Positions 1 to 64,000 of a DNA stretch of 64,000 nt are shown here, piece after piece (position 1 is the stretch's first letter; each line of letters starts with the position of its first letter). Location of the stretch: positions 62,001 through 126,000 of the forward strand of contig NZ_JANHLK010000011.1 in assembly GCF_028682635.1 (NCBI RefSeq), in the 5' to 3' direction. This DNA comes from Pseudomonas putida. Lineage in GTDB: Bacteria > Pseudomonadota > Gammaproteobacteria > Pseudomonadales > Pseudomonadaceae. The position numbers were made by a program, and so were the translations under genes. The notes under the pieces are model-generated. The model had not been told where the DNA came from, ran no database searches, and saw nothing but the letters and a program-made list of their open reading frames with translations.

Positions 1-1702
1 GCGAGAATTTTTCCTCGTCATAGGCGGTGTCGCCCTTGACGTCATCCGACCAGTCGTCCACCTGCACCCGCTGCCAGCGGCCGCCGAGGGTCAGCAGCAG
101 CCGGTCATCGAAGAAGCCCAGGGTGTCGGACAAGGCCACGCTGCTGAAGCGGTTCTCGGTATAGACCTCTGGGTCGAAGCGCGTGGGCCGTTCGGGTGTC
201 GGGGTTTCCACGGGGTCGTAAAGGTTGCTGGGGGCCGCAGCGTAACGGGCGCCGCCATTCTCGAAGTCCATGTAGAAATAGCTGGCCGCCAGGTTGACCT
301 GATGGCTGACCGGGCCGGTATGAAACCAGTTGCGCACGCCGGCCGTGGCCGTGCGCACGTTTTCGTCGCGGGTGAAGTCCCGCGGCAGCACACTGAAATC
401 ACCCGCATCGTTGGTGACCGCTACGGCATGCCTGAGAAAGTCATGGTTGCTTTTGCGCGCGCCCACACCGCCGTACAACAGCACTGAATCGCTGACATCG
501 AATTCACCGTTCAGCGTGCCGAAAGTGTCCGTGGTGCGCGCCTGGCTCCAGGGCTGCGCATAGTTGTCGCGGACATCGTTGGCATTCGGCACCTTCGCGT
601 TGACGCCAATCTGCACGCGCTCCTGGGGGGCATCGGTATTACGTTCGGTGTGGCCGATGTCGGTCGAGAGGCGCAGGCGGTCACCGCGAAAATCCAGGCC
701 CAGCACCGCCATCTCGCGGTCGACGCTCTGGTGATCCCAGTCGGTGTCGCCAGACTGCTTCACGCCGTTGAAACGAATGCCGAACATGTCCTCCTCACCA
801 AAGCGCCGGCCTACATCCACGGCACCGCCAAGCTGGTTGTTGGAGGCGTAACTGCCGGTGAACGAGGTGATCGGCTGGTCGGTCGCACGCTTTGGCACCA
901 CGTTGATCCCGCCGCCCACGCTGCCCCGTGGCGAGATGCCGTTGACCAGCTGGCTGGGGCCCTTGAGGATGTCGACGCGGTCGGCCATCTCCATGTCGAT
1001 GGTATAGGTCGGCAGGACACCGTACAGACCGTTGTAGGAAACATCGCTGTTGAACAGGCTGAGTCCGCGAATGGTGAACTGCTCATAACGCCCTCCCGCC
1101 GGATTGGTCGCGCGTACCGAAGGATCGCTGGCCACCAGGTCGCCCAGGGTACGCGCCTGCAGGTTTTTCACCGCCTCGCTGGTGTAGGTGGTCATGCTGA
1201 ACGGCGTTTCCATGAAGTCTTGCGAGCCCAGCAAGCCTTGCGAACCACGGCGTGCAACCTGGCCACCGGCGTACACCGGGTCGACGGCATCACCCGCTGT
1301 CGCGTAAATGGAAGTGGCGCCCAGTTGCAGGCTGCTGCCCGATGGTTCGGGAATCAGGATGTACGCCTGCTCGCCCACCGGTTGCAGTTGCAGGCCGGAA
1401 TTCTGCAACAGGCGCACGAAGCCCTCCTCCACCCCATAGTTACCGGAAAGTCCCGCACTGCTGCGACCGCTGACCAGCGCCGGATCGACCGACAGGTTGA
1501 CCCCGGCCAGGCCGGCGAACCGGGTGAGCGCATCGCTCAGGCTGCCGGCCGGCACCTGATAACTGCGACGAGTGGCGTCTTCGGCCCAGGCATGGGTGAT
1601 GAAGATCGGGCTGGCACTCAGGCTCAACATCAGGCTCAGGCGCAACAACGGGCGCAGACCGGACGACGCCGGGCGTGGACGGCAAGACTTTACGGCGGGC
1701 AT
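1..1702 (-). CDS. TonB-dependent siderophore receptor with STN signalling domain (3' end outside window)
   Basis: Outer-membrane receptor for a ferric siderophore or similar ligand, powered by TonB. The ATG at 1702 opens a signal peptide (basic Arg/Lys start, LSLMLSLSAS core, cleavage near HAWA). Next comes an STN domain of roughly residues 48-95 (YQVPAGSLSDALTRFAGLAG), the part that contacts FecR-type proteins in the periplasm. A plug domain follows (AVKNLQARTLGDLVASDPSVR, then IRGL), then beta-barrel strands. About 567 residues are present; the C-terminal barrel and stop lie beyond base 1. It lies 66 bases downstream of a FecR-like gene and an ECF sigma gene on the same strand, the usual cell-surface signalling arrangement. 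The STN domain fits a transducing receptor. The ligand cannot be read from the sequence. Confidence 0.92.
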   Translation of the reverse strand, partial: MPAVKSCRPRPASSGLRPLLRLSLMLSLSASPIFITHAWAEDATRRSYQVPAGSLSDALTRFAGLAGVNLSVDPALVSGRSSAGLSGNYGVEEGFVRLLQNSGLQLQPVGEQAYILIPEPSGSSLQLGATSIYATAGDAVDPVYAGGQVARRGSQGLLGSQDFMETPFSMTTYTSEAVKNLQARTLGDLVASDPSVRATNPAGGRYEQFTIRGLSLFNSDVSYNGLYGVLPTYTIDMEMADRVDILKGPSQLVNGISPRGSVGGGINVVPKRATDQPITSFTGSYASNNQLGGAVDVGRRFGEEDMFGIRFNGVKQSGDTDWDHQSVDREMAVLGLDFRGDRLRLSTDIGHTERNTDAPQERVQIGVNAKVPNANDVRDNYAQPWSQARTTDTFGTLNGEFDVSDSVLLYGGVGARKSNHDFLRHAVAVTNDAGDFSVLPRDFTRDENVRTATAGVRNWFHTGPVSHQVNLAASYFYMDFENGGARYAAAPSNLYDPVETPTPERPTRFDPEVYTENRFSSVALSDTLGFFDDRLLLTLGGRWQRVQVDDWSDDVKGDTAYDEEKFS

Positions 1703-1768
1703 TGAAAAGGCTCTCTTGTGCGTTCAGTTGCCTTGAATGACAAGCGAGTCGAAAAAAGGGGACAGGCT

Positions 1769-2713
1769 TCACGCAACTTTTTTGCGCGGCGTCAGCGTTA
1801 CCCAATAGCGAGTACGCATTTCCACCTCCAGCGGCAGGCTGGCCGCGAGCAGCGCGAGGATGCGATCGGTGTCGTCCAGGCGGAAACTGCCGGTCACCCG
1901 CAGCGCTTCGAGTTCCGGCGCCCAACGCAGGACACCCGGTCGATAGCTGTCGAGTTCGCGCAGGAATTCCCCCAGTGGCTGGTTGCTGGCCATCAATACG
2001 CCTTCGCGCCAGCCGGGTTGCAACACATCAAAAGCCTGTATCGCGGCGGCACCTGCCGCTTGCAGATCGACCTGCTGGCCCGCGCGCAACGTCAGCGCCG
2101 CGCCCTGCAAGGGTTGCAACTGCACGGCACCGCTGAACACCGATACCCGGCATCCGCGGCTGCCCTGGCGCATGCAGGCTTCGCCTTGACTGACGGTCAC
2201 CTGACCGAACCGGGTCTGGATCATCAAGGACGATGCACCCGGCACCTTCAGCGACATTTCGCCCTCCACCAGTTTCACCCGACGATTCGGCAAATCCACA
2301 TCGACGGCGCTGGCCGTATTGAGCTGCAGGACACTGCCATCGGCCAGGGGTACCTGCTTGCGCTCGCCCGTGGCGGTGTGCAGGTCGGCGCGCCAGACGT
2401 CCAGTGGCAATTGCCGGCTGATCAGCCAGGCTGCCGGCACCAGCGCCACCGCGCCCAATGCGCGCTTGAGCACTACGCGTCGCGCAGGATCGGGGCGATC
2501 GAGGCTGCTCATGGCCAGCGCGGGAGGCAGGTCGGCAAAGCGCTGGCGCAAGGCCTGGGCCTTTTGCCAGGCGTGTTCATGACTGCGGCAGCTGTCGCGC
2601 CAGCGTTGCAGGTTCGCCCGGTCCTGATCGGTGGCACCTCCGGACTCGAGCAACGCCAGCCACTGCGCGGCGGCGCGCACGGCCTGGCGAACGTCGGCCG
2701 CCGGGCTGGTCAC
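1769..2713 (-). CDS. FecR-family anti-sigma factor / transmembrane sensor
   Basis: Inner-membrane regulator that relays receptor occupancy to the partner ECF sigma factor. The N-terminal part (AAAQWLALLESGGATDQDRANLQRWR) is the DUF4880-like cytoplasmic sigma-binding region. A single hydrophobic segment (LGAVALVPAAWLIS) follows near residue 90, then the periplasmic FecR domain (TATGERKQVPLADGSVLQLNTAS). I chose the GTG at 2713 because it overlaps the sigma-factor TGA by four bases (GTGA) and has a GGTGGA upstream; a TTG at 2731 is also in frame. The length of about 314 residues is normal. Position between sigma gene and STN receptor supports the assignment. Confidence 0.88.
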   Translation of the reverse strand: MTSPAADVRQAVRAAAQWLALLESGGATDQDRANLQRWRDSCRSHEHAWQKAQALRQRFADLPPALAMSSLDRPDPARRVVLKRALGAVALVPAAWLISRQLPLDVWRADLHTATGERKQVPLADGSVLQLNTASAVDVDLPNRRVKLVEGEMSLKVPGASSLMIQTRFGQVTVSQGEACMRQGSRGCRVSVFSGAVQLQPLQGAALTLRAGQQVDLQAAGAAAIQAFDVLQPGWREGVLMASNQPLGEFLRELDSYRPGVLRWAPELEALRVTGSFRLDDTDRILALLAASLPLEVEMRTRYWVTLTPRKKVA

Positions 2714-3219
2714 AGGTCCACCAACAGGCAATGCTCATAGGCTTGGGCCATGTAGCGTTTGATCGTGCGTTCCGACACCGACAGGCGCTCGGCGATCTGC
2801 TGGTAGGTCAAGCCCTCGAGCTGACTCCAGAGAAACGCCCGGCGCACGGCCCTGGGCAAACCATCGAGCAGTTCGTCCAGCGCTTGCAGGGTTTCCAGCA
2901 GCAGCCAACGCTGTTCCGGGGACGGCGCACATTCTTCGGGCAGGGACGCCAACGCACTCAGGTAAGCCTGTTCCAGACTGCGCCGCTGGTAGAAATTGCT
3001 CAGCAGGCGCTTGCCCACCGTCAGCAGATAGGCACGGGGCTCTTGCAGGTCGGCAATGCGCTGGGAGCTGGCGAGCAAACGCAAGAAGGTATCCTGGCTC
3101 AGGTCCGCCGCATCACAAGCGTTGCCCATGCGTCGCCTCAGCCAGCTCTCAAGCCAGCTACGGTGATCGCGGTACAGGTCGTGAAGGGTTTGCTCCTTCG
3201 CCATCGCTGCATCACTCAT
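2710..3219 (-). CDS. ECF RNA polymerase sigma factor, FecI family
   Basis: Extracytoplasmic-function sigma factor expected to transcribe the receptor gene downstream when the receptor is loaded. Region 2 is visible in DAADLSQDTFLRLLASSQRIADLQEPRAYLLTVGKRLLSNFYQRR, and region 4 in LPRAVRRAFLWSQLEGLTYQQIAERLSVSERTIKRYMAQAYEHCL with its helix-turn-helix. The 169-residue length is typical. The start is the ATG at 3219; a second ATG at 3204 is possible and neither has a strong ribosome site. A near-consensus Fur box lies about 30-50 bases upstream, so iron repression is likely. It overlaps the following FecR-like gene by four bases. Confidence 0.93.
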   Translation of the reverse strand: MSDAAMAKEQTLHDLYRDHRSWLESWLRRRMGNACDAADLSQDTFLRLLASSQRIADLQEPRAYLLTVGKRLLSNFYQRRSLEQAYLSALASLPEECAPSPEQRWLLLETLQALDELLDGLPRAVRRAFLWSQLEGLTYQQIAERLSVSERTIKRYMAQAYEHCLLVDL

Positions 3220-3250
3220 CTGAAGAAACCCTGTGCCAGGCGTTATCGTA

Positions 3251-3269
3251 AATGAGAGTGATTCTAATT
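3251..3269 (-). promoter_or_regulatory. Fur box upstream of the ECF sigma gene
   Basis: The 19 bases aatgagagtgattctaatt closely match the Pseudomonas Fur palindrome (aatgagaatgattctcatt), with two mismatches. Reading leftward, TAGAAT within it could serve as a -10 with TTGGTG 18 bases upstream as -35, so Fur binding would block the sigma promoter. This agrees with iron-regulated siderophore signalling. Confidence 0.78.
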
Positions 3270-3364
3270 AATGTCGGGAGCCAGCACCAAGTGCTTTATG
3301 CAGCGGTTGCGCAGAAAGATTCGCAAGGAGGCGTCACAGAGGAGGAAAAGGCAAATCGCAGACA

Positions 3365-3395
3365 CAAAAAACCCCGGTCTTTCGACCAGGGTCTT
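3365..3395 (-). terminator. Rho-independent terminator of the tRNA-Val-Asp-Asp operon
   Basis: On the minus strand a GACC-rich stem with a GAAA loop (gacc...ggtc gaaa gacc ggggt) is followed by six T residues. It lies about 75 bases past the last tRNA-Asp in the direction of transcription. Confidence 0.8.
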
Positions 3396-3467
3396 TGCTA
3401 TCGACTCGAAGTAAGCCAGTGGCTTTCTTCGTAGCTCCAAGGCGTTCAGTGGGCCTCGGGGCAGATA

Positions 3468-3544
3468 TGGCGCAGCGGACGGGACTCGAACCCGCGACCC
3501 CCGGCGTGACAGGCCGGTATTCTAACCGACTGAACTACCGCTGC
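3468..3544 (-). tRNA. tRNA-Asp (GTC), copy 1
   Basis: A 77-base cloverleaf with encoded CCA end, GTC anticodon in CCTGTCACG, and the T-loop GTTCGAGTCC. It appears identical to the copy at 3637-3713 and is the last gene of the three-tRNA operon. Confidence 0.97.
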
Positions 3545-3636
3545 GTATCGCTTTGAGCAGATGCTCAAGTAACTCGTCTGATTGAAAACTCAGTAGCTTT
3601 TCAATCTCGAGCCAGGCAGGCCTGACTCGGAAAATA

Positions 3637-3713
3637 TGGCGCAGCGGACGGGACTCGAACCCGCGACCCCCGGCGTGACAGGCCGGTATTCTAACCGACT
3701 GAACTACCGCTGC
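3637..3713 (-). tRNA. tRNA-Asp (GTC), copy 2
   Basis: Same 77-base sequence as the gene at 3468-3544, with GTC anticodon and encoded CCA. The two copies are separated by 92 bases. Confidence 0.97.
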
Positions 3714-3766
3714 GCGTCGGTGCAGGCATTTCAGCCTACGGCTTGCTTTCGCAAGTTTCTCGGGAG

Positions 3767-3842
3767 TGGTGGGTGATGACGGGATCGAACCGCCGACATT
3801 CTGCTTGTAAGGCAGACGCTCTCCCAGCTGAGCTAATCACCC
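3767..3842 (-). tRNA. tRNA-Val (TAC)
   Basis: A 76-base cloverleaf beginning GGGTGATTAGCTCAGC, with TAC anticodon in CTGCCTTACAAGCAG, T-loop GTTCGATCC and encoded CCA. It is the first gene of the operon, directly behind a strong promoter. Confidence 0.97.
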
Positions 3843-3864
3843 GTTTGCATCTCCGAGGCCGCGA

Positions 3865-3893
3865 AATTTACGCAGGTAGCGAACCTAAGTCAA
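3865..3893 (-). promoter_or_regulatory. Sigma-70 promoter of the tRNA-Val-Asp-Asp operon
   Basis: Reading the minus strand, TTGACT (3893-3888) and TAAATT (3870-3865) are separated by exactly 17 bases, followed by a GC-rich stretch before the tRNA-Val start at 3842. This matches strong stable-RNA promoters. Confidence 0.8.
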
Positions 3894-4026
3894 TAGCAGG
3901 ATTGAAGTTTTTTTCAAAAACAGCTTTTAGCGGCAAGCTTTGAGCTACAAGAGAGAAGCGGTTACCCACGAAGCAGGCGCACCGCTGTCAGGCTTTAACT
4001 TGCAGCTTGAAGCTTGAAGCTGCCCT

Positions 4027-4800
4027 TCACTGCTCATAGATCATCTTCTTGGTCATGCCGCCATCGACCACAAACTCCTGGCCCGTGACAAAACCAGCAT
4101 TCTTCGACAGCAGCCAGGCCACCATCGCCGCCACATCCTCAACCGTCCCTACCCTGCCCGCCGGATGCTGGGCATGGTCGGCGTCCGTCAGCGGCTCGGC
4201 ACGACGCAGCGAAGGGTCCCGCGCATCGATCCAGCCGGGGCTGACGGCATTGACGCGAATCTCCGGACCGAGGCTGATCGCCAGTGCGTGAGTCAGGGCC
4301 AACAAACCGCCCTTGCTCGCGGCATAGGCCTCGGTGTCCGGTTCCGACTGCCCGGCGCGGGTCGAGGCCAGGTTGACGATCGCCCCGCTATGGGCCCGCA
4401 GGTACGGCGCACAGTGCTTGGCCAACAGCATCGGCCCACTGAGGTTCACCGCCAGCACCCGGTTCCAGTACGCCAGGTCGAGGCTTTCCAGGGTGATGTT
4501 ATGCGGATCGGCCACCGCTGCATTGCACACCAGCGCATCCAGGCGCCCGAACTGCCCCAGCACCTCGGCGACGCCCAGGGCCACCTGCCCTTCGTTGGAG
4601 ACGTCCATGGCGATGAACCAGGCGTTGTCGCCCAGCACCTTCGCCACCTTCGAGCCACGATCGCGATCCAGGTCCGTGAGCACCACTTGCCAGCCTTCGC
4701 TGATCAACCAGGCCGCAATACCCAGGCCAATGCCCCGCGCCGCGCCGGTCACCAGCGCGACGCGACCATTGGAACCCGGTGGCGTGGACAACTCGATCAC
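4027..4800 (-). CDS. SDR-family NAD(P)-dependent oxidoreductase
   Basis: Short-chain dehydrogenase of 257 residues. The Rossmann glycine motif is [11 protein letters not shown] (about residues 17-27). The NAG-type motif appears as CNAAVAD, the catalytic Ser is in [10 protein letters not shown], and YAASK carries the catalytic Tyr and Lys. The C-terminal [17 protein letters not shown] is typical of the classical family. The GTG start at 4800 overlaps the metZ stop (TTGTGATCG), so the gene is translationally coupled to metZ and is the last of the folC-purF-metZ series. The substrate is not evident from the sequence. Confidence 0.9.
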
Positions 4801-6008
4801 AAGGCAGCCAACCCGCGCGCCAGGTCGGCTTGCAGGTCTGCCACGTCTTCCAGGCCGACCGCAATGCGGATCAGGCTGTCACGGATGCCCGCAGCTTCAC
4901 GCTCCTGGGGCGCCAGGCGGCCGTGGGAGGTGGTGCTCGGGTGGGTGATGGTGGTCTTGCTGTCGCCCAGGTTCGCCGTGATCGAAATCAGGCGGGTCGC
5001 ATCGATGAAGCGCCAGGCGCCCTCTTTGCCGCCCTTGACCTCGAAACTCACTACCGCGCCGAAGCCCTTCTGCTGACGCAGGGCCAGCTCGTGCTGCGGA
5101 TGGCTCTTGAGACCGGCGTAATGGACTTTCTCGATGCCGTCCTGCTGCTCCAGCCACTCGGCCAGCTCCTGGGCGTTGGCACAATGAGCCTTCATCCGCA
5201 GGTTGAGGGTTTCCAGGCCCTTGAGGAAGATCCAGGCGTTGAACGGGCTCAGGGTCGGCCCGGCGGTACGCAGGAAGCCAACCACTTCTTTCATCTGCTC
5301 GCTGCGCCCGGCCACGACCCCGCCCATGCAACGGCCCTGGCCGTCGATGAACTTGGTCGCCGAGTGCACGACGATGTCCGCACCCAGTTTCAGCGGCTGT
5401 TGCAGCGCCGGGGTGCAGAAGCAGTTGTCGACCACCAGCATCGCGCCCTTGGCGTGCGCGATGTTCGCCAGTTCGGCGATATCGACCAGTTCAGCCAGCG
5501 GATTGGACGGCGATTCGACGAACAGCAACTTGGTGTTGGTCTTGATCGCCGCGTCCCAGCCGGACAGGTCCGCCAGGGGCACGTAGTCGACTTCGACACC
5601 GAAGCGCTTGAAGTACTTCTCGAACAGGCTGATGGTCGAGCCGAATACGCTGCGCGACACCAGCACGTGGTCGCCGGCACTGCACAGGCTCATCACCACC
5701 GCCATGATCGCGGCCATGCCGGTGGCGGTGGCCACGGCTTGCTCGGCGCTTTCCAGGGCGGCAATGCGCTCTTCAAAGGCACGTACGGTCGGGTTGGTGT
5801 AGCGCGAGTAGACGTTACCCGGCACTTCGCCGGCAAAACGTGCGGCGGCGTCGCCAGCGGTGCGGAATACATAGCTGGAAGTGAAGAACATCGGATCACC
5901 GTGTTCGCCTTCCGGCGTACGGTGCTGACCGGCACGTACGGCCAGGGTATCGAACGCTACGCCTTCGAGGTCGCTGTCCAACCGACCGGCATCCCAATCC
6001 TGACTCAT
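4797..6008 (-). CDS. metZ: O-succinylhomoserine sulfhydrylase
   Basis: PLP enzyme converting O-succinylhomoserine and sulfide directly to homocysteine for methionine synthesis. The Cys/Met-metabolism fold is recognised from [20 protein letters not shown], the PLP lysine in [16 protein letters not shown], and the SLGDxxT-like [15 protein letters not shown]. The start is the ATG at 6008 ([10 protein letters not shown]), preceded by AAGGAGTG at good spacing; the open frame extends further upstream but without a ribosome site. It has 403 residues, normal for MetZ. It sits between purF and an SDR gene on the same strand. A cystathionine-synthase role cannot be excluded by eye, but purF-metZ adjacency is typical of Pseudomonas. 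Confidence 0.93.
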
Positions 6009-6050
6009 GCTGTCACTCCTTGCCTTATTCGGTAGTAGATACGAAACCGG

Positions 6051-6128
6051 CCCTGCAGGAGCGTGGCTTGCCCGCGAAGGATCCTTTGGATACGCCAAAA
6101 GCTTCGCGGCAAGCCTCGCTCCTACAAG
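6051..6128 (-). repeat. REP doublet (REPIN-like) between purF and metZ
   Basis: Two inverted copies of a CAGGAGCGTGGCTTGC-type unit face each other (gcaggagcgtggcttgcccg and cggcaagcctcgctcctac). They form a long imperfect hairpin and belong to the GTAGGAGC..GGCTTGCC repeat class found elsewhere in the window. Confidence 0.75.
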
Positions 6129-6139
6129 GCCGGCTTTAC

Positions 6140-7645
6140 TCAGTTGTTGTACAGATCGATGATCGCGCTGACCGCCTGGGTCTTGACCTTGGAGGCATCG
6201 TTACGTGCCTGTTCGATCTTGTTCAGGTAAGCCTCGTCGACGTCGCCGGTCACATACTTGCCGTCGAACACCGCGCAATCGAAGTTCTCGATCTTGATCT
6301 TGCCGCCACCGACCGCTTCGATCAAGTCAGGCAGGTCCTGATAGATCAGCCAGTCGGCGCCGATCAGGTCCGCAACGTCCTGGGTCGAACGGTTGTGGGC
6401 GATCAGCTCGTGGGCGCTCGGCATGTCGATGCCATAGACGTTCGGGAAACGCACGGCCGGGGCTGCGGAGCAGAAGTAGACGTTCTTGGCGCCCGCTTCG
6501 CGTGCCATCTGGATGATCTGCTTGCAGGTGGTGCCGCGCACGATCGAGTCGTCCACCAGCATCACGTTCTTGCCGCGGAATTCCAGTTCGATGGCGTTGA
6601 GCTTCTGGCGTACGGATTTTTTCCGCGCAGCCTGGCCCGGCATGATGAAGGTCCGGCCGATGTAGCGGTTCTTCACGAAACCTTCGCGGAATTTCACGCC
6701 CAGGTGGTTCGCCAGCTCCAGGGCCGCGGTGCGGCTGGTGTCCGGGATCGGGATGACCACGTCGATGTCGTGATCAGGACGTTCGCGCAGGATCTTCTCG
6801 GCGAGCTTCTCACCCATGCGCAGGCGGGCCTTGTACACCGACACGCCGTCGATGATCGAGTCCGGACGCGCCAGGTAGACGTGTTCGAAGATGCACGGGG
6901 TCAGGGACGGGTTGGTCGCGCACTGACGGGTGTGCAGCTTGCCGTCTTCGGTGATGTAGACCGCTTCGCCCGGTGCCAGGTCGCGGATCAGGGTGAAACC
7001 GAGCACGTCCAGGGACACGCTCTCGGAGGCGATCATGTACTCGACGCCTTCGTCGGTGTGACGCTGGCCGAACACGATCGGGCGGATGCCGTGCGGGTCG
7101 CGGAAACCGACGATGCCGTAGCCGGTCACCATGGCCACTACCGCGTAGCCACCGACGCAGCGGTTGTGCACGTCGGTAACGGCAGCGAACACGTCTTCTT
7201 CGGTCGGCTGCAGCTTGCCGCGCTGGGCCAGCTCGTGTGCGAACACGTTCAGCAGTACTTCCGAATCGGAGCTGGTGTTGACGTGGCGCAGGTCAGATTC
7301 GTAAATCTCCTTGGCCAGCTGTTCAACGTTGGTCAGGTTACCGTTGTGCGCCAGGGTGATGCCGTAAGGCGAGTTGACGTAAAACGGTTGAGCTTCGGCC
7401 GAAGTCGAGCTGCCCGCGGTCGGATAGCGCACATGGCCAATGCCCATGTGGCCGACCAGGCGCTGCATGTGACGCTGCTGGAACACGTCACGCACCAGGC
7501 CGTTGTCCTTGCGCAGGAATAACCGGCCATCATGGCTGGTCACGATACCGGCAGCGTCCTGGCCGCGGTGCTGGAGGACGGTTAGCGCGTCATACAGCGC
7601 CTGATTGACGTTCGACTTACCGACGATACCGACGATGCCACACAT
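6140..7645 (-). CDS. purF: Amidophosphoribosyltransferase
   Basis: First committed step of purine synthesis: PRPP plus glutamine gives 5-phosphoribosylamine. The start is the ATG at 7645, because the protein must begin MCGIVGIVG so that Cys2 becomes the N-terminal nucleophile after Met removal; the longer frame starts at a TTG three codons earlier and would bury it. The N-terminal Ntn glutaminase domain ([13 protein letters not shown]) is followed by a phosphoribosyltransferase domain with the PRPP loop [13 protein letters not shown]. The length of 501 residues is normal. It lies directly after cvpA, as in many gammaproteobacteria. Confidence 0.97.
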
Positions 7646-7686
7646 GCGACGCAACCCCTACTTAATGGATCTGAACTGAACAACAC

Positions 7687-8247
7687 TCACTGAGGCGTTT
7701 TGGCCATCGGCAAGAGCTGCTCCTTGAACGGTATATCAGCGGGTACGCTGATACCGCTGGCAAGCCACTGACTGCTCCACCCGAGAATCAGGTTCTTGGA
7801 CCAGTCGGCGACCAATAAAAATCTTGGCACGAGCTGGGACTCTTTCCACCACCCGTCCTGCTGTACCGGCCCCAGGCTCAACAGCCCGACCGCCACGACC
7901 ACCAGCAACACGCCACGCGCCGCGCCGAAGGCCATGCCGAGGAATCGATCGGTCCCGGACAACCCGGTGACGCGAACCAACTCGCCGATAAGATAATTGA
8001 TCATTGCGCCTACGATCAGCGTGGCGACAAACATGATGGCACAGCCCGTGATTATACGAGCCGATGGGGTCTGGATGTATCCGGCGAGGTACTCGGACAA
8101 TGAGCCACCAAACATCCAGGCAACGGCTCCTGCGATGATCCAGGTCACGAGCGACAGTGCTTCCTTGACGAAGCCGCGGCTCAGACTGATCAATGCGGAG
8201 ATGGCGACGATTGCAACGATCGCCCAGTCAACCCAGGTAAATGGCAC
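7687..8247 (-). CDS. cvpA: CvpA family membrane protein
   Basis: Inner-membrane protein of 186 residues, named for colicin V production; its biochemical role is unclear. At least four hydrophobic segments are visible (VDWAIVAIVAISALISL, ALSLVTWIIAGAVAWMFG, RIITGCAIMFVATLIVGAMINYLIG, GVLLVVVAVGLLSL). The GTG at 8247 is the only sensible start. It is 41 bases upstream of purF and likely co-transcribed with it; the 98-base gap to the SPOR gene stop suggests a small break. Confidence 0.92.
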   Translation of the reverse strand: MPFTWVDWAIVAIVAISALISLSRGFVKEALSLVTWIIAGAVAWMFGGSLSEYLAGYIQTPSARIITGCAIMFVATLIVGAMINYLIGELVRVTGLSGTDRFLGMAFGAARGVLLVVVAVGLLSLGPVQQDGWWKESQLVPRFLLVADWSKNLILGWSSQWLASGISVPADIPFKEQLLPMAKTPQ

Positions 8248-8345
8248 AGTGCAGCCTACAGACGGATAAGGCGGCGCATTTTAGCAGAGCCCATGCTTAT
8301 CGGTAAGCTGCGATTGTCAGTGCATTTCAAATCGTGTCGATAGAT

Positions 8346-9014
8346 TTAGCCACGCTCTGGCTGAAAGCGCACGACAAAGCCCTTGAGGTTCTGCTGGCGG
8401 TTCAGCAAGTCGCGCAGGCGATCGGCTTCTGCACGCTCGATCAGCGGCCCGACGAACACCCGATTCTTGCCATCGGCAGTGCGGATGTAGGCATTGTAAC
8501 CCTGGCTGCGCAGGGTTTTCTGCAGCTTTTCCGCGCTCTCACGGTTGGCCAGGCTGGCCAGTTGCACCGACCAGCTGACCGATAGGCCATTGGCGTCGAC
8601 ACGGCTTTGCGTGGTATCCGGCTTGCCCGGTGCGGCGCTGATCGGTTGCGACGGCGCCGTGGCAGGCTTGGCAGCCAGCGCCGGGACGGGTGCAGGTGCC
8701 GGGGGCGGCGTGACCGGCTTGACGGTGGGCGCCGGAGCGGCAGGCGCAACCGGGGCAACCGGCGCTTCCTGCTGGGCGATTTCCTCGTCGCTCGGCACGG
8801 GCTCCTGCGGCAGGGCCTGGGGTTCAGGCACCACCACCGGCTCCACCTGCACTTGCGGCATCACCGGCGCTTGCGGCGCCGCCGGGGCCTGGACCGTCAC
8901 CTGGCGCTGCTCATCCTGGCGGGAAAACAGCATCGGCAGGAAGATCACCGCCAGCGCCACCAGAACCAGGGCGCCGACCATGCGCTGCTTGTAAGCCTTA
9001 TCCAGCAATGCCAT
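8346..9014 (-). CDS. SPOR-domain protein (DedD-like)
   Basis: Predicted divisome-associated protein that binds denuded peptidoglycan at the septum. The start is the ATG at 9014 ([12 protein letters not shown]), followed by one membrane segment (VGALVLVALAVIFLPMLF). A long Pro/Ala/Val-rich linker follows, and then a C-terminal SPOR domain of about 75 residues (WSVQLASLANRESAEKLQKTLRSQGYNAYI, then RVFVGPLIERAEADRL). Length is 222 residues. The start overlaps the folC stop by 17 bases. Topology and gene neighbourhood (folC upstream, cvpA downstream) are those of dedD. Confidence 0.9.
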   Translation of the reverse strand: MALLDKAYKQRMVGALVLVALAVIFLPMLFSRQDEQRQVTVQAPAAPQAPVMPQVQVEPVVVPEPQALPQEPVPSDEEIAQQEAPVAPVAPAAPAPTVKPVTPPPAPAPVPALAAKPATAPSQPISAAPGKPDTTQSRVDANGLSVSWSVQLASLANRESAEKLQKTLRSQGYNAYIRTADGKNRVFVGPLIERAEADRLRDLLNRQQNLKGFVVRFQPERG

Positions 9015-10305
9015 TTGCCGCTTCCTCCGTGGAGCGCCGGGCCAGCCACTCGAGGGCCTCGGCAACACAATAGAATGATCCGAACAACAGAATCTCGTCG
9101 TCGCTCGTCGCCTGCGCACACTGCCCTTCCAGGGCGGCGGCCACGCTGTCATAGGACGTCACCGCAGCACCGCGCTTGTCCAGCGCCTCGCGCAAGTCGG
9201 CCACCGGTCGCGCCCGCGGCGAATCCAGCGGCGCAACGGCCCAGTGCTCGACACTAGCACTCAATTCGCCCACAACACCATCCAGATCCTTGTCCGCCAG
9301 CAATCCGAACACCGCCAGGCGCTTGCCAGCCGGTGGTCGGCTGGCCAGGCGACGGGCCAGGTACTCAGCGGCATGGGGGTTATGCCCCACATCCAGCAAC
9401 AAGTTAAGGCGCTTGCCCTGCCACTCGACCTGCCGGCGATCGAGACGACCGACCATCCGCGTCGCTTGCAGCGCCTGGACAATCTGCGCCTGCACCCAAG
9501 GTAAACCGAGCAGCAGATAGGCCTGCAACGCCAAGGCGGCGTTTTCCATCGGCAGGTCGAGCAACGGCAGGTCGCGCAGCTCGACTGCACGCCCTTGCGC
9601 GTCGACACCACGCCACTGCCAGCCGTGGTCAGTCACACCCAGGTCGAAATCGCGCCCACGCAGGAAAAACGGGCAGTTGAGCTCGCGCGCCTTGTCCAGC
9701 AGGGGTTGCGGGGGATTCAGGTCACCGCAGAGCGCGGGCGCGCCCTGACGGAAGATGCCGGCCTTCTCGAAAGCCACGGACTCACGGGTATCACCCAGGT
9801 AATCCGCATGGTCGACGCCAATGCTGGTGACCAGCGCCATGTCGGCGTCCACCACGTTGACCGTGTCCAGACGCCCGCCCAAGCCGACTTCCAGCACCAC
9901 GGCGTCGAGCCTGGACTGTTGAAACAGCCAGAACGCTGCCAGGGTACCCATCTCGAAATAGGTCAGGGATGTGTCGCCGCGGCCGGCCTCGACCGCCGTG
10001 AAAGCCCGGCACAGCTCGGCGTCAGTAGCTTCGACGCCATTGACCTGCACCCGCTCGTTGTAACGCAGCAGGTGCGGAGAACTGTAGACACCGACGTTCA
10101 GGCCCTGCGCCCGCAGCAATGACGCCACGAACGCACAGGTCGAGCCCTTGCCATTGGTGCCGGTGACCGTGATCACCCGAGGCGCCGGCTTGCCCAGTCC
10201 CATACGGGACGCTACCTGCTGCGAGCGCTCAAGGCCCATGTCGATGGCCGAAGGGTGCAACTGCTCAAGGTAGGCGAGCCACTCGCCAAGGGTACGTTCG
10301 GTCAT
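8998..10305 (-). CDS. folC: Bifunctional dihydrofolate synthase / folylpolyglutamate synthase
   Basis: ATP-dependent ligase adding glutamate to dihydropteroate and then to folates. A Mur-ligase-like P-loop is present ([21 protein letters not shown], about residues 43-63). The family motif [17 protein letters not shown] follows, then [28 protein letters not shown] and the C-terminal [15 protein letters not shown]. The length of 435 residues is usual. The ATG at 10305 overlaps the accD TGA by four bases. Confidence 0.96.
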
Positions 10306-11222
10306 AGGTTGGCAGGTACCGGTGGAACGACGATTGGCTCGATGGGTGCAGCGACGAATTTCGGCGTCGGCAGGCCCATCATTTGCGCCAGCAGGTTACC
10401 CAGGCGCGGCCGCAGTTCCTGACGGTGAATGATCATGTCGATCGCGCCGTGCTCCAGCAGGAACTCGCTGCGCTGGAAGCCTTCCGGCAGTTTTTCGCGC
10501 ACGGTCTGCTCGATCACGCGCGGGCCGGCAAAGCCGATCAGGGCTTTCGGCTCGCCGACGATCACGTCGCCCAGCATCGCCAGGCTGGCGGAAACACCAC
10601 CGTAGACCGGGTCGGTCAGCACGGAGATGAACGGAATGCCTTCTTCACGCAGACGCGCCAGGACCGCCGAGGTCTTGGCCATTTGCATCAGGGAGATCAG
10701 GGCTTCCTGCATCCGCGCGCCACCGGAGGCGGAGAAGCAGATCATCGGGCAGCGATTTTCCAGGGCGTAGTTGGCGGCGCGCACGAAGCGCTCACCGACG
10801 ATGGCGCCCATCGAACCACCCATGAAGGAGAATTCGAACGCCGACACCACCACCGGCATGCCCAGCAGGGTACCGCTCATCGAGATCAGCGCGTCTTTTT
10901 CGCCGGTCTGCTTCTGCGCCGCGGTCAGGCGATCCTTGTACTTCTTGCCGTCGCGGAATTTCAGGCGGTCAACCGGCTCCAGGTCGGCGCCCAGTTCGGT
11001 ACGACCTTCGGCATCGAGGAAGATGTCGATGCGCGCGCGTGCACCGATACGCATGTGGTGATTGCACTTGGGGCAAACGTCCAGGGTCTTTTCCAGCTCC
11101 GGACGATACAGCACAGCCTCGCAAGACGGGCATTTGTGCCAAAGACCTTCAGGCACCGAGCTCTTCTTGACCTCGGAACGCATGATCGAAGGGATCAGTT
11201 TGTCTACTAACCAGTTGCTCAT
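10302..11222 (-). CDS. accD: Acetyl-CoA carboxylase carboxyltransferase subunit beta
   Basis: Transfers the carboxyl group from carboxybiotin to acetyl-CoA, the first step of fatty-acid synthesis, together with AccA. An N-terminal zinc ribbon is clear ([10 protein letters not shown], then [11 protein letters not shown], giving C-x2-C and C-x2-C). The crotonase-like carboxyltransferase core includes [22 protein letters not shown] and [21 protein letters not shown]. Length is 306 residues. A Pro-rich C-terminal tail ([12 protein letters not shown]) follows the core. Coupled to folC by an ATGA overlap. Confidence 0.97.
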
Positions 11223-11407
11223 GCTTTCTTTCTCCAGTACCGGCGGCCCGAACGCTCTGGTTCGCAGCCCCGCGTATGCCCTTGAGCTAAATTCATGTGT
11301 GCGGCGATGTTCGATGGGTGCCGGGTCAGTGAAGCGTGACCTGCGTACAGCCCATCAATCCTCAGCCGTTTTGTACAGTGCAGTGGACGGCGGCAGTCTG
11401 CCAGCCG

Positions 11408-12034
11408 TCACATCAAGGTGCCACGGACTGCCTTGATGAATGCCTGAATCTTTGCGTGATCCTTGATGCCCTTGCTCGCCTCTACCCCGCCACTGACATC
11501 CACCGCATACGGTCGAACCCGCGCCACCGCCTCGGCGACGTTTTCCGGGGTCAGGCCGCCCGCCAGGATGATCGGCTTGCTCAAGCCTTGCGGTATCAAT
11601 GACCAGTCGAACGCCTGACCGGTTCCACCGGGAACACCTTCGACATAGGCGTCGAGCAAAATACCGCTGGCACCCGGATAAGCGTCGCAAGCTGCCGCGA
11701 TGTCGTCCCCGGCCTTGACCCGCAGGGCCTTGATGTACGGACGATGCCAGCCTTCGCAGTCCTCAGAACTTTCATCGCCATGGAACTGCAACAGGTCCAG
11801 CGGCACCGCGTCGAGGATTTCTCCCAGCTCGCAACGGCTGGCGTTGACGAACAGGCCCACGGTGGTGACGAACGGCGGCAACGCCTTGATGATCGCGCGC
11901 GCCTGCTGGAACGTCACGTTCCGCGGGCTCTTGGCGTAGAACACGAAGCCGATGGCATCGGCCCCGGCCTCGACCGCCGCCAACGCATCCTCTATGCGGG
12001 TAATCCCGCAAATCTTGCTGCGAACGGCTGACAT
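11408..12034 (-). CDS. trpF: Phosphoribosylanthranilate isomerase
   Basis: Converts phosphoribosylanthranilate to CdRP in tryptophan synthesis. It is a single-domain TIM barrel of 208 residues. The start is the ATG at 12034 ([20 protein letters not shown]), which places the catalytic Cys in the first strand motif KICGIT. The catalytic Asp is in [20 protein letters not shown] and the phosphate loop in [13 protein letters not shown]. It stands alone from the other trp genes, between truA and accD, as in other pseudomonads. Confidence 0.96.
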
Positions 12035-12097
12035 GTCGATTATTCCCCACGGCAAATCCGAGAAAGTCCCGGATGGTAACAAAAGCGTTCGAAGGCG

Positions 12098-12922
12098 TCA
12101 GCCGTCAAGTTCGCTGAAACCGGTGAGGAAATGTGGGCCAATGAAACGCTCCGGCAGCTGGAACTCGTCACGATACTCGACCTGCACCAGATACAGGCCG
12201 AACGGATGCGCTGTCACCCCGCCGGAACGGCGAATACGGCTCTCCAGCACTTCCTTCATCCACTCCACCGGACGCTCGCCGGAACCGATGGTCATCAGTA
12301 CGCCGGCAATGTTGCGCACCATGTGGTGCAGGAAGGCGCTGGCACGGATATCCAGCACGATCATCTTGCCGTGACGCGTGACGCGCAGGTGATGAAGCTC
12401 CTTGATCGGCGACTTGGCCTGGCACTGGCCGGCACGGAAGGCGCTGAAATCGTGGGTGCCCACCAGGTAGCGGGCCGCTTCGGCCATGCGCTCGACATCC
12501 AGCGGGCGGTGGTTCCAGGTGATTTCTTCGTTCAGGTGCGCCGGACGGATCTGGTCGTTGTAGATCACATAGCGATAGCGCCGGGCAATGGCCTTGAACC
12601 TGGCATGGAAATGCGCCGGCATGACCTTGGCCCAACTGACGCTGACATCGTGGGGCAGATTGATATTGGCACCCATGACCCAGGCCTTCATCGAACGCTC
12701 GACCTGCGTGTCGAAGTGCACGACCTGTCCACAGGCGTGCACGCCGGCATCGGTGCGCCCGGCGCAGAGCAGCGAAACGGGGGAGTCGGCCACCTTGGAC
12801 AAGGCGTTTTCGAGGGTTTCCTGCACCGTGAGCACGCCCGAGGCCTGGCGCTGCCAGCCACGATAACGCGAGCCCTTGTATTCAACGCCCAACGCGATCC
12901 GGAAAAAGCCGTCGGCCGCCAT
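12098..12922 (-). CDS. truA: tRNA pseudouridine(38-40) synthase
   Basis: Isomerises uridines 38-40 in the tRNA anticodon stem. The catalytic Asp lies in LLCAGRTDAGVHACGQVVHF. Other family motifs are GVEYKGSRYRGWQRQ at the N-terminus and FLHHMVRNIAGVLMTIGSG near the C-terminus. I use the ATG at 12922 (MAADGFFRIAL), giving 274 residues, close to the usual length. Upstream in-frame TTG codons (12952 and 12979) would add up to 19 residues without a visible ribosome site. The gene lies 63 bases upstream of trpF. Confidence 0.95.
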   Translation of the reverse strand: MAADGFFRIALGVEYKGSRYRGWQRQASGVLTVQETLENALSKVADSPVSLLCAGRTDAGVHACGQVVHFDTQVERSMKAWVMGANINLPHDVSVSWAKVMPAHFHARFKAIARRYRYVIYNDQIRPAHLNEEITWNHRPLDVERMAEAARYLVGTHDFSAFRAGQCQAKSPIKELHHLRVTRHGKMIVLDIRASAFLHHMVRNIAGVLMTIGSGERPVEWMKEVLESRIRRSGGVTAHPFGLYLVQVEYRDEFQLPERFIGPHFLTGFSELDG

Positions 12923-13050
12923 TTCGACGGCCGGGTTATCTATGTTTGCCAAGGAGGGACAGCCTGCTGATGTGCGCAAAGGGGGGCATTATAAGGCGGC
13001 CAGACGAGGACGCCAGTACAACAGGCGGTACTGCGGCGAATGGGAGGGCC

Positions 13051-13137
13051 CCTTCGCGAGCAAGCCCGCTCCCACACTGGACCGCGTTTCTTCAGGCAAA
13101 ACGCGGTCAAATGTGGGAGCGGGCTTGCTCGCGAAGG
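13051..13137. repeat. REPIN with nested hairpin between fimV and truA
   Basis: Two inverted copies of ccttcgcgagcaagcccgct / agcgggcttgctcgcgaagg flank an inner inverted repeat (accgcgttt...aaacgcggt). The unit matches the TGTGGGAGCGGGCTTGCTCGCGAA class known in P. fluorescens; a second copy is at 47799-47887. Confidence 0.9.
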
Positions 13138-13171
13138 CGTCCTGATAGCCACCATCACATCACCCGCAAAC

Positions 13172-13201
13172 AAAAACGGCAGCCTCGATGGGCTGCCGTT
13201 C
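13172..13201 (-). terminator. Rho-independent terminator of fimV
   Basis: On the minus strand AACGGCAGCC - ATCGA - GGCTGCCGTT forms a ten-base-pair stem followed by TTTTTG. It lies just past the fimV stop. Confidence 0.88.
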
Positions 13202-13218
13202 TGCTTGCAACAAATGAC

Positions 13219-15891
13219 TCAAGCCAGACGCGCCAGCATCTCCCTGGCTTCGCTCTTCTGGCCGTCGTCGCCTTCGGTCACCACCTCGTTGAGGATGTCG
13301 CGGGCACCATCGTTGTCGCCCATGTCGATATAGGCCTGGGCCAGGTCGAGCTTGGTGGCGACTTCGTCTGTGCCGGACAGGAAATCGAACTCCGGCTCGT
13401 CATCCACGGTGGCCAGGGCGTCATCTACCGTGAAGCTCGGCTCGCTGATGCTCCGGGACAGGTCGTCCAGTTCGGCGCTGACGTCATCCAGCTCAGTGCT
13501 GAACGCCTGCGCAGGCGGCGTTTCGTCCATTTCATCGGCCAGCGACAAGTCGAAATCGGCCGGTAGGTCCAGATCGTCGAGGGTCACTTGTGGCACGTCT
13601 GGTACTGGCGCGGCCGGCAGGTCCTTGATGTCTTCGTCCAGGCTCAGCAGGAAATCGTCCTCGGCCAGGATCGCCGGCGAAGGCTCGCCACCGAGGTCCA
13701 TGTCCAGGTCGAACTCCGACAGGTCATCGAGGTTTTCCTTGATTTCAGTCTGTTGCTGCAAGACCGACTCGAAACTCAGGTCATCGTCCTGGGGGAAGTC
13801 TTCCAGGTCGGCCAGGGTTGCTTCCGGTGCTGGCTCTGGCAATGGCTCCGGCGCTGGCTCTGGCGCAACCGTGACCGGCGTGACATTTTCCAGGTCATCC
13901 AGGCTCAGGTCGAAAGCGCTGTCGAAATCGTCATCGGCCGCAGCCGGCGATTGCGGCTCGTCGAGCAACAGATCCTTGACGTACTGCGCGTCCAGTTCCG
14001 CAGCAGCGGCGGCAGCGGCAATACCGCCGGCAGCGACCAGTGCCATGGCCGGGAAACGGCTCTTGAGTTTTTCGACCTGGGCATAGTTGTCGCCGTTGGC
14101 CACCAACTGCCGCTCCTGGACCACAAACGCGTCGCGGTCACCCTGCAAGCCGTAGACTTCCATCAGCTTAAGGCGCAACTCGCTGCGTTGCGGCTCCTGC
14201 TTGACGCCCTCTTCCAGCAGCGCGGCGGCCTGGTTCAGGCGACCACCGTCGATGTGCGACTGCGCCCGGCCCAGCACGTCGTCGGAATGCTCGGCGGCGG
14301 GCGATACCAAGGGTGCAGCAATCGGCGGCGTGACTACAACCGGGGCAATCACAGGGGCTGGAGCTGGCGCTGGAGCAGGCGCCGTGGCCAGTTTCGGGGT
14401 CGGCGGCTCGACGTCCAGGTCCTCGAAGATGCCTTTGGACAGGTCAAGCTCGCTGGAGAACTCCTGCTCTTCTGCCAGGGCGCGGGCCATGCGCAGGTGT
14501 TTTTCGGCTTCCTGCTGGGCTTTGCGGCGACGGGCCAGCAACAGCAGCAACAGCAGCACCACGATTGCCCCGCCACCCGCCAGGCCCAAGAGCAACGGAT
14601 TGGTCAGCAGCTCGTTGAATTTCTGATCGTTGGAGGCAGCAGGCTTCGGTTCGATCGGAGTGTCGGCCGGAGCCGCAGTTGGAGCTGCAGCCGTTTCAGG
14701 CGCCGCTGCAGCCGGAGCTGGCGTTTCGACGGGGACTGGCGCCGGCGCTTCGGCAGGCGTTGCCGCAGGATCGGTCGCCGGCTCAGCCGGGATCGCCGCA
14801 ACGGTTGCAGTCTCCGCAGGCGCCCCGGCCGCACCGTCGGCCTGCAATTTGGCCAGTTGGTTGTTCTTCAGCTCGATGAGACGTTGCAGCTTGTCCATCT
14901 GGCTTTGCAGATCGGTCATGCGGCTTTTCAGTTCAGCGCTGTCACGGCGCTTGGTATCGAGGCTTTCCTGGGTCACCGCCAGCTGGTTGTTCAAGGCCTT
15001 GGCATCGCCCGCGGCGCCCTTGGCACCGGCCTTGCCGGATTCGGCGGACACCAGGCTCAGCTTGTCCTGGGCGGCTTGTGCTGAAGGTGCTTCACCGCGA
15101 CCGCGATTGGTCGCATCGAGCTGCTGCTGGCCAGTACCCGGTTTGGCGACATAACGACGCCCCTGACGCCAGGCGGTGTTTTGTGCAGCCACTTCGGCGA
15201 TGGCCTTGGCTTGCGGCAGGCTCGTGCTTTGGGCCTGATCCGGCAGACGCAGCACCTGGCCGGTCTTGAGCCGGTTGATGTTGCCATCGATGAAGGCATC
15301 CGGGTTCAGCGCCTGGATGGCGAGCATGGTTTGCTGGATCGAACCGCCATTGCGCGCCTTCGCGGCGATTTCCCACAGGGTATCGCGCTTTGTGGTGGTG
15401 TATTCAGCCGGTGGGGTCGCACCGGTGACGGGCGTTGTACCGGTTTGAACAGGTGCAGGCTGCGCAGCCGCGTCAGCGGTCTGCGGCGAGAATTTGGACG
15501 GATCGAGCAATACGCTGTAATCGCGCAGCAGACGACCGTTGGGCCACATCACCTGAACCAGGAATTTCACCATCGGTTCGCTCAGGGGCTTGCTGGAGGT
15601 CACGCGCAGGATGCTTTTACCGCTGGCGTTGAGCACCGGGGTAAAGGTCAGGTCGTTGAGAAACGCCTGGCGGTCGACACCGGCCTTGGCGAAATCTTCT
15701 GGTGAAGCCAGGCTCGGCACCACTTCGGCGGCGGTGAGTTCCTTGACGTCGAGCAACTCGATTTCCGCCACCAGCGGCTGGTTCAGCGTCGATTTCAGGG
15801 TCAGTTCCCCAAGCCCGAGGGCATGCGCCATACCGGAGGACAGCGCCGAGGCGGCCGCTATTGCTAACACCAGTTTGCGAACTTGAACCAT
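13219..15891 (-). CDS. fimV: FimV pilus assembly / polar hub protein
   Basis: Peptidoglycan-binding inner-membrane hub for type IV pilus assembly, twitching and polar localisation. A signal peptide (LVLAIAAASALSSGMAHA) is followed by the FimV N-terminal domain (LGLGELTLKSTLNQPLVAEIEL). A LysM domain lies at about residues 163-215 (TTKRDTLWEIAAKARNGG to QVLRLPD). A coiled coil follows (ESLDTKRRDSAELKSRMTDLQSQMDKL), then an Ala/Pro-rich stretch and one membrane helix near residue 440 (GGGAIVVLLLLLLLARRRK). The cytoplasmic part is acidic and repeat-rich, ending in a conserved TPR-like FimV C-terminus (ATKLDLAQAYIDMGDNDGAR). Length is 890 residues. It sits between truA and the asd paralogue, as is usual. 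Confidence 0.96.
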   Translation of the reverse strand: MVQVRKLVLAIAAASALSSGMAHALGLGELTLKSTLNQPLVAEIELLDVKELTAAEVVPSLASPEDFAKAGVDRQAFLNDLTFTPVLNASGKSILRVTSSKPLSEPMVKFLVQVMWPNGRLLRDYSVLLDPSKFSPQTADAAAQPAPVQTGTTPVTGATPPAEYTTTKRDTLWEIAAKARNGGSIQQTMLAIQALNPDAFIDGNINRLKTGQVLRLPDQAQSTSLPQAKAIAEVAAQNTAWRQGRRYVAKPGTGQQQLDATNRGRGEAPSAQAAQDKLSLVSAESGKAGAKGAAGDAKALNNQLAVTQESLDTKRRDSAELKSRMTDLQSQMDKLQRLIELKNNQLAKLQADGAAGAPAETATVAAIPAEPATDPAATPAEAPAPVPVETPAPAAAAPETAAAPTAAPADTPIEPKPAASNDQKFNELLTNPLLLGLAGGGAIVVLLLLLLLARRRKAQQEAEKHLRMARALAEEQEFSSELDLSKGIFEDLDVEPPTPKLATAPAPAPAPAPVIAPVVVTPPIAAPLVSPAAEHSDDVLGRAQSHIDGGRLNQAAALLEEGVKQEPQRSELRLKLMEVYGLQGDRDAFVVQERQLVANGDNYAQVEKLKSRFPAMALVAAGGIAAAAAAAELDAQYVKDLLLDEPQSPAAADDDFDSAFDLSLDDLENVTPVTVAPEPAPEPLPEPAPEATLADLEDFPQDDDLSFESVLQQQTEIKENLDDLSEFDLDMDLGGEPSPAILAEDDFLLSLDEDIKDLPAAPVPDVPQVTLDDLDLPADFDLSLADEMDETPPAQAFSTELDDVSAELDDLSRSISEPSFTVDDALATVDDEPEFDFLSGTDEVATKLDLAQAYIDMGDNDGARDILNEVVTEGDDGQKSEAREMLARLA

Positions 15892-16068
15892 AGCTTATCC
15901 TTAGTTTTTACATTCCTCGGCCAGCGAGGTAGGTAGCCGCTGCCGTAAGGCATTGCGCGCGGGCGAAGGTCGCCGCGCGCGATCGTTTCATGCATGCCCT
16001 GCAACGCCCTGCAGGGTGGCTCGCCTTCGGCATTACGGCCAGGCATGGCGCTCGTTTGGAAGTATCTT

Positions 16069-17079
16069 TTACAGCAGGTCTTTTATCAACAACTCGGCCA
16101 GCTGCACAGCATTGAGGGCCGCGCCTTTGCGTACGTTATCTGACGTCAGCCACAGATTAAGTTCCGACGGTTCGTCGATCCCCAGGCGCACCCGACCAAC
16201 GTAGACCACATCCTGGCCCACGGCATCACCGACCGCTGTCGGGTAGTCGCCGGCTTCCACCAGCTCGATGCCGGGCGCGTCTTCGAGTGCGGCATTGACC
16301 TTGACCAGATCGATGTCGCTCGCGGATTGCAGAGTCACGCTATAGCTATCGCCAAAAAACACCGGGGCTTGAATGCAAGTCACGGAAATCTTCAAAGAAG
16401 GCAGCGCCATGACCTGGCGCAGCTCGCGCACCAGGCGCTTTTCCAGCACGGTGTGGCCCTGCTCATCTGGCTTGCCAACCTGGGCCAGCAGGTTGAATGC
16501 CATCTGCCGGTCAAAGAAGGTTGGCTCCAGTGGGCGCACATTGAGCAGTTCGGCGGTTTGCCGGGCCAGTTCGGTCACGGCTTCGCGGCCCTGGGCCGAC
16601 ACTGCCAGGCTGGCGGTCAGGTTGATGCGCTGCAAATCGAGCAAACCCAGCAAGGGGGCGAGCACGACTGCCAGGGTGGTGGCCGACGGGCTCGGGCTGC
16701 TGACCTGAAATGGCTTTTTCAGGCCGGCCAGCACCTGCGCATTCGCTTCCGGGACCACCTGTGGCGCCTGGTCGGCCGGCAAGGCGCCGGAGAGGTCGAT
16801 CAGCGAGCAACCGGCGGCGGTGGCACGGGCGGCATAACTCAATGTCACGGCGGGACCGGCGGCAAAAAACACCAGCTGAACCTTGCTGAAGTCGAACTCA
16901 TCGACTTCGCGCACCCGCACGTTCTTGCCGCGATACGGCACCGAACTGCCGGCGGATTCGCTGCTGGCCAGTAAATGCAGGGTGCCGATCGGGAAATCGC
17001 GCTCTTCGAGAATCTGCACCAGCGTTTCGCCGACAGTACCGGTGGCGCCGATCACGGCAATATCAATGGTCTGGCTCAT
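16069..17079 (-). CDS. usg: Aspartate-semialdehyde dehydrogenase-like protein (USG-1 type)
   Basis: A 336-residue paralogue of Asd. The N-terminal nucleotide-binding start is intact (IAVIGATGTVGETLVQILEERDFP), and the dimerisation half is recognisable (SAQGREAVTELARQTAELLN, SLKISVTCIQAPVFFGDSYSV). In the segment where true Asd has the catalytic Cys (NCT/S-type motif), this protein reads FQVSSPSPSATTLAV, with no Cys. It therefore probably lacks dehydrogenase activity, like USG-1 homologues in other bacteria. It sits 244 bases downstream of the real asd gene, past a terminator and a REPIN, so it is probably transcribed separately. Role unknown. Confidence 0.88.
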   Translation of the reverse strand: MSQTIDIAVIGATGTVGETLVQILEERDFPIGTLHLLASSESAGSSVPYRGKNVRVREVDEFDFSKVQLVFFAAGPAVTLSYAARATAAGCSLIDLSGALPADQAPQVVPEANAQVLAGLKKPFQVSSPSPSATTLAVVLAPLLGLLDLQRINLTASLAVSAQGREAVTELARQTAELLNVRPLEPTFFDRQMAFNLLAQVGKPDEQGHTVLEKRLVRELRQVMALPSLKISVTCIQAPVFFGDSYSVTLQSASDIDLVKVNAALEDAPGIELVEAGDYPTAVGDAVGQDVVYVGRVRLGIDEPSELNLWLTSDNVRKGAALNAVQLAELLIKDLL

Positions 17080-17168
17080 GGGTTTTACCTCTGGCGAAAC
17101 GGGGGGAGCGGCACTTTACCGGGTGGTGGATGTACAGGCAATTCGGGCGAGCCCTTCGGCGCCCGTTA

Positions 17169-17246
17169 TGGCCCCTTCGCTGGCAAGCCAGCTCCTACAG
17201 GGATTGCGCTGTCCTTGTAGGAGCTGACTTGCCAGCGAAGGGGCCA
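17169..17246. repeat. REPIN between asd and its paralogue
   Basis: A long inverted repeat: tggccccttcgctggcaagc...agctcctacag on the left mirrors tgtaggagct...gccagcgaaggggcca on the right. It belongs to the GTAGGAGCTGGCTTGCCAGCGAAG class, also present at 20451 and 44047. Confidence 0.9.
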
Positions 17247-17272
17247 GACCAGACAACCGAGAAACCCGGAAT

Positions 17273-17308
17273 AAAAAAACCCGCGCCTCTCGCAAGGCGC
17301 GGGTTTTT
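17273..17308 (-). terminator. Rho-independent terminator of asd
   Basis: AACCCGCGCC and GGCGCGGGTT form a ten-base-pair stem around a seven-base loop. A run of seven T follows on the minus strand, 15 bases past the asd stop. Confidence 0.92.
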
Positions 17309-17323
17309 CATTGCATCAACCGA

Positions 17324-18436
17324 TCAACGCTCGAGCAGGATCCGCAGCATGCGACGCAGCGGTTCGGCCGCGCCCCACAGCAGCTGGTCGCCGACGGTGA
17401 ACGCGCCGACGAACTGCGAGCCCATGTTCAGCTTGCGCAGACGGCCTACCGGGATGTTCAGGGTGCCGGTGACCTTGTTCGGGCTCAGCTCCTGAATGCT
17501 GGTTTCGCGGCTGTTCGGCACCAGCTTGACCCAAGGGTTGTGCTGGCTGATCAGCCCTTCGATATCGGCGATCGGCACGTCTTTGTTCAGCTTGATGGTC
17601 AGCGCCTGGCTGTGGCAGCGCATGGCGCCGATGCGCACGCAGATGCCATCCACCGGGATCGGGCTCTTGAAGCGACCGAGGATCTTGTTGGTTTCGGCCT
17701 GGGCCTTCCACTCTTCACGGCTCTGACCGTTCGGCAGTTCCTTGTCGATCCACGGGATCAGGCTGCCGGCCAGCGGTACGCCGAAGTTTTCGGTCGGGTA
17801 TGCGTCGCTGCGCATGGCTTCGGCCACACGACGGTCGATGTCGAGGATCGCGCTGGCCGGATCGGCCAGTTGATCGGCGACAGCGGCGTGGGTCGCACCC
17901 ATCTGCTTGATCAGTTCACGCATGTTCTGCGCGCCGGCACCGGAAGCCGCCTGATAGGTCATGGCGCTCATCCACTCCACCAGGCCGGCCTCGAACAGGC
18001 CACCCAGGCCCATCAGCATCAGGCTGACGGTGCAGTTGCCGCCGATGTAGTTCTTGGTGCCCGCGTCCAGCTGCTGGTCGATGACCTTGCGGTTGACCGG
18101 GTCCAGCACGATGACCGCGTCATCCTGCATGCGCAGGCTGGAAGCGGCGTCGATCCAGTAACCCTGCCAGCCCGCTTCGCGCAGCTTCGGGAACACTTCG
18201 CTGGTGTAGTCGCCACCCTGGCAGGTCAGGATCACGTCGAGGGTTTTCAGCTCTTCAATGCTGTAAGCGTCCTTGAGCGGAGCAATGTCCTTGCCCACGG
18301 ACGGGCCTTGGCCACCGACATTGGAAGTGGTGAAAAACACCGGCTCGATAAGATCGAAATCCTGCTCTTCCAGCATCCGCTGCATGAGCACGGAACCGAC
18401 CATACCGCGCCAACCGATCAGACCTACACGTTTCAT
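17324..18436 (-). CDS. asd: Aspartate-semialdehyde dehydrogenase
   Basis: NADPH-dependent reduction of aspartyl phosphate to aspartate semialdehyde, the branch point for Lys, DAP, Thr and Met. The N-terminal motif is [18 protein letters not shown] and the active-site Cys is in [14 protein letters not shown] (about residue 135). [15 protein letters not shown] and a substrate-binding [18 protein letters not shown] follow. The length of 370 residues is typical of the gammaproteobacterial form. Located just downstream of leuB, with its own terminator. Confidence 0.97.
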
Positions 18437-18504
18437 CGCAACTACACCTTCTTGAAAAGTGGGCCGCTGCTTCCGGGGGTAAAAGCGGCAGCGGGCCCGA
18501 GAGA

Positions 18505-19587
<1,083 letters not shown>

Positions 19588-19639
19588 GCTTTCCTCATGT
19601 CATCAGTCGGTGCGCCCTGGGGGCGCGCCCGGAAAAATT

Positions 19640-20407
19640 CTATCGCTCGGCCATCAATACCAGCACATCCGTGCTGAACGAACCATCGGCCTCAATCTCG
19701 AAATATTCGCGTACTTCGTTGCCCATCGACTGCTGCAATTCGCGGATCGCCGCGCGCATCACCTGCGGGGTACGCATGCGCTCGACCCAGGAGCTGTATT
19801 CCAAACGCAGCCGCTGACGGGTGGTGCTGCGGGTATGCAGCCCGGCCTCACTGACCTGGCGCAACCACTCACCGGCGCTATAGTCGCGCACATGGCTGGT
19901 GTCGCGCAGCACTTCGACGCTTTGCAGGTAAGTGTCGAACAATGGACTGCCCGGCGACAACACGTCGACGAATGCCGCGACACCGCCCGGCTTCAATACC
20001 CGGCGCACTTCCCGCAGGGCCAGGCCGAGATCGCTCCAGTGATGCGCCGAATAACGACTGAACACGAAGTCGAACTCGCCATCGGCGAATGGCAGGCGCT
20101 CGGCGGCGCCGTTGACCGTGGTGACGTTGCTCAAGCCACGATCGACGGCGGCAGCGGCCACCACGTCAAGCATCTGTTGCGACAGGTCGTAGGCCACCAC
20201 TTCCTTGACCAGCGACGCCACCTGGAAACTCACGTGACCAGCGCCACAGCCCAGGTCCAGGACCCGAGCTTCGCCCTGCCCTGCCAGTTCGGCCTGTAGC
20301 AGCGCGAATTCGGTGCCTTGAGCGTGTACGGCGCTGCTCAGGTAGGCCGCGGCCTGTTCACCGAATTGCTTTTGGACTACCTGGCTGTGCTGGGCGGTGC
20401 TGGTCAT
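19640..20407 (-). CDS. Class I SAM-dependent methyltransferase
   Basis: A 255-residue UbiE-like methyltransferase. The SAM-binding motif I is RVLDLGCGAGHVSFQVASL, motif II is near VVAYDLSQQML, and the post-motif FVFSRYSAHHWSDLGLALREVRRVLKPGGVAAF carries motifs for SAM-fold strands 4 and 5. The start is the ATG at 20407, preceded by AAGGAAG; an upstream open frame lacks a ribosome site and runs into a REPIN. It is inserted between leuD and leuB, an arrangement also seen in P. aeruginosa as I recall. Substrate unknown. Confidence 0.9.
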   Translation of the reverse strand: MTSTAQHSQVVQKQFGEQAAAYLSSAVHAQGTEFALLQAELAGQGEARVLDLGCGAGHVSFQVASLVKEVVAYDLSQQMLDVVAAAAVDRGLSNVTTVNGAAERLPFADGEFDFVFSRYSAHHWSDLGLALREVRRVLKPGGVAAFVDVLSPGSPLFDTYLQSVEVLRDTSHVRDYSAGEWLRQVSEAGLHTRSTTRQRLRLEYSSWVERMRTPQVMRAAIRELQQSMGNEVREYFEIEADGSFSTDVLVLMAER

Positions 20408-20450
20408 GGGAACTTCCTTTTTGGGGTTTAGCCTTGTGTCGTCTGTCCGG

Positions 20451-20534
20451 GCCTCATCGCTGGCAAGCCAGCTCCTACAGGGATTTGCGGTGCTCACAAA
20501 ACCTGTGGGAGCTGGCCTGCCGGCGATGGGGCCG
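20451..20534. repeat. REPIN between leuD and the methyltransferase gene
   Basis: gcctcatcgctggcaagcca...gctcctacagg faces cctgtgggagctggcctgccggcgatggggc. It is an imperfect doublet of the GTAGGAGCTGGCTTGCCAGCGA class. Confidence 0.82.
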
Positions 20535-20561
20535 GCCCTGCCTACATCAATATCGGATCAA

Positions 20562-21206
20562 TCAAGCGTCGCGAAACAACCACGGCTGGCTCGCACGATG
20601 CTTGGCTTCAAACGCCGCAATCGCATCGCCGTCCTGCAAGGTCAGGCCGATATCGTCCAGGCCGTTGAGCAGGCAGTGCTTGCGGAAGGCATCGATCTCA
20701 AAGTTCAACACCTTGCCGTCCGGACGGGTCACGGTCTGGGCCTGCAGATCGATCTGCAACTGATAGCCGGGGTTGGCCTCGACCTGCTGGAACAGCTCAT
20801 CGACTTCGGCATCGCTCAAGATGATCGGCAGCAAGCCGTTCTTGAAGCTGTTGTTGAAGAAGATGTCGGCATAGCTCGGCGCGATGATGCTGCGGAAACC
20901 GTATTCTTCCAAAGCCCATGGCGCGTGCTCGCGGCTGGAGCCGCAACCGAAGTTCTCGCGGGCCAGCAGTACGCTGGCGCCCTGGTAACGCTCGGCGTTG
21001 AGGACGAAGTCCTGGTTCAGCGGACGCTTGGAGTTGTCCTGATACGGCTGCCCCACATCCAGGTAGCGCCACTCGTCGAACAGGTTCGGACCGAAACCGG
21101 TGCGCTTGATCGACTTCAGGAACTGCTTCGGGATGATCTGGTCGGTGTCGACGTTGGCACGATCCAGAGGCGCGACAAGTCCAGTGTGCTGGGTAAAAGC
21201 TTTCAT
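20562..21206 (-). CDS. leuD: 3-isopropylmalate dehydratase small subunit
   Basis: Small swivelling subunit of isopropylmalate isomerase, forming the active enzyme with LeuC. Key motifs are [20 protein letters not shown] near the N-terminus and [24 protein letters not shown], the substrate-recognition loop, near residue 85. The 214-residue length is standard. The gene starts 11 bases past the leuC stop, so the two are co-transcribed. Confidence 0.97.
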
Positions 21207-21217
21207 GCTGCGCTCCT

Positions 21218-22636
21218 TTAGATCAATTCACGGACGTCGACGAAACGACCGTTCACAGCGGCGGCCGCGGCCATGGCCGGGCTGACGAGGTGGGTACGGC
21301 CACCGGCGCCCTGACGGCCTTCGAAGTTTCGGTTCGACGTGGAAGCGCAATGCTCGCCGGACTCCAAACGGTCCGGGTTCATCGCCAGGCACATCGAGCA
21401 ACCCGGCTCACGCCACTCAAAACCGGCTTCAAGGAAGATCTTGTCCAGACCTTCGGCTTCGGCCTGCGCCTTCACCAGGCCCGAGCCCGGCACCACGATC
21501 GCCTGCTTGATGGTCGAGGCCACTTTGCGGCCCTTGGCGATGACGGCTGCGGCGCGCAAGTCTTCGATCCGCGAGTTGGTGCAGGAGCCGATGAATACGC
21601 GGTCCAGCTGAATGTCGGTGATCGCCTGGTTGGCAGTCAAACCCATGTATTTCAAGGCGCGCACGATCGAATCGCGTTTGACCAGGTCCATCTCCTTGGC
21701 AGGGTCCGGCACGTTCTGATCCACCGCCAGGACCATCTCAGGCGAGGTGCCCCAGCTGACTTGCGGTTTGATCTGGGTCGCGTCGAGTTCAACGATAGTG
21801 TCGAACTTGGCGTCTTTATCAGAAACCAGGTCTTTCCAGGCTTCCACGGCCAGGTCCCATTCCGCGCCTTTCGGGGCGAATGGACGGCCCTTCACGTAAG
21901 CCACGGTTTTTTCGTCAGCGGCGACCAGGCCAACGCGGGCACCGGCCTCGATGGACATGTTGCAGATGGTCATGCGGCCTTCGACGGACAGGTCACGAAT
22001 CGCGCTGCCGGCGAACTCGATGGCATGGCCGTTACCGCCGGCGGTGCCGATCTTGCCGATCACGGCGAGGACAATGTCCTTGGCGGTCACGCCGAACGGC
22101 AATTTGCCTTCGACGGAAACCAGCATGTTCTTCATTTTCTTGGCGACCAGGCACTGGGTGGCGAGCACATGCTCGACCTCGGAGGTGCCGATACCGTGAG
22201 CCAGGGCACCAAACGCGCCGTGGGTCGAGGTATGGGAGTCGCCGCAGACCACGGTCATGCCCGGCAAGGTGGCACCCTGCTCCGGGCCGATGACGTGGAC
22301 GATGCCTTGGCGGACGTCGTTCATCTTGAATTCGACGATGCCGTATTCATCGCAGTTGTCGTCGAGGGTCTGGACCTGCAAACGCGAAACCTCGTCGGCA
22401 ATGGCCGCGATGCCGCCCTTGCGCTCAGGGGTGGTCGGTACGTTGTGGTCCGGGGTCGCGATGTTGGCATCGATGCGCCATGGCTTGCGCCCGGCCAGCC
22501 GCAGGCCTTCGAAGGCTTGTGGCGAGGTCACTTCATGGATGATGTGACGATCGATGTAGATCAGCGCGGAGCCATCGTCGCGCTGCTTGACCAAATGCGA
22601 ATCCCAGAGCTTGTCGTAGAGCGTTTTGCCGGCCAT
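21218..22636 (-). CDS. leuC: 3-isopropylmalate dehydratase large subunit
   Basis: Aconitase-family subunit carrying the 4Fe-4S cluster for isomerising 2- to 3-isopropylmalate. The three cluster cysteines are visible in [18 protein letters not shown] and [15 protein letters not shown]. Other landmarks are [20 protein letters not shown] and [34 protein letters not shown]. The length of 472 residues is standard. A LysR-type regulator gene diverges from it 148 bases away and probably controls leuCD. Confidence 0.97.
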
Positions 22637-22689
22637 CAGACGGTTTCCTCATCAGCTTCTTTCTATGCCCTGGGTCTTGAGCGATTCAA

Positions 22690-22726
22690 TAACCCCTTGG
22701 CTTGTGAGGCTGATCCTATGGGGTTA
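22690..22726. promoter_or_regulatory. Inverted repeat in the leuC / LysR divergent intergenic region
   Basis: TAACCCC (22690-22696) and GGGGTTA (22720-22726) are perfect seven-base inverse complements with a 23-base spacer. They lie in the 148-base gap between divergent leuC and the LysR gene. This is a candidate regulator-binding or 5'-leader hairpin site; binding is inferred from position only. Confidence 0.35.
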
Positions 22727-22784
22727 CATTAAATAACTCAAATTCATATTTTTTATGCTTTGGATAACCAACTGGAATACGAGC

Positions 22785-23675
22785 ATGGACCTGGCCAACC
22801 TTAATGCCTTTATTGCCATCGCCGAGACCGGAAGCTTCTCCGGAGCCGGCGAACGCTTGCACCTGACTCAGCCGGCGATCAGCAAGCGCATCGCCGGGCT
22901 GGAGCAGCAACTGAAGGTGCGGCTATTCGATCGGCTGGGCCGCGAAGTCGGCCTGACCGAAGCCGGCCGCGCCCTGCTGCCCCGGGCCTACCAGATTCTC
23001 AATGTCCTCGATGATACGCGCCGCGCCCTGACCAACCTCACCGGGCAGGTGAGCGGTCGTCTGACCCTGGCCACCAGTCACCACATCGGCCTGCACCGTT
23101 TGCCACCCTTATTAAGGGAGTTCACCCGGCGCTATCCCGAGGTGGCGCTGGATATCCAGTTTCTCGACTCGGAAGTCGCCTACGAAGAAATCCTCCATGG
23201 CCGGGCTGAACTGGCGGTGATCACCCTGGCGCCGGAACCCCACGCCCTGGTCAAGGCCACGCCGGTGTGGGACGACCCGCTGGACTTCGTGGTCGCCCCC
23301 GAGCATTCGCTGCTCAACAATGGCAAGGTCAGCCTCGCGGACATCGCCCGCCACCCGGCAGTGTTTCCCGGCGGCAACACCTTTACCCACCACATCGTCC
23401 AGCGCCTGTTCGAAGCACAGGGCCTGACGCCGAACATCGCCATGAGCACCAATTACCTGGAAACGATCAAGATGATGGTGTCGATCGGCCTGGCCTGGAG
23501 CGTCCTGCCACGCACCATGCTCGATGACCAGGTTGCGCGGATACCTTTGCCGGGCATACAACTGACTCGCCAGCTAGGCTATATCCTGCACACTGAAAGG
23601 ACGCTATCGAATGCAGCACGGGCCTTCATGGCCTTGCTGGATGGCCAGATCGATCTGCCAGGGACTCAAGGCTAA
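22785..23675 (+). CDS. LysR-family transcriptional regulator
   Basis: A 296-residue LysR-type regulator. The N-terminal winged helix-turn-helix is MDLANLNAFIAIAETGSFSGAGERLHLTQPAISKRIAGLEQQL, followed by the linker helix and a periplasmic-binding-like effector domain (LTLATSHHIGLHRLPPLLREF onward). I chose the ATG at 22785 because it begins the family's conserved start; ten more in-frame residues upstream have no ribosome site. It is divergent from leuC and so likely regulates leuCD, as in other pseudomonads. The effector is unknown. Confidence 0.92.
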   Translation: MDLANLNAFIAIAETGSFSGAGERLHLTQPAISKRIAGLEQQLKVRLFDRLGREVGLTEAGRALLPRAYQILNVLDDTRRALTNLTGQVSGRLTLATSHHIGLHRLPPLLREFTRRYPEVALDIQFLDSEVAYEEILHGRAELAVITLAPEPHALVKATPVWDDPLDFVVAPEHSLLNNGKVSLADIARHPAVFPGGNTFTHHIVQRLFEAQGLTPNIAMSTNYLETIKMMVSIGLAWSVLPRTMLDDQVARIPLPGIQLTRQLGYILHTERTLSNAARAFMALLDGQIDLPGTQG

Positions 23676-23741
23676 CTTGTGCTACTCCTATAGAGCCGCG
23701 AATTCCTGTACCCGATACACAATTCAGCCCAAGGCTTGCCA

Positions 23742-26700
23742 ATGCCGAAATCTGTTGACCGTATTCCGCCAATGCCGCGCATCCAGGCGCTTGACCCGAA
23801 AAGCTCCGAACAGAGCTGGGAAAGTGCCTCGCAACTGCTGGCCGCGCTCAACGGCGCGCGCCTGGGCGCCTGGTATTGGGACATCGAGCGCGGGCAGATC
23901 AGCTGGTCCCGGGGCACCCAGGCGCTGTTTGGCTTCGATCCCCGGCAACCGTTGCCGGCCGACCTGGAATACCTTGACTTGTTGCCTGTGGAAGACCGGG
24001 CCAAGACCCTTCGCGCCTTCCATGCGGTGATCGGTGGCGCGCCGCTGGAGCAGGCGATGCACCATCGCGTTCGCTGGCCCGACGGCAGCCTGCACTGGCT
24101 GGAGATCAGCGGCAGCCTGCTGCCGGACAAGCACGGCCGTCCACGGATGATTGGCGTGATCCGCGAAATCACCCACCAACGCCAGCGCGAACAGGCGCTG
24201 AGTAGCTCGGAGAAACGCTTCGCCACGCTGTTCCACCTGTGCCCGAACATGGTCCTGCTGACGCGCCAGGAAGACGGCCTGATCACCGAAGCCAACCAAT
24301 ATTTCGAAAGCCTGTTCGGCTGGCCGGTCCAGGACGCGATCGGCCGTACCACGCTGGAACTGGGCCTCTGGGTGAACCCCGAACAACGCGCACAACTGGT
24401 CAAGGCCACCAAGGCCAAAGGCGAGCTGACCAGCATGGAGGTGCAGTTTCGCGCCAGCAACGGGCAGATCCACGATGGCATCCTCAGTGCGCAAAAGGTC
24501 GAGCTCGAAGGCCAGCCCTATCTGCTCAGCACCTTCCTCGACACCACCGAACGCAAAGCCGCCGAACACGCCCTCAAAGACAGCCAGGAGCGCCTCGACC
24601 TGGCCCTGGACTCGGCGCAACTGGGCACCTGGGACTGGCACATTCCCAGCGGCATGCTGTATGGCTCGGCCCGCGCCGCACAGTTGCACGGCATGGAGGC
24701 CAAGCCGTTCCACGAATCCTTCGACGAGTTTTTCGAAGGCGTGCCCGGCGAAGAACGCGACACCATGCGCGATGCCTACCGCAGCCTGCGCGAAGGCCCG
24801 GCCGGCAACTACCAGCTGACCTATCGGGTGCAAATGCCGGATGGCAGCTCACGCTATCTGGAGAGCCGCGCCCGCCTCTACCGCGATGAAAACGGCGTGC
24901 CCTTGCGCATGGCCGGCACCCTGCTCGACATCACCGACCAGGTCGAGCGCGAACAACGCCTGGTGGCCTCCGAAGAGAAATTCGCCACCCTGTTCCAGGT
25001 CAGCCCCGACCCGATCTGCGTGACCCGCCAGGACACCGGGCAATTCATCGAAATCAATTCCAGCTTCACCCAGACCTTCGGCTGGAGCGCCGCCGATGTG
25101 ATCGGGCGCAGCGCCGACGAAATCGGCCTGTGGGACGCCTCGGCGAAAAGCCTGCAACGGATCGAACAGGTGATCCGCGAGCAAGGCCTGAACAATGTCG
25201 CGATCCTCGTCCAGCACAAGGACGGGCAGTCGCTGACCTGCGTGATCTCCAGCCGCCAGATCAATGTCAGCGAACAGCCGTGCGTCGTCACCACCTTACG
25301 CGACATCACCCAGCAGCAACGCTCGGAAGCGGCGCTCAAGGCCAGCGAAGAGAAGTTCGCCAAGGCCTTCCACTCCAGCCCCGACGCCATCACCATCACT
25401 GAACGCGATACCGGACGTTATCTGGAGGTCAACGACGGTTTCTGCCGCCTGACCGGCTACCGCGCCGACGAAGTGATCGGCCGCACCGTGTACCAGGTGG
25501 GGATCTGGGCCGAAGAGAAACAGCGCTCGACCTTACTCGCCGAACTGCAGATCAAGGGCCGGGTACATCACCTGGAGATGCTCGGGCGCAACAAGCGCGG
25601 CGAGCTGCTGACGGTCGAGGTCTCGGTAGAACCCATCACCCTCAACGAAACCGCGTGCCTGCTGCTGACCGCCCGGGACGTCAGCCTGCTGAAAAATGCC
25701 GAGGCGCAGATCCGCCACCTGGCCTACCACGACCCCCTGACCAACCTGCCCAACCGCGCCCTGCTGATGGATCGCCTGAGCCAGCAGATCGCCCTGCTCA
25801 AGCGCCACAACCTGCGCGGCGCGTTGATGTTCCTCGACCTCGACCACTTCAAGCACATCAACGATTCCCTCGGCCATCCGGTGGGCGACACGGTGCTGAA
25901 AATCATCACCGCGCGCCTGGAAGCCAGCGTGCGCATGGAAGACACCGTCGCGCGCCTGGGCGGTGATGAGTTCGTGGTGTTGCTCAGTGGCCTCGAAGGC
26001 ACGCGCAACCAGGTCAGCGATCAGGTCCGCGAGCTGGCCGATACCATTCGTGAACTGCTGTCCGAACCGATGTTCCTCGACGGCCAGCGCCTGCAGGTGA
26101 CGCCGAGCATCGGCATTGCCTTGATTCCCGACCACGGCTCGACGCCGACCGACTTGCTCAAGCGCGCCGACATCGCCCTTTATCGGGCCAAGGATTCGGG
26201 GCGCAATACCGCGCAGATGTACCACAACACCATGCAGAAGGCCGCGAGCGAACGCCTGCGCATGGAAACCGACCTGCGCCTGGCACTGTCGCGTGGTGAG
26301 TTTCGCGTGCATTACCAACCCCAGGTGGACGCCCGGGACAACCGGATCGTCGGTGCCGAAGCGCTGGTGCGCTGGAATCATCCAGAGCTCGGCGCGCAGT
26401 CGCCCACCGAGTTCATCAAGGTCCTGGAAGACAGCGGACTGATCCTCGAGGTCGGCACCTGGATCGTCGACGAAGCCTGCCAGGCCTTCAAGAAACTGAT
26501 CGCCGACGGCCTGGTGGACCCGCTGCAATTCAGCCTGTGCGTCAACATCAGCCCGCGCCAGTTCCGCCAGAACGATTTCGTCGAGCGCATCGAAAGCAGT
26601 CTCGCCACCTACGGCCTGCCCTGCTCGCTGCTGAAACTGGAAATCACCGAAGGCATCGTCATCCAGAACCTGGAAGACACCATCAACAAGATGCTGCGCC

Positions 26701-27017
26701 TGAAAAAACTCGGCGTGAGCTTTGCCATGGACGATTTCGGCACCGGTTACTCCTCGCTCACATACCTCAAGCGCCTGCCGGTCGACACCCTGAAAATCGA
26801 CCAGTCGTTCATCCGCGACGCCACCACCGACCCCAACGACGCCGAGATCATCCGCGCCATCGTCGCCATGGCCCGCAGCCTGGAACTGAAGATCATCGCC
26901 GAAGGGGTGGAGACCGTGGAACAGCTGGAGTTCCTGCAAGGCCTGGGCTGCCATCTCTACCAGGGGTACCTGCATAGCCGGCCGCTACCGGTGGAGGATC
27001 TGCAGAAGCTCCTGTAG
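23742..27017 (+). CDS. Multi-PAS GGDEF-EAL c-di-GMP signalling protein
   Basis: A soluble-looking protein of 1091 residues with no obvious membrane helix. It has about five tandem PAS/PAC sensor modules (roughly residues 30-150, 155-275, 280-405, 410-530, 535-650); the first and third are PAS_3-like (GARLGAWYWDIERG, SAQLGTWDWHIPSG). The GGDEF domain has an intact GGDEF at residues 740-744 and an I-site RMED exactly five residues earlier. The EAL domain has an intact EAL at about residue 873, plus DDFGTGYSS and EGVET. Both cyclase and phosphodiesterase sites therefore look usable. The ATG at 23742 is preferred over the TTG at 23736. Signals are unknown. Confidence 0.93.
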   Translation: MPKSVDRIPPMPRIQALDPKSSEQSWESASQLLAALNGARLGAWYWDIERGQISWSRGTQALFGFDPRQPLPADLEYLDLLPVEDRAKTLRAFHAVIGGAPLEQAMHHRVRWPDGSLHWLEISGSLLPDKHGRPRMIGVIREITHQRQREQALSSSEKRFATLFHLCPNMVLLTRQEDGLITEANQYFESLFGWPVQDAIGRTTLELGLWVNPEQRAQLVKATKAKGELTSMEVQFRASNGQIHDGILSAQKVELEGQPYLLSTFLDTTERKAAEHALKDSQERLDLALDSAQLGTWDWHIPSGMLYGSARAAQLHGMEAKPFHESFDEFFEGVPGEERDTMRDAYRSLREGPAGNYQLTYRVQMPDGSSRYLESRARLYRDENGVPLRMAGTLLDITDQVEREQRLVASEEKFATLFQVSPDPICVTRQDTGQFIEINSSFTQTFGWSAADVIGRSADEIGLWDASAKSLQRIEQVIREQGLNNVAILVQHKDGQSLTCVISSRQINVSEQPCVVTTLRDITQQQRSEAALKASEEKFAKAFHSSPDAITITERDTGRYLEVNDGFCRLTGYRADEVIGRTVYQVGIWAEEKQRSTLLAELQIKGRVHHLEMLGRNKRGELLTVEVSVEPITLNETACLLLTARDVSLLKNAEAQIRHLAYHDPLTNLPNRALLMDRLSQQIALLKRHNLRGALMFLDLDHFKHINDSLGHPVGDTVLKIITARLEASVRMEDTVARLGGDEFVVLLSGLEGTRNQVSDQVRELADTIRELLSEPMFLDGQRLQVTPSIGIALIPDHGSTPTDLLKRADIALYRAKDSGRNTAQMYHNTMQKAASERLRMETDLRLALSRGEFRVHYQPQVDARDNRIVGAEALVRWNHPELGAQSPTEFIKVLEDSGLILEVGTWIVDEACQAFKKLIADGLVDPLQFSLCVNISPRQFRQNDFVERIESSLATYGLPCSLLKLEITEGIVIQNLEDTINKMLRLKKLGVSFAMDDFGTGYSSLTYLKRLPVDTLKIDQSFIRDATTDPNDAEIIRAIVAMARSLELKIIAEGVETVEQLEFLQGLGCHLYQGYLHSRPLPVEDLQKLL

Positions 27018-27179
27018 GAACAAACTCACTGGCTGAATATCCCTTTCCTACACGCGTGCCGGAAGCGTCCGATTTACGCCTGACTGCCTCGTATAGAACC
27101 CTTGCGCTGCACTTTGCCCTGCCTTCATTCCTTCGGAGGCAGGCGCAATTTGATCGTCATCAGACAAGGAGTTGCAGCC

Positions 27180-28643
27180 ATGGCCAAGGGATATTTCATT
27201 CGCAAGGGCGACAAGACCAGTTGCGGTGGCGAGGTGCTGGAAACCGATACCCGCATCATGATGTTCGGCTTCGCCCATGCTCGCGAGGGGGATCCGGTTT
27301 CCTGTGGCAAGAACGACGAAACCTACAAGATTGTCGGTGGTATTTCGTCCTTTGACAGTCACGGTAGGCTGGCAGCTGGTTCGCTGGATAGCCGCAGCAG
27401 CTGTCCCTGCAAGGCCGGGCTTAACCCCTCGTTTACCAACATCAGCTATGAGTCCATACAGGGTGCAGCGCCGCAAGCCGTGAGGAGCGACCCTCAACAG
27501 GAAGCCGCGCCGGTTGCGCCCAACAACCCGGTCACACCGCAACCATCCAGTTTCACTTCAGCGCGGGCACCCACACCCACGCTCAGCGAACGGCCGGGGA
27601 CAGTCTGTGAAAACCTTTGGCGCGGGTATCAGCAAAGGGTCGAAAACGTCGTGGCGCCGGGCGGCAAACTGATCGCCGATCCGAAGACGCGCAACAAGGC
27701 GATCAATGCCGCCTACGCGCAATTGTGGCGCCTCGATCCACGATTTCAGTGGGCAGGGCTGGCGGCCTTCGCCTCGAAACAGGTGGGCTGTGGATTGCTG
27801 CACGCCGCCGAGACGATCGAGAAGATGCAAGCGGAAGAGCAGGCGATACAGCAACTGAGGGACAGTGCCAGACAAGGATTCGGAGGCTTGTTCAGCCGCA
27901 GCGAGTGGGAAAAGCGCGCGAAAATTCGCGAGTTCGAGCAGCGCCAGCACGAGTACGAACAGGCCAACCGTGACAACCCGGTGTGGGGCTTCACCCACTG
28001 GGGTGCCGACATGCCCTTGACGTACTCGCAACGGATGTACAGATTTGTGTACGAGATGTTGGCCATGGGAAATACCACGCTGTTTTTGGATGTGTATCCG
28101 TTGCATGTGTTCTACAGGGAACGTGGGCTGGAGGCGCTGAAGGATTGTCTGCCTTCACGGAAAAACATCTATGGGAGTGGGCAGTATCCGGTGCTGTGGC
28201 CGGTCGGCGAGAAAACACTGAAGTTCGGGATTGACCACAAGGAAATCCTGCTAGCCTTTGAGGCGATAGAAGCGGGCAACATCGCCAAAAGCGTTGAACA
28301 TTTGGCTTGGCACGAACAACAAAATATTCTGCAACCAGCGATGTACAACGACTGGCGATTCAGCTCATTGCTGTACAGCAATCATCTTTCCTACCTGAGC
28401 AGTATCCCGTCTGGCGCCGCCGAAGCCATCGAACTGACGTTGGCCAGTCAATGCCGCCGTATCGACGATGGACGTACCGTTGGTTTCAGCAACAGCCTCA
28501 CTGCCAACCTGGCCGATATCAATCAGCGCATGCCCTTCGTGCTCAGAGCCGCAGATCAGTTTGATGATCTATTACGCAGCAACCAGCGCGGGCAGATTGA
28601 GCAGTCGATTAGGGATATCGCCTGGGGTGGAGGCGTGCGATGA
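27180..28643 (+). CDS. PAAR-domain protein with DUF2515-like C-terminal domain, candidate T6SS effector
   Basis: A 487-residue protein starting at the ATG at 27180, behind AAGGAG. Residues 1-85 look like a PAAR spike-tip domain (MAKGYFIRKGDKTSCGGEVL, GDPVSC, CPCKAG). A Pro/Ala-rich linker covers about 95-140. The C-terminal 345 residues resemble DUF2515 from memory: TRNKAINAAYAQLWRLDPRF, FASKQVG, MLAMGNTTLFLDVYPLHVFY and EHLAWHEQQNILQPAMYND. No catalytic motif of a known toxin class is visible. Base composition turns more AT-rich in the 28000-28500 part, as often in transferred toxin domains. The stop overlaps the next gene's start by four bases, as expected of an effector followed by its immunity gene. 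No other T6SS genes are in the window. Confidence 0.8.
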   Translation: MAKGYFIRKGDKTSCGGEVLETDTRIMMFGFAHAREGDPVSCGKNDETYKIVGGISSFDSHGRLAAGSLDSRSSCPCKAGLNPSFTNISYESIQGAAPQAVRSDPQQEAAPVAPNNPVTPQPSSFTSARAPTPTLSERPGTVCENLWRGYQQRVENVVAPGGKLIADPKTRNKAINAAYAQLWRLDPRFQWAGLAAFASKQVGCGLLHAAETIEKMQAEEQAIQQLRDSARQGFGGLFSRSEWEKRAKIREFEQRQHEYEQANRDNPVWGFTHWGADMPLTYSQRMYRFVYEMLAMGNTTLFLDVYPLHVFYRERGLEALKDCLPSRKNIYGSGQYPVLWPVGEKTLKFGIDHKEILLAFEAIEAGNIAKSVEHLAWHEQQNILQPAMYNDWRFSSLLYSNHLSYLSSIPSGAAEAIELTLASQCRRIDDGRTVGFSNSLTANLADINQRMPFVLRAADQFDDLLRSNQRGQIEQSIRDIAWGGGVR

Positions 28644-29254
28644 GCCTGTTGCAACGCGTGGGCTGGCGTCGTGGTGCGTTGGCACTGGCGGTCGCGGCCC
28701 TCCTGACATTGGCAGCGATTGAGGCCCTCTCGGATGAGCCGGAAATTGCCCTGTTGATTGGCGAACCTTGGGAGGATATGCGCCGTCGCTCCAGTGCGGC
28801 CATTGATCCAGCCATTCCCGGACACTATTGGGGGCGGCAGGCCAAGTCTGATGCTCGCCTGCGCTTCGCAGACCCTCAATACGGCTTTGTGACCCCATTG
28901 GCCCGTTTCTTTACCGTGAGTTTCGATGATGAGCGGGTCAGCAGTGTCCGCATGTCCCCACAAATCGAGCCGCTGCTGCTCGACGACACACTCAAGGTCG
29001 TGCTGGATCTACAGGAGCAATGGCGCAATGCTGGCTGGGTACCCATCAGGGTCAATGACTTCCCACCGTTCGCGGACATGCCGCATTGGCGTGCCCAATT
29101 ACGCGATGCAAACAAAGGCGGCACATCCTACTGGCATGCAGGCACCCAGTATCAGGTGATGATGGTGGTCAATCGTTTCACGGATTACAGGCACCCCACC
29201 GAGGAGCGTTACCTCATCACGCTGTCACTGGCCACGCCATGGACGAATCCCTGA
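28640..29254 (+). CDS. Membrane-anchored hypothetical protein, candidate immunity protein
   Basis: A 204-residue protein of no family I recognise. The ATG at 28640 overlaps the stop of the PAAR protein (ATGA), so the two are translationally coupled. One N-terminal hydrophobic segment (GALALAVAALLTLAAIEAL) suggests a signal anchor with about 175 residues exported to the periplasm. The exported part has no Cys pair or known motif; it includes PEIALLIGEPWEDMRRRSS and YQVMMVVNRFTDYRHPTEERYLITLS. Location and coupling suggest it neutralises the PAAR-borne toxin; this is inference. If right, the toxin acts in the periplasm or at the membrane. Confidence 0.72.
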   Translation: MSLLQRVGWRRGALALAVAALLTLAAIEALSDEPEIALLIGEPWEDMRRRSSAAIDPAIPGHYWGRQAKSDARLRFADPQYGFVTPLARFFTVSFDDERVSSVRMSPQIEPLLLDDTLKVVLDLQEQWRNAGWVPIRVNDFPPFADMPHWRAQLRDANKGGTSYWHAGTQYQVMMVVNRFTDYRHPTEERYLITLSLATPWTNP

Positions 29255-29373
29255 CATGCTTCGAGCATTAACCCCACACACCAGGCGCCATCACCAAATC
29301 CATCCCAAGATGCCATCTACACTCAGTAACCATATCCCCAGCCCCAACTATCCAAGGCCGAGACCTCTCCAAC

Positions 29374-29997
29374 GTGCCCAGCATCTACCAGATCAAACCC
29401 GCGTTCCAAAACCTCCTGCGCCCCCTGGTCCAGCGCCTGTTCGACAACGGCACCACCGCCAACCAGATCACCCTGATCGCGGGCATCGGCTCAATCCTTG
29501 TGGGCGCCGTGATCGCAGGCTTCGTGCATCACCCCTGGATCTTTGCACTGGTACCCATCTGGATGATCGTGCGCATGGCGCTCAACGCCATCGACGGCAT
29601 GCTGGCTCGGGAATTCAACCAGCAGTCGCGTTTGGGGGCGTATTTGAATGAGCTGTGCGACATCACTGCCGACTGCGCCCTGATCCTGCCGTTCGCCCTG
29701 CTGCCCGGCGTCAGCCTGTGGCTGGTGTTGCTGGTGGCGCTGCTCGCCTTGTTCAGCGAGTACAGCGGCGTGCTGGGGCCGATGGTCGGGGCTTCGCGGC
29801 GCTATGACGGGCCCATGGGCAAAAGTGACCGGGCGTTTGTCCTGGGGGTGGTGGCCGCTGGCATCGTACCGGGCTGGATCGGCGCGTTCTGGATCAACAC
29901 GGTGTTCGCGATCATCGCGATGCTGCTGGTTTATACCTTGATCAACCGGGTCCGCCAGGGCCTCAGGGAAGCACAAATTGACAGCTCTTCAGCCTAA
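29374..29997 (+). CDS. CDP-alcohol phosphatidyltransferase family protein (YnbA-like)
   Basis: Polytopic membrane enzyme of 207 residues expected to move a phosphatidyl group from CDP-diacylglycerol to an alcohol. The signature region is NAIDGMLAREFNQQSRLGAY then LNELCD. Compared with the canonical D-x2-DG-x2-AR-x8-G-x3-D-x3-D, the first and third Asp are Asn here. From memory E. coli YnbA carries the same changes and a similar start (YQIKPxFQxLLRP), so this is a subfamily trait. The GTG at 29374 is the start. It is the first gene of a six-gene run that also has YnbB-, YnbC- and YnbD-like members. Acceptor unknown. Confidence 0.88.
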   Translation: MPSIYQIKPAFQNLLRPLVQRLFDNGTTANQITLIAGIGSILVGAVIAGFVHHPWIFALVPIWMIVRMALNAIDGMLAREFNQQSRLGAYLNELCDITADCALILPFALLPGVSLWLVLLVALLALFSEYSGVLGPMVGASRRYDGPMGKSDRAFVLGVVAAGIVPGWIGAFWINTVFAIIAMLLVYTLINRVRQGLREAQIDSSSA

Positions 29998-30007
29998 GGA
30001 AATGGCA

Positions 30008-31762
30008 ATGCGCGAAGCACAACAACAGACATTCACCACCCACGATGACGTGCAACTGTTCTACCGACACTGGCCCGGCACCCCGGAACCTGGGGAGCCG
30101 CGCAAGGCCGTGCTGCTGTTTCACCGCGGCCACGAACACTCCGGGCGCATTGCCCATCTGGTGGATGAACTGGACCTGCCCGGTTTTGACTTCTTCGCCT
30201 GGGATGCCCGGGGCCATGGCCTCTCGCCGGGCGCCCGGGGCGACAGCCCCGGTTTTGCCACCAGCGTGCGGGACGTGCAGACTTTCTGTGAGCACCTGGG
30301 CGCGACCTATCAGATCGACGAAGAAAATATCGCGGTGATCGCGCAAAGCGTCGGCGCGGTGATCGTCGCCACGTGGGCCCACGATTACGCGCCGCGCATC
30401 CGAGCGCTGGTGCTGGCGTCGCCGGCGTTCAAGGTCAAGCTCTACGTGCCCTTCGCCCGCCAGGGGTTGGCGCTGATGCGCCGGTGGCGCGGCAATTTTT
30501 TCGTCAACAGCTACGTCAAGGCGCGCTTTCTCAGCCACGACCCGCAACGCGTCGCCAGCTACGACAGCGATCCGCTGATCACCAAGGCCATTTCAGTCAA
30601 TGTCCTGCTCGGTCTCTACGAGGCCGCCGGACGGGTCGTGGCCGATGCCCAGGCCATAACAATACCCACCCAGCTGTTGATCTCCGGTGCCGACTTCGTC
30701 GTGCATCGCCAACCTCAGGAACAGTTCTTCGAGCGCCTGGGCAGCCTGCGCAAGGAAAAACACATCCTGCCGGGGTTCTTCCACGACACCCTGGGCGAAA
30801 AGAACCGCGGGCACGCCGTCGCCAGCGCACGTCGCTTCATCCAGCAGAACTTCGCACAGCCGAGCGAACGCACCAGCCTGCTGAATGCCGATCGCCTGGG
30901 CCTGACCTGCGCCGAATCCGAATCACTGGCCGCGCCGCTGCCGCACAACTCACTGCGCGACCTGTATTGGCGCATGACCCGCGCCAGCATGCGCCTGGGC
31001 AGCCAACTGTCGTCCGGGATCAAGCTGGGGTTCGACACCGGCTTCGACTCCGGCAGCACCCTGGACTACGTCTACCGCAACACAGCCACGGGCAAGTCGG
31101 GTGTCGGCCGCCTGATCGACCGCAATTACCTCGATTCCATCGGCTGGCGCGGCATTCGCCAACGCAAGCTGCACGTCGAAGAACTGCTGCGCCTGGCGAT
31201 GCAGCAATTGCGCGACCAGGGCCGCGAAGTGCGCATCGTCGACATCGCCGCCGGCCACGGACGCTACATTCTCGAAGCCCTTCAGGGCGTCAGCCCGTTA
31301 CCCGAGTCGATCCTGTTGCGCGACTACAGCGACATCAACGTGCGCGACGGCAGCGCGCTGATCCGCGAGAAAGGCCTGGAAGGGATCGCACAATTCGTCA
31401 AGGGCGACGCCTTCGACCGTGCCGACCTGGCTGCGCTGCAACCCAAGCCGACCCTGGCGGTGGTCTCCGGTCTGTACGAGCTGTTCGCAGACAACCAGAT
31501 GGTCGCGGCTTCCCTAGCTGGCCTGGCCGAAGCCGTGGAGCCGGGCGGATACCTGGTCTATACCGGTCAACCCTGGCATCCGCAACTGGAACTGATCGCC
31601 CGCGCCTTGACCAGCCACCGTGAAGGCCAGGCCTGGGTCATGCGCCGGCGCACCCAGGTGGAAACGGACCAACGGGTGGAGGCCGCCGGTTTTCGCAAGG
31701 TCAGCATGCGCGTCGACGAGTGGGGCATTTTCAGCGTGGCTCTCGCGCAACGGGTGTCTTGA
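30008..31762 (+). CDS. Alpha/beta hydrolase-methyltransferase fusion (YnbC-like)
   Basis: A 584-residue two-domain protein. Residues 1-285 form a serine alpha/beta hydrolase of the monoacylglycerol-lipase type: LLFHRGHEHSGRIAHLVDEL near the oxyanion site, WDARGHGLSPG, and AQSVGAVIVATW around the nucleophile Ser. The C-terminal 240 residues hold a SAM-dependent methyltransferase fold (VRIVDIAAGHGRYILEAL, SILLRDYSDINVRDG, PTLAVVSGLYELFADN). I use the ATG at 30008, which has AAGGA seven bases upstream; an ATG at 30002 is too close to that site. E. coli YnbC has the same fusion, as I recall. The TGA overlaps the next gene's ATG. Substrate unknown, probably a lipid. Confidence 0.88.
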   Translation: MREAQQQTFTTHDDVQLFYRHWPGTPEPGEPRKAVLLFHRGHEHSGRIAHLVDELDLPGFDFFAWDARGHGLSPGARGDSPGFATSVRDVQTFCEHLGATYQIDEENIAVIAQSVGAVIVATWAHDYAPRIRALVLASPAFKVKLYVPFARQGLALMRRWRGNFFVNSYVKARFLSHDPQRVASYDSDPLITKAISVNVLLGLYEAAGRVVADAQAITIPTQLLISGADFVVHRQPQEQFFERLGSLRKEKHILPGFFHDTLGEKNRGHAVASARRFIQQNFAQPSERTSLLNADRLGLTCAESESLAAPLPHNSLRDLYWRMTRASMRLGSQLSSGIKLGFDTGFDSGSTLDYVYRNTATGKSGVGRLIDRNYLDSIGWRGIRQRKLHVEELLRLAMQQLRDQGREVRIVDIAAGHGRYILEALQGVSPLPESILLRDYSDINVRDGSALIREKGLEGIAQFVKGDAFDRADLAALQPKPTLAVVSGLYELFADNQMVAASLAGLAEAVEPGGYLVYTGQPWHPQLELIARALTSHREGQAWVMRRRTQVETDQRVEAAGFRKVSMRVDEWGIFSVALAQRVS

Positions 31763-33105
31763 TGCTGCGCAACACGACGACGACACGCGAACCCGGTTTG
31801 CTCAAACCTGCGCTGCTCTGGCTGCTGCTCCTGGCGCCGTTGTTCTTCGGCACCTACGGGTTTGCCACCTGGTTCACCACCCAGCGCGACGATGTCGGCA
31901 GCCTGGTATTCGGCTGGGAAAACCACATGCCGTTCTGGGCCTGGACCATCGTCCCCTACTGGTCCATCGACTTGCTGTACGGCCTATCCCTGCTGCTGCC
32001 CGACAGTCGCCAGGAACTCAAGCGCCACGCCTTGCGCCTGCTGACCGCGCAACTCATTGCGGTCAGCTGTTTCCTGATCTGGCCGTTGCGCTTCACCTTC
32101 GCCCGGCCGGAACTTGACGGCGTATTCGGCTGGCTGTTCGATGTCCTGGCAGGCTTTGACAAGCCATTCAATCAGGCGCCATCCCTGCACATCGCCTTGC
32201 TGGTGATCCTGTGGACTTGCTACCACCGGCACTTGCAGGGCCTCTGGCGCGGATTGATGCATGCCTGGTTCATCCTCATCGGGATCTCGGTGCTGACCAC
32301 TTACCAGCACCACTTCATCGATCTGCCGACCGGCGTGCTGCTTGGCTGGCTGTGTGTCTGGCTGTGGCCGCTGGAGCGACCTGGCCCTTTGCAGCGCGCC
32401 CGACTGGCAACCGGGCAAAAACGCTGGCAACTGGCGCTGTATTACCTGGTGGGGGCTGCTGCTTTTGCCGTCCCGGCCTTCAGCTTCGGGGGCATCTGGC
32501 TGTGGCTGACCTGGCCTGCATCGGCCTTGCTGCTGGTGGCGCTCAATTACGCCGTGCTGGGTGCAGAAGGTTTTCAGAAAGGCGCCGATGGACGCCTGTC
32601 CCCTGCCGCACGCTGGTTGATGGCGCCCTACCTGGCTGCCGCCTGGCTCAATTCGCGCCTGTGGACGCGCAACAATCCACTACCGGACCAGGTAATCGAT
32701 GACGTCTGGCTCGGACGCATACCGACTGGCCGGGAACTCAAGGGCAGCCCCTTCAGTGCCGTGTTCGACCTGTGTGCCGAACTGTCGCTCGATCCTGGCA
32801 GCGTCGCCTATCGCACGCTACCGGTGCTGGACTTGACCACCCCCACCCCCTTGCAATGCCAGGAAGCCGCGCTGGCCATCGAAAGCCTGCGCCAGCACGG
32901 GCCGCTACTGGTCTGCTGCGCCTTGGGCTATTCGCGCAGCGCCACCGCAGTCGCCGCCTGGCTGCTGCACACCGGGCGGGCCAGCAGTGTCGCCGAAGCC
33001 TTTTTGGTGATCCAGCGCGCACGCCCGGGGATTGTTCTGGGTCTCCTGCACCGAGAGGCGCTGGAGCCGCTGGCGACCAGCATGGAGAAGAAAGGTGTCC
33101 ATTGA
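31762..33105 (+). CDS. PAP2-type membrane phosphatase fused to dual-specificity phosphatase (YnbD-like)
   Basis: A 447-residue inner-membrane protein. The N-terminal 300 residues carry several membrane helices and a PAP2-like motif (APSLHIALLVIL, then TTYQHHFIDLPTGVLLG). The C-terminal part is a cytoplasmic dual-specificity phosphatase: DDVWLGRIPTGRELK, and the P-loop LLVCCALGYSRSATAVAAW gives C-x5-R, with Cys where the usual preceding His would be. The start overlaps the upstream stop (TGATG). E. coli YnbD has the same layout from memory. It probably removes phosphate from a lipid intermediate made by the neighbours. Confidence 0.87.
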   Translation: MLRNTTTTREPGLLKPALLWLLLLAPLFFGTYGFATWFTTQRDDVGSLVFGWENHMPFWAWTIVPYWSIDLLYGLSLLLPDSRQELKRHALRLLTAQLIAVSCFLIWPLRFTFARPELDGVFGWLFDVLAGFDKPFNQAPSLHIALLVILWTCYHRHLQGLWRGLMHAWFILIGISVLTTYQHHFIDLPTGVLLGWLCVWLWPLERPGPLQRARLATGQKRWQLALYYLVGAAAFAVPAFSFGGIWLWLTWPASALLLVALNYAVLGAEGFQKGADGRLSPAARWLMAPYLAAAWLNSRLWTRNNPLPDQVIDDVWLGRIPTGRELKGSPFSAVFDLCAELSLDPGSVAYRTLPVLDLTTPTPLQCQEAALAIESLRQHGPLLVCCALGYSRSATAVAAWLLHTGRASSVAEAFLVIQRARPGIVLGLLHREALEPLATSMEKKGVH

Positions 33106-33106
33106 T

Positions 33107-33550
33107 ATGCAACTGCAGGTGACAGCCAGTCTGTTGCGCCGTGGCGACTCCCTGGATCGATTGTCCAGCGGCCTCACCCTGCTCGGCGCCCTGCTCGGCC
33201 TGGGCCAGTACCTGATGCCCGGCCCGGGGTTGTGGAGCCTGGCCTGCAGCGGCGGACTACTGGTGCTCGGCCTGTGGCAAAAATACTGGGCACTGCGGGT
33301 AGCCTTCGACGCCGATCTGTTCCGCCATCTGGCCGACCGTGCCGAAGACTTGCCCCAGCGCACCCAAGACCTGGACCAGGCGCTGACGGCCCTGGGCCTG
33401 CAACCTGCCGAGCGCGGCGGCCGCCCCTGGAGCGAACGCATCGCCGGCGCCTTGAAACTGTTACGACGCCAGGCATTGCTGGTGGCGGCCCAACTGTTGT
33501 TGACCCTGGTGTTCATCCTGGCCAACCCCTGGCTGGCCTATGCCGAATAA
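33107..33550 (+). CDS. Small membrane protein of the lipid cluster, function unknown
   Basis: A 147-residue protein not recognised by family. Two hydrophobic stretches near the N-terminus (LSSGLTLLGALLGLGQYLM, GLWSLACSGGLLVLGLW) and one at the C-terminus (ALLVAAQLLLTLVFILANPWLA) suggest three membrane helices around a cytoplasmic loop of about 60 residues (DADLFRHLADRAEDLPQRTQDLDQ). The ATG at 33107 follows the phosphatase stop at once; a GTG at 33095 is an alternative. It ends nine bases before the acyltransferase gene. Its conserved slot suggests an accessory subunit. Confidence 0.75.
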   Translation: MQLQVTASLLRRGDSLDRLSSGLTLLGALLGLGQYLMPGPGLWSLACSGGLLVLGLWQKYWALRVAFDADLFRHLADRAEDLPQRTQDLDQALTALGLQPAERGGRPWSERIAGALKLLRRQALLVAAQLLLTLVFILANPWLAYAE

Positions 33551-33559
33551 GGAGCTCTC

Positions 33560-34180
33560 ATGCTGGAACCCGTGGTTGCCACCCTCATCACCTCGGCCGC
33601 GCGCCTGCTCACCGGAGCGCGCAGCCTTTGGCTCGGTTGTGCGCCGCAACCGGTACAGCGCATCTATTTCGCCAACCACAGCAGTCATGGCGATTTCGTC
33701 CTGCTGTGGGCCTCCCTGCCGCCGACCTTGCGCCGCATCACGCGACCGGTTGCCGGTGCGGATTACTGGCTCAAGAGCCCCCTGCGCCGGTACATTATCA
33801 ACCAGGTGTTCAACGGCGTGCTGATTGACCGCGAGCGCAAGGACAGTACCGACAATCCCTTGCAGCCGATGTTCGACGCCCTGGAGCGCGGCGATTCGCT
33901 GATCCTTTTTCCGGAAGGCACCCGCAATCCCGAAGACGGCCTATTGCCCTTCAAGAGCGGGCTGTATCACCTGGCAAAGCAGTATCCCCAGGCGCAGGTA
34001 ATCCCGGTGTGGATCGCCAACCTCAACCGCGTCATGCCCAAGGGTCGCGTGCTGCCACTGCCGCTGTTATGCACCATCAGCTTTGGTGCCGCGCTGGCCA
34101 TCGACGAAGACGAAAGCAAGGCGCAGTTCCTCGAACGCAGTCGCGAAGCGCTGCTGAGCCTGGCCGGGGAGCATGCCTGA
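33560..34180 (+). CDS. PlsC-type 1-acyl-sn-glycerol-3-phosphate acyltransferase family protein
   Basis: A 206-residue acyltransferase. The two core motifs are intact: NHSSHGD (NHx4D, catalytic His and Asp, about residue 39) and FPEGTRNPEDG (substrate binding, about 116). GVLIDRERKDSTDNP corresponds to the middle motif. An AAGGAG site precedes the ATG at 33560. The protein is smaller than the housekeeping PlsC and has little membrane anchoring. In context it could supply or remodel the acyl chains of the cluster's lipid product. Confidence 0.9.
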   Translation: MLEPVVATLITSAARLLTGARSLWLGCAPQPVQRIYFANHSSHGDFVLLWASLPPTLRRITRPVAGADYWLKSPLRRYIINQVFNGVLIDRERKDSTDNPLQPMFDALERGDSLILFPEGTRNPEDGLLPFKSGLYHLAKQYPQAQVIPVWIANLNRVMPKGRVLPLPLLCTISFGAALAIDEDESKAQFLERSREALLSLAGEHA

Positions 34181-34181
34181 C

Positions 34182-35114
34182 ATGGACAGACAGACCTTGA
34201 TGTTGTTCGCCGGGATTGGCGCGTTCCTGCTGCTGGCCTCGATCATCGGCCTGGTGCTCAAGCGCCGCACCCGCGGTACCGACAACCCGGTGATCGACAA
34301 CCTCAACGCGCGGATCAACGCCTGGTGGGTGATGGTGCTGGTGATCGGGGTCGCCTTCTGGCTCGGCACCGGCGCGGTGATCCTGCTGTTCTACACCGTG
34401 TCGTTCTACGCCCTGCGCGAATTCCTGACCCTCACGCCCACCCGCCGCAGCGACTACCCGGCATTGGTCGCGGCCTTCTACCTGGCGCTGCCGCTGCAGT
34501 ACCTGTTGATCTACTACGACTGGTACGGGCTGTTTTCGATCTTCATTCCGGTCTACGTGTTCTTGCTCCTGCCGATCCTCGCGTCCCTGGGCGGCGACAG
34601 CACGCACTTCCTCGAGCGCGCCTCGAAAGTCCAGTGGGGCCTGATGATCGCGGTGTTCTGCGTCTCCCATGTGCCCGCCCTGCTGACGTTGGACATCGTC
34701 GGGTATGAGGGACGAAACCTGCTGTTGATCGCCTATCTGGTGATCGTGGTGCAGATGTCGGATGTGCTGCAGTACGTGTGCGGCAAATTGTTCGGCAAAC
34801 GCAAGATCGCCCCGAACCTGTCGCCCTCCAAGACCCTGGAAGGGTTTGTCGGCGGCATTGTCCTGGCCTCGCTGATCGGCTGTGCCTTGTGGTGGATCAC
34901 GCCGTTCACCCCCTGGCAGTCACTGGTCATCGCCCTGCTGATCAACTTGCTGGGGTTCGCCGGCGGCATCGTCATGTCGGCGATCAAGCGCGACCGTGGC
35001 GTCAAGGACTGGGGGCACATGATCGAAGGCCATGGCGGCATGCTCGATCGACTGGACTCGGTGTGCTTTGCGGCGCCGATCTTCTTCCATCTGGTGCGCT
35101 ATGGCTGGACTTGA
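34182..35114 (+). CDS. Phosphatidate cytidylyltransferase, CdsA family (YnbB-like)
   Basis: A 310-residue multi-span membrane enzyme making CDP-diacylglycerol from phosphatidate and CTP. The CDS family signature is present near the C-terminus as SAIKRDRGVKDWGHMIEGHG followed by GMLDRLDS. Upstream, DVLQYVCGKLFGKRKIAPNLSPSKTLEGFVGG is the other conserved block. The ATG at 34182 is ten bases after GGGGAG; an ATG at 34173 overlaps plsC and is too close to that site. This is probably a second, dedicated CdsA feeding the YnbA-like enzyme. A terminator follows. Confidence 0.9.
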   Translation: MDRQTLMLFAGIGAFLLLASIIGLVLKRRTRGTDNPVIDNLNARINAWWVMVLVIGVAFWLGTGAVILLFYTVSFYALREFLTLTPTRRSDYPALVAAFYLALPLQYLLIYYDWYGLFSIFIPVYVFLLLPILASLGGDSTHFLERASKVQWGLMIAVFCVSHVPALLTLDIVGYEGRNLLLIAYLVIVVQMSDVLQYVCGKLFGKRKIAPNLSPSKTLEGFVGGIVLASLIGCALWWITPFTPWQSLVIALLINLLGFAGGIVMSAIKRDRGVKDWGHMIEGHGGMLDRLDSVCFAAPIFFHLVRYGWT

Positions 35115-35134
35115 CCCCACCGAATCACGCCCAC

Positions 35135-35164
35135 AAAAAAGGGCGCCTGATGGCGCCCTTTTTC
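35135..35164. terminator. Bidirectional terminator between the lipid cluster and ibpA
   Basis: AAAAAAGGGCGCC - TGAT - GGCGCCCTTTTT is a self-complementary stem with A-tract and T-tract on either side. It serves both converging genes. Confidence 0.92.
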
Positions 35165-35173
35165 TGCTCTGGC

Positions 35174-35620
35174 TTAGTGTTGCAGAGCCGGTTTTTGCGT
35201 CCCGTTGATCGGGATGCGCTTGGCTTTCGCCTCTTCCGGAACCACCCGCAACAGGTCGATGCTCAACAGACCGTTGCGCAGGTCCGCGGCCTTGATCTCG
35301 ATGTGATCGGCCAGGCGGAACGACAGCTTGAACGCACGCTGGGCAATGCCCTGGTGCAGGAAGGTCACGCCCTCATTGGCGTCGCGTTTGCCACCACTGA
35401 TGGTCAGCACACCCTTCTCGACTTGCAGGTCCAGGTCTTCTTCCTGGAAACCGGCCGCCGCCACGACGATGCGGTATTGATCGTCGCCGTGTTTTTCAAC
35501 GTTGTAGGGTGGGTAGGTGCTGCCCGGCTCGTTGCGCAGCGCAGTTTCGAACAGGTCGTTGAAACGGTCGAAACCGACAGAGGAACGGAACAGTGGAGCC
35601 AGGGAAAATGCAGTACTCAT
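35174..35620 (-). CDS. ibpA: Small heat-shock protein, Hsp20/IbpA family
   Basis: ATP-independent holdase that binds aggregating proteins for later refolding by DnaK/ClpB. It has 148 residues. The N-terminal arm is SLAPLFRSSVGFDRFNDLFE, the alpha-crystallin domain runs about residues 38-128 (YPPYNVEKHGDDQYRIVVAAAGF to LLSIDLLRVVPEE), and a C-terminal IPI motif lies in KRIPING. Its upstream region carries a sigma-32 promoter and an RNA thermometer hairpin, described separately, matching heat induction. Confidence 0.96.
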   Translation of the reverse strand: MSTAFSLAPLFRSSVGFDRFNDLFETALRNEPGSTYPPYNVEKHGDDQYRIVVAAAGFQEEDLDLQVEKGVLTISGGKRDANEGVTFLHQGIAQRAFKLSFRLADHIEIKAADLRNGLLSIDLLRVVPEEAKAKRIPINGTQKPALQH

Positions 35621-35688
35621 GGTTCAAATCTCCTGAAAACAATCAGCAAGGTTTTTTGTCTCCGCGACCCGAATTCGGCATCGCGTAA
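35621..35688 (-). ncRNA. ROSE-type RNA thermometer in the ibpA leader
   Basis: The leader of about 67 bases ends in a hairpin at 35630-35650 where CUUGCUGA pairs with UCAGGAG. Within it UUGCU faces the Shine-Dalgarno AGGA as U-A, U-G, bulged G, C-G, U-A. This is the hallmark of ROSE elements that melt at heat-shock temperature to free the ribosome site. ROSE-like thermometers are known on ibpA of other pseudomonads. Only the last hairpin was traced by eye. Confidence 0.8.
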
Positions 35689-35693
35689 CCCTT

Positions 35694-35721
35694 AGATAGG
35701 GACCGCTGAGTGCATTTCAAG
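35694..35721 (-). promoter_or_regulatory. Sigma-32 (RpoH) heat-shock promoter of ibpA
   Basis: On the minus strand CTTGAA (35721-35716) and CCCTATCT (35701-35694) are 14 bases apart, close to the RpoH consensus CTTGAAA-N11-16-CCCCATnT. A start site near 35687 would give a leader of about 67 bases. Confidence 0.82.
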
Positions 35722-35741
35722 AGATTTTTTGAAGATTTTTT

Positions 35742-36701
35742 TCAGGCCGCTTCAGCCACCTGGAGCCCCAGCAAACGCGACACCTGGTCCAGTTCCGTCT
35801 CACGGCGCAGCACGCTGAACAGCTCGACCGCCTCGGGATAGTTGCGCGTCAGCATGGCCAGCCATTGCTTCAGGCGACCGGGCGATTGACGCGCGGTCAT
35901 CTGCGCCTTGGCTTGCAGCCAGAAATCCTGGATCAATGGCAACAGCTCGGCCCAGGTCATCTCGACGACCTCTTCACCGGCCTTGGCCGCGACAATCTGC
36001 CGGGCCAGGTCGGGACGCGAGACCAGGCCGCGGCCGAGCATGATGTCTTCCACCCCACTGATTTCCCGGCAACGGCGCCAGTCTTCGACGCTCCAGATAT
36101 CGCCGTTGGCGAACACCGGCACCTTGACCACTTCCTGTACGCGCGGGATCCACTCCCAATGCGCCGGCGGCTTGTAGCCATCGACCTTGGTCCGGGCATG
36201 CACCACGATATGCTCGGCGCCGCCCTCGGCCAGCGCGGTGGCGCAGACCAGCGAACCGTCCGGGCTGTCGAAGCCCAGGCGCATCTTGGCGGTCACCGGA
36301 ATGTGCGCGGGCACGGCGCGTCGCACGTGCTCGACGATCTGGTTGAGCAGTTCGGGCTCCTTGAGCAACACCGCGCCGCCACGGGACTTGTTCACGGTCT
36401 TGGCCGGGCAGCCGAAGTTCAGGTCGATCACTTCAGAGCCCAGCTCGCAGGCCAGCGCGGCGTTTTCCGCCAGGCACACAGGATCCGAACCCAACAGCTG
36501 CACACGCAACGGCACACCGGAGGCCGTCCGGGCACCGTTGAGCAATTCCGGGCCGAATTTGTGGAAGTAGGCCGGCGTGAGCAACTGGTCGTTGACCCGA
36601 ATGAACTCGGTCACGCACCAGTCGATGCCACCCACTCGGGTCAATACGTCGCGCAGGATGTCGTCGACCAGCCCCTCCATGGGCGCCAGGGCAATTTGCA
36701 T
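35742..36701 (-). CDS. dusC: tRNA-dihydrouridine(16) synthase
   Basis: FMN enzyme reducing a tRNA uridine to dihydrouridine. It is a TIM barrel of 319 residues beginning [14 protein letters not shown] at the ATG at 36701; the longer frame upstream lacks a ribosome site. The catalytic Cys is in [29 protein letters not shown]-phosphate and RNA-contact blocks include [13 protein letters not shown] and [18 protein letters not shown] then [15 protein letters not shown]. The overall pattern matches DusC better than DusA or DusB, but the target position is an inference from family. Confidence 0.92.
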
Positions 36702-36752
36702 GGGGAAAACACTACTCAAGGAAAAAACGTGCGGTAGTTTACCGGGTTTCAC

Positions 36753-36840
36753 CCCCCTGTAGGAGCTGCCGCAGGCTGCGATCTCTTGACTTTGATTTTA
36801 AGATCAAAAGATCGCAGCCTGCGGCAGCTCCTACAGGGGG
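36753..36840. repeat. Long palindromic repeat, CTGCCGCAGGCTGCGATC class
   Basis: cccctgtaggagctgccgca...ggctgcgatc mirrors gatcgcagcctgcggcagct...cctacaggggg around an AT-rich centre (tctcttgactttgattttaa). The same unit recurs at 39605-39694 and as a compact form at 48736-48772. It is a REPIN-like element between dusC and the thioesterase gene. Confidence 0.9.
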
Positions 36841-36846
36841 ATTGTG

Positions 36847-37284
36847 TCAGGCAGGGGTTTGGATAGCGGGGCCGTAGCCTTCGATGAACTCCGTCGGCAT
36901 GCGCTTGGGCTTGCCGCTGGACAGTTCGATGCAGACGAAGGTGGTCTGGGCGCGCAACAGAGTGGTGTTGTCGCTGGGACGCTTCAACTGGAAATGCCGG
37001 GTCATTTTCAGGCGCTGGTCCCAATCGACGATCCAGGTCGCCAATTGCAACTCGTCGCCTTCATAGGCAGCCGCCAGGTAATCGATCTCGTGGCGCACCA
37101 CCGCCATCGCCCGGTCCAGGCGCCGATACTCGACCAGATCCAGGCCCAGGCGCTGGGAGTGGCGCCACGCACAGCGTTCGAGCCAGGTCACGTACACCGC
37201 GTTATTGGCGTGCCCCAGCCCATCGATGTCCTCGGCACCCACTTGCAGATCAATGATAAACGGCGTTGCCCGATCCCAGCCCAT
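36847..37284 (-). CDS. Acyl-CoA thioesterase, 4HBT hotdog family
   Basis: A 145-residue hotdog-fold thioesterase. The active-site block DIDGLGHANNAVYVTWLERC is typical of the 4HBT group with the catalytic Asp in the first part. I use the ATG at 37284 (MGWDRATPFIIDL), which puts the start just before the first strand; the open frame upstream has no supporting signals. Other hallmarks are VVRHEIDYLAAAYEGDEL and QTTFVCIELSSGKPKRMP. Substrate not clear; similar proteins hydrolyse acyl-CoA. Confidence 0.88.
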   Translation of the reverse strand: MGWDRATPFIIDLQVGAEDIDGLGHANNAVYVTWLERCAWRHSQRLGLDLVEYRRLDRAMAVVRHEIDYLAAAYEGDELQLATWIVDWDQRLKMTRHFQLKRPSDNTTLLRAQTTFVCIELSSGKPKRMPTEFIEGYGPAIQTPA

Positions 37285-37333
37285 GCCCCACTCCCCGGTC
37301 AGATTGATTCGACCGGGGCAGTGTAACGGATGC

Positions 37334-38167
37334 TCAGGCCGATTGGCGCGATTGCAGGCTGCGACCGGCCAGCAGTGATAACACGCCATCAATGACCCGT
37401 GGGTCGGCCAGTACCCGCTGATGGCCGCCTTCCTGAAGGCGCAGCAGACGACTGTCGAACCAGGATTCGTGGATCAGTTGCGATTCCTTGACCGGAACGT
37501 GGGTGTCGTCTTCGGCATGCACGATCAGCCCAGGCATGTCGAGTTGGTAGTGCGCGACATCCAGCATCGCAGCGCGCATGCCGACATCGGTCTCGACCTG
37601 GCGGATGAACGCCGAACGGGCTTTCGGCGGCAGCCCTACATAGCGGGCGAAACCGCGCAATACTCCGAGGATCCGCGCCGGGGCAGCAATGCTGACCAGG
37701 GTTTCGGTACGCAGGCCCAACTGCACGGCGAGCATCGCACTGGCGCCGCCCATGGAGTGGCCGATGACCGCTTGCAGCGGCGGTAACTCGGCGGCGGCTT
37801 CGAGCATGGCACGGGCGAACAGCACCACGTTCGCCTCGCGCCCGGGAGAGCGACCATGGGCCGGGCCGTCCAGGGCGACCACCGAATAACCGGCATCGAC
37901 CAGCGCCGTTATCAGGCTGGCGAACTGCGTGGGCCGCCCTTCCCAGCCGTGCATCAGCAATACTGCCGGGCCCTGCCCCCAACGCAGTGCCGACAGACCG
38001 AAACGCAGGGTGATGCGCTCCGACTTTGCCAGCAGCGGCAGCTCCCAGTCACGGGGCGGGAAGTCGCGCGGCGTCATGAACGCCAGGCGCATCTTGCTCG
38101 CCACCAGCTTCGGGGCGAACCAGCCCAAGGTGCCATTAACGCCACGAACCCACTTCAACGTGCTCAT
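37334..38167 (-). CDS. Alpha/beta hydrolase
   Basis: A 277-residue hydrolase. The nucleophile elbow is VIGHSMGGASAMLA (about residue 135), the oxyanion region is LLMHGWEGRPTQF, and the acid/base residues are probably in HAEDDTHVP and EGGHQR. It begins 29 bases after the stop of a TetR gene on the same strand, so the pair forms an operon under the operator at 38760-38786. Function may be esterase or detoxification; the substrate is not visible. Confidence 0.86.
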   Translation of the reverse strand: MSTLKWVRGVNGTLGWFAPKLVASKMRLAFMTPRDFPPRDWELPLLAKSERITLRFGLSALRWGQGPAVLLMHGWEGRPTQFASLITALVDAGYSVVALDGPAHGRSPGREANVVLFARAMLEAAAELPPLQAVIGHSMGGASAMLAVQLGLRTETLVSIAAPARILGVLRGFARYVGLPPKARSAFIRQVETDVGMRAAMLDVAHYQLDMPGLIVHAEDDTHVPVKESQLIHESWFDSRLLRLQEGGHQRVLADPRVIDGVLSLLAGRSLQSRQSA

Positions 38168-38196
38168 CGCATTCTCCCCAGGCCGCAGCCTTCAGG

Positions 38197-38736
38197 TCAA
38201 CGCACCGCCGACTTGGCCGCGCGCAGCAATCGATCGGATAAATCACCGGGGCCCAGCGCCCGTGCCAGCGCCAGGCCGCCCACCATCAAGGCCAGGTCGG
38301 CCAGGGCTTTGTCGGTGTCTTCAGGACTGGCCGCCAACTGCGCGACCATCAGCTCCATATGTTCATTCAGCGCGATTCGAAACGCCTCGGGCAGGCGACC
38401 GAGCTCACCGATCGAGGCCGGGATCGGGCACGCCGACTCGCTGGAGTCGCGGTGCTTGCGTGACAGATAAAACGCTGCGACCAGGGTGCGGCGCTCTTCA
38501 CCGGTCAATTGGGCATCCATGTCGGCAATCAGGTCACGGCGGTGACCCAGCAACTGCTTGAACGCCTCAAGCATCATGGCGTCCTTGCTTTCGAAGTGCG
38601 CATAAAAGCCGCCGACCGTCAGGCCGGCTGCGCCCATCACTTCGCCAACGCTCGGCTCGGCCGGACCACGCTGGATCAGCGCGGCGCTGGCAGCCTTGAG
38701 GATGCGTTCGCGGGTTTGAGCTTTTTTATCGTTCAT
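38197..38736 (-). CDS. TetR/AcrR-family transcriptional repressor
   Basis: A 179-residue TetR-like repressor. The helix-turn-helix is TRERILKAASAALIQRGPAE then VMGAAGLTVGGFYAHFESKD, with the family's typical FYAHF ending. The ligand domain is helical (AFYLSRKHRDSSESACPIPAS, VAQLAASPEDTDKALADLALMVGGLALAR), resembling regulators with a TetR_C_13-like end. It directly precedes the hydrolase gene and faces a perfect inverted repeat 24 bases upstream, which suggests autoregulation. Confidence 0.92.
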   Translation of the reverse strand: MNDKKAQTRERILKAASAALIQRGPAEPSVGEVMGAAGLTVGGFYAHFESKDAMMLEAFKQLLGHRRDLIADMDAQLTGEERRTLVAAFYLSRKHRDSSESACPIPASIGELGRLPEAFRIALNEHMELMVAQLAASPEDTDKALADLALMVGGLALARALGPGDLSDRLLRAAKSAVR

Positions 38737-38759
38737 CGTTGCCTCCGAATATTACGACT

Positions 38760-38786
38760 AGAATATTATTCTCATAATAATATTCT
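38760..38786. promoter_or_regulatory. Perfect palindrome, probable TetR operator
   Basis: agaatattatt and aataatattct are exact eleven-base inverse complements separated by ctcat. The site lies 24 bases upstream of the TetR ATG. It is very AT-rich against its GC-rich surroundings, with a ROSE-free leader. Autoregulation of the TetR-hydrolase operon is the natural reading. Confidence 0.75.
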
Positions 38787-38863
38787 ACAAGTCATGGATG
38801 TGACCGCTGGTCTGAAGAACAGTTTGAGAGAAAGAGGGAGATTTGGCCAAACGCCAGACAAAC

Positions 38864-38894
38864 AAAAGGGCCATTCAATAATTGAATGACCCTT
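38864..38894 (-). terminator. Rho-independent terminator of the tRNA-Glu/Ala operon
   Basis: AGGGTCATTCAA and TTGAATGGCCCT form a near-perfect stem on the minus strand (one G-T pair), followed by TTTTG. It lies about 27 bases past the last tRNA-Glu. Confidence 0.85.
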
Positions 38895-38920
38895 ATAAAA
38901 TCCCGCAGAGCGGGTAATCG

Positions 38921-38996
38921 TGGCGTCCCCTAGGGGACTCGAACCCCTGTTACCGCCGTGAAAGGGCGGTGTCCTAGGCCACTAGACGAAGGGGAC
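38921..38996 (-). tRNA. tRNA-Glu (TTC), copy 1
   Basis: A 76-base cloverleaf GTCCCCTTCGTCTAGTGG with TTC anticodon in CCTTTCACG, and encoded CCA. Appears identical to the copy at 39207-39282. It is the last gene of the four-tRNA operon. Confidence 0.97.
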
Positions 38997-39077
38997 ACAA
39001 ACCCTTCTATACAACTGATCAGTGCTGAGAGCTGATCGATTCAAGGCCGGTGTGGCCAGACCTTGAACTTGTAAAAT

Positions 39078-39153
39078 TGGTGGAGCTAAGCGGGATCGAA
39101 CCGCTGACCTCCTGCATGCCATGCAGGCGCTCTCCCAGCTGAGCTATAGCCCC
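39078..39153 (-). tRNA. tRNA-Ala (GGC), copy 1
   Basis: A 76-base cloverleaf GGGGCTATAGCTCAGCTGGG with GGC in ATGGCAT, and encoded CCA. The anticodon stem is CCTGC/GCAGG and the T stem is AGCGG/CCGCT. It differs from copy 2 at paired positions only in those stems. Confidence 0.97.
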
Positions 39154-39206
39154 GGATTTTTCGCCTCGCGGCGGAACGACATCTTGCAACATCGTTTCTG
39201 TAAAAC

Positions 39207-39282
39207 TGGCGTCCCCTAGGGGACTCGAACCCCTGTTACCGCCGTGAAAGGGCGGTGTCCTAGGCCACTAGACGAAGGGGAC
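39207..39282 (-). tRNA. tRNA-Glu (TTC), copy 2
   Basis: Same sequence as the gene at 38921-38996, with TTC anticodon and encoded CCA. The Glu-Ala unit is tandemly duplicated with a period of about 285 bases. Confidence 0.97.
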
Positions 39283-39361
39283 GCAAACCCTTCTATACAA
39301 CAGATCAACGCTGAGTGCTGATCGCTTCAAGGCCGGTGTGGCCAGACCTTGAAGTGTAAAT

Positions 39362-39437
<76 letters not shown>

Positions 39438-39481
39438 TCATCGTTGATGCATCTTCGATGTCATCGCTGAGGACGGGGCGA

Positions 39482-39510
39482 ATCTTAAGGGCGTATCGAA
39501 AGCCTGTCAA
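39482..39510 (-). promoter_or_regulatory. Strong sigma-70 promoter of the tRNA-Ala/Glu operon
   Basis: TTGACA (39510-39505) and TAAGAT (39487-39482) on the minus strand are exactly 17 bases apart. A GC-rich discriminator (CGCCCCGTCC) follows, typical of stringently controlled stable-RNA promoters. Confidence 0.85.
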
Positions 39511-39604
39511 ACTTATTTTTCAAAAAATTTAAAATTTTTTGCCGACATAACAACCACTTACCGCCCTCGCCCAAGAAATCCGGGAGGTTTACACAGAACA
39601 CGGA

Positions 39605-39694
39605 CCTGTAGGAGCTGCCGCAGGCTGCGATCTTTTGACGTTGGCTTTATAGAAGCAAGATCAAAAGATCGCAGCCTGCGGCAGCTCCTACAGG
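39605..39694. repeat. Long palindromic repeat downstream of gltX
   Basis: cctgtaggagctgccgcagg...ctgcgatcttttga mirrors tcaaaagatcgcag...cctgcggcagctcctacagg. Same class as 36753-36840, with a different centre (cgttggctttatagaagcaa). It lies directly after the gltX stop. Confidence 0.9.
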
Positions 39695-39700
39695 GGGAAA

Positions 39701-41182
39701 TCAGGCGATCGCGCCCAACAGCTTTTCCCACTCCTTGTTTTCTTTCTTCGACACGCCGCCCAGCAGGTCGATCGCCTGGCGCAGACGGAAACGGGTCAGG
39801 TCCGGCCCGAGGATTTCCATTGCATCAAGCACCGACACCGAACTGGCTTGCCCTGTGATCGCGGCGAACATCAGCGGCATGGCATCACGCAGCTTCAGCT
39901 CCAGGGATTCGACCACCGCCTGGATGGTCGCGGTGATGTTGTCTTTTTCCCACTGGCGCAGGCTTTCGAGTTTCCACAGGATCAACTGCATCAACTGGCG
40001 AACCTGGTCACCCGACAGCTTCTTCGATTCGAACAGCGTGGCGTCGGGGTTCACGCCACCGGCAAAGAAGAACCCGGCCAGCGGTGCCACCTGGCTGAAG
40101 GTCTCGACGCGGCCCTGCACGTGCGGCGCGATCTTCATCATGTAATCGGAATTGAATGCCCACTTCTGCACGCGCGCGGCGAATTCTTCCACCGGCAGGT
40201 CACGCAGCCACTGGCCGTTGAGCCAAGACAGCTTCTCGATGTCGAAAATCGGCCCGCCAAGGGAGACGCGCTTGAGGTCGAAATTGTCGACCATTTCCTG
40301 CAGCGAGAACTTCTCGCGCTCGTCCGGCATCGACCAGCCCATGCGGCCCAGGTAGTTGAGCATGGCTTCAGGCATGAAGCCCATGCGCTCGTAGAAGGTC
40401 ACCGACGTCGGGTTCTTGCGCTTGGACAGCTTGCTCTTGTCCGGGTTACGCAGCAGCGGCATGTAGCACAGCTCCGGTTGTTCCCAACCGAAGTACTCGT
40501 AAAGCAGGATCAGTTTCGGTGCCGATGGCAGCCACTCTTCGCCGCGCAATACGTGGGTGATGCCCATCAGGTGGTCATCGACCACGTTGGCCAGGAAGTA
40601 CGTCGGCAGGCCGTCGGTCTTCATCAGGACTTGCATGTCCATGCGGTCCCACGGGATTTCCACGTCGCCACGCAGCATGTCCGGCACCACGCAGACGCCT
40701 TCGCTCGGCACCTTCATGCGGATCACGTGCGGTTCACCAGCGGCCAGGCGGCGCGCCACTTCTTCCTTGGACAGCAACAGCGCGCGGCCGTCGTAACGCG
40801 GGGTTTCGCCACGGGCCATTTGCTCGGCGCGCATCTGGTCCAGCTCTTCGGCGGTGCAGAAGCACGGGAAGGCATGGCCCATTTCGACCAACTGCTGGCA
40901 ATACTTCTGGTAAATATCGCCGCGCTCACTCTGCCGGTACGGACCGTGCGGGCCGCCGACGTCCGGGCCTTCGCTCCAGTCGATGCCCAGCCAGCGCAGG
41001 GCGTCGAAAATCTGCTGTTCCGATTCGCGGGTCGAGCGCAGCTGGTCGGTGTCCTCGATCCGCAGGATGAACTCACCGCCGTGCTGCTTGGCAAAGCAGT
41101 AGTTGAACAATGCGATGTAAGCGGTACCTACGTGGGGGTCCCCGGTAGGCGATGGCGCGATGCGCGTGCGGACGGTGGTCAT
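39701..41182 (-). CDS. gltX: Glutamyl-tRNA synthetase
   Basis: Class I aminoacyl-tRNA synthetase charging tRNA-Glu. The HIGH-type signature is in [24 protein letters not shown], with HVGT in place of HIGH. The KMSKS-type signature is in [18 protein letters not shown] zinc-related [12 protein letters not shown] segment is also present. Length is 493 residues and the ATG is at 41182. Two tRNA-Glu genes, its substrate, lie within 800 bases. Confidence 0.97.
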
Positions 41183-41315
41183 GGCAAGTCTCGAAAAAGA
41201 AGGTCAAACAAAGGGCGAATGGTAACAGGCGACACCCGCCCCGCTCCAGTGAACAGGGCATTTAAGCCAAGGTTGCGTCTACAACGCGCGTATAGCGTGG
41301 TGAATGGCCGAATAT

Positions 41316-41345
41316 CAGCCGATGGCATTTACCGTTTATCGGCTG
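41316..41345. promoter_or_regulatory. Inverted repeat upstream of the EmrA-like gene
   Basis: cagccgat (41316-41323) and atcggctg (41338-41345) are perfect eight-base inverse complements with a 14-base spacer. They lie 58 bases before the EmrA-like start. A candidate operator for an unlinked regulator; no regulator gene lies next to it. Confidence 0.4.
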
Positions 41346-41403
41346 TATGCCAGATTCACCTGCTGATAACTTTCCTTACATATTCTCGACTACAGTTTGC
41401 CCC

Positions 41404-42492
41404 ATGCCTGCCCAACTCAAGCGTCGCCTGTCCATCTTCCTGTTGATTGTCCTGCTGATCGCCGGGGGCTTTTTTGCCCATTGGTTTTTCAACGGGCGCT
41501 TTTATGAAAGCACTGACAACGCCTATGTCCAGGGCGAGATCACCCGCGTGTCGAGCCAGTTGGGTGCACGAATCGATCAGGTGCTGGTGCAGGACAACCA
41601 GCACGTCGAGAAAGGCCAGTTGCTGATCAGGCTCGAAGGCGACGATTTCCGCCTCGCCGTCGACCGCGCCAATTCGACCCTCGCCACCCGCCAGGCCGAA
41701 CGCCTGCAAGCCCAGAGCAAACTGACCCAGCAGGCCAGCCTGATTGCCGCCAGCGATGCGCAAGTGGCATCCAGCCAGGCAAGCCTGGGCCGCTCCCAGA
41801 TCGACCTGACCCGCGCCGAGACCTTGCGCAAGCCCGGTTATGTCTCCGAAGAGCGCGTGACCACCCTCTCCGCCGACAACCACATCGCCCGCTCGCAACT
41901 GACCAAAGCCCAGGCGGATGCCCAGGGACAACGCCAGCAGGTCAACGCATTGACCGCTGAAATCAAACGCCTCGACGCGCAGATCGCCAATGCCAGGGCC
42001 GACCTGGCCCAGGCCGAGCTGAACCTCACCCGCAGTGAAATCCATGCGCCGATCAGCGGCCTGATCGGCCAGCGTGCCGCCCGTGAAGGCCAGTACGTGC
42101 AGGCCGGCGCCTACCTGCTGTCGGTGGTGCCCGATGAAGACATCTGGATCCAGGCCAACTTCAAGGAAACCCAGATCGGCCACATGCAGCCCGGGCAGAA
42201 GGCCGAGCTGACCTTCGACGCCTACGGCGACACGCCGATCGAGGCGCGGGTCGACAGCCTGTTCGCCGCCTCGGGTGCGCAGTTCAGCCTGCTGCCGCCA
42301 GACAATGCCACCGGCAACTTCACCAAGGTCGTACAACGCATACCGGTCAAACTGACTTTCGCCGCCGACAACCCGCTGCGCGGCAAGATTCGCCCGGGCA
42401 TGTCGGTGACCGCCAAGGTGAACATCAAGGACGCACCGGACAACGCCAGCGCCAAACTGAGCAGCCAAGACAGCCCTGACGATGGCCGGTGA
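41404..42492 (+). CDS. HlyD-family efflux adaptor (EmrA-like)
   Basis: Periplasmic adaptor of a tripartite drug pump, 362 residues from the ATG at 41404 (MPAQLKRRLSIFLLIVLLIAGGF). One N-terminal membrane anchor is followed by a barrel-sandwich (STDNAYVQGEITRVSSQLGARI, the biotinyl-lipoyl-like half), a long alpha-hairpin coiled coil at about residues 95-210, and the second half (SEIHAPISGLIGQRAAREGQYV). The C-terminal beta-barrel ends in KIRPGMSVTAKVNI. The stop overlaps the next gene by 11 bases. An outer-membrane partner is not encoded nearby. Confidence 0.93.
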   Translation: MPAQLKRRLSIFLLIVLLIAGGFFAHWFFNGRFYESTDNAYVQGEITRVSSQLGARIDQVLVQDNQHVEKGQLLIRLEGDDFRLAVDRANSTLATRQAERLQAQSKLTQQASLIAASDAQVASSQASLGRSQIDLTRAETLRKPGYVSEERVTTLSADNHIARSQLTKAQADAQGQRQQVNALTAEIKRLDAQIANARADLAQAELNLTRSEIHAPISGLIGQRAAREGQYVQAGAYLLSVVPDEDIWIQANFKETQIGHMQPGQKAELTFDAYGDTPIEARVDSLFAASGAQFSLLPPDNATGNFTKVVQRIPVKLTFAADNPLRGKIRPGMSVTAKVNIKDAPDNASAKLSSQDSPDDGR

Positions 42493-44032
42493 TCAACTGA
42501 TCCGCCCGGTCGGCGAGCCGACCCGGCGGGACTGGATTGCGGTGATGAGCGTGATGCTCGGCGCCTTCATGGCGGTGCTCGACATCCAGATCACCAACTC
42601 CTCGCTCAAGGACATCCAGGGCGCGCTGTCGGCAACCCTGGAAGAAGGCTCGTGGATTTCCACCTCGTACCTGGTGGCGGAAATCATCATGATTCCCCTC
42701 ACCGCCTGGCTCGTGCAGCTATTGTCGGCGCGGCGCCTGGCGGTGTGGGTGTCCCTCGGCTTCCTCGTCGCCTCCTTACTGTGTTCCATGGCCTGGAGCC
42801 TGGAAAGCATGATTGTCTTCCGCGCCCTCCAGGGTTTTACCGGCGGCGCCCTGATTCCGCTGGCGTTCACCATGACGCTGATCAAACTCCCTGAACATCA
42901 CCGTGCCAAAGGCATGGCCATGTTTGCCATGACCGCCACTTTCGCGCCCTCCATCGGCCCGACGCTGGGCGGCTGGCTGACCGAAAACTGGGGCTGGGAA
43001 TACATCTTCTACATCAACATTCCGCCCGGCCTGATCATGATCGCCGGCCTGCTGTACGGCCTGGAGAAGAAGGAAGCGCACTGGGAACTGCTTAAAAGCA
43101 CCGACTACGCCGGCATCGTTACCCTGGGCGTCGGCCTGGGCTGCTTGCAGGTGTTTCTCGAAGAAGGCCATCGCAAGGACTGGCTGGAGTCGGACCTGAT
43201 CGTGAGCCTGGGCAGCATCGCCCTGATCAGCCTGATCACCTTCGTGATCGTGCAGTTTTCCAAACCCAATCCGCTGATCAACCTCGGCATCCTGGGCAAT
43301 CGCAACTTCGGCCTGTCGAGCATTTCCAGCATCGGGATGGGGGTTGGCCTGTACGGCTCGATCTACCTGTTGCCGCTGTATCTGGCGCAGATTCAGAACT
43401 ACAACGCCCTGCAGATCGGCGAAGTGATCATGTGGATGGGCGTGCCGCAGCTGTTCCTGATTCCGCTGGTACCCAAGCTGATGAAGTATGTCTCGCCGAA
43501 ATGGCTGTGCACGGTGGGCTTCGGACTCTTCGGGTTGGCGAGTTTTTCTTCGGGCGTACTGAATCCGGACTTCGCCGGGCCGCAGTTCAATCAGATCCAG
43601 ATCATTCGTGCCTTGGGCCAGCCGCTGATCATGGTCACCATTTCCCTGATCGCCACGGCGTACATCCTGCCCCAGGATGCGGGGTCGGCATCGAGCCTGT
43701 TCAACATCCTGCGCAACCTCGGCGGCGCCATCGGCATCGCCCTGCTCGCCACGCTGCTGGATGCGCGAACCAAGACTTACTACGATTATTTGCGCGAAGC
43801 GATCGTGCCGACCAACCCGCAGGTGGCGGAGCGGATGGCGTCACTGACGGATCGGTTCGGCAGTGAAGCCGCAGCTTTGGGCAAGCTCAGTGAGATCGCC
43901 CACCAGCAGGCGTCGATCATGGCCTATAACGATGCGTTTCATTTTGTCGGGATAGCGCTGGGGATCAGCATGCTGGCGGTGTTGTTGACCAGGAAGTTGC
44001 CGGAGGGGTTGAAGGCCGGCGAAGCCCATTGA
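42482..44032 (+). CDS. DHA2-family MFS transporter (EmrB/QacA type)
   Basis: Inner-membrane proton-driven exporter, 516 residues with about 14 membrane helices as in the DHA2 family. The helix-1 motif VMLGAFMAVLDIQITNSSLKDIQGAL carries the typical LDxTIxNxAL-like pattern. The motif C region is ATFAPSIGPTLGGWLTENWGW, and PQDAGSASSLFNILRNLGGAIGIALLA is another family block. Start codon ATG at 42482 overlaps the EmrA-like gene. Substrates cannot be predicted; a toxic small molecule or fatty acid is typical. Confidence 0.94.
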   Translation: MAGDQLIRPVGEPTRRDWIAVMSVMLGAFMAVLDIQITNSSLKDIQGALSATLEEGSWISTSYLVAEIIMIPLTAWLVQLLSARRLAVWVSLGFLVASLLCSMAWSLESMIVFRALQGFTGGALIPLAFTMTLIKLPEHHRAKGMAMFAMTATFAPSIGPTLGGWLTENWGWEYIFYINIPPGLIMIAGLLYGLEKKEAHWELLKSTDYAGIVTLGVGLGCLQVFLEEGHRKDWLESDLIVSLGSIALISLITFVIVQFSKPNPLINLGILGNRNFGLSSISSIGMGVGLYGSIYLLPLYLAQIQNYNALQIGEVIMWMGVPQLFLIPLVPKLMKYVSPKWLCTVGFGLFGLASFSSGVLNPDFAGPQFNQIQIIRALGQPLIMVTISLIATAYILPQDAGSASSLFNILRNLGGAIGIALLATLLDARTKTYYDYLREAIVPTNPQVAERMASLTDRFGSEAAALGKLSEIAHQQASIMAYNDAFHFVGIALGISMLAVLLTRKLPEGLKAGEAH

Positions 44033-44046
44033 GGCCACCGCAACCT

Positions 44047-44119
44047 CTGTAGGAGCTGGCTTGCCAGCGAATCGATGGTGGCCCTGATGCCGCCTTCGCT
44101 GGCAAGCCAGCTCCTACAG
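44047..44119. repeat. REPIN between the exporter gene and uvrB
   Basis: ctgtaggagctggcttgcca...gcga mirrors tcgctggcaagccagctcct...acag, an almost perfect inverted pair of the GTAGGAGCTGGCTTGCCAGCGA class. It lies between convergent genes and may help end both transcripts. Confidence 0.9.
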
Positions 44120-44140
44120 GTCAACGGTGTCCGTGCTTTT

Positions 44141-46156
<2,016 letters not shown>

Positions 46157-46492
46157 GTAGAACCTCTGGGATCACTCTTGCCGGTGAAACCGACACGAAC
46201 GAGAAAGACCACAAACGACCGATGTCGCCCGAGGAAAAAACTGGATTGCGCTCAATGTGGAGTCGATTGCCAGCGCTTTCAAGGCAAACGTCCTACAACG
46301 GGTAAAGACTTAGACGACGCCAATCGACTAACGGTCGAAAAATAATCGGAAAAACTTACCTTAAAAGCGGATTCGTCTGTCGCCATCACTCGCGGATGGC
46401 CTCTATACTAGCTCCCCGTTTGTGCACCGCTCTAGTGCATTCGGCTGGAGCGCGACACGTCCCTCCACTCTCCATTCAGAGCCGCCGCAAAA
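46157..46492. other. Divergent intergenic region, uvrB / aminotransferase
   Basis: 336 bases with no credible gene on either strand. On the plus side TATACT (46404-46409) could be a -10 box for the aminotransferase; the -35 is not obvious. A small inverted repeat, tgcac...gtgca, lies just after it. I found no CTG-N10-CAG LexA-type site and no riboswitch-like structure. Confidence 0.5.
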
Positions 46493-47689
46493 ATGAGCCT
46501 GTTCTCCGCTGTCGAAATGGCACCACGCGATCCAATCCTGGGCCTCAACGAAGCATTCAACGCCGATACCCGTACCAACAAGGTCAACCTGGGCGTCGGT
46601 GTTTACTGCAACGAGGAGGGGAAAATTCCACTCCTGCGCGCCGTTGTCGAAGCCGAAACCATTCGCGTCGCTCAACACGCTTCCCGTGGCTACCTGCCAA
46701 TCGACGGCATCGCCGCCTACGACCAGGCCGTGCAAAAACTGCTGTTCGGCAATGATTCGCCGCTGATCGCCGCTGGCCGCGTCATCACCACCCAGGCCGT
46801 TGGCGGTACCGGCGCCCTGAAAATCGGTGCCGACTTCCTCAAGCAACTGCTGCCAAACGCCGTCGTGGCGATCAGCGACCCAAGCTGGGAAAACCACCGC
46901 GCACTGTTCGAAACCGCCGGTTTCCCGGTGCAGAACTATCGCTACTACGATGCCGCCACCCATGACGTGAACCGCGCGGGCCTGCTGGAAGACCTGAACG
47001 CCCTGCCGTCCGGCTCAATCATTGTCCTGCACGCCTGCTGCCACAACCCGACCGGCGTGGACCTGAGCCCGGCGGACTGGAACAACGTCCTGGAAGTGGT
47101 GAAAGCCAAAGGTCACGTGCCGTTCCTCGACATGGCGTACCAGGGTTTCGGCGATGGCATCGACGAAGACGCCGCTGCCGTGCGCCTGTTCGCCGAATCG
47201 GGCCTGACCTTCTTCGTCTCCAGCTCGTTCTCCAAATCGTTCTCGTTGTACGGCGAGCGCGTTGGTGCCCTGTCGATCGTCAGCGAATCGAAAGAAGAAA
47301 GCGCGCGCGTCCTGTCGCAAGTCAAACGCGTGATCCGCACCAACTACTCCAACCCGCCGACCCACGGCGCAAGCATCGTCGCTGCCGTGCTCAACAGCCC
47401 GGAACTGCGCGCCCAGTGGGAAGCCGAGCTGGCCGAAATGCGCCTGCGCATTCGTGGCATGCGCACGCAGATGGTCGACACCCTGGCGAAAAACGCGCCG
47501 CAGCGCGATTTCAGCTTCGTCGGTCGTCAGCGCGGCATGTTCTCCTACTCCGGTCTGTCCGTTGAACAAGTGCATCGCCTGCGCAACGAATTCGGCATCT
47601 ACGCTCTGGACACCGGCCGTATCTGCGTGGCTGCGTTGAACCAGAGCAACATCAAGGTTGTGACGGATGCGATTGTTCAGGTGATCTGA
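46493..47689 (+). CDS. Aromatic/aspartate aminotransferase, class I (TyrB/PhhC-like)
   Basis: PLP-dependent transaminase exchanging amino groups between aromatic amino acids or aspartate and 2-oxoglutarate, 398 residues. The PLP lysine is in FFVSSSFSKSFSLYGERVGAL. VLHACCHNPTGVDLSPADWN is the cofactor-ring block, and LDMAYQGFGDGID carries the Asp/Tyr pair. Substrate-binding Arg is probably in LDTGRICVAALN. The pattern fits AspC/TyrB; the Asp and aromatic branches cannot be separated by eye. A terminator follows. Confidence 0.92.
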   Translation: MSLFSAVEMAPRDPILGLNEAFNADTRTNKVNLGVGVYCNEEGKIPLLRAVVEAETIRVAQHASRGYLPIDGIAAYDQAVQKLLFGNDSPLIAAGRVITTQAVGGTGALKIGADFLKQLLPNAVVAISDPSWENHRALFETAGFPVQNYRYYDAATHDVNRAGLLEDLNALPSGSIIVLHACCHNPTGVDLSPADWNNVLEVVKAKGHVPFLDMAYQGFGDGIDEDAAAVRLFAESGLTFFVSSSFSKSFSLYGERVGALSIVSESKEESARVLSQVKRVIRTNYSNPPTHGASIVAAVLNSPELRAQWEAELAEMRLRIRGMRTQMVDTLAKNAPQRDFSFVGRQRGMFSYSGLSVEQVHRLRNEFGIYALDTGRICVAALNQSNIKVVTDAIVQVI

Positions 47690-47705
47690 CTTTCGCGTGA
47701 TACGA

Positions 47706-47740
47706 AAAACGGGAAGCCTTTGGGCTTCCCGTTTTTTATT
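47706..47740 (+). terminator. Rho-independent terminator of the aminotransferase gene
   Basis: AACGGGAAGCC - TTT - GGGCTTCCCGTT then a T-run. It lies about 20 bases past the stop. Confidence 0.93.
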
Positions 47741-47798
47741 TGTCGCAGATAATTCTCAAAGCCATGACCTCCCCCTCTAAACTGCACACAGATCAAAA

Positions 47799-47887
47799 TG
47801 TGGGAGCGGGCTTGCTCGCGAATGCGTTCTGACTGCCACATTAATGTTGAATGTGCTGTCGTCTTCGCGAGCAAGCCCGCTCCCACA
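47799..47887. repeat. REPIN, TGTGGGAGCGGGCTTGCTCGCGA class
   Basis: tgtgggagcgggcttgctcg...cga faces tcgcgagcaagcccgctccc...aca around a 44-base centre. Second member of the class seen at 13051-13137. Confidence 0.9.
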
Positions 47888-47924
47888 AGTTATGTGTACA
47901 CCCGAGATACTTATGAGAGCCGAT

Positions 47925-48128
47925 ATGAAAAACGATGACCTACGTGCCGACCGCGATGACCTGGATGACTTCATCCCCCGCACCCCGGCCAAACAACGCG
48001 GCAACAACCTTGTGATGCAAGTCGCTGCCGGCGTGTTTCTCGGCGGCCTGGCCCTGTGGCTGGTGCAACTGGGCGCCACCGCGCTCTACGCCAAACTGAT
48101 GCTGGGCACCATTACCTTCGGCGGCTAG
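47925..48128 (+). CDS. Small inner-membrane protein, function unknown
   Basis: A 67-residue protein beginning MKNDDLRADRDDLDDFIPRT. A charged N-terminus rich in Asp/Arg precedes one or two hydrophobic stretches (VMQVAAGVFLGGLALWLVQLGATALYAKLMLGTITFGG), so one membrane hairpin is possible. I prefer the ATG at 47925, which has GAGAG six bases upstream; an in-frame ATG at 47913 is an alternative. Its stop overlaps that of the convergent gene by a few bases. Not recognised as a known family. Confidence 0.7.
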   Translation: MKNDDLRADRDDLDDFIPRTPAKQRGNNLVMQVAAGVFLGGLALWLVQLGATALYAKLMLGTITFGG

Positions 48129-48355
48129 GCCAGTTCGCTCGCGCGCTGGCTGGCAGCGTCGTCATAGGCGACATACAGCGATTCAGCAACCTGGCTTTTG
48201 ATCGCCTTGGTGCTTTCCAGGCCCAGGACAAACCCCTCGGCCTTCCCCCCTGCACGGTTCAGCTCATCGGCGTTGCTGGCCTGGGTGATGGCATCGAACA
48301 GTTTTTCGGCGTGCGGGCCGACCCCCTTGGGCAGGCTGATTTGCGCGATGCTCAT
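48125..48355 (-). CDS. Small conserved hypothetical protein
   Basis: A 76-residue acidic protein from the ATG at 48355 (MSIAQISLPKGVGPHAEKLFDAITQ). No signal peptide or membrane helix. It is rich in Ala, Glu and Ser, with a helical look (NADELNRAGGKAEGFVLGLESTKAIKSQVAESLYVAYDDAASQRASELA). The gene converges on the small membrane protein gene with overlapping stop codons. Function not recognised. Confidence 0.7.
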   Translation of the reverse strand: MSIAQISLPKGVGPHAEKLFDAITQASNADELNRAGGKAEGFVLGLESTKAIKSQVAESLYVAYDDAASQRASELA

Positions 48356-48548
48356 GGGAACACCCCGTTGCTTCGAGGTTGTGTGGCGGTCAAGCAAGTC
48401 ATGGCGCGTACCTTATCGGCGAATGGCCGGCAGCGCGTGTAACCACTTCCGGGCCGCCATGTTAGCCCCCACAGGCAATTCCGGTAACCGCCAATCACCG
48501 ATAAACCACCGTCCGTCCCGAGAAAACCCTCCCGCTGCTATCAAATGC

Positions 48549-48576
48549 TTGACTTCTCTTTTTGAATCAGTAACAT
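48549..48576 (+). promoter_or_regulatory. Promoter of tRNA-Asn
   Basis: TTGACT (48549-48554) and TAACAT (48571-48576) are 16 bases apart, immediately ahead of the tRNA at 48586. Confidence 0.7.
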
Positions 48577-48585
48577 AGGCGCCAT

Positions 48586-48661
<76 letters not shown>

Positions 48662-48674
48662 GACAGCAAAATCG

Positions 48675-48710
48675 AAAAGCCCCTGAATCGAAAGATCCAG
48701 GGGCTTTTTT
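48675..48710 (+). terminator. Rho-independent terminator of tRNA-Asn
   Basis: AGCCCCTG and CAGGGGCT form the stem, extended by GATC-like pairs, followed by six T. Confidence 0.92.
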
Positions 48711-48735
48711 GTGGCCGATGTAAAAGTAAAAAAAC

Positions 48736-48772
48736 CACAGCCTGCGGCATGTAGGAGCTGCCGCAGGCTGCG
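48736..48772. repeat. Compact copy of the CTGCCGCAGGCTG palindrome
   Basis: cacagcctgcggca and tgccgcaggctgcg face each other with only a nine-base centre (tgtaggagc). It belongs to the class at 36753 and 39605 but with one arm shortened. Confidence 0.75.
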
Positions 48773-48799
48773 ATCTTTTGATCTTAAGCGTTTAAACCG

Positions 48800-50317
48800 T
48801 CAGACATGCTCACTGCTTTTGGCATGCACCGCCCGTGGCTCGCCATGCCCGTGATCCACTTCAACCACCGGGATTTCCTTGCCATCACAGTCATGCAACT
48901 TGCCGTCGCTGAAGTAATCCCCTTCGCGCAATGCCGCCAGGTCCTGGTAGCGCAGTACCCGCTCGGTACCCGCCGCAAACACCGACTGCTGGTCGGAGTT
49001 ACCGGCGGTGAGGTGGTTGAAGGTCAGGTTGAGCACGATGGCCATGATTGCCGAAGAGCTGATGCCCGAATGGAAGATCGTCGCGAACCAGCTTGGGAAG
49101 TGATCGTAGAAGTTCGGCGCGGCAATCGGGATCATGCCGAAACCGATGGAGGTCGCGACAATGATCAGGTTGACGTTGTTGCGGTAGTCGACCTTGGACA
49201 GTGTACGAATGCCACTGGCCGCGACGGTGCCGAACAGCACGATACCGGCCCCGCCGAGGACCGAAGTCGGAACGGCGGCGATGACGCGCCCCATGAACGG
49301 CAGCAGGCCGAGGATCACCAGGAACAGGCCGCCGGTGGCCACCACATAGCGGCTCTTGATCCCGGTCACCGCCACCAGTCCGACGTTCTGGGCGAAGGCG
49401 CTTTGGGTGAAGGAGCCGAAGATCGGTGCGATCATGCTCGACAGCATGTCCGCGCGCAGACCATTGCCCAGGCGCTTGGAATCGACCTTGGTGTCGATGA
49501 TTTCACCCACGGCCAGGATATCGGCCGACGTCTCCACCAGCGTCACCATGACCACGATGCACATCGACAGGATCGCCGCGAAGTGGAAGGTCGGCATGCC
49601 GAAGTGGAAAGGTGTAGGGAAACCGAACATCGGGCCCTGGCCGACGGAGGAGAAATCCGCCATGCCGAGGAACACCGCGACGACCGTACCGATGACCATC
49701 GCCAACAGGATCGACAACCGGGAGATGGTGGCGCTGCCGATCTTGCTCAGCAACAGCACCAACACCAGCGTCATCGCTGCCAGGCCGATGTTGGCCATGC
49801 TGCCAAAGTCAGGGGCATGACTGTTGCCACCCATGGCCCAGCGTGCCGCCACCGGCATAAGCGTCAGGCCGATGGTGGTGATCACGATACCTGTGACCAG
49901 CGGCGGGAAGAACTTGGTAATTCGCGAGAACACCGGTGTGATCAGCAACCCGATCAGGGACGCGGCTATCACCGCCCCCAGGATCGACTGAAATCCACCC
50001 TCGCCTCCACTGCTGACGATCGCCACCATGGTCGCGACGCCGGAAAACGACACGCCCTGCACCAGCGGCAACTGACAACCGAAAAACGGTAGACCCAGGG
50101 TTTGCAGCAACGTGGCCAGCCCCCCCGCAAACAATGAAGCAGCAATCAACAATCCAATGTCCGCCGGCGAGAGGCCGGCCGCCTGACCAATGATCAAAGG
50201 CACCGCGACGATGCCACCGTACATGGTCAGAACATGTTGCAGGCCGTAAGCCATATTCGCGCCGATCCCGAGATTTTCATCTTCAGGCCGTTGGTGTGAA
50301 ACATGGGGCGTTTTCAT
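48800..50317 (-). CDS. NCS2-family purine (xanthine/urate) permease
   Basis: Inner-membrane nucleobase:cation symporter, 505 residues from the ATG at 50317 (MKTPHVSHQRPEDENLG). About 12-14 hydrophobic segments are visible. NCS2 landmarks are QHVLTMYGGIVAVPLIIGQAAGL, GCQLPLVQGVSFSGVATMVAI, ETSADILAVGEIIDTKVD (conserved Glu in the transport helix) and FGSFTQSAFAQNVGLVAVTGIKSRYV. This looks like the xanthine/uric acid branch rather than uracil. A C-terminal hydrophilic tail with HGHGEPRAVHAKSSEHV is present. A 14-base palindrome sits about 67 bases upstream. Confidence 0.92.
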   Translation of the reverse strand: MKTPHVSHQRPEDENLGIGANMAYGLQHVLTMYGGIVAVPLIIGQAAGLSPADIGLLIAASLFAGGLATLLQTLGLPFFGCQLPLVQGVSFSGVATMVAIVSSGGEGGFQSILGAVIAASLIGLLITPVFSRITKFFPPLVTGIVITTIGLTLMPVAARWAMGGNSHAPDFGSMANIGLAAMTLVLVLLLSKIGSATISRLSILLAMVIGTVVAVFLGMADFSSVGQGPMFGFPTPFHFGMPTFHFAAILSMCIVVMVTLVETSADILAVGEIIDTKVDSKRLGNGLRADMLSSMIAPIFGSFTQSAFAQNVGLVAVTGIKSRYVVATGGLFLVILGLLPFMGRVIAAVPTSVLGGAGIVLFGTVAASGIRTLSKVDYRNNVNLIIVATSIGFGMIPIAAPNFYDHFPSWFATIFHSGISSSAIMAIVLNLTFNHLTAGNSDQQSVFAAGTERVLRYQDLAALREGDYFSDGKLHDCDGKEIPVVEVDHGHGEPRAVHAKSSEHV

Positions 50318-50383
50318 GTTAGGGGGTTCCCTGGTTTTTGTTATGCGCACACTGTATTCAATACTCAGGACAAATGTCCATAG

Positions 50384-50397
50384 AGTTGTATACAACT
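50384..50397. promoter_or_regulatory. Perfect 14-base palindrome upstream of the purine permease, candidate operator
   Basis: AGTTGTATACAACT is self-complementary throughout, resembling GntR-family operators (TTGTATACAA core). It lies 67-80 bases ahead of the permease ATG, and a gtattcaatac element (50354-50364) lies nearer the gene. The regulator is not encoded next to it. Confidence 0.6.
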
Positions 50398-50572
50398 TGC
50401 CAGTCAAATTATGAACGGTCGTTCATGCAGACTGTGTGCCACCACGCTCCTTCTCATAAAAAACCTTGAAATACATCCGTCCGGCCCATTGTCCTGCGCC
50501 CACTAGTCTTTTGAATTCATGGCGACCATCGGTAGTAATCGCCGTCTTCCAAATACATATAAAGTATGCATA

Positions 50573-50854
50573 ATGAAGCCATTCGAAATTCAGTATCACA
50601 AGGCGAAGAATGCGGCCAACAAACTCAAGCATCTGGGCATCAGCCTCGCAGAGACAGAGCCCGTGTTCTACGACGAACGTGCCCTGACCTTGCAGGACGA
50701 TCACCATGATGAACCGCGCTGGATCATCATGGGGCTGGATGGCAAGGGGCGTTTGCTGGTCGTTGCGTACACCTACCGTGAACCGAATTTCGTTCGAATC
50801 ATTTCCGCGCGCCTCGCCAGCAAAAACGAGCGCCGCCAGTATCTGGAGGCTTGA
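50573..50854 (+). CDS. brnT: BrnT-family toxin (RNase)
   Basis: Type II toxin of 93 residues, fold like RelE, cutting RNA. Family pattern is visible: FEIQYHKAKNAANKLKHLGISLAETEPVFYDE at the start and VVAYTYREPNFVRIISARLASKNERRQYLEA at the end, where the RIISAR block holds active-site residues. I chose the ATG at 50573; the bases just upstream (tatgcata) form a palindrome and no ribosome site is visible. It lies four bases ahead of its antitoxin gene. Confidence 0.88.
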   Translation: MKPFEIQYHKAKNAANKLKHLGISLAETEPVFYDERALTLQDDHHDEPRWIIMGLDGKGRLLVVAYTYREPNFVRIISARLASKNERRQYLEA

Positions 50855-50857
50855 CCC

Positions 50858-51181
50858 ATGAAAGACGAGTACGACTTCAGCCATGCCAGCCGCGGGGCGG
50901 TTGCCCCCGGCAAAGGCAAGACCCGCATCACCATCATGCTCGACGACGTCGTCATCGAGGCAGCGCGAGCGCTCGCGGAAAGCGAGGGTTATGGCTACCA
51001 GACCGCGATCAACAACACGCTGCGCCGGGCGTTGCTGACCGAACACGACAAGGCAGGGACCGGAACTGTTAAACACCTGAAAAAGGGCATCACCGGCTCT
51101 GATCTGAAAAGCCTGGAAAAAAAGCTCGCGCAAGCCCTTAGCGAAATTCAGCGGTTGATGGAGCCCGAAGCCCGTCCGTAG
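50858..51181 (+). CDS. brnA: BrnA-family antitoxin
   Basis: Antitoxin of 107 residues that binds BrnT and represses the operon. A flexible N-terminal part (MKDEYDFSHASRGAVAPGKGKTRITIMLDD) leads to a ribbon-helix-helix-like region (TRITIMLDDVVIEAARALAESEGYGYQTAINNTLRRALL). A Lys-rich tail follows (KHLKKGITGSDLKSLEKKLAQALSEIQRL). It follows brnT by four bases; toxin-first order is usual for this system. A terminator follows. Confidence 0.86.
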   Translation: MKDEYDFSHASRGAVAPGKGKTRITIMLDDVVIEAARALAESEGYGYQTAINNTLRRALLTEHDKAGTGTVKHLKKGITGSDLKSLEKKLAQALSEIQRLMEPEARP

Positions 51182-51186
51182 GCACG

Positions 51187-51223
51187 AAAAAGGGGCAGGC
51201 TGATCCAATCTGCCCCTTTTTTG
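51187..51223 (+). terminator. Rho-independent terminator of brnTA
   Basis: AAAAGGGGCAG - 11-base loop - CTGCCCCTTTTTTG; it also lies between the convergent brnA and nat genes. Confidence 0.93.
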
Positions 51224-51240
51224 TGTGCACGATGATCCGC

Positions 51241-52068
51241 CTATTGCGGCACTATCAATCTCTCAAGTGTGCGCATCAATGTCGCATTGTTTGGCACCCG
51301 AATCCCGAACTCGCTTTCCAGTACACCCATCAACTCCTGCACATCGGCCACTTCCCGGCGTTCGCTGTCATGCCCCATGCGATGGATCGCAAAGCTGCCG
51401 TTATTGAGGGTACGACGCCAGCCCTCCCCCGTCCGCGCCACCATCAGTTGCCTGGCGAAGGACGATTCGGGGTGGGTCGAGACATACCAGTTGCCGACGG
51501 CGTAATCGATGTCCTCCTGGCGTTGCAGGTCGAAGATGTACATCGCGCGCCACTCCTCCCCGACCTTCGCGCGAAGGGTGTAGCCGTCGGCATGCTGCTC
51601 GATCCGATACGGCTCGTGAGGCGTCGACTGTTCATCACGGCTGTCGAGCAACAGCGGTACGGTGGGCACCATGCCGCCGAAGCCGACGTCAGTGATGTAG
51701 CGCACGCCATCGAGCGTCACCAGGCTCAAGCGGTGCGTTCGAGCGGTCCAGGCGCCTTCTGGCTGGCCCATCACCACACGCCCGCTGATGCCCCGCGCTT
51801 CGTAGCCAAGCGCCTGCAGCAAAGCCAGAAAGAGATAGTTGAGCTCGTAGCAGTAACCGCCACGTCCATCCTGCAGGACCTTTTGCTCGATCGACTTCAG
51901 GTCGATGCGCACCGGTTCGCCCGCCAGCGTAGTGAGGTTTTCAAACACAAAGGCGCCGGTGTGGCGCAATTGAAGCAGGCGCAGGGTGTCAAGGGTCGGT
52001 GCCGGGGGAGCATCGAAGCCCAGACGTTGCAGGTATGACGCAAGGTTTGTCAGACGTGGCTCGCTCAT
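51241..52068 (-). CDS. nat: Arylamine N-acetyltransferase
   Basis: Acetyl-CoA dependent acetylation of arylamines and hydrazines, 275 residues from the ATG at 52068 (MSEPRLTNLASYLQRLGF). The Cys-His-Asp triad is visible: Cys in GRGGYCYELNYLFLALL, His in TARTHRLSLV, Asp in RYITDVGFGGMVPTVPLLL. The N-terminal motif LRLLQLRHTGAFVFENLTTLAGEPV is the conserved substrate region. The gene is an ordinary accessory detoxification enzyme. Confidence 0.94.
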   Translation of the reverse strand: MSEPRLTNLASYLQRLGFDAPPAPTLDTLRLLQLRHTGAFVFENLTTLAGEPVRIDLKSIEQKVLQDGRGGYCYELNYLFLALLQALGYEARGISGRVVMGQPEGAWTARTHRLSLVTLDGVRYITDVGFGGMVPTVPLLLDSRDEQSTPHEPYRIEQHADGYTLRAKVGEEWRAMYIFDLQRQEDIDYAVGNWYVSTHPESSFARQLMVARTGEGWRRTLNNGSFAIHRMGHDSERREVADVQELMGVLESEFGIRVPNNATLMRTLERLIVPQ

Positions 52069-52179
52069 CGCTAGATCCTTATGCACGCAAGCTGCGGATC
52101 GCTCCGCCAGGGGGGCTATGTATAAAGGATGAAGGGCCACGGCCGACAATTGATTTAGCCAATCGGCCGGCAAGACAAT

Positions 52180-52974
52180 TCACCGGCGCTTGCGCGAGCC
52201 CAATTGAATCCAGGTGGGCGCATGGTCGCTGGCATGGGGCTCGTTGCGCACCCAGGCATCGACCCCGGCTTCTTCGAGGTAAGGACTCAAGGCCGGGTTG
52301 AGCAACAGGTGATCGATGCGCAAGCCGGAGTTCTTTTGCCAGTGCTGGCGAAAATAGTCCCAGAAGGTGTAGACCCTCTCCTGCGGATACAGATGACGTA
52401 CGGCATCGGTCCAGCCCTGGTCCAGCAGACGCTGATAACACTCACGGCTCTCGGGTTGCAGCAAGGCATCCTTGAGCCAGGAACGCGGGTTATAGATGTC
52501 GAGATCGGTGGGCACCACATTGTAGTCACCCGCCAGCACCACCGGATGCTCGCTGCCCTGCAGCGATTGCGCGTAGCGTATCAGGCGCTCGAACCAGGCC
52601 AGCTTGTAATCGAACTTCGGCCCGGGTTGCGGATTGCCATTGGGCAAATACAGGCAACCCACCAGCACCCCGTGGACGGCCGCTTCCAGATACCGACTGT
52701 GATTATCGTCGTCATCGCCCGGCAGACCTCGGCGGCTTTCCAGCGGCTGCGCATCCCGGGCCAGTATCGCCACCCCGTTCCACGACGCTTGCCCCTGCCA
52801 GATCGCCCCGTAGCCGATGGCCTCAAGCTGCGCGGCGGGAAATGCGCTGTCGACCGACTTGAGCTCCTGCAGACAGGCGATGTCCGGCTGCTCACGCTCC
52901 AGCCAGGCCAACAGATTCGGCAGGCGGGCGCGCATGCCGTTGACGTTGAACGTCGCGATTCGCAACTTTTTCAT
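52180..52974 (-). CDS. Exodeoxyribonuclease III family enzyme (AP endonuclease)
   Basis: Metal-dependent AP endonuclease/3' exonuclease of 264 residues from the ATG at 52974 (MKKLRIATFNVNGMRARLP). Catalytic residues are in IACLQELKSVDSAFP (Glu), VLAGDYNVVPTDLDIYNPRSWLK (Asp and Asn) and the SDHAPTWIQL (Asp/His) ending. RIDHLLLNPAL is the conserved loop. In pseudomonads a second exonuclease III gene is common, so no xth symbol is assigned. Alone, not in an operon with nat. Confidence 0.93.
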   Translation of the reverse strand: MKKLRIATFNVNGMRARLPNLLAWLEREQPDIACLQELKSVDSAFPAAQLEAIGYGAIWQGQASWNGVAILARDAQPLESRRGLPGDDDDNHSRYLEAAVHGVLVGCLYLPNGNPQPGPKFDYKLAWFERLIRYAQSLQGSEHPVVLAGDYNVVPTDLDIYNPRSWLKDALLQPESRECYQRLLDQGWTDAVRHLYPQERVYTFWDYFRQHWQKNSGLRIDHLLLNPALSPYLEEAGVDAWVRNEPHASDHAPTWIQLGSRKRR

Positions 52975-53131
52975 GACCACCGTCCCGTTTGGCTGGGCCT
53001 TTTGGGTGTGACCGCGCCGCCTGCAAGGTGTTCGGTCGGTCACGGCCTGTGCCACTCGTCATCCAGCCGGCACCAACCACCCTGCCCTTCACACCAACTT
53101 CAGGTAACGACTCATCTTTTGGAGACGGACC

Positions 53132-53431
53132 ATGATCAACACCAAAATCACTTCGCTGTTTCTCGCTGGATTGCTCTGCGCGGCGCCCTTGGCCACTTTC
53201 GCAGAATCCGGCGATGGCGCTGACGCGACGGGCACCAAATCCGGTGCTACCAGCGGCCCGGTCATGCCGCCCGACAACACGCCAAGCTCGCCCTCGGGCG
53301 GCAACGCCGGTGACGGTGGCGCAACCGGCTCTTCGAGTGGGAGTGCGGGTGGCAGCAGCAGTTCGGGTGCCGGAGGGGGTACCGGGGCCGGCGGCGGGAC
53401 TGGCGGGGCTGGCGGCGGGACGGGTAGCTGA
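53132..53431 (+). CDS. Small Gly/Ser-rich secreted protein
   Basis: A 99-residue protein from the ATG at 53132, behind GGAGACGG. A typical signal peptide (SLFLAGLLCAAPLATFA, cut near AES) is followed by a low-complexity acidic then Gly/Ser/Thr-rich tail (SGGNAGDGGATGSS, then GAGGGTGAGGGTGGAGGG). No Cys, no domain. The tail is probably disordered. Its gene has its own terminator. Similar small proteins occur in pseudomonads, but their function is unknown to me. Confidence 0.75.
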   Translation: MINTKITSLFLAGLLCAAPLATFAESGDGADATGTKSGATSGPVMPPDNTPSSPSGGNAGDGGATGSSSGSAGGSSSSGAGGGTGAGGGTGGAGGGTGS

Positions 53432-53436
53432 ACGCG

Positions 53437-53475
53437 TAAAGGCAGCCGATGGTGATTCAGCGTCGGCTGCCTTTA
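53437..53475 (+). terminator. Hairpin terminator after the Gly-rich gene
   Basis: AAAGGCAGCCGA and TCGGCTGCCTTTA are inverse complements around a 13-base loop; the T-run is short. It may serve both convergent genes. Confidence 0.75.
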
Positions 53476-53485
53476 TAGGATGCGC

Positions 53486-54892
53486 CTACATCTGCTTGAC
53501 CGCCGGAGGATTCCACTTGCCATTCAACGCCTCGGCCTTCGGACCGTACAAGCGCATGGTCAGGTTGAACGGCCCCTTGGGCGCCGGCAGCCAATTGGCT
53601 TCCAGCTCCTTGCCGGGGCTTTCGTTCTGGAAATAGATATCCAGCGAACCGTCGGCGTTGCTCTTGAACGGCATCCAGCTGCTGACCGCGAAGCGGTTGA
53701 GCCCGTTGCCCACCTGGAAACCTTCGGGGTCGTACAGCGTGATCGACCAGAAGGCGTTCACCGGAGGCGTCTCGTCCTTGGGGAAATGCAGTACGTACTT
53801 GTGCGCTCCATCGAGGGTCTTGCCGTTTTCATCGCCCATATTCAACGGATAAATCGCGTCTTCGGGCAAGTTGGCGCCGAGCCCCATCTGCGCCACGATC
53901 GCGCGCTTGAGGTAGTAGTTGCCGTAGACGCCCATGGTGTCGGTGTTCATCGACCACCCGTTGACTACTCGCGCCAGGGTCGGCACCTTCCACGCCATCA
54001 GCGCTTGTGCGTCCTTGGGTGCAGTCTCCAGGGCGGCTTTTATTTCCGGGTCCAGTGCATTCATGTCGAACGACTTGCCCGGCTCGATGCCGATACGCTT
54101 GAGCTGCGCCAGTAGCGGCTGATCGGTGCTGTGGGCGGGATGCACCTTGAGCAGCTCGGCGGCATAGGCGAAGTAGTCGGCCGCCGACAGGGTGTCGACC
54201 TGGATTTTCGGTGGGGTCGTCATGTCCACGGCCGGGTCGATCTTGACACTGACCGGCTCTGCGCCCTTGCCCAGCCGCGACAACGGCGTCACGGTGTAGC
54301 CGGCCTGGATCTTGTGCACCGCCGCGTAGTCCGCCGCGCCATCGGTCTTGGTTCGCCCGATGACCCAGACAAAGGGCGTCGGCGCCGGCAGGTGGTTGAG
54401 TCCAGCAGGCACAGTGCCGGTCCAGCCCGGTGGCGTTACCAGGAATTGCGCGGCGTCGGTACCCGTGGTGCGCCATCCGGGCGATGCGAATACGTCACTC
54501 CACATGTCGAGCATCGGCAGCAAGTAAAAACGTCCGGCGGTGTCCGGGGCGGCGATGACCAGCGGCTCCTTGGTCAGGTCGAGCCATGCAATGGAATACA
54601 AGGTGTCGAAGTTCGAGCGCACCACCCCTTTGAAATTCGCCGGCGGGTACTCGGGCACACTCACGAACATGTTCATCGGGCCCTTGCCGAATTCCTTGCC
54701 CGGTTCGATGTTGGTGAATTGCTTGCGGGTGATGTCCATGGTCAACAGCGGATAAAAATAAACGTAGGCATCCACGCCGATGGCGTGGGCTTCTTCTGCG
54801 GTCATTTTCGCTTGCGCATGACTGACCAGCGGCAAGACAGCGCTGGACACAAGGGTAAGGGCAATGGCGGTCAATGCTTGGGTTATCGACAT
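53486..54892 (-). CDS. DUF1254/DUF1214 domain protein, exported
   Basis: A 468-residue protein with a cleavable signal peptide (ITQALTAIALTLVSSAVLPLVSHAQA). The DUF1254 half is recognised from AHAIGVDAYVYFYPLLTMDITRKQ, PPANFKGVVRSNFDTLYSIAWLDLTKEP and LPMLDMWSDVFASPGWRTTGTDA. The DUF1214 half includes NAFWSITLYDPEGFQVGNGLNRFAVSSW and LDIYFQNESPGKELEANWLPAPKGPFNLTMRLYGP. Location is periplasmic. The biochemical role is unknown; such proteins are common in environmental bacteria. Confidence 0.92.
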   Translation of the reverse strand: MSITQALTAIALTLVSSAVLPLVSHAQAKMTAEEAHAIGVDAYVYFYPLLTMDITRKQFTNIEPGKEFGKGPMNMFVSVPEYPPANFKGVVRSNFDTLYSIAWLDLTKEPLVIAAPDTAGRFYLLPMLDMWSDVFASPGWRTTGTDAAQFLVTPPGWTGTVPAGLNHLPAPTPFVWVIGRTKTDGAADYAAVHKIQAGYTVTPLSRLGKGAEPVSVKIDPAVDMTTPPKIQVDTLSAADYFAYAAELLKVHPAHSTDQPLLAQLKRIGIEPGKSFDMNALDPEIKAALETAPKDAQALMAWKVPTLARVVNGWSMNTDTMGVYGNYYLKRAIVAQMGLGANLPEDAIYPLNMGDENGKTLDGAHKYVLHFPKDETPPVNAFWSITLYDPEGFQVGNGLNRFAVSSWMPFKSNADGSLDIYFQNESPGKELEANWLPAPKGPFNLTMRLYGPKAEALNGKWNPPAVKQM

Positions 54893-55008
54893 GGTGGCGA
54901 TCGTCCGTGCGATGGGGAGATCTGCCGGGAGCGGCAGAGCTACCGCAACTCTAGACGATCAATTGCCCAAGTTCTGACAGGCGGACAATCGGGCAATCGA
55001 ACCTCGCC

Positions 55009-56580
55009 TCAACGATCCGATCGCATCAGCGCCTCGACCCCGCCCTCCATCGACAACACCGCCGAACGGTTTCTACCCGAATGTTTGGCCTGATACAGGG
55101 CAGCATCCGCGCGCTGGATGAACACCTCCATGCTGTCACGCCCCGTCGGCACGAACGAATAACAACCGAGGCTTACGGTCACGTATCCGGTAGGCGAGCC
55201 CGTATGGACGATGTTCTTGCCCATGACGCTGCGGCGAATCTGTTCGGCGAGGGTCATGGCACCATGGAGATCGGTGTCAGGCAGCAACACCGCAAACTCT
55301 TCTCCACCGTAACGCACCGCCAAATCGGCCTTGCGATGGCAGCAGCTCTTCACGGCCCGGGCCACTTCGGCCAGGCAGTGATCGCCCACCACATGACCGT
55401 AGGTGTCGTTGTAGCGCTTGAAGAAATCGATATCGAGCATGATCAGGCTCAACGGGCTGTTTTGCCGGGCGCCGCGGCCGAATTCGATATCCAGGGCTCG
55501 CTCGAACAGCCTCCGATTGGCCAGGCCGGTCAGGCTGTCGTGGGTGGCAATCAGCTCCAGCGCCTGCTGAGCCATGCGCAGATCCGCCTCGACCTGTTCA
55601 CCGACACGCACCTGGCGAATGAACACCCAACCGATCAGGCCAACGCCCAGCATCACCAGCACGACGATCGCACTGGAACGAAACGCCGTGTCGTACCAGT
55701 CCGCCAGGATCGAGTCCCGGGACGAGGCCGCCGAGACCACGAGGGGGTATGCCTCCAGCTGCCGATAGCCATACAGGCGGACAATGCCATCCACTTGGGA
55801 AGCGAACATCGCGTTGCCGGAAGTCGCCTGGGGCAACAGGTTCTGAAAGATTTCCCCCTTGGCCAATGAGGTACCGATCTGCGCCTGCACATAGGGTCGA
55901 CGGGCCAGCAGCGTGCCATCGGTCAGCGCCAGAAACATCGCGCCGTTGTCGTCGATACTGAAGCTTTTGAAGAACTGCTCGAAGTACGACATCTTGATCC
56001 CGGCCAGCAGCACCCCCTGGAACTGGCCATTGCGGTCGTTGACCCGCCGGGAGATCGGAATGATCCATTCGCCATTTTCCCGACTGCGGATGGCCGGGCC
56101 GATGTGCGCCACGGTCGAGACGTTCTGTTGGTGAAACTTGAAGTACTCGCGATCTGCCACGCCGCTGCCGCGAGGCAGTGCCGCAAATGAGGTGACGACC
56201 CACTGGCCCTTTTGGTCGAACAGCAGGATGCCGTGCAATTGGCTGAGCGCCTGCACCCGTCGGGTGAAGGTCTTCTGCAAGCGCGGACGCTGGGCCGCGC
56301 CGAACCCATCGGCCTGGATCCAGTCAACCAGGCTGGTCAGCACCAGGTCGGCTTGCATAAAGGTGTCTTCGGCCTGCTGTGCCATGGCCCGCGTCAGGTT
56401 CGACGAAGCGACCTGGGCCTGGCTCAGGTCGTGGCGCCGGGATTGTTCCAGTTGCAGATAAAGCAAGGCGCACAGGCACAGGCACACCGTGCCGATAAAC
56501 CACACTGCCGCCTTGCGCAGCGGGATGCGCTTCAGGGCGACGCCGGGGGCGTGGTACAGGTCATCAAGGCGTGTTGGCAA
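55009..56580 (-). CDS. Membrane-bound diguanylate cyclase with PDC/dCACHE sensor
   Basis: A GGDEF protein with an N-terminal membrane helix (AAVWFIGTVCLCLCALLYLQL), a periplasmic sensor of about 250 residues (DLSQAQVASSNLTRAMAQQAEDTF onward, with ADREYFKFHQQNVSTVAHIGPAIRSRENGEWIIPISRRV typical of dCACHE), and a second helix (SSAIVVLVMLGVGLIGWVFIRQ). The GGDEF domain has an active VRYGGEEFAVLL and an I-site RKAD exactly five residues before GGEEF. I chose the TTG at 56580 because CAGGGAG lies seven bases upstream; an in-frame ATG at 56622 is an alternative. The ligand is unknown. Confidence 0.92.
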   Translation of the reverse strand: MPTRLDDLYHAPGVALKRIPLRKAAVWFIGTVCLCLCALLYLQLEQSRRHDLSQAQVASSNLTRAMAQQAEDTFMQADLVLTSLVDWIQADGFGAAQRPRLQKTFTRRVQALSQLHGILLFDQKGQWVVTSFAALPRGSGVADREYFKFHQQNVSTVAHIGPAIRSRENGEWIIPISRRVNDRNGQFQGVLLAGIKMSYFEQFFKSFSIDDNGAMFLALTDGTLLARRPYVQAQIGTSLAKGEIFQNLLPQATSGNAMFASQVDGIVRLYGYRQLEAYPLVVSAASSRDSILADWYDTAFRSSAIVVLVMLGVGLIGWVFIRQVRVGEQVEADLRMAQQALELIATHDSLTGLANRRLFERALDIEFGRGARQNSPLSLIMLDIDFFKRYNDTYGHVVGDHCLAEVARAVKSCCHRKADLAVRYGGEEFAVLLPDTDLHGAMTLAEQIRRSVMGKNIVHTGSPTGYVTVSLGCYSFVPTGRDSMEVFIQRADAALYQAKHSGRNRSAVLSMEGGVEALMRSDR

Positions 56581-56792
56581 AAATGCGCTCCCTGAAAGGG
56601 CAAGGCATGAGCGACACCCCATGCCCCTGGTTTCGGGCGCCAAGTCTACGGTGTTCCAAACGGGAAAAGGGCACCAGACGCCAAATGGTTGCCCCGCCCA
56701 CCTGGAAACCGTCAGAGGGCCTGACGCAGGACAACAACCTGATCGCCCTCAACCAGCTAGGATGTGTCTTACACCACGTCAGGGAATTGAAC

Positions 56793-57260
56793 ATGAGCAA
56801 GGCAGACGAGCTCGCGATAAAATTGAAACAGACCCGATCTACCGGCATTGGTCAGGCGATCGACAGCTGGCCGGGCCAGGTCTACGAGCTGTATCACCAG
56901 ATCGAGGCCTGGCTGCAGCCTTTGACCGAGGCCGGTCTGGTCCTGCGGCGCAACCCCACTCACGTCTTCGAGAGTCACCCGCTGGGTGACACGTTCGACT
57001 ATGCCATCGACCAACTGGTGATCAGCGCCAATCGCCTGAGCATCACGTTCGACCCTGTTGCGCGCTTTACGGCGGATGGCGAAGGGCGAGTCGAAATTCA
57101 CTGCCAGGGCAACGAACTTGCCCTGTTGCGCACCGTGGACGAACACGGTGCAACACATTGGTGGCTGCAAGGGATCGAGCAGGCTGCCACGCGACCGGAT
57201 GCGGTGGCGCTGACAGAAAACAATCTGCTGTCGGTGGTACAGGCAGGACTGGCGCTCTGA
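56793..57260 (+). CDS. Conserved hypothetical protein
   Basis: A 155-residue cytoplasmic-looking protein from the ATG at 56793 (MSKADELAIKLKQTRS). No signal peptide, no membrane helix. Two parts can be seen: a helical N-terminal (IDSWPGQVYELYHQIEAWLQPLTEAGLVLRRNP) and a beta-rich C-terminal (RLSITFDPVARFTADGEGRVEIHCQGNELALLRT then THWWLQGIEQ). The ribosome site AGGGA is well placed. It converges on the RNase T2 gene with adjacent stops. I do not recognise the family. Confidence 0.7.
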   Translation: MSKADELAIKLKQTRSTGIGQAIDSWPGQVYELYHQIEAWLQPLTEAGLVLRRNPTHVFESHPLGDTFDYAIDQLVISANRLSITFDPVARFTADGEGRVEIHCQGNELALLRTVDEHGATHWWLQGIEQAATRPDAVALTENNLLSVVQAGLAL

Positions 57261-57920
57261 TCAGCGCAAAGGTGGAACCCGGATATCCCCGGCGCGGCAT
57301 TGGGTCTTCACGCCTTTGCCGCAAGAGGCAAACGCCAGGTCCTTGTCCATGCAGACCCGAACCTCCGACAATTCCGGCCCCCTGCAGATCACCACAATGC
57401 CATCCGCCGGAATCTGCGGATTGCTCTGGCGGAACATCCGCGTTATGTCCGCGGCTGTAAAATAATGCGTGGTGCTCAAGGGTTGCAGTTGCTCGGGAAT
57501 GCTGACCGCGCCCAGGGCCTTGTCGGAGGCCTCCAGGTACCCGTCGGCGCCGAGGCCGCTGCACGTGCCGTGCTTGGCCCATTCGTGCTCGAGTAGTTTC
57601 CTCGACGGGTATAACATCAAGCCCTTGGCCCGCTCCTCTGCCGAGAGCTTCTCCCTCGGCGCGCAGGACTTCGGCCAACCGCCCCCGGTGTATTGCGGCC
57701 AGAGGCCGTGAAGCACAAAGCCATAGCCTTTGCCGGAACATTGCGCGTCGTCAGCATGGGTCAGGCAGTAAGTGGGTGACCAGGACAGCGCCAACAGGTA
57801 GTAATCAAACACCCCTGCCACGGATGCCGGCCCGCCATTTCGCGAGTCCCGGGCGCTGCTCGTGCCGACGCTGGCGAACGTCAACAGGATCAGCGCGACC
57901 ACGGCGTATAGTCTGTTCAT
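57261..57920 (-). CDS. Ribonuclease T2 family, secreted
   Basis: Exported ribonuclease of 219 residues that cleaves single-stranded RNA via a 2',3'-cyclic phosphate. A signal peptide (NRLYAVVALILLTFASVGTSSA) is followed by the two catalytic boxes, CAS I in FVLHGLWPQYTGGGWPKSC and CAS II in LLEHEWAKHGTCSG. Several Cys (CLTH, CSGK, CAP, CSG, CRGP, CMDK, CGKG, CRAG) fit the family disulfides. The ATG at 57920 opens the signal peptide. It is probably a periplasmic or secreted nutrient-scavenging enzyme; a role against competitors is only possible. Confidence 0.94.
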   Translation of the reverse strand: MNRLYAVVALILLTFASVGTSSARDSRNGGPASVAGVFDYYLLALSWSPTYCLTHADDAQCSGKGYGFVLHGLWPQYTGGGWPKSCAPREKLSAEERAKGLMLYPSRKLLEHEWAKHGTCSGLGADGYLEASDKALGAVSIPEQLQPLSTTHYFTAADITRMFRQSNPQIPADGIVVICRGPELSEVRVCMDKDLAFASCGKGVKTQCRAGDIRVPPLR

Positions 57921-58042
57921 CGGCACGCTCCCGCAGGGTGGCTTGACCGATGATGGGTCGATCAAAAGCCGCTACTTTGGCATAGCCACCAGCGCTTTCG
58001 CACCACGAGAGTGAGTCGAAATAATTAATGTCGCGTGATCCG

Positions 58043-58831
58043 TCAGAGCAACCTGTCGAGCTCTTGCAGCGTCATCCGGGGGATCACCCGCGGTGGAATT
58101 TTCGAGATGTCGGACAGGTTGTAAACCTGAAAATCCTTGTTCACCACCTGCTGCGACAGGATCTTGAACGACGGCAGGATTCGCGTATGAAAATGCTCAT
58201 CGAGCACACAGGGAGAAGCGAAACTGCCCGACCTCTCATAGAAGCGCCCCGCCGTCGGGTCCAGGTCGACGCCCACCAGGAATACCCGGGTAAATCCCAG
58301 GTGGTAGGCAAGCTGCAAAGCCAGGTAGGCGACGGTACGGGCGTCAAAAAAACCACGTTTGAGATTCTTGCTGAAACCCAGGGTTTTGTTGCGGCCACTG
58401 CCTAGCCTGCGGACCCTGACCAAATCCTTGTCTGTCCTGAAAAATTCGCTCCACGAAAGCCTGGGTGCCCGGCTCAGCAAGTACAGCTTGCCCTGAGGCT
58501 TTACCGAGGTGTGCCAGATATGTTTTTCCCACAGCGCAACCCGCTCGCTGAGGCGCATGGCTTCGGTAAACAGTTCCGGTTGCTGCTCGGAAAAACCCTG
58601 ATCCGTACAGACATAGAAGTACGGCTTGATCCCCGTCCCGGTGAATTTCGAAATGGCACCGTTCATGGTAATCATTGGAACGCCGGCATACTTGTGTAAC
58701 GGGAAATCTTTTGCCGACGCACCCGACGCCACGATGAACACGGGACCCGTTTGAGTGTTGCGGCACTCATCCAGATCATGCACCCGAAACGAATCTGTGA
58801 TGTGTGTCATTTTTTTATCGGCAACATCCAT
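58043..58831 (-). CDS. Possible glycosyltransferase, DUF115/GT42-like
   Basis: A 262-residue protein. The first half (GPVFIVASGASAKDFPLHKY, then PMITMNGAISKFTGTGIKPYFYVCTDQGF) matches a nucleotide-sugar or CMP-sugar binding start. The second half (RTVAYLALQLAYHLGFTRVFLVGVDLDPTAGRFYE) resembles the SGVY..A..LGY..IYL.GID block of GT42 sialyltransferases and DUF115 proteins. I prefer the ATG at 58831, whose upstream has GAGA at distance nine; an ATG at 58810 has none. LPS core or surface-glycan modification is likely, but this is inference from remote similarity. Confidence 0.6.
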   Translation of the reverse strand: MDVADKKMTHITDSFRVHDLDECRNTQTGPVFIVASGASAKDFPLHKYAGVPMITMNGAISKFTGTGIKPYFYVCTDQGFSEQQPELFTEAMRLSERVALWEKHIWHTSVKPQGKLYLLSRAPRLSWSEFFRTDKDLVRVRRLGSGRNKTLGFSKNLKRGFFDARTVAYLALQLAYHLGFTRVFLVGVDLDPTAGRFYERSGSFASPCVLDEHFHTRILPSFKILSQQVVNKDFQVYNLSDISKIPPRVIPRMTLQELDRLL

Positions 58832-58936
58832 CGTCAATGTCTCTATCCCTGTTATTGATCAACTGTGACCCACTTCCATGTCGATAGTTTTCAGCGGGTA
58901 AACCTTCGGCTCGGCAGCTCGAAAAGACGCCTGGGG

Positions 58937-60691
58937 TTACGATTTGTCCTGGCCTGTGACCACCATTGGCGGTTCTGCACGTTGCAACTCCAGAGCGGGC
59001 AACTTCGACGGCTGGTTCAAGAGTCGCAGCACCGGGGAATCGTAACCGTAAACGTCGGGTTTGAACGTCACCCGTCCGTCGGTATTCAGGTCCACCGTCC
59101 AATAGGCCAGCAGCACGGGCACCTTGACGGGAAGCTTGATGTTTTCGGTTCTACCGTTGGCCAGTTGCTTTTGAATACCCGCCGAATTCCAGCGCACAGG
59201 GTCGTTGAACAGCAGTTCGACCAACTGCAACGGATTCTCCACCCGGATGCAGCCGGAGCTGGTGGCCCGCATGGATTTGGCAAACAGCTCGCGATGGGGG
59301 GTGTCGTGGAGGTAGATCGCATAGTCGTTGGGGAAGCGGATGACCACCTGCCCCAGTGAGTTTTCCGGACCGGCGTCCTGGCGCAGCGTGATGCCGCGCG
59401 CGTTGGACCAGTCGACGGTCGACGGATCGAGCGTGTTGCCTTCGCGGTCCAGGGCGCGAATCCGGTTGGCCGCGAGGTAGCCCGGATTCTGCTGGATCTT
59501 GGGCAGCATATCCTTGACCAGAATCGTCGGCGGAACGGTCCAGGTGGGGTTGAACGTGACGTAGGTGATTTCCGACTGGAACACCGGCGTGCTGCGAAAC
59601 GGTTTGCCGACCTGCACCCGGGAACGCCAGACCGGCTGGCCGTCGCGGTACAAGGCGACCTTGTAGCCGGCGATATCGACGATGACAAAAGTGCCTTGCA
59701 GCTTATAGAGCAACCAGCGCGCCCGTTCCATGTTCACCCGAACCTGATCGATTCGCGCCTCGACCGGCACATTCAGTGCCGCCAGCGTCGTCGCCCCCGC
59801 CACGCCATCGGCGCCGAGGTACTGTTCGAGCTGATACTTCTTCACCGCGGCGATGACACTGTCGTCGTAATCGGTACGCTTCGATTTGTGCGGGTCCAGA
59901 TAACCGGCTGCCACCAGGCGTGCGCGCAATTGCCGGACCGCGGCATTGTCCATGCCGGGCTTGAGCGACTGCCCTTCGGCGACTTTTGGCCAGCCACCGG
60001 CGTCACGAATCTGGCGCAACTGCGCAAGGCTCTCGCGCAGGCTGCGATAAACCGCCTCCTGAGGTGGCGCCAGAACGAACGCACGAGCGACGTCGTGATC
60101 ATCCAGGGCAGTAAAGAAGCTGTTCATATCCTCGCGCGGGTCAATGCCCTCGGGCTCGAAGTTCCAGTGAAAATCCAACCGGGCCGGATCTACCTTGCCA
60201 CGGCGCAACTGCAGCAGCGCCGTGATGTACGTACGAGTTGCCGCGATGTCGAAAGCCGCCCATTGCGCCGGCGTCGGCGCCGTGGCCTGCAGCGCCAGTT
60301 GCGCCTGGGCCAGTTCGCCAGCCCGGTAATCCTCGGGGATCAGGCCATCGGCCTGGGTACCATCAAGTCCTTGGAGCAACTGGCTGACATCTCGCCCGTT
60401 GGTCCAGGCGGCGCGGAAATTGCGATGCGAATAGAAATCCAGGACTACCCGGGCGACATCCACCCGTTGATGTTTGCGCGAGGTCAACAGAGGCGGGAAT
60501 GAAGATTGCAGCGGTTCGAGCTCCGACTGGATGGCCTGACCAACGACGTCATCGGGCGCAGCACCGAGCACACTCACTGGCGCCGGAGATACCTGCACGA
60601 TCGGCGAAGTTTCACCCATCGCAGCGCCGCTGATCAGAAAGACCATAAAAAATACACGGCTTATGACGAATGACCTTGTTAATTGACCCAT
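58937..60691 (-). CDS. L,D-transpeptidase, YcbB/LdtD type
   Basis: Periplasmic enzyme making 3-3 crosslinks in peptidoglycan, 584 residues. A signal or anchor segment (FVISRVFFMVFLISGAAM) is followed by an N-terminal helical scaffold, a peptidoglycan-binding domain (GMDNAAVRQLRARLVAAGYLD to DGVAGATTLAALN), and the YkuD catalytic domain. The catalytic site is in YLHDTPHRELFAKSMRATSSGCIRVENPLQLVELL (His then Ser-x-Gly-Cys). The substrate-capping region near VQVGKPFRSTPVFQSEITYVTFNPTWTVPPTIL matches LdtD. A divergent second transpeptidase-like gene starts 82 bases away. Confidence 0.93.
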   Translation of the reverse strand: MGQLTRSFVISRVFFMVFLISGAAMGETSPIVQVSPAPVSVLGAAPDDVVGQAIQSELEPLQSSFPPLLTSRKHQRVDVARVVLDFYSHRNFRAAWTNGRDVSQLLQGLDGTQADGLIPEDYRAGELAQAQLALQATAPTPAQWAAFDIAATRTYITALLQLRRGKVDPARLDFHWNFEPEGIDPREDMNSFFTALDDHDVARAFVLAPPQEAVYRSLRESLAQLRQIRDAGGWPKVAEGQSLKPGMDNAAVRQLRARLVAAGYLDPHKSKRTDYDDSVIAAVKKYQLEQYLGADGVAGATTLAALNVPVEARIDQVRVNMERARWLLYKLQGTFVIVDIAGYKVALYRDGQPVWRSRVQVGKPFRSTPVFQSEITYVTFNPTWTVPPTILVKDMLPKIQQNPGYLAANRIRALDREGNTLDPSTVDWSNARGITLRQDAGPENSLGQVVIRFPNDYAIYLHDTPHRELFAKSMRATSSGCIRVENPLQLVELLFNDPVRWNSAGIQKQLANGRTENIKLPVKVPVLLAYWTVDLNTDGRVTFKPDVYGYDSPVLRLLNQPSKLPALELQRAEPPMVVTGQDKS

Positions 60692-60773
60692 GGATAATCC
60701 TTAATCGCCTGTAATCAAAGGGCTAGCGTCCAACTCACTGCTAGACTCGAAATATTCCTGAAGAGACATTTTT

Positions 60774-61472
60774 ATGGCGCTACATCGCTTTGGCCTGACA
60801 GCCCTGTTGCTGACGTCGGCTATCCTCCCGTCAGCCTACGCCGATTCGCTCGAAGTCGCGCTGGCCAAAGCGGCTCCAAACGCCAATGCCAAGGTCATTG
60901 CCCTGGCGGTTCGCGCCACACAGTGTACCCGCGCCCAAGGCTCTGTTCCGGCACAGAGACTAGCAGTGATCGATTATTCCCTACCTTCGACCGAACAACG
61001 CCTGTGGGTGTTCGATCTGAAAAAACGCAAGCTGCTGTTCCACGAACTTGTCGCCCATGGCCGCAACAGCGGCGAAAACATGACCACCCAGTTTTCCAAC
61101 CAGAATGAAAGCTTCGCCACCAGCCTTGGCCTGTACCGCACCCAACAGAGTTACGTCGGCAAGAACGGCTATTCCTTGCGCATGGAAGGCCTGGAGCCTG
61201 GCTTCAACGATAACGCCTTTGACCGGGCCATCGTCATTCACGGCGCGCCCTATGTCAGCCCGGTGCTGGCTCGCGCCAACGGCCGGATCGGCAGGAGCCT
61301 GGGTTGCCCGGCGGTCAGGCCCGCCATCGCTCATCGCCTGATTGACTCGATGAAGGATGGACAGCTGCTGTTTTCCTACTATCCGGACCAGCGTTGGCTG
61401 AAATCGTCTTCTTACATCAATTGCGGCGGCGGTACTGTAGCCTCGTCGGACAAAGTCACTTCACGCCAGTAA
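60774..61472 (+). CDS. Murein L,D-transpeptidase catalytic-domain family protein
   Basis: A 232-residue exported protein (signal peptide FGLTALLLTSAILPSAYA). It matches the short YkuD-related family: AVIDYSLPSTEQRLWVFDLKKRKLLFHELVAHGRNSG, and the catalytic VIHGAPYVSPVLARANGRIGRSLGCPAVRPAIAHRLID with His, and Ser-x-Gly-Cys-like SLGC. The Cys is in place. A possible amidase- or LD-carboxypeptidase-like role is not excluded. It is divergent from the YcbB-type gene, and both may act on the cell wall together. Confidence 0.88.
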   Translation: MALHRFGLTALLLTSAILPSAYADSLEVALAKAAPNANAKVIALAVRATQCTRAQGSVPAQRLAVIDYSLPSTEQRLWVFDLKKRKLLFHELVAHGRNSGENMTTQFSNQNESFATSLGLYRTQQSYVGKNGYSLRMEGLEPGFNDNAFDRAIVIHGAPYVSPVLARANGRIGRSLGCPAVRPAIAHRLIDSMKDGQLLFSYYPDQRWLKSSSYINCGGGTVASSDKVTSRQ

Positions 61473-61575
61473 ACGGCCCACGCAAGCGGTCATCGGCCAA
61501 AGACGGGAACCACGTCAGGGAAATTGCGTGTAAGCACGCTTATAATCCGCCGGTTCGCCCGCATTCGAGACCGGT

Positions 61576-62655
61576 ATGACCGCTATCCATATCAAGTTCC
61601 CCTCCCTGACGCTCAAGGCCGGCGCCCGGGCACTGGCACGCATTCGCCAGAACGGCTTGAGCGCCGCCGATGTCGGCACGCTGCCCGGTGCCGCCGGCGG
61701 TCCCAAGGCCTTGGGCATTCAGGGACTGGACCTGGCCTTGTTTGGCGAATGGTTGCCGGCGGTGCCGCGCGAGCGCTCGTTGATCGGTGCATCGGTGGGC
61801 TCCTGGCGTTTCGCCAGTGCCTGCCTGCCGGATGCCGCCGCAGGCCTGCGGCGTCTCGGCCAGCTGTACACCGAGCAGAACTTTGCCAAAGGCGTGACCA
61901 TGGCGCAGATCAGCGAAAGCTCCCGGCGCATGCTCGATGATCTGCTCGACGGGCGTGACGCGGCTGTGCTCGACAACCCCCATTACCGCTTGAATATCAT
62001 GGTGGTCAAAAGCCACGGACTGCTCGCGGACGACCACCGGGGCCGACTGGGCCTGGGCCTGTCGTCAGTGATCGCCGACAACCTGCGCGGTCGTGCGCGG
62101 CTGTCCCGGCACTTCGAGCGGCTGATCATCCACGATCCGCGCCTGGCACCGCCGGTCAACGCGCTGAACGACTTTCCGTCGCGCTTCGTCGCCCTGGACA
62201 GCGCCAATCTGCGCCAAGCCCTGCTCGCCTCGGGTTCTATCCCGATGGTGATGGAAGGCGTGCGTCATCTTCCTGGCGCAGGTACGGGTACATTCCGCGA
62301 TGGCGGTCTGCTGGACTATCACCTGGACTTGCCCTACAGCGGCAACGACATCGTGCTTTATCCGCACTTCACCGACCGGGTGATTCCCGGCTGGTTCGAC
62401 AAGACCCTGCCATGGCGTCGCGCCTGCCCCAAGCGCTTGCAGGATGTGCTGCTGCTGGCGCCTTCGAAGGAGCACCTGGCGCGCCTGCCCTATGGCAAAT
62501 TGCCAGACCGCAATGACTTCAAGCGTTTCATGGGCGACGCCCCGAGCCGCCAGAAATACTGGCGCACGACCATGGATGAAAGCCGCCGCCTGGGCGACGA
62601 GTTTCTCGAACTGGCGGCCAACGGTCGTCTCGCCGAACGCTTGCTGACCCTTTAG
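61576..62655 (+). CDS. Patatin-like phospholipase
   Basis: A 359-residue lipid acyl hydrolase. The oxyanion glycines are in LPGAAGGPKALGIQG, the nucleophile Ser in LIGASVGSWRFASA (G-x-S-x-G), and the partner Asp in TFRDGGLLDYHLDL. No signal peptide is visible, so the protein is probably cytosolic or translocated by another route. Surrounding genes are unrelated, with 76 bases to queD. Confidence 0.9.
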   Translation: MTAIHIKFPSLTLKAGARALARIRQNGLSAADVGTLPGAAGGPKALGIQGLDLALFGEWLPAVPRERSLIGASVGSWRFASACLPDAAAGLRRLGQLYTEQNFAKGVTMAQISESSRRMLDDLLDGRDAAVLDNPHYRLNIMVVKSHGLLADDHRGRLGLGLSSVIADNLRGRARLSRHFERLIIHDPRLAPPVNALNDFPSRFVALDSANLRQALLASGSIPMVMEGVRHLPGAGTGTFRDGGLLDYHLDLPYSGNDIVLYPHFTDRVIPGWFDKTLPWRRACPKRLQDVLLLAPSKEHLARLPYGKLPDRNDFKRFMGDAPSRQKYWRTTMDESRRLGDEFLELAANGRLAERLLTL

Positions 62656-62730
62656 TCAGGACAAGCTGTTAAACTCGCCACCTGCCCACATCGCCGCGGC
62701 GATCGCCACCTGAACAGAGCTGAAACCACT

Positions 62731-63087
62731 GTGGAAATCTTCAAAGAATTTACCTTCGAATCCGCCCACCGCCTGCCCCACGTCCCGGACGGCCACAAGT
62801 GCGGCCGCCTGCACGGTCACTCGTTCAAAGTGGCGATTCACCTCAGTGGCGACCTCGATCCGCACACCGGCTGGATTCGTGACTTTTCGGAAATCAAGGC
62901 GATCTTCAAGCCGCTGTATGAGCGTCTGGACCACAACTACCTGAACGATATTCCTGGCCTGGAGAATCCGACCAGTGAAGTGCTGGCCAAATTCATCTGG
63001 GCTGAACTCAAGCCGCTGCTGCCGGAATTGAGCGCCATCCGGATTCACGAGACCTGCACCAGCGGGTGCATCTATCGCGGCGAGTGA
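62731..63087 (+). CDS. queD: 6-carboxy-5,6,7,8-tetrahydropterin synthase
   Basis: Second step of queuosine precursor synthesis: 7,8-dihydroneopterin triphosphate gives 6-carboxytetrahydropterin. The 118-residue protein starts at a GTG (62731). Zinc-binding His are in SAHRLPHVP and RLHGHSF, and the catalytic Cys is in [11 protein letters not shown]-terminal [14 protein letters not shown] is the pterin-binding end. The size is standard for QueD. A terminator follows. Confidence 0.95.
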
Positions 63088-63098
63088 GCCAATCGATC

Positions 63099-63129
63099 AA
63101 AAAAACCACCGAGACCGGTGGTTTTTTTA
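63099..63129 (+). terminator. Rho-independent terminator of queD
   Basis: AAACCACC - GAGA - CCGGTGGTTT stem with a long T-run; its A-tract side would also work leftwards. Confidence 0.9.
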
Positions 63130-63171
63130 TGCCTATGCTTTTTGGCTCGCACCTGCCAAGAGGACACGCAC

Positions 63172-64000
63172 ATGACTGACTGGCCGCTGGCTCAAAGCTA
63201 TCGCTTCAATGGGCATTCCGTTCGCTATGCCGTGCGCGGCGATGGCCCGCCGCTGGTGTTCGTGCATGGCACGCCCTTCTCTTCCCATGTCTGGCACCGG
63301 ATTGCGCCGCACTTCATCACCACGCATCGGGTGCACTACTTCGACCTACTGGGCTACGGGCAATCGGAAAAGGTCGATGGCGACGTCTCCCTGGGTGTGC
63401 AAAACCAGTTAATGGCGCAGTTGCTGGAACACTGGGGCCTGGATCACCCGGACGTAGTGGCCCACGACTTTGGCGGGGCCACTGCCCTGCGCTGCCATTT
63501 GCTCAACGGCAAGGATTACCGCAGCCTCACGCTAATCGACCCGGTGGCGCTGACGCCCTGGGGTTCGCCGTTCGTGCAACATGTGCGTCAGCACCAAGCT
63601 GCGTTCAGCGGTGTGCCGGACTACATTCAGCGGGCCATAGTCCCGGCTTATATCCGCGGGGCGATCAAGCGCGACATCCCGGATGACGAACTCGCACCCT
63701 ATGTGCAACCGTGGCTGGGCGATCCGGGGCAGGCGGCATTCTATCGCCAGATCGCGCAGATGGACGAGCGCTACACCCGCGAGGCCGAGGGGCTGTACCC
63801 GACGATTCGCTGCCCGGTGCAGATTCTCTGGGGCGAGGACGACCAGTGGATTCCCATCGATCGCGGGCGGGCCCTGCAGGCCATGATTCCGGGGGCGCAG
63901 TTTCATGCGGTGGCCAAAGCCGGGCATCTGGTTCAGGAAGATGCACCGGAAGCCGTTGTCGCTGCATTGATGCGTTTTTTGCCGTTGAACATGACGGTCT
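63172..64000 (+). CDS. Alpha/beta hydrolase, haloalkane-dehalogenase-like (3' end outside window)
   Basis: A hydrolase of at least 276 residues, open to the right edge. The oxyanion region is PLVFVHGTPFSSHVWHRI, and the nucleophile elbow reads VVAHDFGGATALRC, with Asp in the nucleophile place as in haloalkane or fluoroacetate dehalogenases and epoxide hydrolases. The acid is probably in LWGEDDQWIP and the base in KAGHLVQEDAPEAV. The family is clear; the reaction is inferred. The last codons (LPLNMTV) look like the end of the domain, so little is missing. Confidence 0.85.
   Translation, partial: MTDWPLAQSYRFNGHSVRYAVRGDGPPLVFVHGTPFSSHVWHRIAPHFITTHRVHYFDLLGYGQSEKVDGDVSLGVQNQLMAQLLEHWGLDHPDVVAHDFGGATALRCHLLNGKDYRSLTLIDPVALTPWGSPFVQHVRQHQAAFSGVPDYIQRAIVPAYIRGAIKRDIPDDELAPYVQPWLGDPGQAAFYRQIAQMDERYTREAEGLYPTIRCPVQILWGEDDQWIPIDRGRALQAMIPGAQFHAVAKAGHLVQEDAPEAVVAALMRFLPLNMTV

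Follow-up and report, generated by a model that had tools for sequence, protein, structure and literature searches.

A six-gene ynb locus of Pseudomonas encoding a CDP-alcohol phosphotransferase-like protein with an N-D-N-D signature, and its candidate role in phospholipid synthesis

Genes and organization of the locus

The window analysed here, a stretch of 64,000 nucleotides from a Pseudomonas genome, contains between positions 29374 and 35114 six intact and closely packed open reading frames (ORFs), called mechanically and all located on the + strand. The first one (29374..29997, GTG start) encodes YnbA, which matches the CDP-alcohol phosphotransferase family (PF01066, CDP-OH_P_transf, E 1.3e-7) above the cut-off. 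The second (30008..31762; ATG start, with an alternative at 30002) encodes YnbC, an alpha/beta hydrolase (Hydrolase_4) fused to a class I methyltransferase (Methyltransf_20), and the third (31762..33105) encodes YnbD, which combines a PAP2 membrane domain and a dual-specificity phosphatase (DSP; DSPc in Pfam). They are followed by a gene for a small helical membrane protein of 147 aa without Pfam match, hereafter X (33107..33550), a gene for a PlsC-type lysophospholipid acyltransferase (33560..34180; PF01553, Acyltransferase, E 1.4e-17) and ynbB (34173..35114), which encodes a paralogue of the CTP:phosphatidate cytidylyltransferase CdsA (PF01148, CTP_transf_1, E 1.6e-73); one further CdsA-type gene is present elsewhere in the genome. 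The five junctions, in the order A-C-D-X-PlsC-B, consist of a 10-bp gap, a 1-nt overlap, a 1-nt gap, a 9-bp gap and an 8-nt overlap. These ORFs, junctions and Pfam domains confirm the arrangement given in a preliminary description of the locus, i.e., six co-directional genes, most of which overlap or lie a few bases apart.

Downstream of ynbB, reading by eye revealed a hairpin with flanking A- and T-runs (35135..35163, + strand), located between ynbB and a convergent Hsp20-like gene and probably acting as a terminator common to both; it is absent from the list produced by the computed signal scan. No sigma-70-like promoter was detected between 28500 and 36000, where 1.5 would be expected by chance.

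Distribution and composition of ynb loci

Four of the six genes have adjacent orthologues in Escherichia coli K-12, the genes ynbABCD (b1408-b1411), with YnbA, YnbB, YnbC and YnbD being 46, 39, 57 and 42% identical, respectively; this supports the earlier proposal of a ynbABCD-like cluster for lipid head groups that is equipped with its own CdsA. The E. coli K-12 genes differ from those of the window by their order (A-B-C-D) and by the lack of PlsC and X. The chromosomal ynb operon was found in 4,242 of 5,426 E. coli genomes at a coverage of 80% or more, and control of ynbA by BglJ-RcsB is reportedly the subject of a paper. Copies carried by enterobacterial plasmids (NZ_CP053574.1 and NZ_CP027341.1) encode similar YnbA, YnbB, PlsC and YnbC proteins and, unlike the window, follow the order A-B-PlsC-C-D-X. 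The Citrobacter copy also includes YnbD and ends with an X-like gene of 136 aa that exhibits weak similarity to X (E 9.8e-5 in a set of nine proteins); in the E. coli plasmid copy, ynbD is truncated and IS66-family genes lie beyond it.

A scan of genome contigs retained the best 80 of 511 relatives, all of them from Pseudomonas, and the six genes occur together in the same order at 77 of these loci; with the E. coli orthologues, this makes a chance arrangement very improbable. Two of the three incomplete loci (L053 and L082) reach a contig end, and the third (L119) has only C-D-X within 17.7 kb. The six-gene set is the usual form of the ynb operon in Pseudomonas.

The small membrane protein X was searched for in other ynb-like operons; it was found in ynb loci and, among 200 genomes, only there, being present in exactly the 10 genomes that encode both YnbC and a full-length YnbD, all of which also encode YnbA (the co-occurrence scans were taken to cover the same first 200 genomes, judged from the genome identifiers). 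This excludes the possibility, raised in the preliminary description, that these genes do not co-occur elsewhere, and X is ynb-specific at the scale of the 200 genomes. It occurs in one branch of the YnbA tree (9/11 rows vs 0/8 in the other branch), notwithstanding the weakly X-like last gene of the Citrobacter plasmid copy. A tblastn search of plasmids with X from the window detected no match; divergent X proteins are nevertheless encoded by the Shinella and Burkholderia plasmid copies of ynb, so that such a search is too weak to show absence from plasmids. The gene-content table contains double counts, of X for 12 loci and of YnbB for a single locus.

The preliminary description regarded PlsC as an addition to the E. 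coli gene set, which is probably wrong. In all three intact loci devoid of YnbC and YnbD, ynbA has the genes of PlsC and YnbB next to it, as does the gene for a sister enzyme of YnbA in eight loci out of eight, and PlsC is also present in the plasmid-borne ynb copies of enterobacteria. The presence of PlsC in these minimal, sister and plasmid loci makes it more likely that E. coli K-12 ynbABCD is a reduced version from which PlsC has been lost. Such losses must then have been repeated, since PlsC is absent not only from the E. coli locus L005 but also from L121, L123 and L125, as well as from L034, L036 and L038, in which neither PlsC nor YnbB was found within the 15 kb examined, YnbA and YnbC being present. 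Around canonical CDP-alcohol phosphotransferase genes, mostly PgsA-like, PlsC or YnbB neighbours were found in 0 of 41 loci (1.5 kb on each side), a figure to be read with the same test on loci of the YnbA type, 10 of 21 of which also lack both neighbours, all with ynbC beside ynbA. The system likely consists of a core, formed by PlsC, the CdsA paralogue and the YnbA-type transferase, to which optional parts are added. YnbD is one of the parts that can be missing (L032, L034, L121 and L125), suggesting that the reaction assigned to it is sometimes dispensable or is supplied from elsewhere.

Conserved and variant sites of the encoded proteins

Acyltransferases of the PlsC/LPLAT type are characterized by HX4D and FPEGTR motifs, and both are conserved in the PlsC proteins of ynb loci (H40 and D45 in 92/93). 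In YnbB, the residues of the KR-x4-KD and GHGG-x2-DR-x-DS stretch, which we take to be the CdsA signature, are invariant in 98/98 proteins. E. coli YnbB was reported not to complement the loss of cdsA (PMC6362211).

The signature of CDP-alcohol phosphotransferases, D1xxD2GxxAR...GxxxD3xxxD4, comprises eight residues described as absolutely conserved (PMC4634129). The YnbA clade departs from it, with D1 and D3 both replaced by Asn (N-D-N-D) in all 102 YnbA proteins and in all eight proteins of the sister group; E. coli K-12 YnbA is of the N-D-N-D type as well. The two residues of the window are Asn71 (codon AAC, 29584..29586, +) and Asn92 (codon AAT, 29647..29649, +). The other six signature residues are kept in YnbA: D2, D4, Gly and Ala are invariant in 102/102, as are the cytosine-site residues, among which N30 and T33 are retained, and the Arg is present in 100/102; the sister group has also lost this Arg (AR replaced by AV or AI). 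The 102 YnbA proteins include 84 from Pseudomonas (79 named loci, the window and L024-L027), and a more diverse set of 15 members agrees. In the signature table, the 58 D-D-D-D rows correspond to 56 distinct proteins (L199 = L003, L193 = L184), three M/A-D-D-D rows result from a shifted register of the regular expression, one H-D-E-D row stems from an antisense ORF, and the pattern left seven rows unmatched (AR being AV or AI), which were then shown to be N-D-N-D. The N-D-N-D signature had been overlooked in the preliminary description, and we found no account of an Asn variant of this motif among the papers and passages listed from the openly licensed literature.

The AlphaFold2 model of YnbA (pLDDT 86) has as its best PDB match the phosphatidylinositol-phosphate (PIP) synthase 5d91 (Z 21.0, rmsd 2.4 Å, 194 residues aligned); PIP synthases score between Z 18.8 and 21.0, phosphatidylglycerophosphate (PGP) synthase being distant (Z about 11). 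In NCBIfam, archaetidylinositol-phosphate synthase (E 1.3e-19) ranks first, ahead of PIP synthase (E 3.1e-11), and these two entries also lead the matches for 7/7 relatives; both scores lie under the equivalog cut-offs, with 43.3 bits for NF045883 (cut-off 170) and 70.8 bits for NF040950 (cut-off 180). YnbA matches the actinobacterial PIP synthases (Renibacterium salmoninarum 5d91/5d92, Mycobacterium tuberculosis 6h59) in fold, cytosine site, D2, D4 and the Arg pair that contacts the acceptor's phosphate. This pair, R155, a ligand of that phosphate, and R195 in the M. tuberculosis enzyme (PMC4634129), aligns with Arg153 (29830..29832, +) and Arg192 (29947..29949, +), both invariant in 102/102. 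In contrast, YnbA has Asn, Asn, Gly and Gly where these PIP synthases have D1, D3 and the inositol-pocket residues S132 and K135 (in the alignment, G132 in 101/102 and G135 in 29/29 Pseudomonas proteins). Because D1 and D3 bind metal in the M. tuberculosis enzyme (PMC6506517), their replacement could mean that YnbA is inactive. In view of its departure from the signature, we group YnbA with the class I CDP-alcohol phosphotransferases by fold only, as a protein with a variant site and not as a canonical member. Inositol-1-phosphate synthase (PF01658) was detected in 0 of 199 Pseudomonas genomes and in 6 of 14 control genomes, E. coli not being among the positives; this rules out endogenous inositol phosphate as the acceptor in Pseudomonas, unless it is imported or made otherwise. 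The candidates for the acceptor are narrowed to molecules that bear a phosphate, endogenous inositol phosphate excepted. The sequence relatives of YnbA cannot name it, and the conserved Arg pair may bind other anions.

In YnbC, the hydrolase motif A-Q-S-V/F-G, D230 and H260 are retained in 8/8 proteins. A role in defence was considered and discarded: PADLOC gave a single weak match (mads_2, E 1.2e-6) in the methyltransferase part, which we read as generic similarity, and tblastn found no phage record with YnbC. YnbD has S141, H143, H184, D187 and C386(x5)R392 invariant in 14/14 proteins. The motifs PSLH and HH..D are those of the AUR1/IPC-synthase-like PAP2_3 transferases; PSLH and QHH..D are conserved in YnbD, with a weak PAP2_3 match under the cut-off (E 1e-4), and no match to the PAP2 region was present among the 60 listed out of 165 PDB matches. 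The DSP domain resembles that of mitochondrial PTPMT1 (3rgo, E 6.3e-11), although other DSPs score better. In 4/4 genomes checked, fusions of a DSP with a diacylglycerol kinase (NCBIfam PRK12361; NF009025 E 2.9e-20, under the cut-off) have the TM-DSP half in common with YnbD, pointing to lipid phosphates as possible substrates of YnbD; the fusions differ by a lipid kinase in place of PAP2, and the four genomes contain no YnbC match. E. coli YnbD reportedly does not rescue mutants lacking PGP or C55-PP phosphatases (PMC7413402).

The protein X has no sequence match in the PDB, and its AlphaFold2 model (pLDDT 89) gave no Foldseek match at E<=0.001. The best VIA-align rows (axonemal protein, NINJ1 and BAR domains) were rejected, their Z of 9.8 falling short of the roughly 13 recommended when helical bundles are compared.

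Candidate pathway and alternative explanations

The ynb genes are widespread in bacteria and, as a set, seem to produce a particular membrane lipid of their own. Among the papers and passages listed from the openly licensed literature (ynb names and gene combination), we found no description of such a pathway or of its association with PlsC, and no named ynb product. We infer, giving this reading about an even chance, that the six genes encode a dedicated minor-phospholipid pathway with a phosphorylated acceptor, YnbD then removing the phosphate. PlsC would complete phosphatidic acid, which YnbB would turn into a private pool of CDP-diacylglycerol (CDP-DAG). YnbA, functioning although Asn occupies two of the four positions of the metal-binding Asp, would move the phosphatidyl group to a small phosphate-bearing acceptor that does not originate from inositol-1-phosphate synthase. 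The exposed phosphate would be stripped by the DSP domain of YnbD, as in the PIP and PGP pathways, and the PAP2 domain could act on the same lipid or on a by-product. YnbC may trim an acyl chain and methylate the product or a precursor, and X may hold the enzymes together in the membrane. The PIP pathway likewise needs a phosphatase, which was still to be identified according to a 2015 report (PMC4634129). The analysis itself establishes the gene content, the co-occurrence, the conserved catalytic residues, the predicted fold and the N-D-N-D signature, the reactions, their order, the acceptor and the product being deduced. In favour of the pathway are the PlsC and YnbB neighbours of ynbA and of the sister gene, the resemblance of YnbA to PIP synthases in model and NCBIfam matches, its invariant Arg pair and cytosine site, and the intact C-x5-R and TM-DSP half of YnbD. 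Against it stand the replaced metal ligands, the loci with an incomplete core or without YnbD, and the negative complementation results for E. coli YnbD.

YnbA and the sister group might instead be pseudoenzymes or altered hydrolases, in an operon that turns over or repairs damaged lipids, with PAP2, DSP and hydrolase domains degrading them and PlsC and YnbB rebuilding them. Two of the four metal ligands are replaced throughout, the sister group lacks the signature Arg as well, YnbC and YnbD together bring three hydrolytic domains, and some ynb loci keep YnbC without PlsC, three of them also without YnbB. We nevertheless consider this unlikely: the invariance of D2, D4, Gly, Ala and the cytosine-site residues would be unusual for a dead enzyme, and the smallest intact loci, without YnbC and YnbD, retain the biosynthetic PlsC and YnbB in 11/11 cases. 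A phosphate, rather than a hydroxyl, could also be the nucleophile, with YnbA condensing the CDP-DAG made by YnbB with a sugar-1-phosphate such as GlcNAc-1-P into a sugar-PP-DAG, i.e., an MPIase-like glycolipid. With this chemistry, a complete two-metal site would be less necessary, and the two phosphate-binding Arg of the acceptor site accord with it; furthermore, a published proposal assigns to CdsA and YnbB the synthesis of GlcNAc-PP-DAG out of CDP-DAG and GlcNAc-1-P, and loss of ynbB affects precursor accumulation more strongly when Tam41p is expressed (PMC6362211; review PMC10881803). MPIase is reported to rise when E. coli YnbB is over-expressed but not to change significantly when ynbB is deleted (PMC6362211), and phosphoglyceride-linked ECA is described as independent of ynbB (PMC8609368). 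As D4, the proposed hydroxyl-activating base, is retained and YnbC and YnbD find no obvious place in such a scheme, it seems to us quite improbable.

A redundant phosphatidylglycerol route, in which YnbA would be a second PGP synthase and YnbD a second PGP phosphatase, could draw on the common metabolite glycerol-3-phosphate and would agree with the CDP-alcohol phosphotransferase fold and with the PTPMT1-related DSP domain. It is very unlikely, given that PGP synthase is a far more distant match of the YnbA model than the PIP synthases are, that E. coli YnbD reportedly failed to rescue a PGP phosphatase mutant (PMC7413402) and that the genome already has a PgsA-like gene (L001).

Extending the dedicated pathway beyond this locus, we put forward more tentatively, and as rather doubtful, that the N-D-N-D proteins, both YnbA and the sister group, actively transfer CDP-alcohol phosphates by a hitherto undescribed metal chemistry, usually accompanied by their own PlsC and CdsA, and produce an undescribed phospholipid in their carriers, among them most strains of E. 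coli and about one in two Pseudomonas species. If active, they would alter the picture of how two metals act when phospholipid head groups are transferred; if inactive, they would represent a conserved group of pseudoenzymes tied to lipid synthesis. The core assignment, the acceptor class and the N-D-N-D clade are each testable in E. coli K-12.

When chosen neighbours of seven listed loci were run against Pfam, no consistent head-group synthase was seen near ynb; SnoaL/DUF4440-like genes lie beside three of these loci (L121, L123 and L125), the last of which also has a PEMT gene after it.

Organization and distribution of the cluster

The six closely spaced ORFs at 29374-35114 (+ strand) encode YnbA (Pfam CDP-OH_P_transf), YnbC (Hydrolase_4 + Methyltransf_20) and YnbD (PAP2 + DSPc), followed 3′ by the small membrane protein X, which matches no Pfam family, then PlsC (Acyltransferase) and finally YnbB (CTP_transf_1). 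Orthologues of YnbA, B, C and D are adjacent in Escherichia coli K-12 (46, 39, 57 and 42% identity, respectively), and the closest YnbC among the matches listed is that of P. umsongensis (94%). The ORFs, their domains and these orthologues confirm a six-gene lipid-type cluster resembling ynbABCD, as the preliminary description had it. The cluster likely encodes a lipid pathway in outline, with putative reactions and product. The word 'expanded' fares less well, this being the usual Pseudomonas form and probably no expansion. The main interest, absent from that description, lies in a conserved transferase with an N-D-N-D active site that is usually accompanied by its own PlsC and CdsA. The host genome, a Pseudomonas, encodes one other CdsA-type protein (two in all), nine other PlsC-type matches (10 in all) and three other CDP-alcohol transferases (four in all).

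The window's gene order with all six genes is present in 77 of the 80 nearest loci, all from Pseudomonas (the best 80 of 511 relatives, from named genomes). Beyond this genus, loci L028-L031, L033, L035, L037 and L039 present the same order, L120 has the final two genes exchanged and a Shinella plasmid carries the six-gene form with ynbA inverted. The YnbC methyltransferase domain was detected in 111 of 199 Pseudomonas genomes (one weakly), 16 of 369 gammaproteobacterial genomes (13 above cut-off) and 17 of 299 genomes sampled across the phylum. Among 5,426 E. coli genomes, the ynb operon of the chromosome has a match in 4,579, with coverage of at least 80% in 4,242.

Immediately upstream (27102-29254), a gene encoding a PAAR-DUF2515 protein (PF05488, PF10720) precedes and overlaps a 204-aa gene without family; the pair resembles a cargo gene of type VI secretion with its partner. 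Two alternating tRNA-Glu/tRNA-Ala pairs lie in tandem at 38921-39437 (- strand).

The N-D-N-D active site and the putative acceptor of YnbA

The signature of class I CDP-alcohol phosphotransferases, D1xxD2GxxAR...GxxxD3xxxD4, is termed absolutely conserved in the excerpt of PMC4634129. In Mycobacterium tuberculosis phosphatidylinositol-phosphate synthase (PIPS), these Asp residues together coordinate two metals, with D1, D2 and D3 as Mg-1 ligands, D3 able to bridge and D4 as the presumed base (PMC6506517, excerpt). YnbA has Asn at D1 and D3 in 102/102 sequences and retains D2 and D4; 15 diverse YnbA proteins show the same pattern. Asn also occupies D1 and D3 in all eight members of the sister group, in which AV or AI replaces AR. 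Canonical relatives present D-D-D-D in 58 rows (56 distinct proteins), three more being masked by a register shift. Sister N-D-N-D transferases are encoded at L173-L179 and L213-L220, the one at L215 not being recognised by PF01066.

PlsC and a YnbB-type CdsA are encoded at all eight loci L213-L220. Both genes flank 11/11 intact N-D-N-D loci lacking YnbC (16-kb stretches); within 1.5 kb of such loci, YnbB was found in 10/10 and PlsC in 7/10 of those tested. Neither PlsC nor YnbB-type genes were detected within 1.5 kb of 41 canonical loci, mostly PgsA-like. The signature change and a private CDP-DAG supply thus tend to co-occur.

The top curated matches of YnbA are archaetidylinositol-phosphate and PIP synthases, both far under cut-offs. 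Its AlphaFold2 model (pLDDT 86) best fits PIP synthases (Z 21.0 against 5d91, 194 residues aligned at rmsd 2.4), with Z 17.4 against AF2299 and 11.2 against PGP synthase. Two Arg residues of PIPS bind the phosphate of the acceptor, and their loss cripples the enzyme (PMC4634129, excerpt); R153 and R192 of YnbA align to this pair and are invariant. The inositol-pocket residues S132 and K135 of PIPS are replaced by Gly in YnbA, and inositol-1-phosphate synthase was detected in none of 199 Pseudomonas genomes. We infer that the acceptor bears a phosphate and is not an inositol phosphate made in the cell.

Co-occurrence and history of the genes

In a sample of 200 genomes, X, full-length YnbD and YnbC are present in the same 10 genomes and thus make up one block, and X is absent from the remaining 190. 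Exceptions to the block are L032, L034, L121 and L125, with YnbC but no YnbD. YnbA occurs in 14 of the 200: these 10, one remnant, and three genomes with YnbA, PlsC and YnbB only, indicating that this trio can stand alone. The remnant (L212, in a 1.9-Mb gammaproteobacterial genome) is a broken ynbA/ynbB pair containing an in-frame stop, a recent loss. The Pseudomonas locus L209 has only YnbA, PlsC and YnbB; it is placed in the tree among six-gene Pseudomonas loci, which makes a loss of YnbC, YnbD and X at this locus probable.

PlsC is absent from L005 (E. coli), L121, L123 and L125; L034, L036 and L038 lack PlsC and YnbB across the 15 kb fetched, and in the genome of L036 (G043) both sit at a separate sister-enzyme locus (L218). 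In a 50-row tree with rough bootstrap values and long branches for some canonical rows, the 19-row YnbA group (support 97/96) and the eight-row sister group (100/100) share one side of a branch (93/92). PlsC adjoins YnbB in 8/8 sister loci and in both YnbA branches, is missing from five of eight rows in the branch holding E. coli, and accompanies ynb on Citrobacter and E. coli plasmids. The PlsC described as added therefore probably reflects a loss in E. coli; the simplest account is an old core of PlsC, YnbB and the transferase, from which PlsC dropped out in E. coli K-12 and in a handful of other cases. The last gene of the Citrobacter plasmid copy encodes a 136-aa protein weakly similar to X (E 9.8e-5, nine-protein set), so X may predate what the tree suggests. 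The IncK2/Z E. coli plasmid NZ_CP027341.1 (L228), typed conjugative, has YnbA, YnbB, PlsC and YnbC, a truncated ynbD and, farther along, IS66-family genes.

Putative later steps and published phenotypes

A phosphorylated acceptor would leave a product whose phosphate needs removal, possibly by YnbD. The PAP2 half of YnbD retains PSLH and QHH..D, and may resemble AUR1-type transferases, a likeness that sequence comparison did not confirm. In its DSP half the C-x5-R site is intact, and this half, together with its membrane stretch, recurs in DSP-diacylglycerol kinase fusions (G142, G158, G182 and G015), which suggests lipid substrates; such fusions with the TM-DSP half are encoded at L221-L224. 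E. coli YnbD did not replace PGP or C55-PP phosphatases in the excerpt of PMC7413402, which argues against PGP as its substrate. In YnbC, the serine of the hydrolase is kept along with D230 and H260, as is a SAM-type motif rich in glycine. X is a helical protein predicted with good confidence (pLDDT 89), whose model gave no clear match in fold comparison.

Within the part of the literature that our searches covered, neither the ynb product nor the link to PlsC nor the Asn variant is described. In the excerpt of PMC6362211, YnbB over-expression increases the glycolipid MPIase, ynbB loss alone causes hardly any change, and YnbB cannot replace CdsA. A screen concerned with phosphoglyceride-linked ECA turned up ynbB, on which synthesis of this form of ECA did not depend (PMC8609368, excerpt). 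BglJ-RcsB is said to activate ynbA (cited in the excerpt of PMC12871917), and a c-di-GMP sorting screen lists a ynbA insertion (PMC13031359, excerpt).

SnoaL/DUF4440-like (NTF2-fold) genes adjoin three distant ynb loci (L121, 10025-10621; L123, 10260-10898; L125, 7230-7769), and another lies near a stand-alone YnbD-like PAP2 gene (L225, 3733-4350). At L125, a phospholipid methyltransferase gene (PEMT, PF04191; 6643-7263), 3′ of the A-B-C ynb locus, overlaps the SnoaL-like gene situated behind ynbC.
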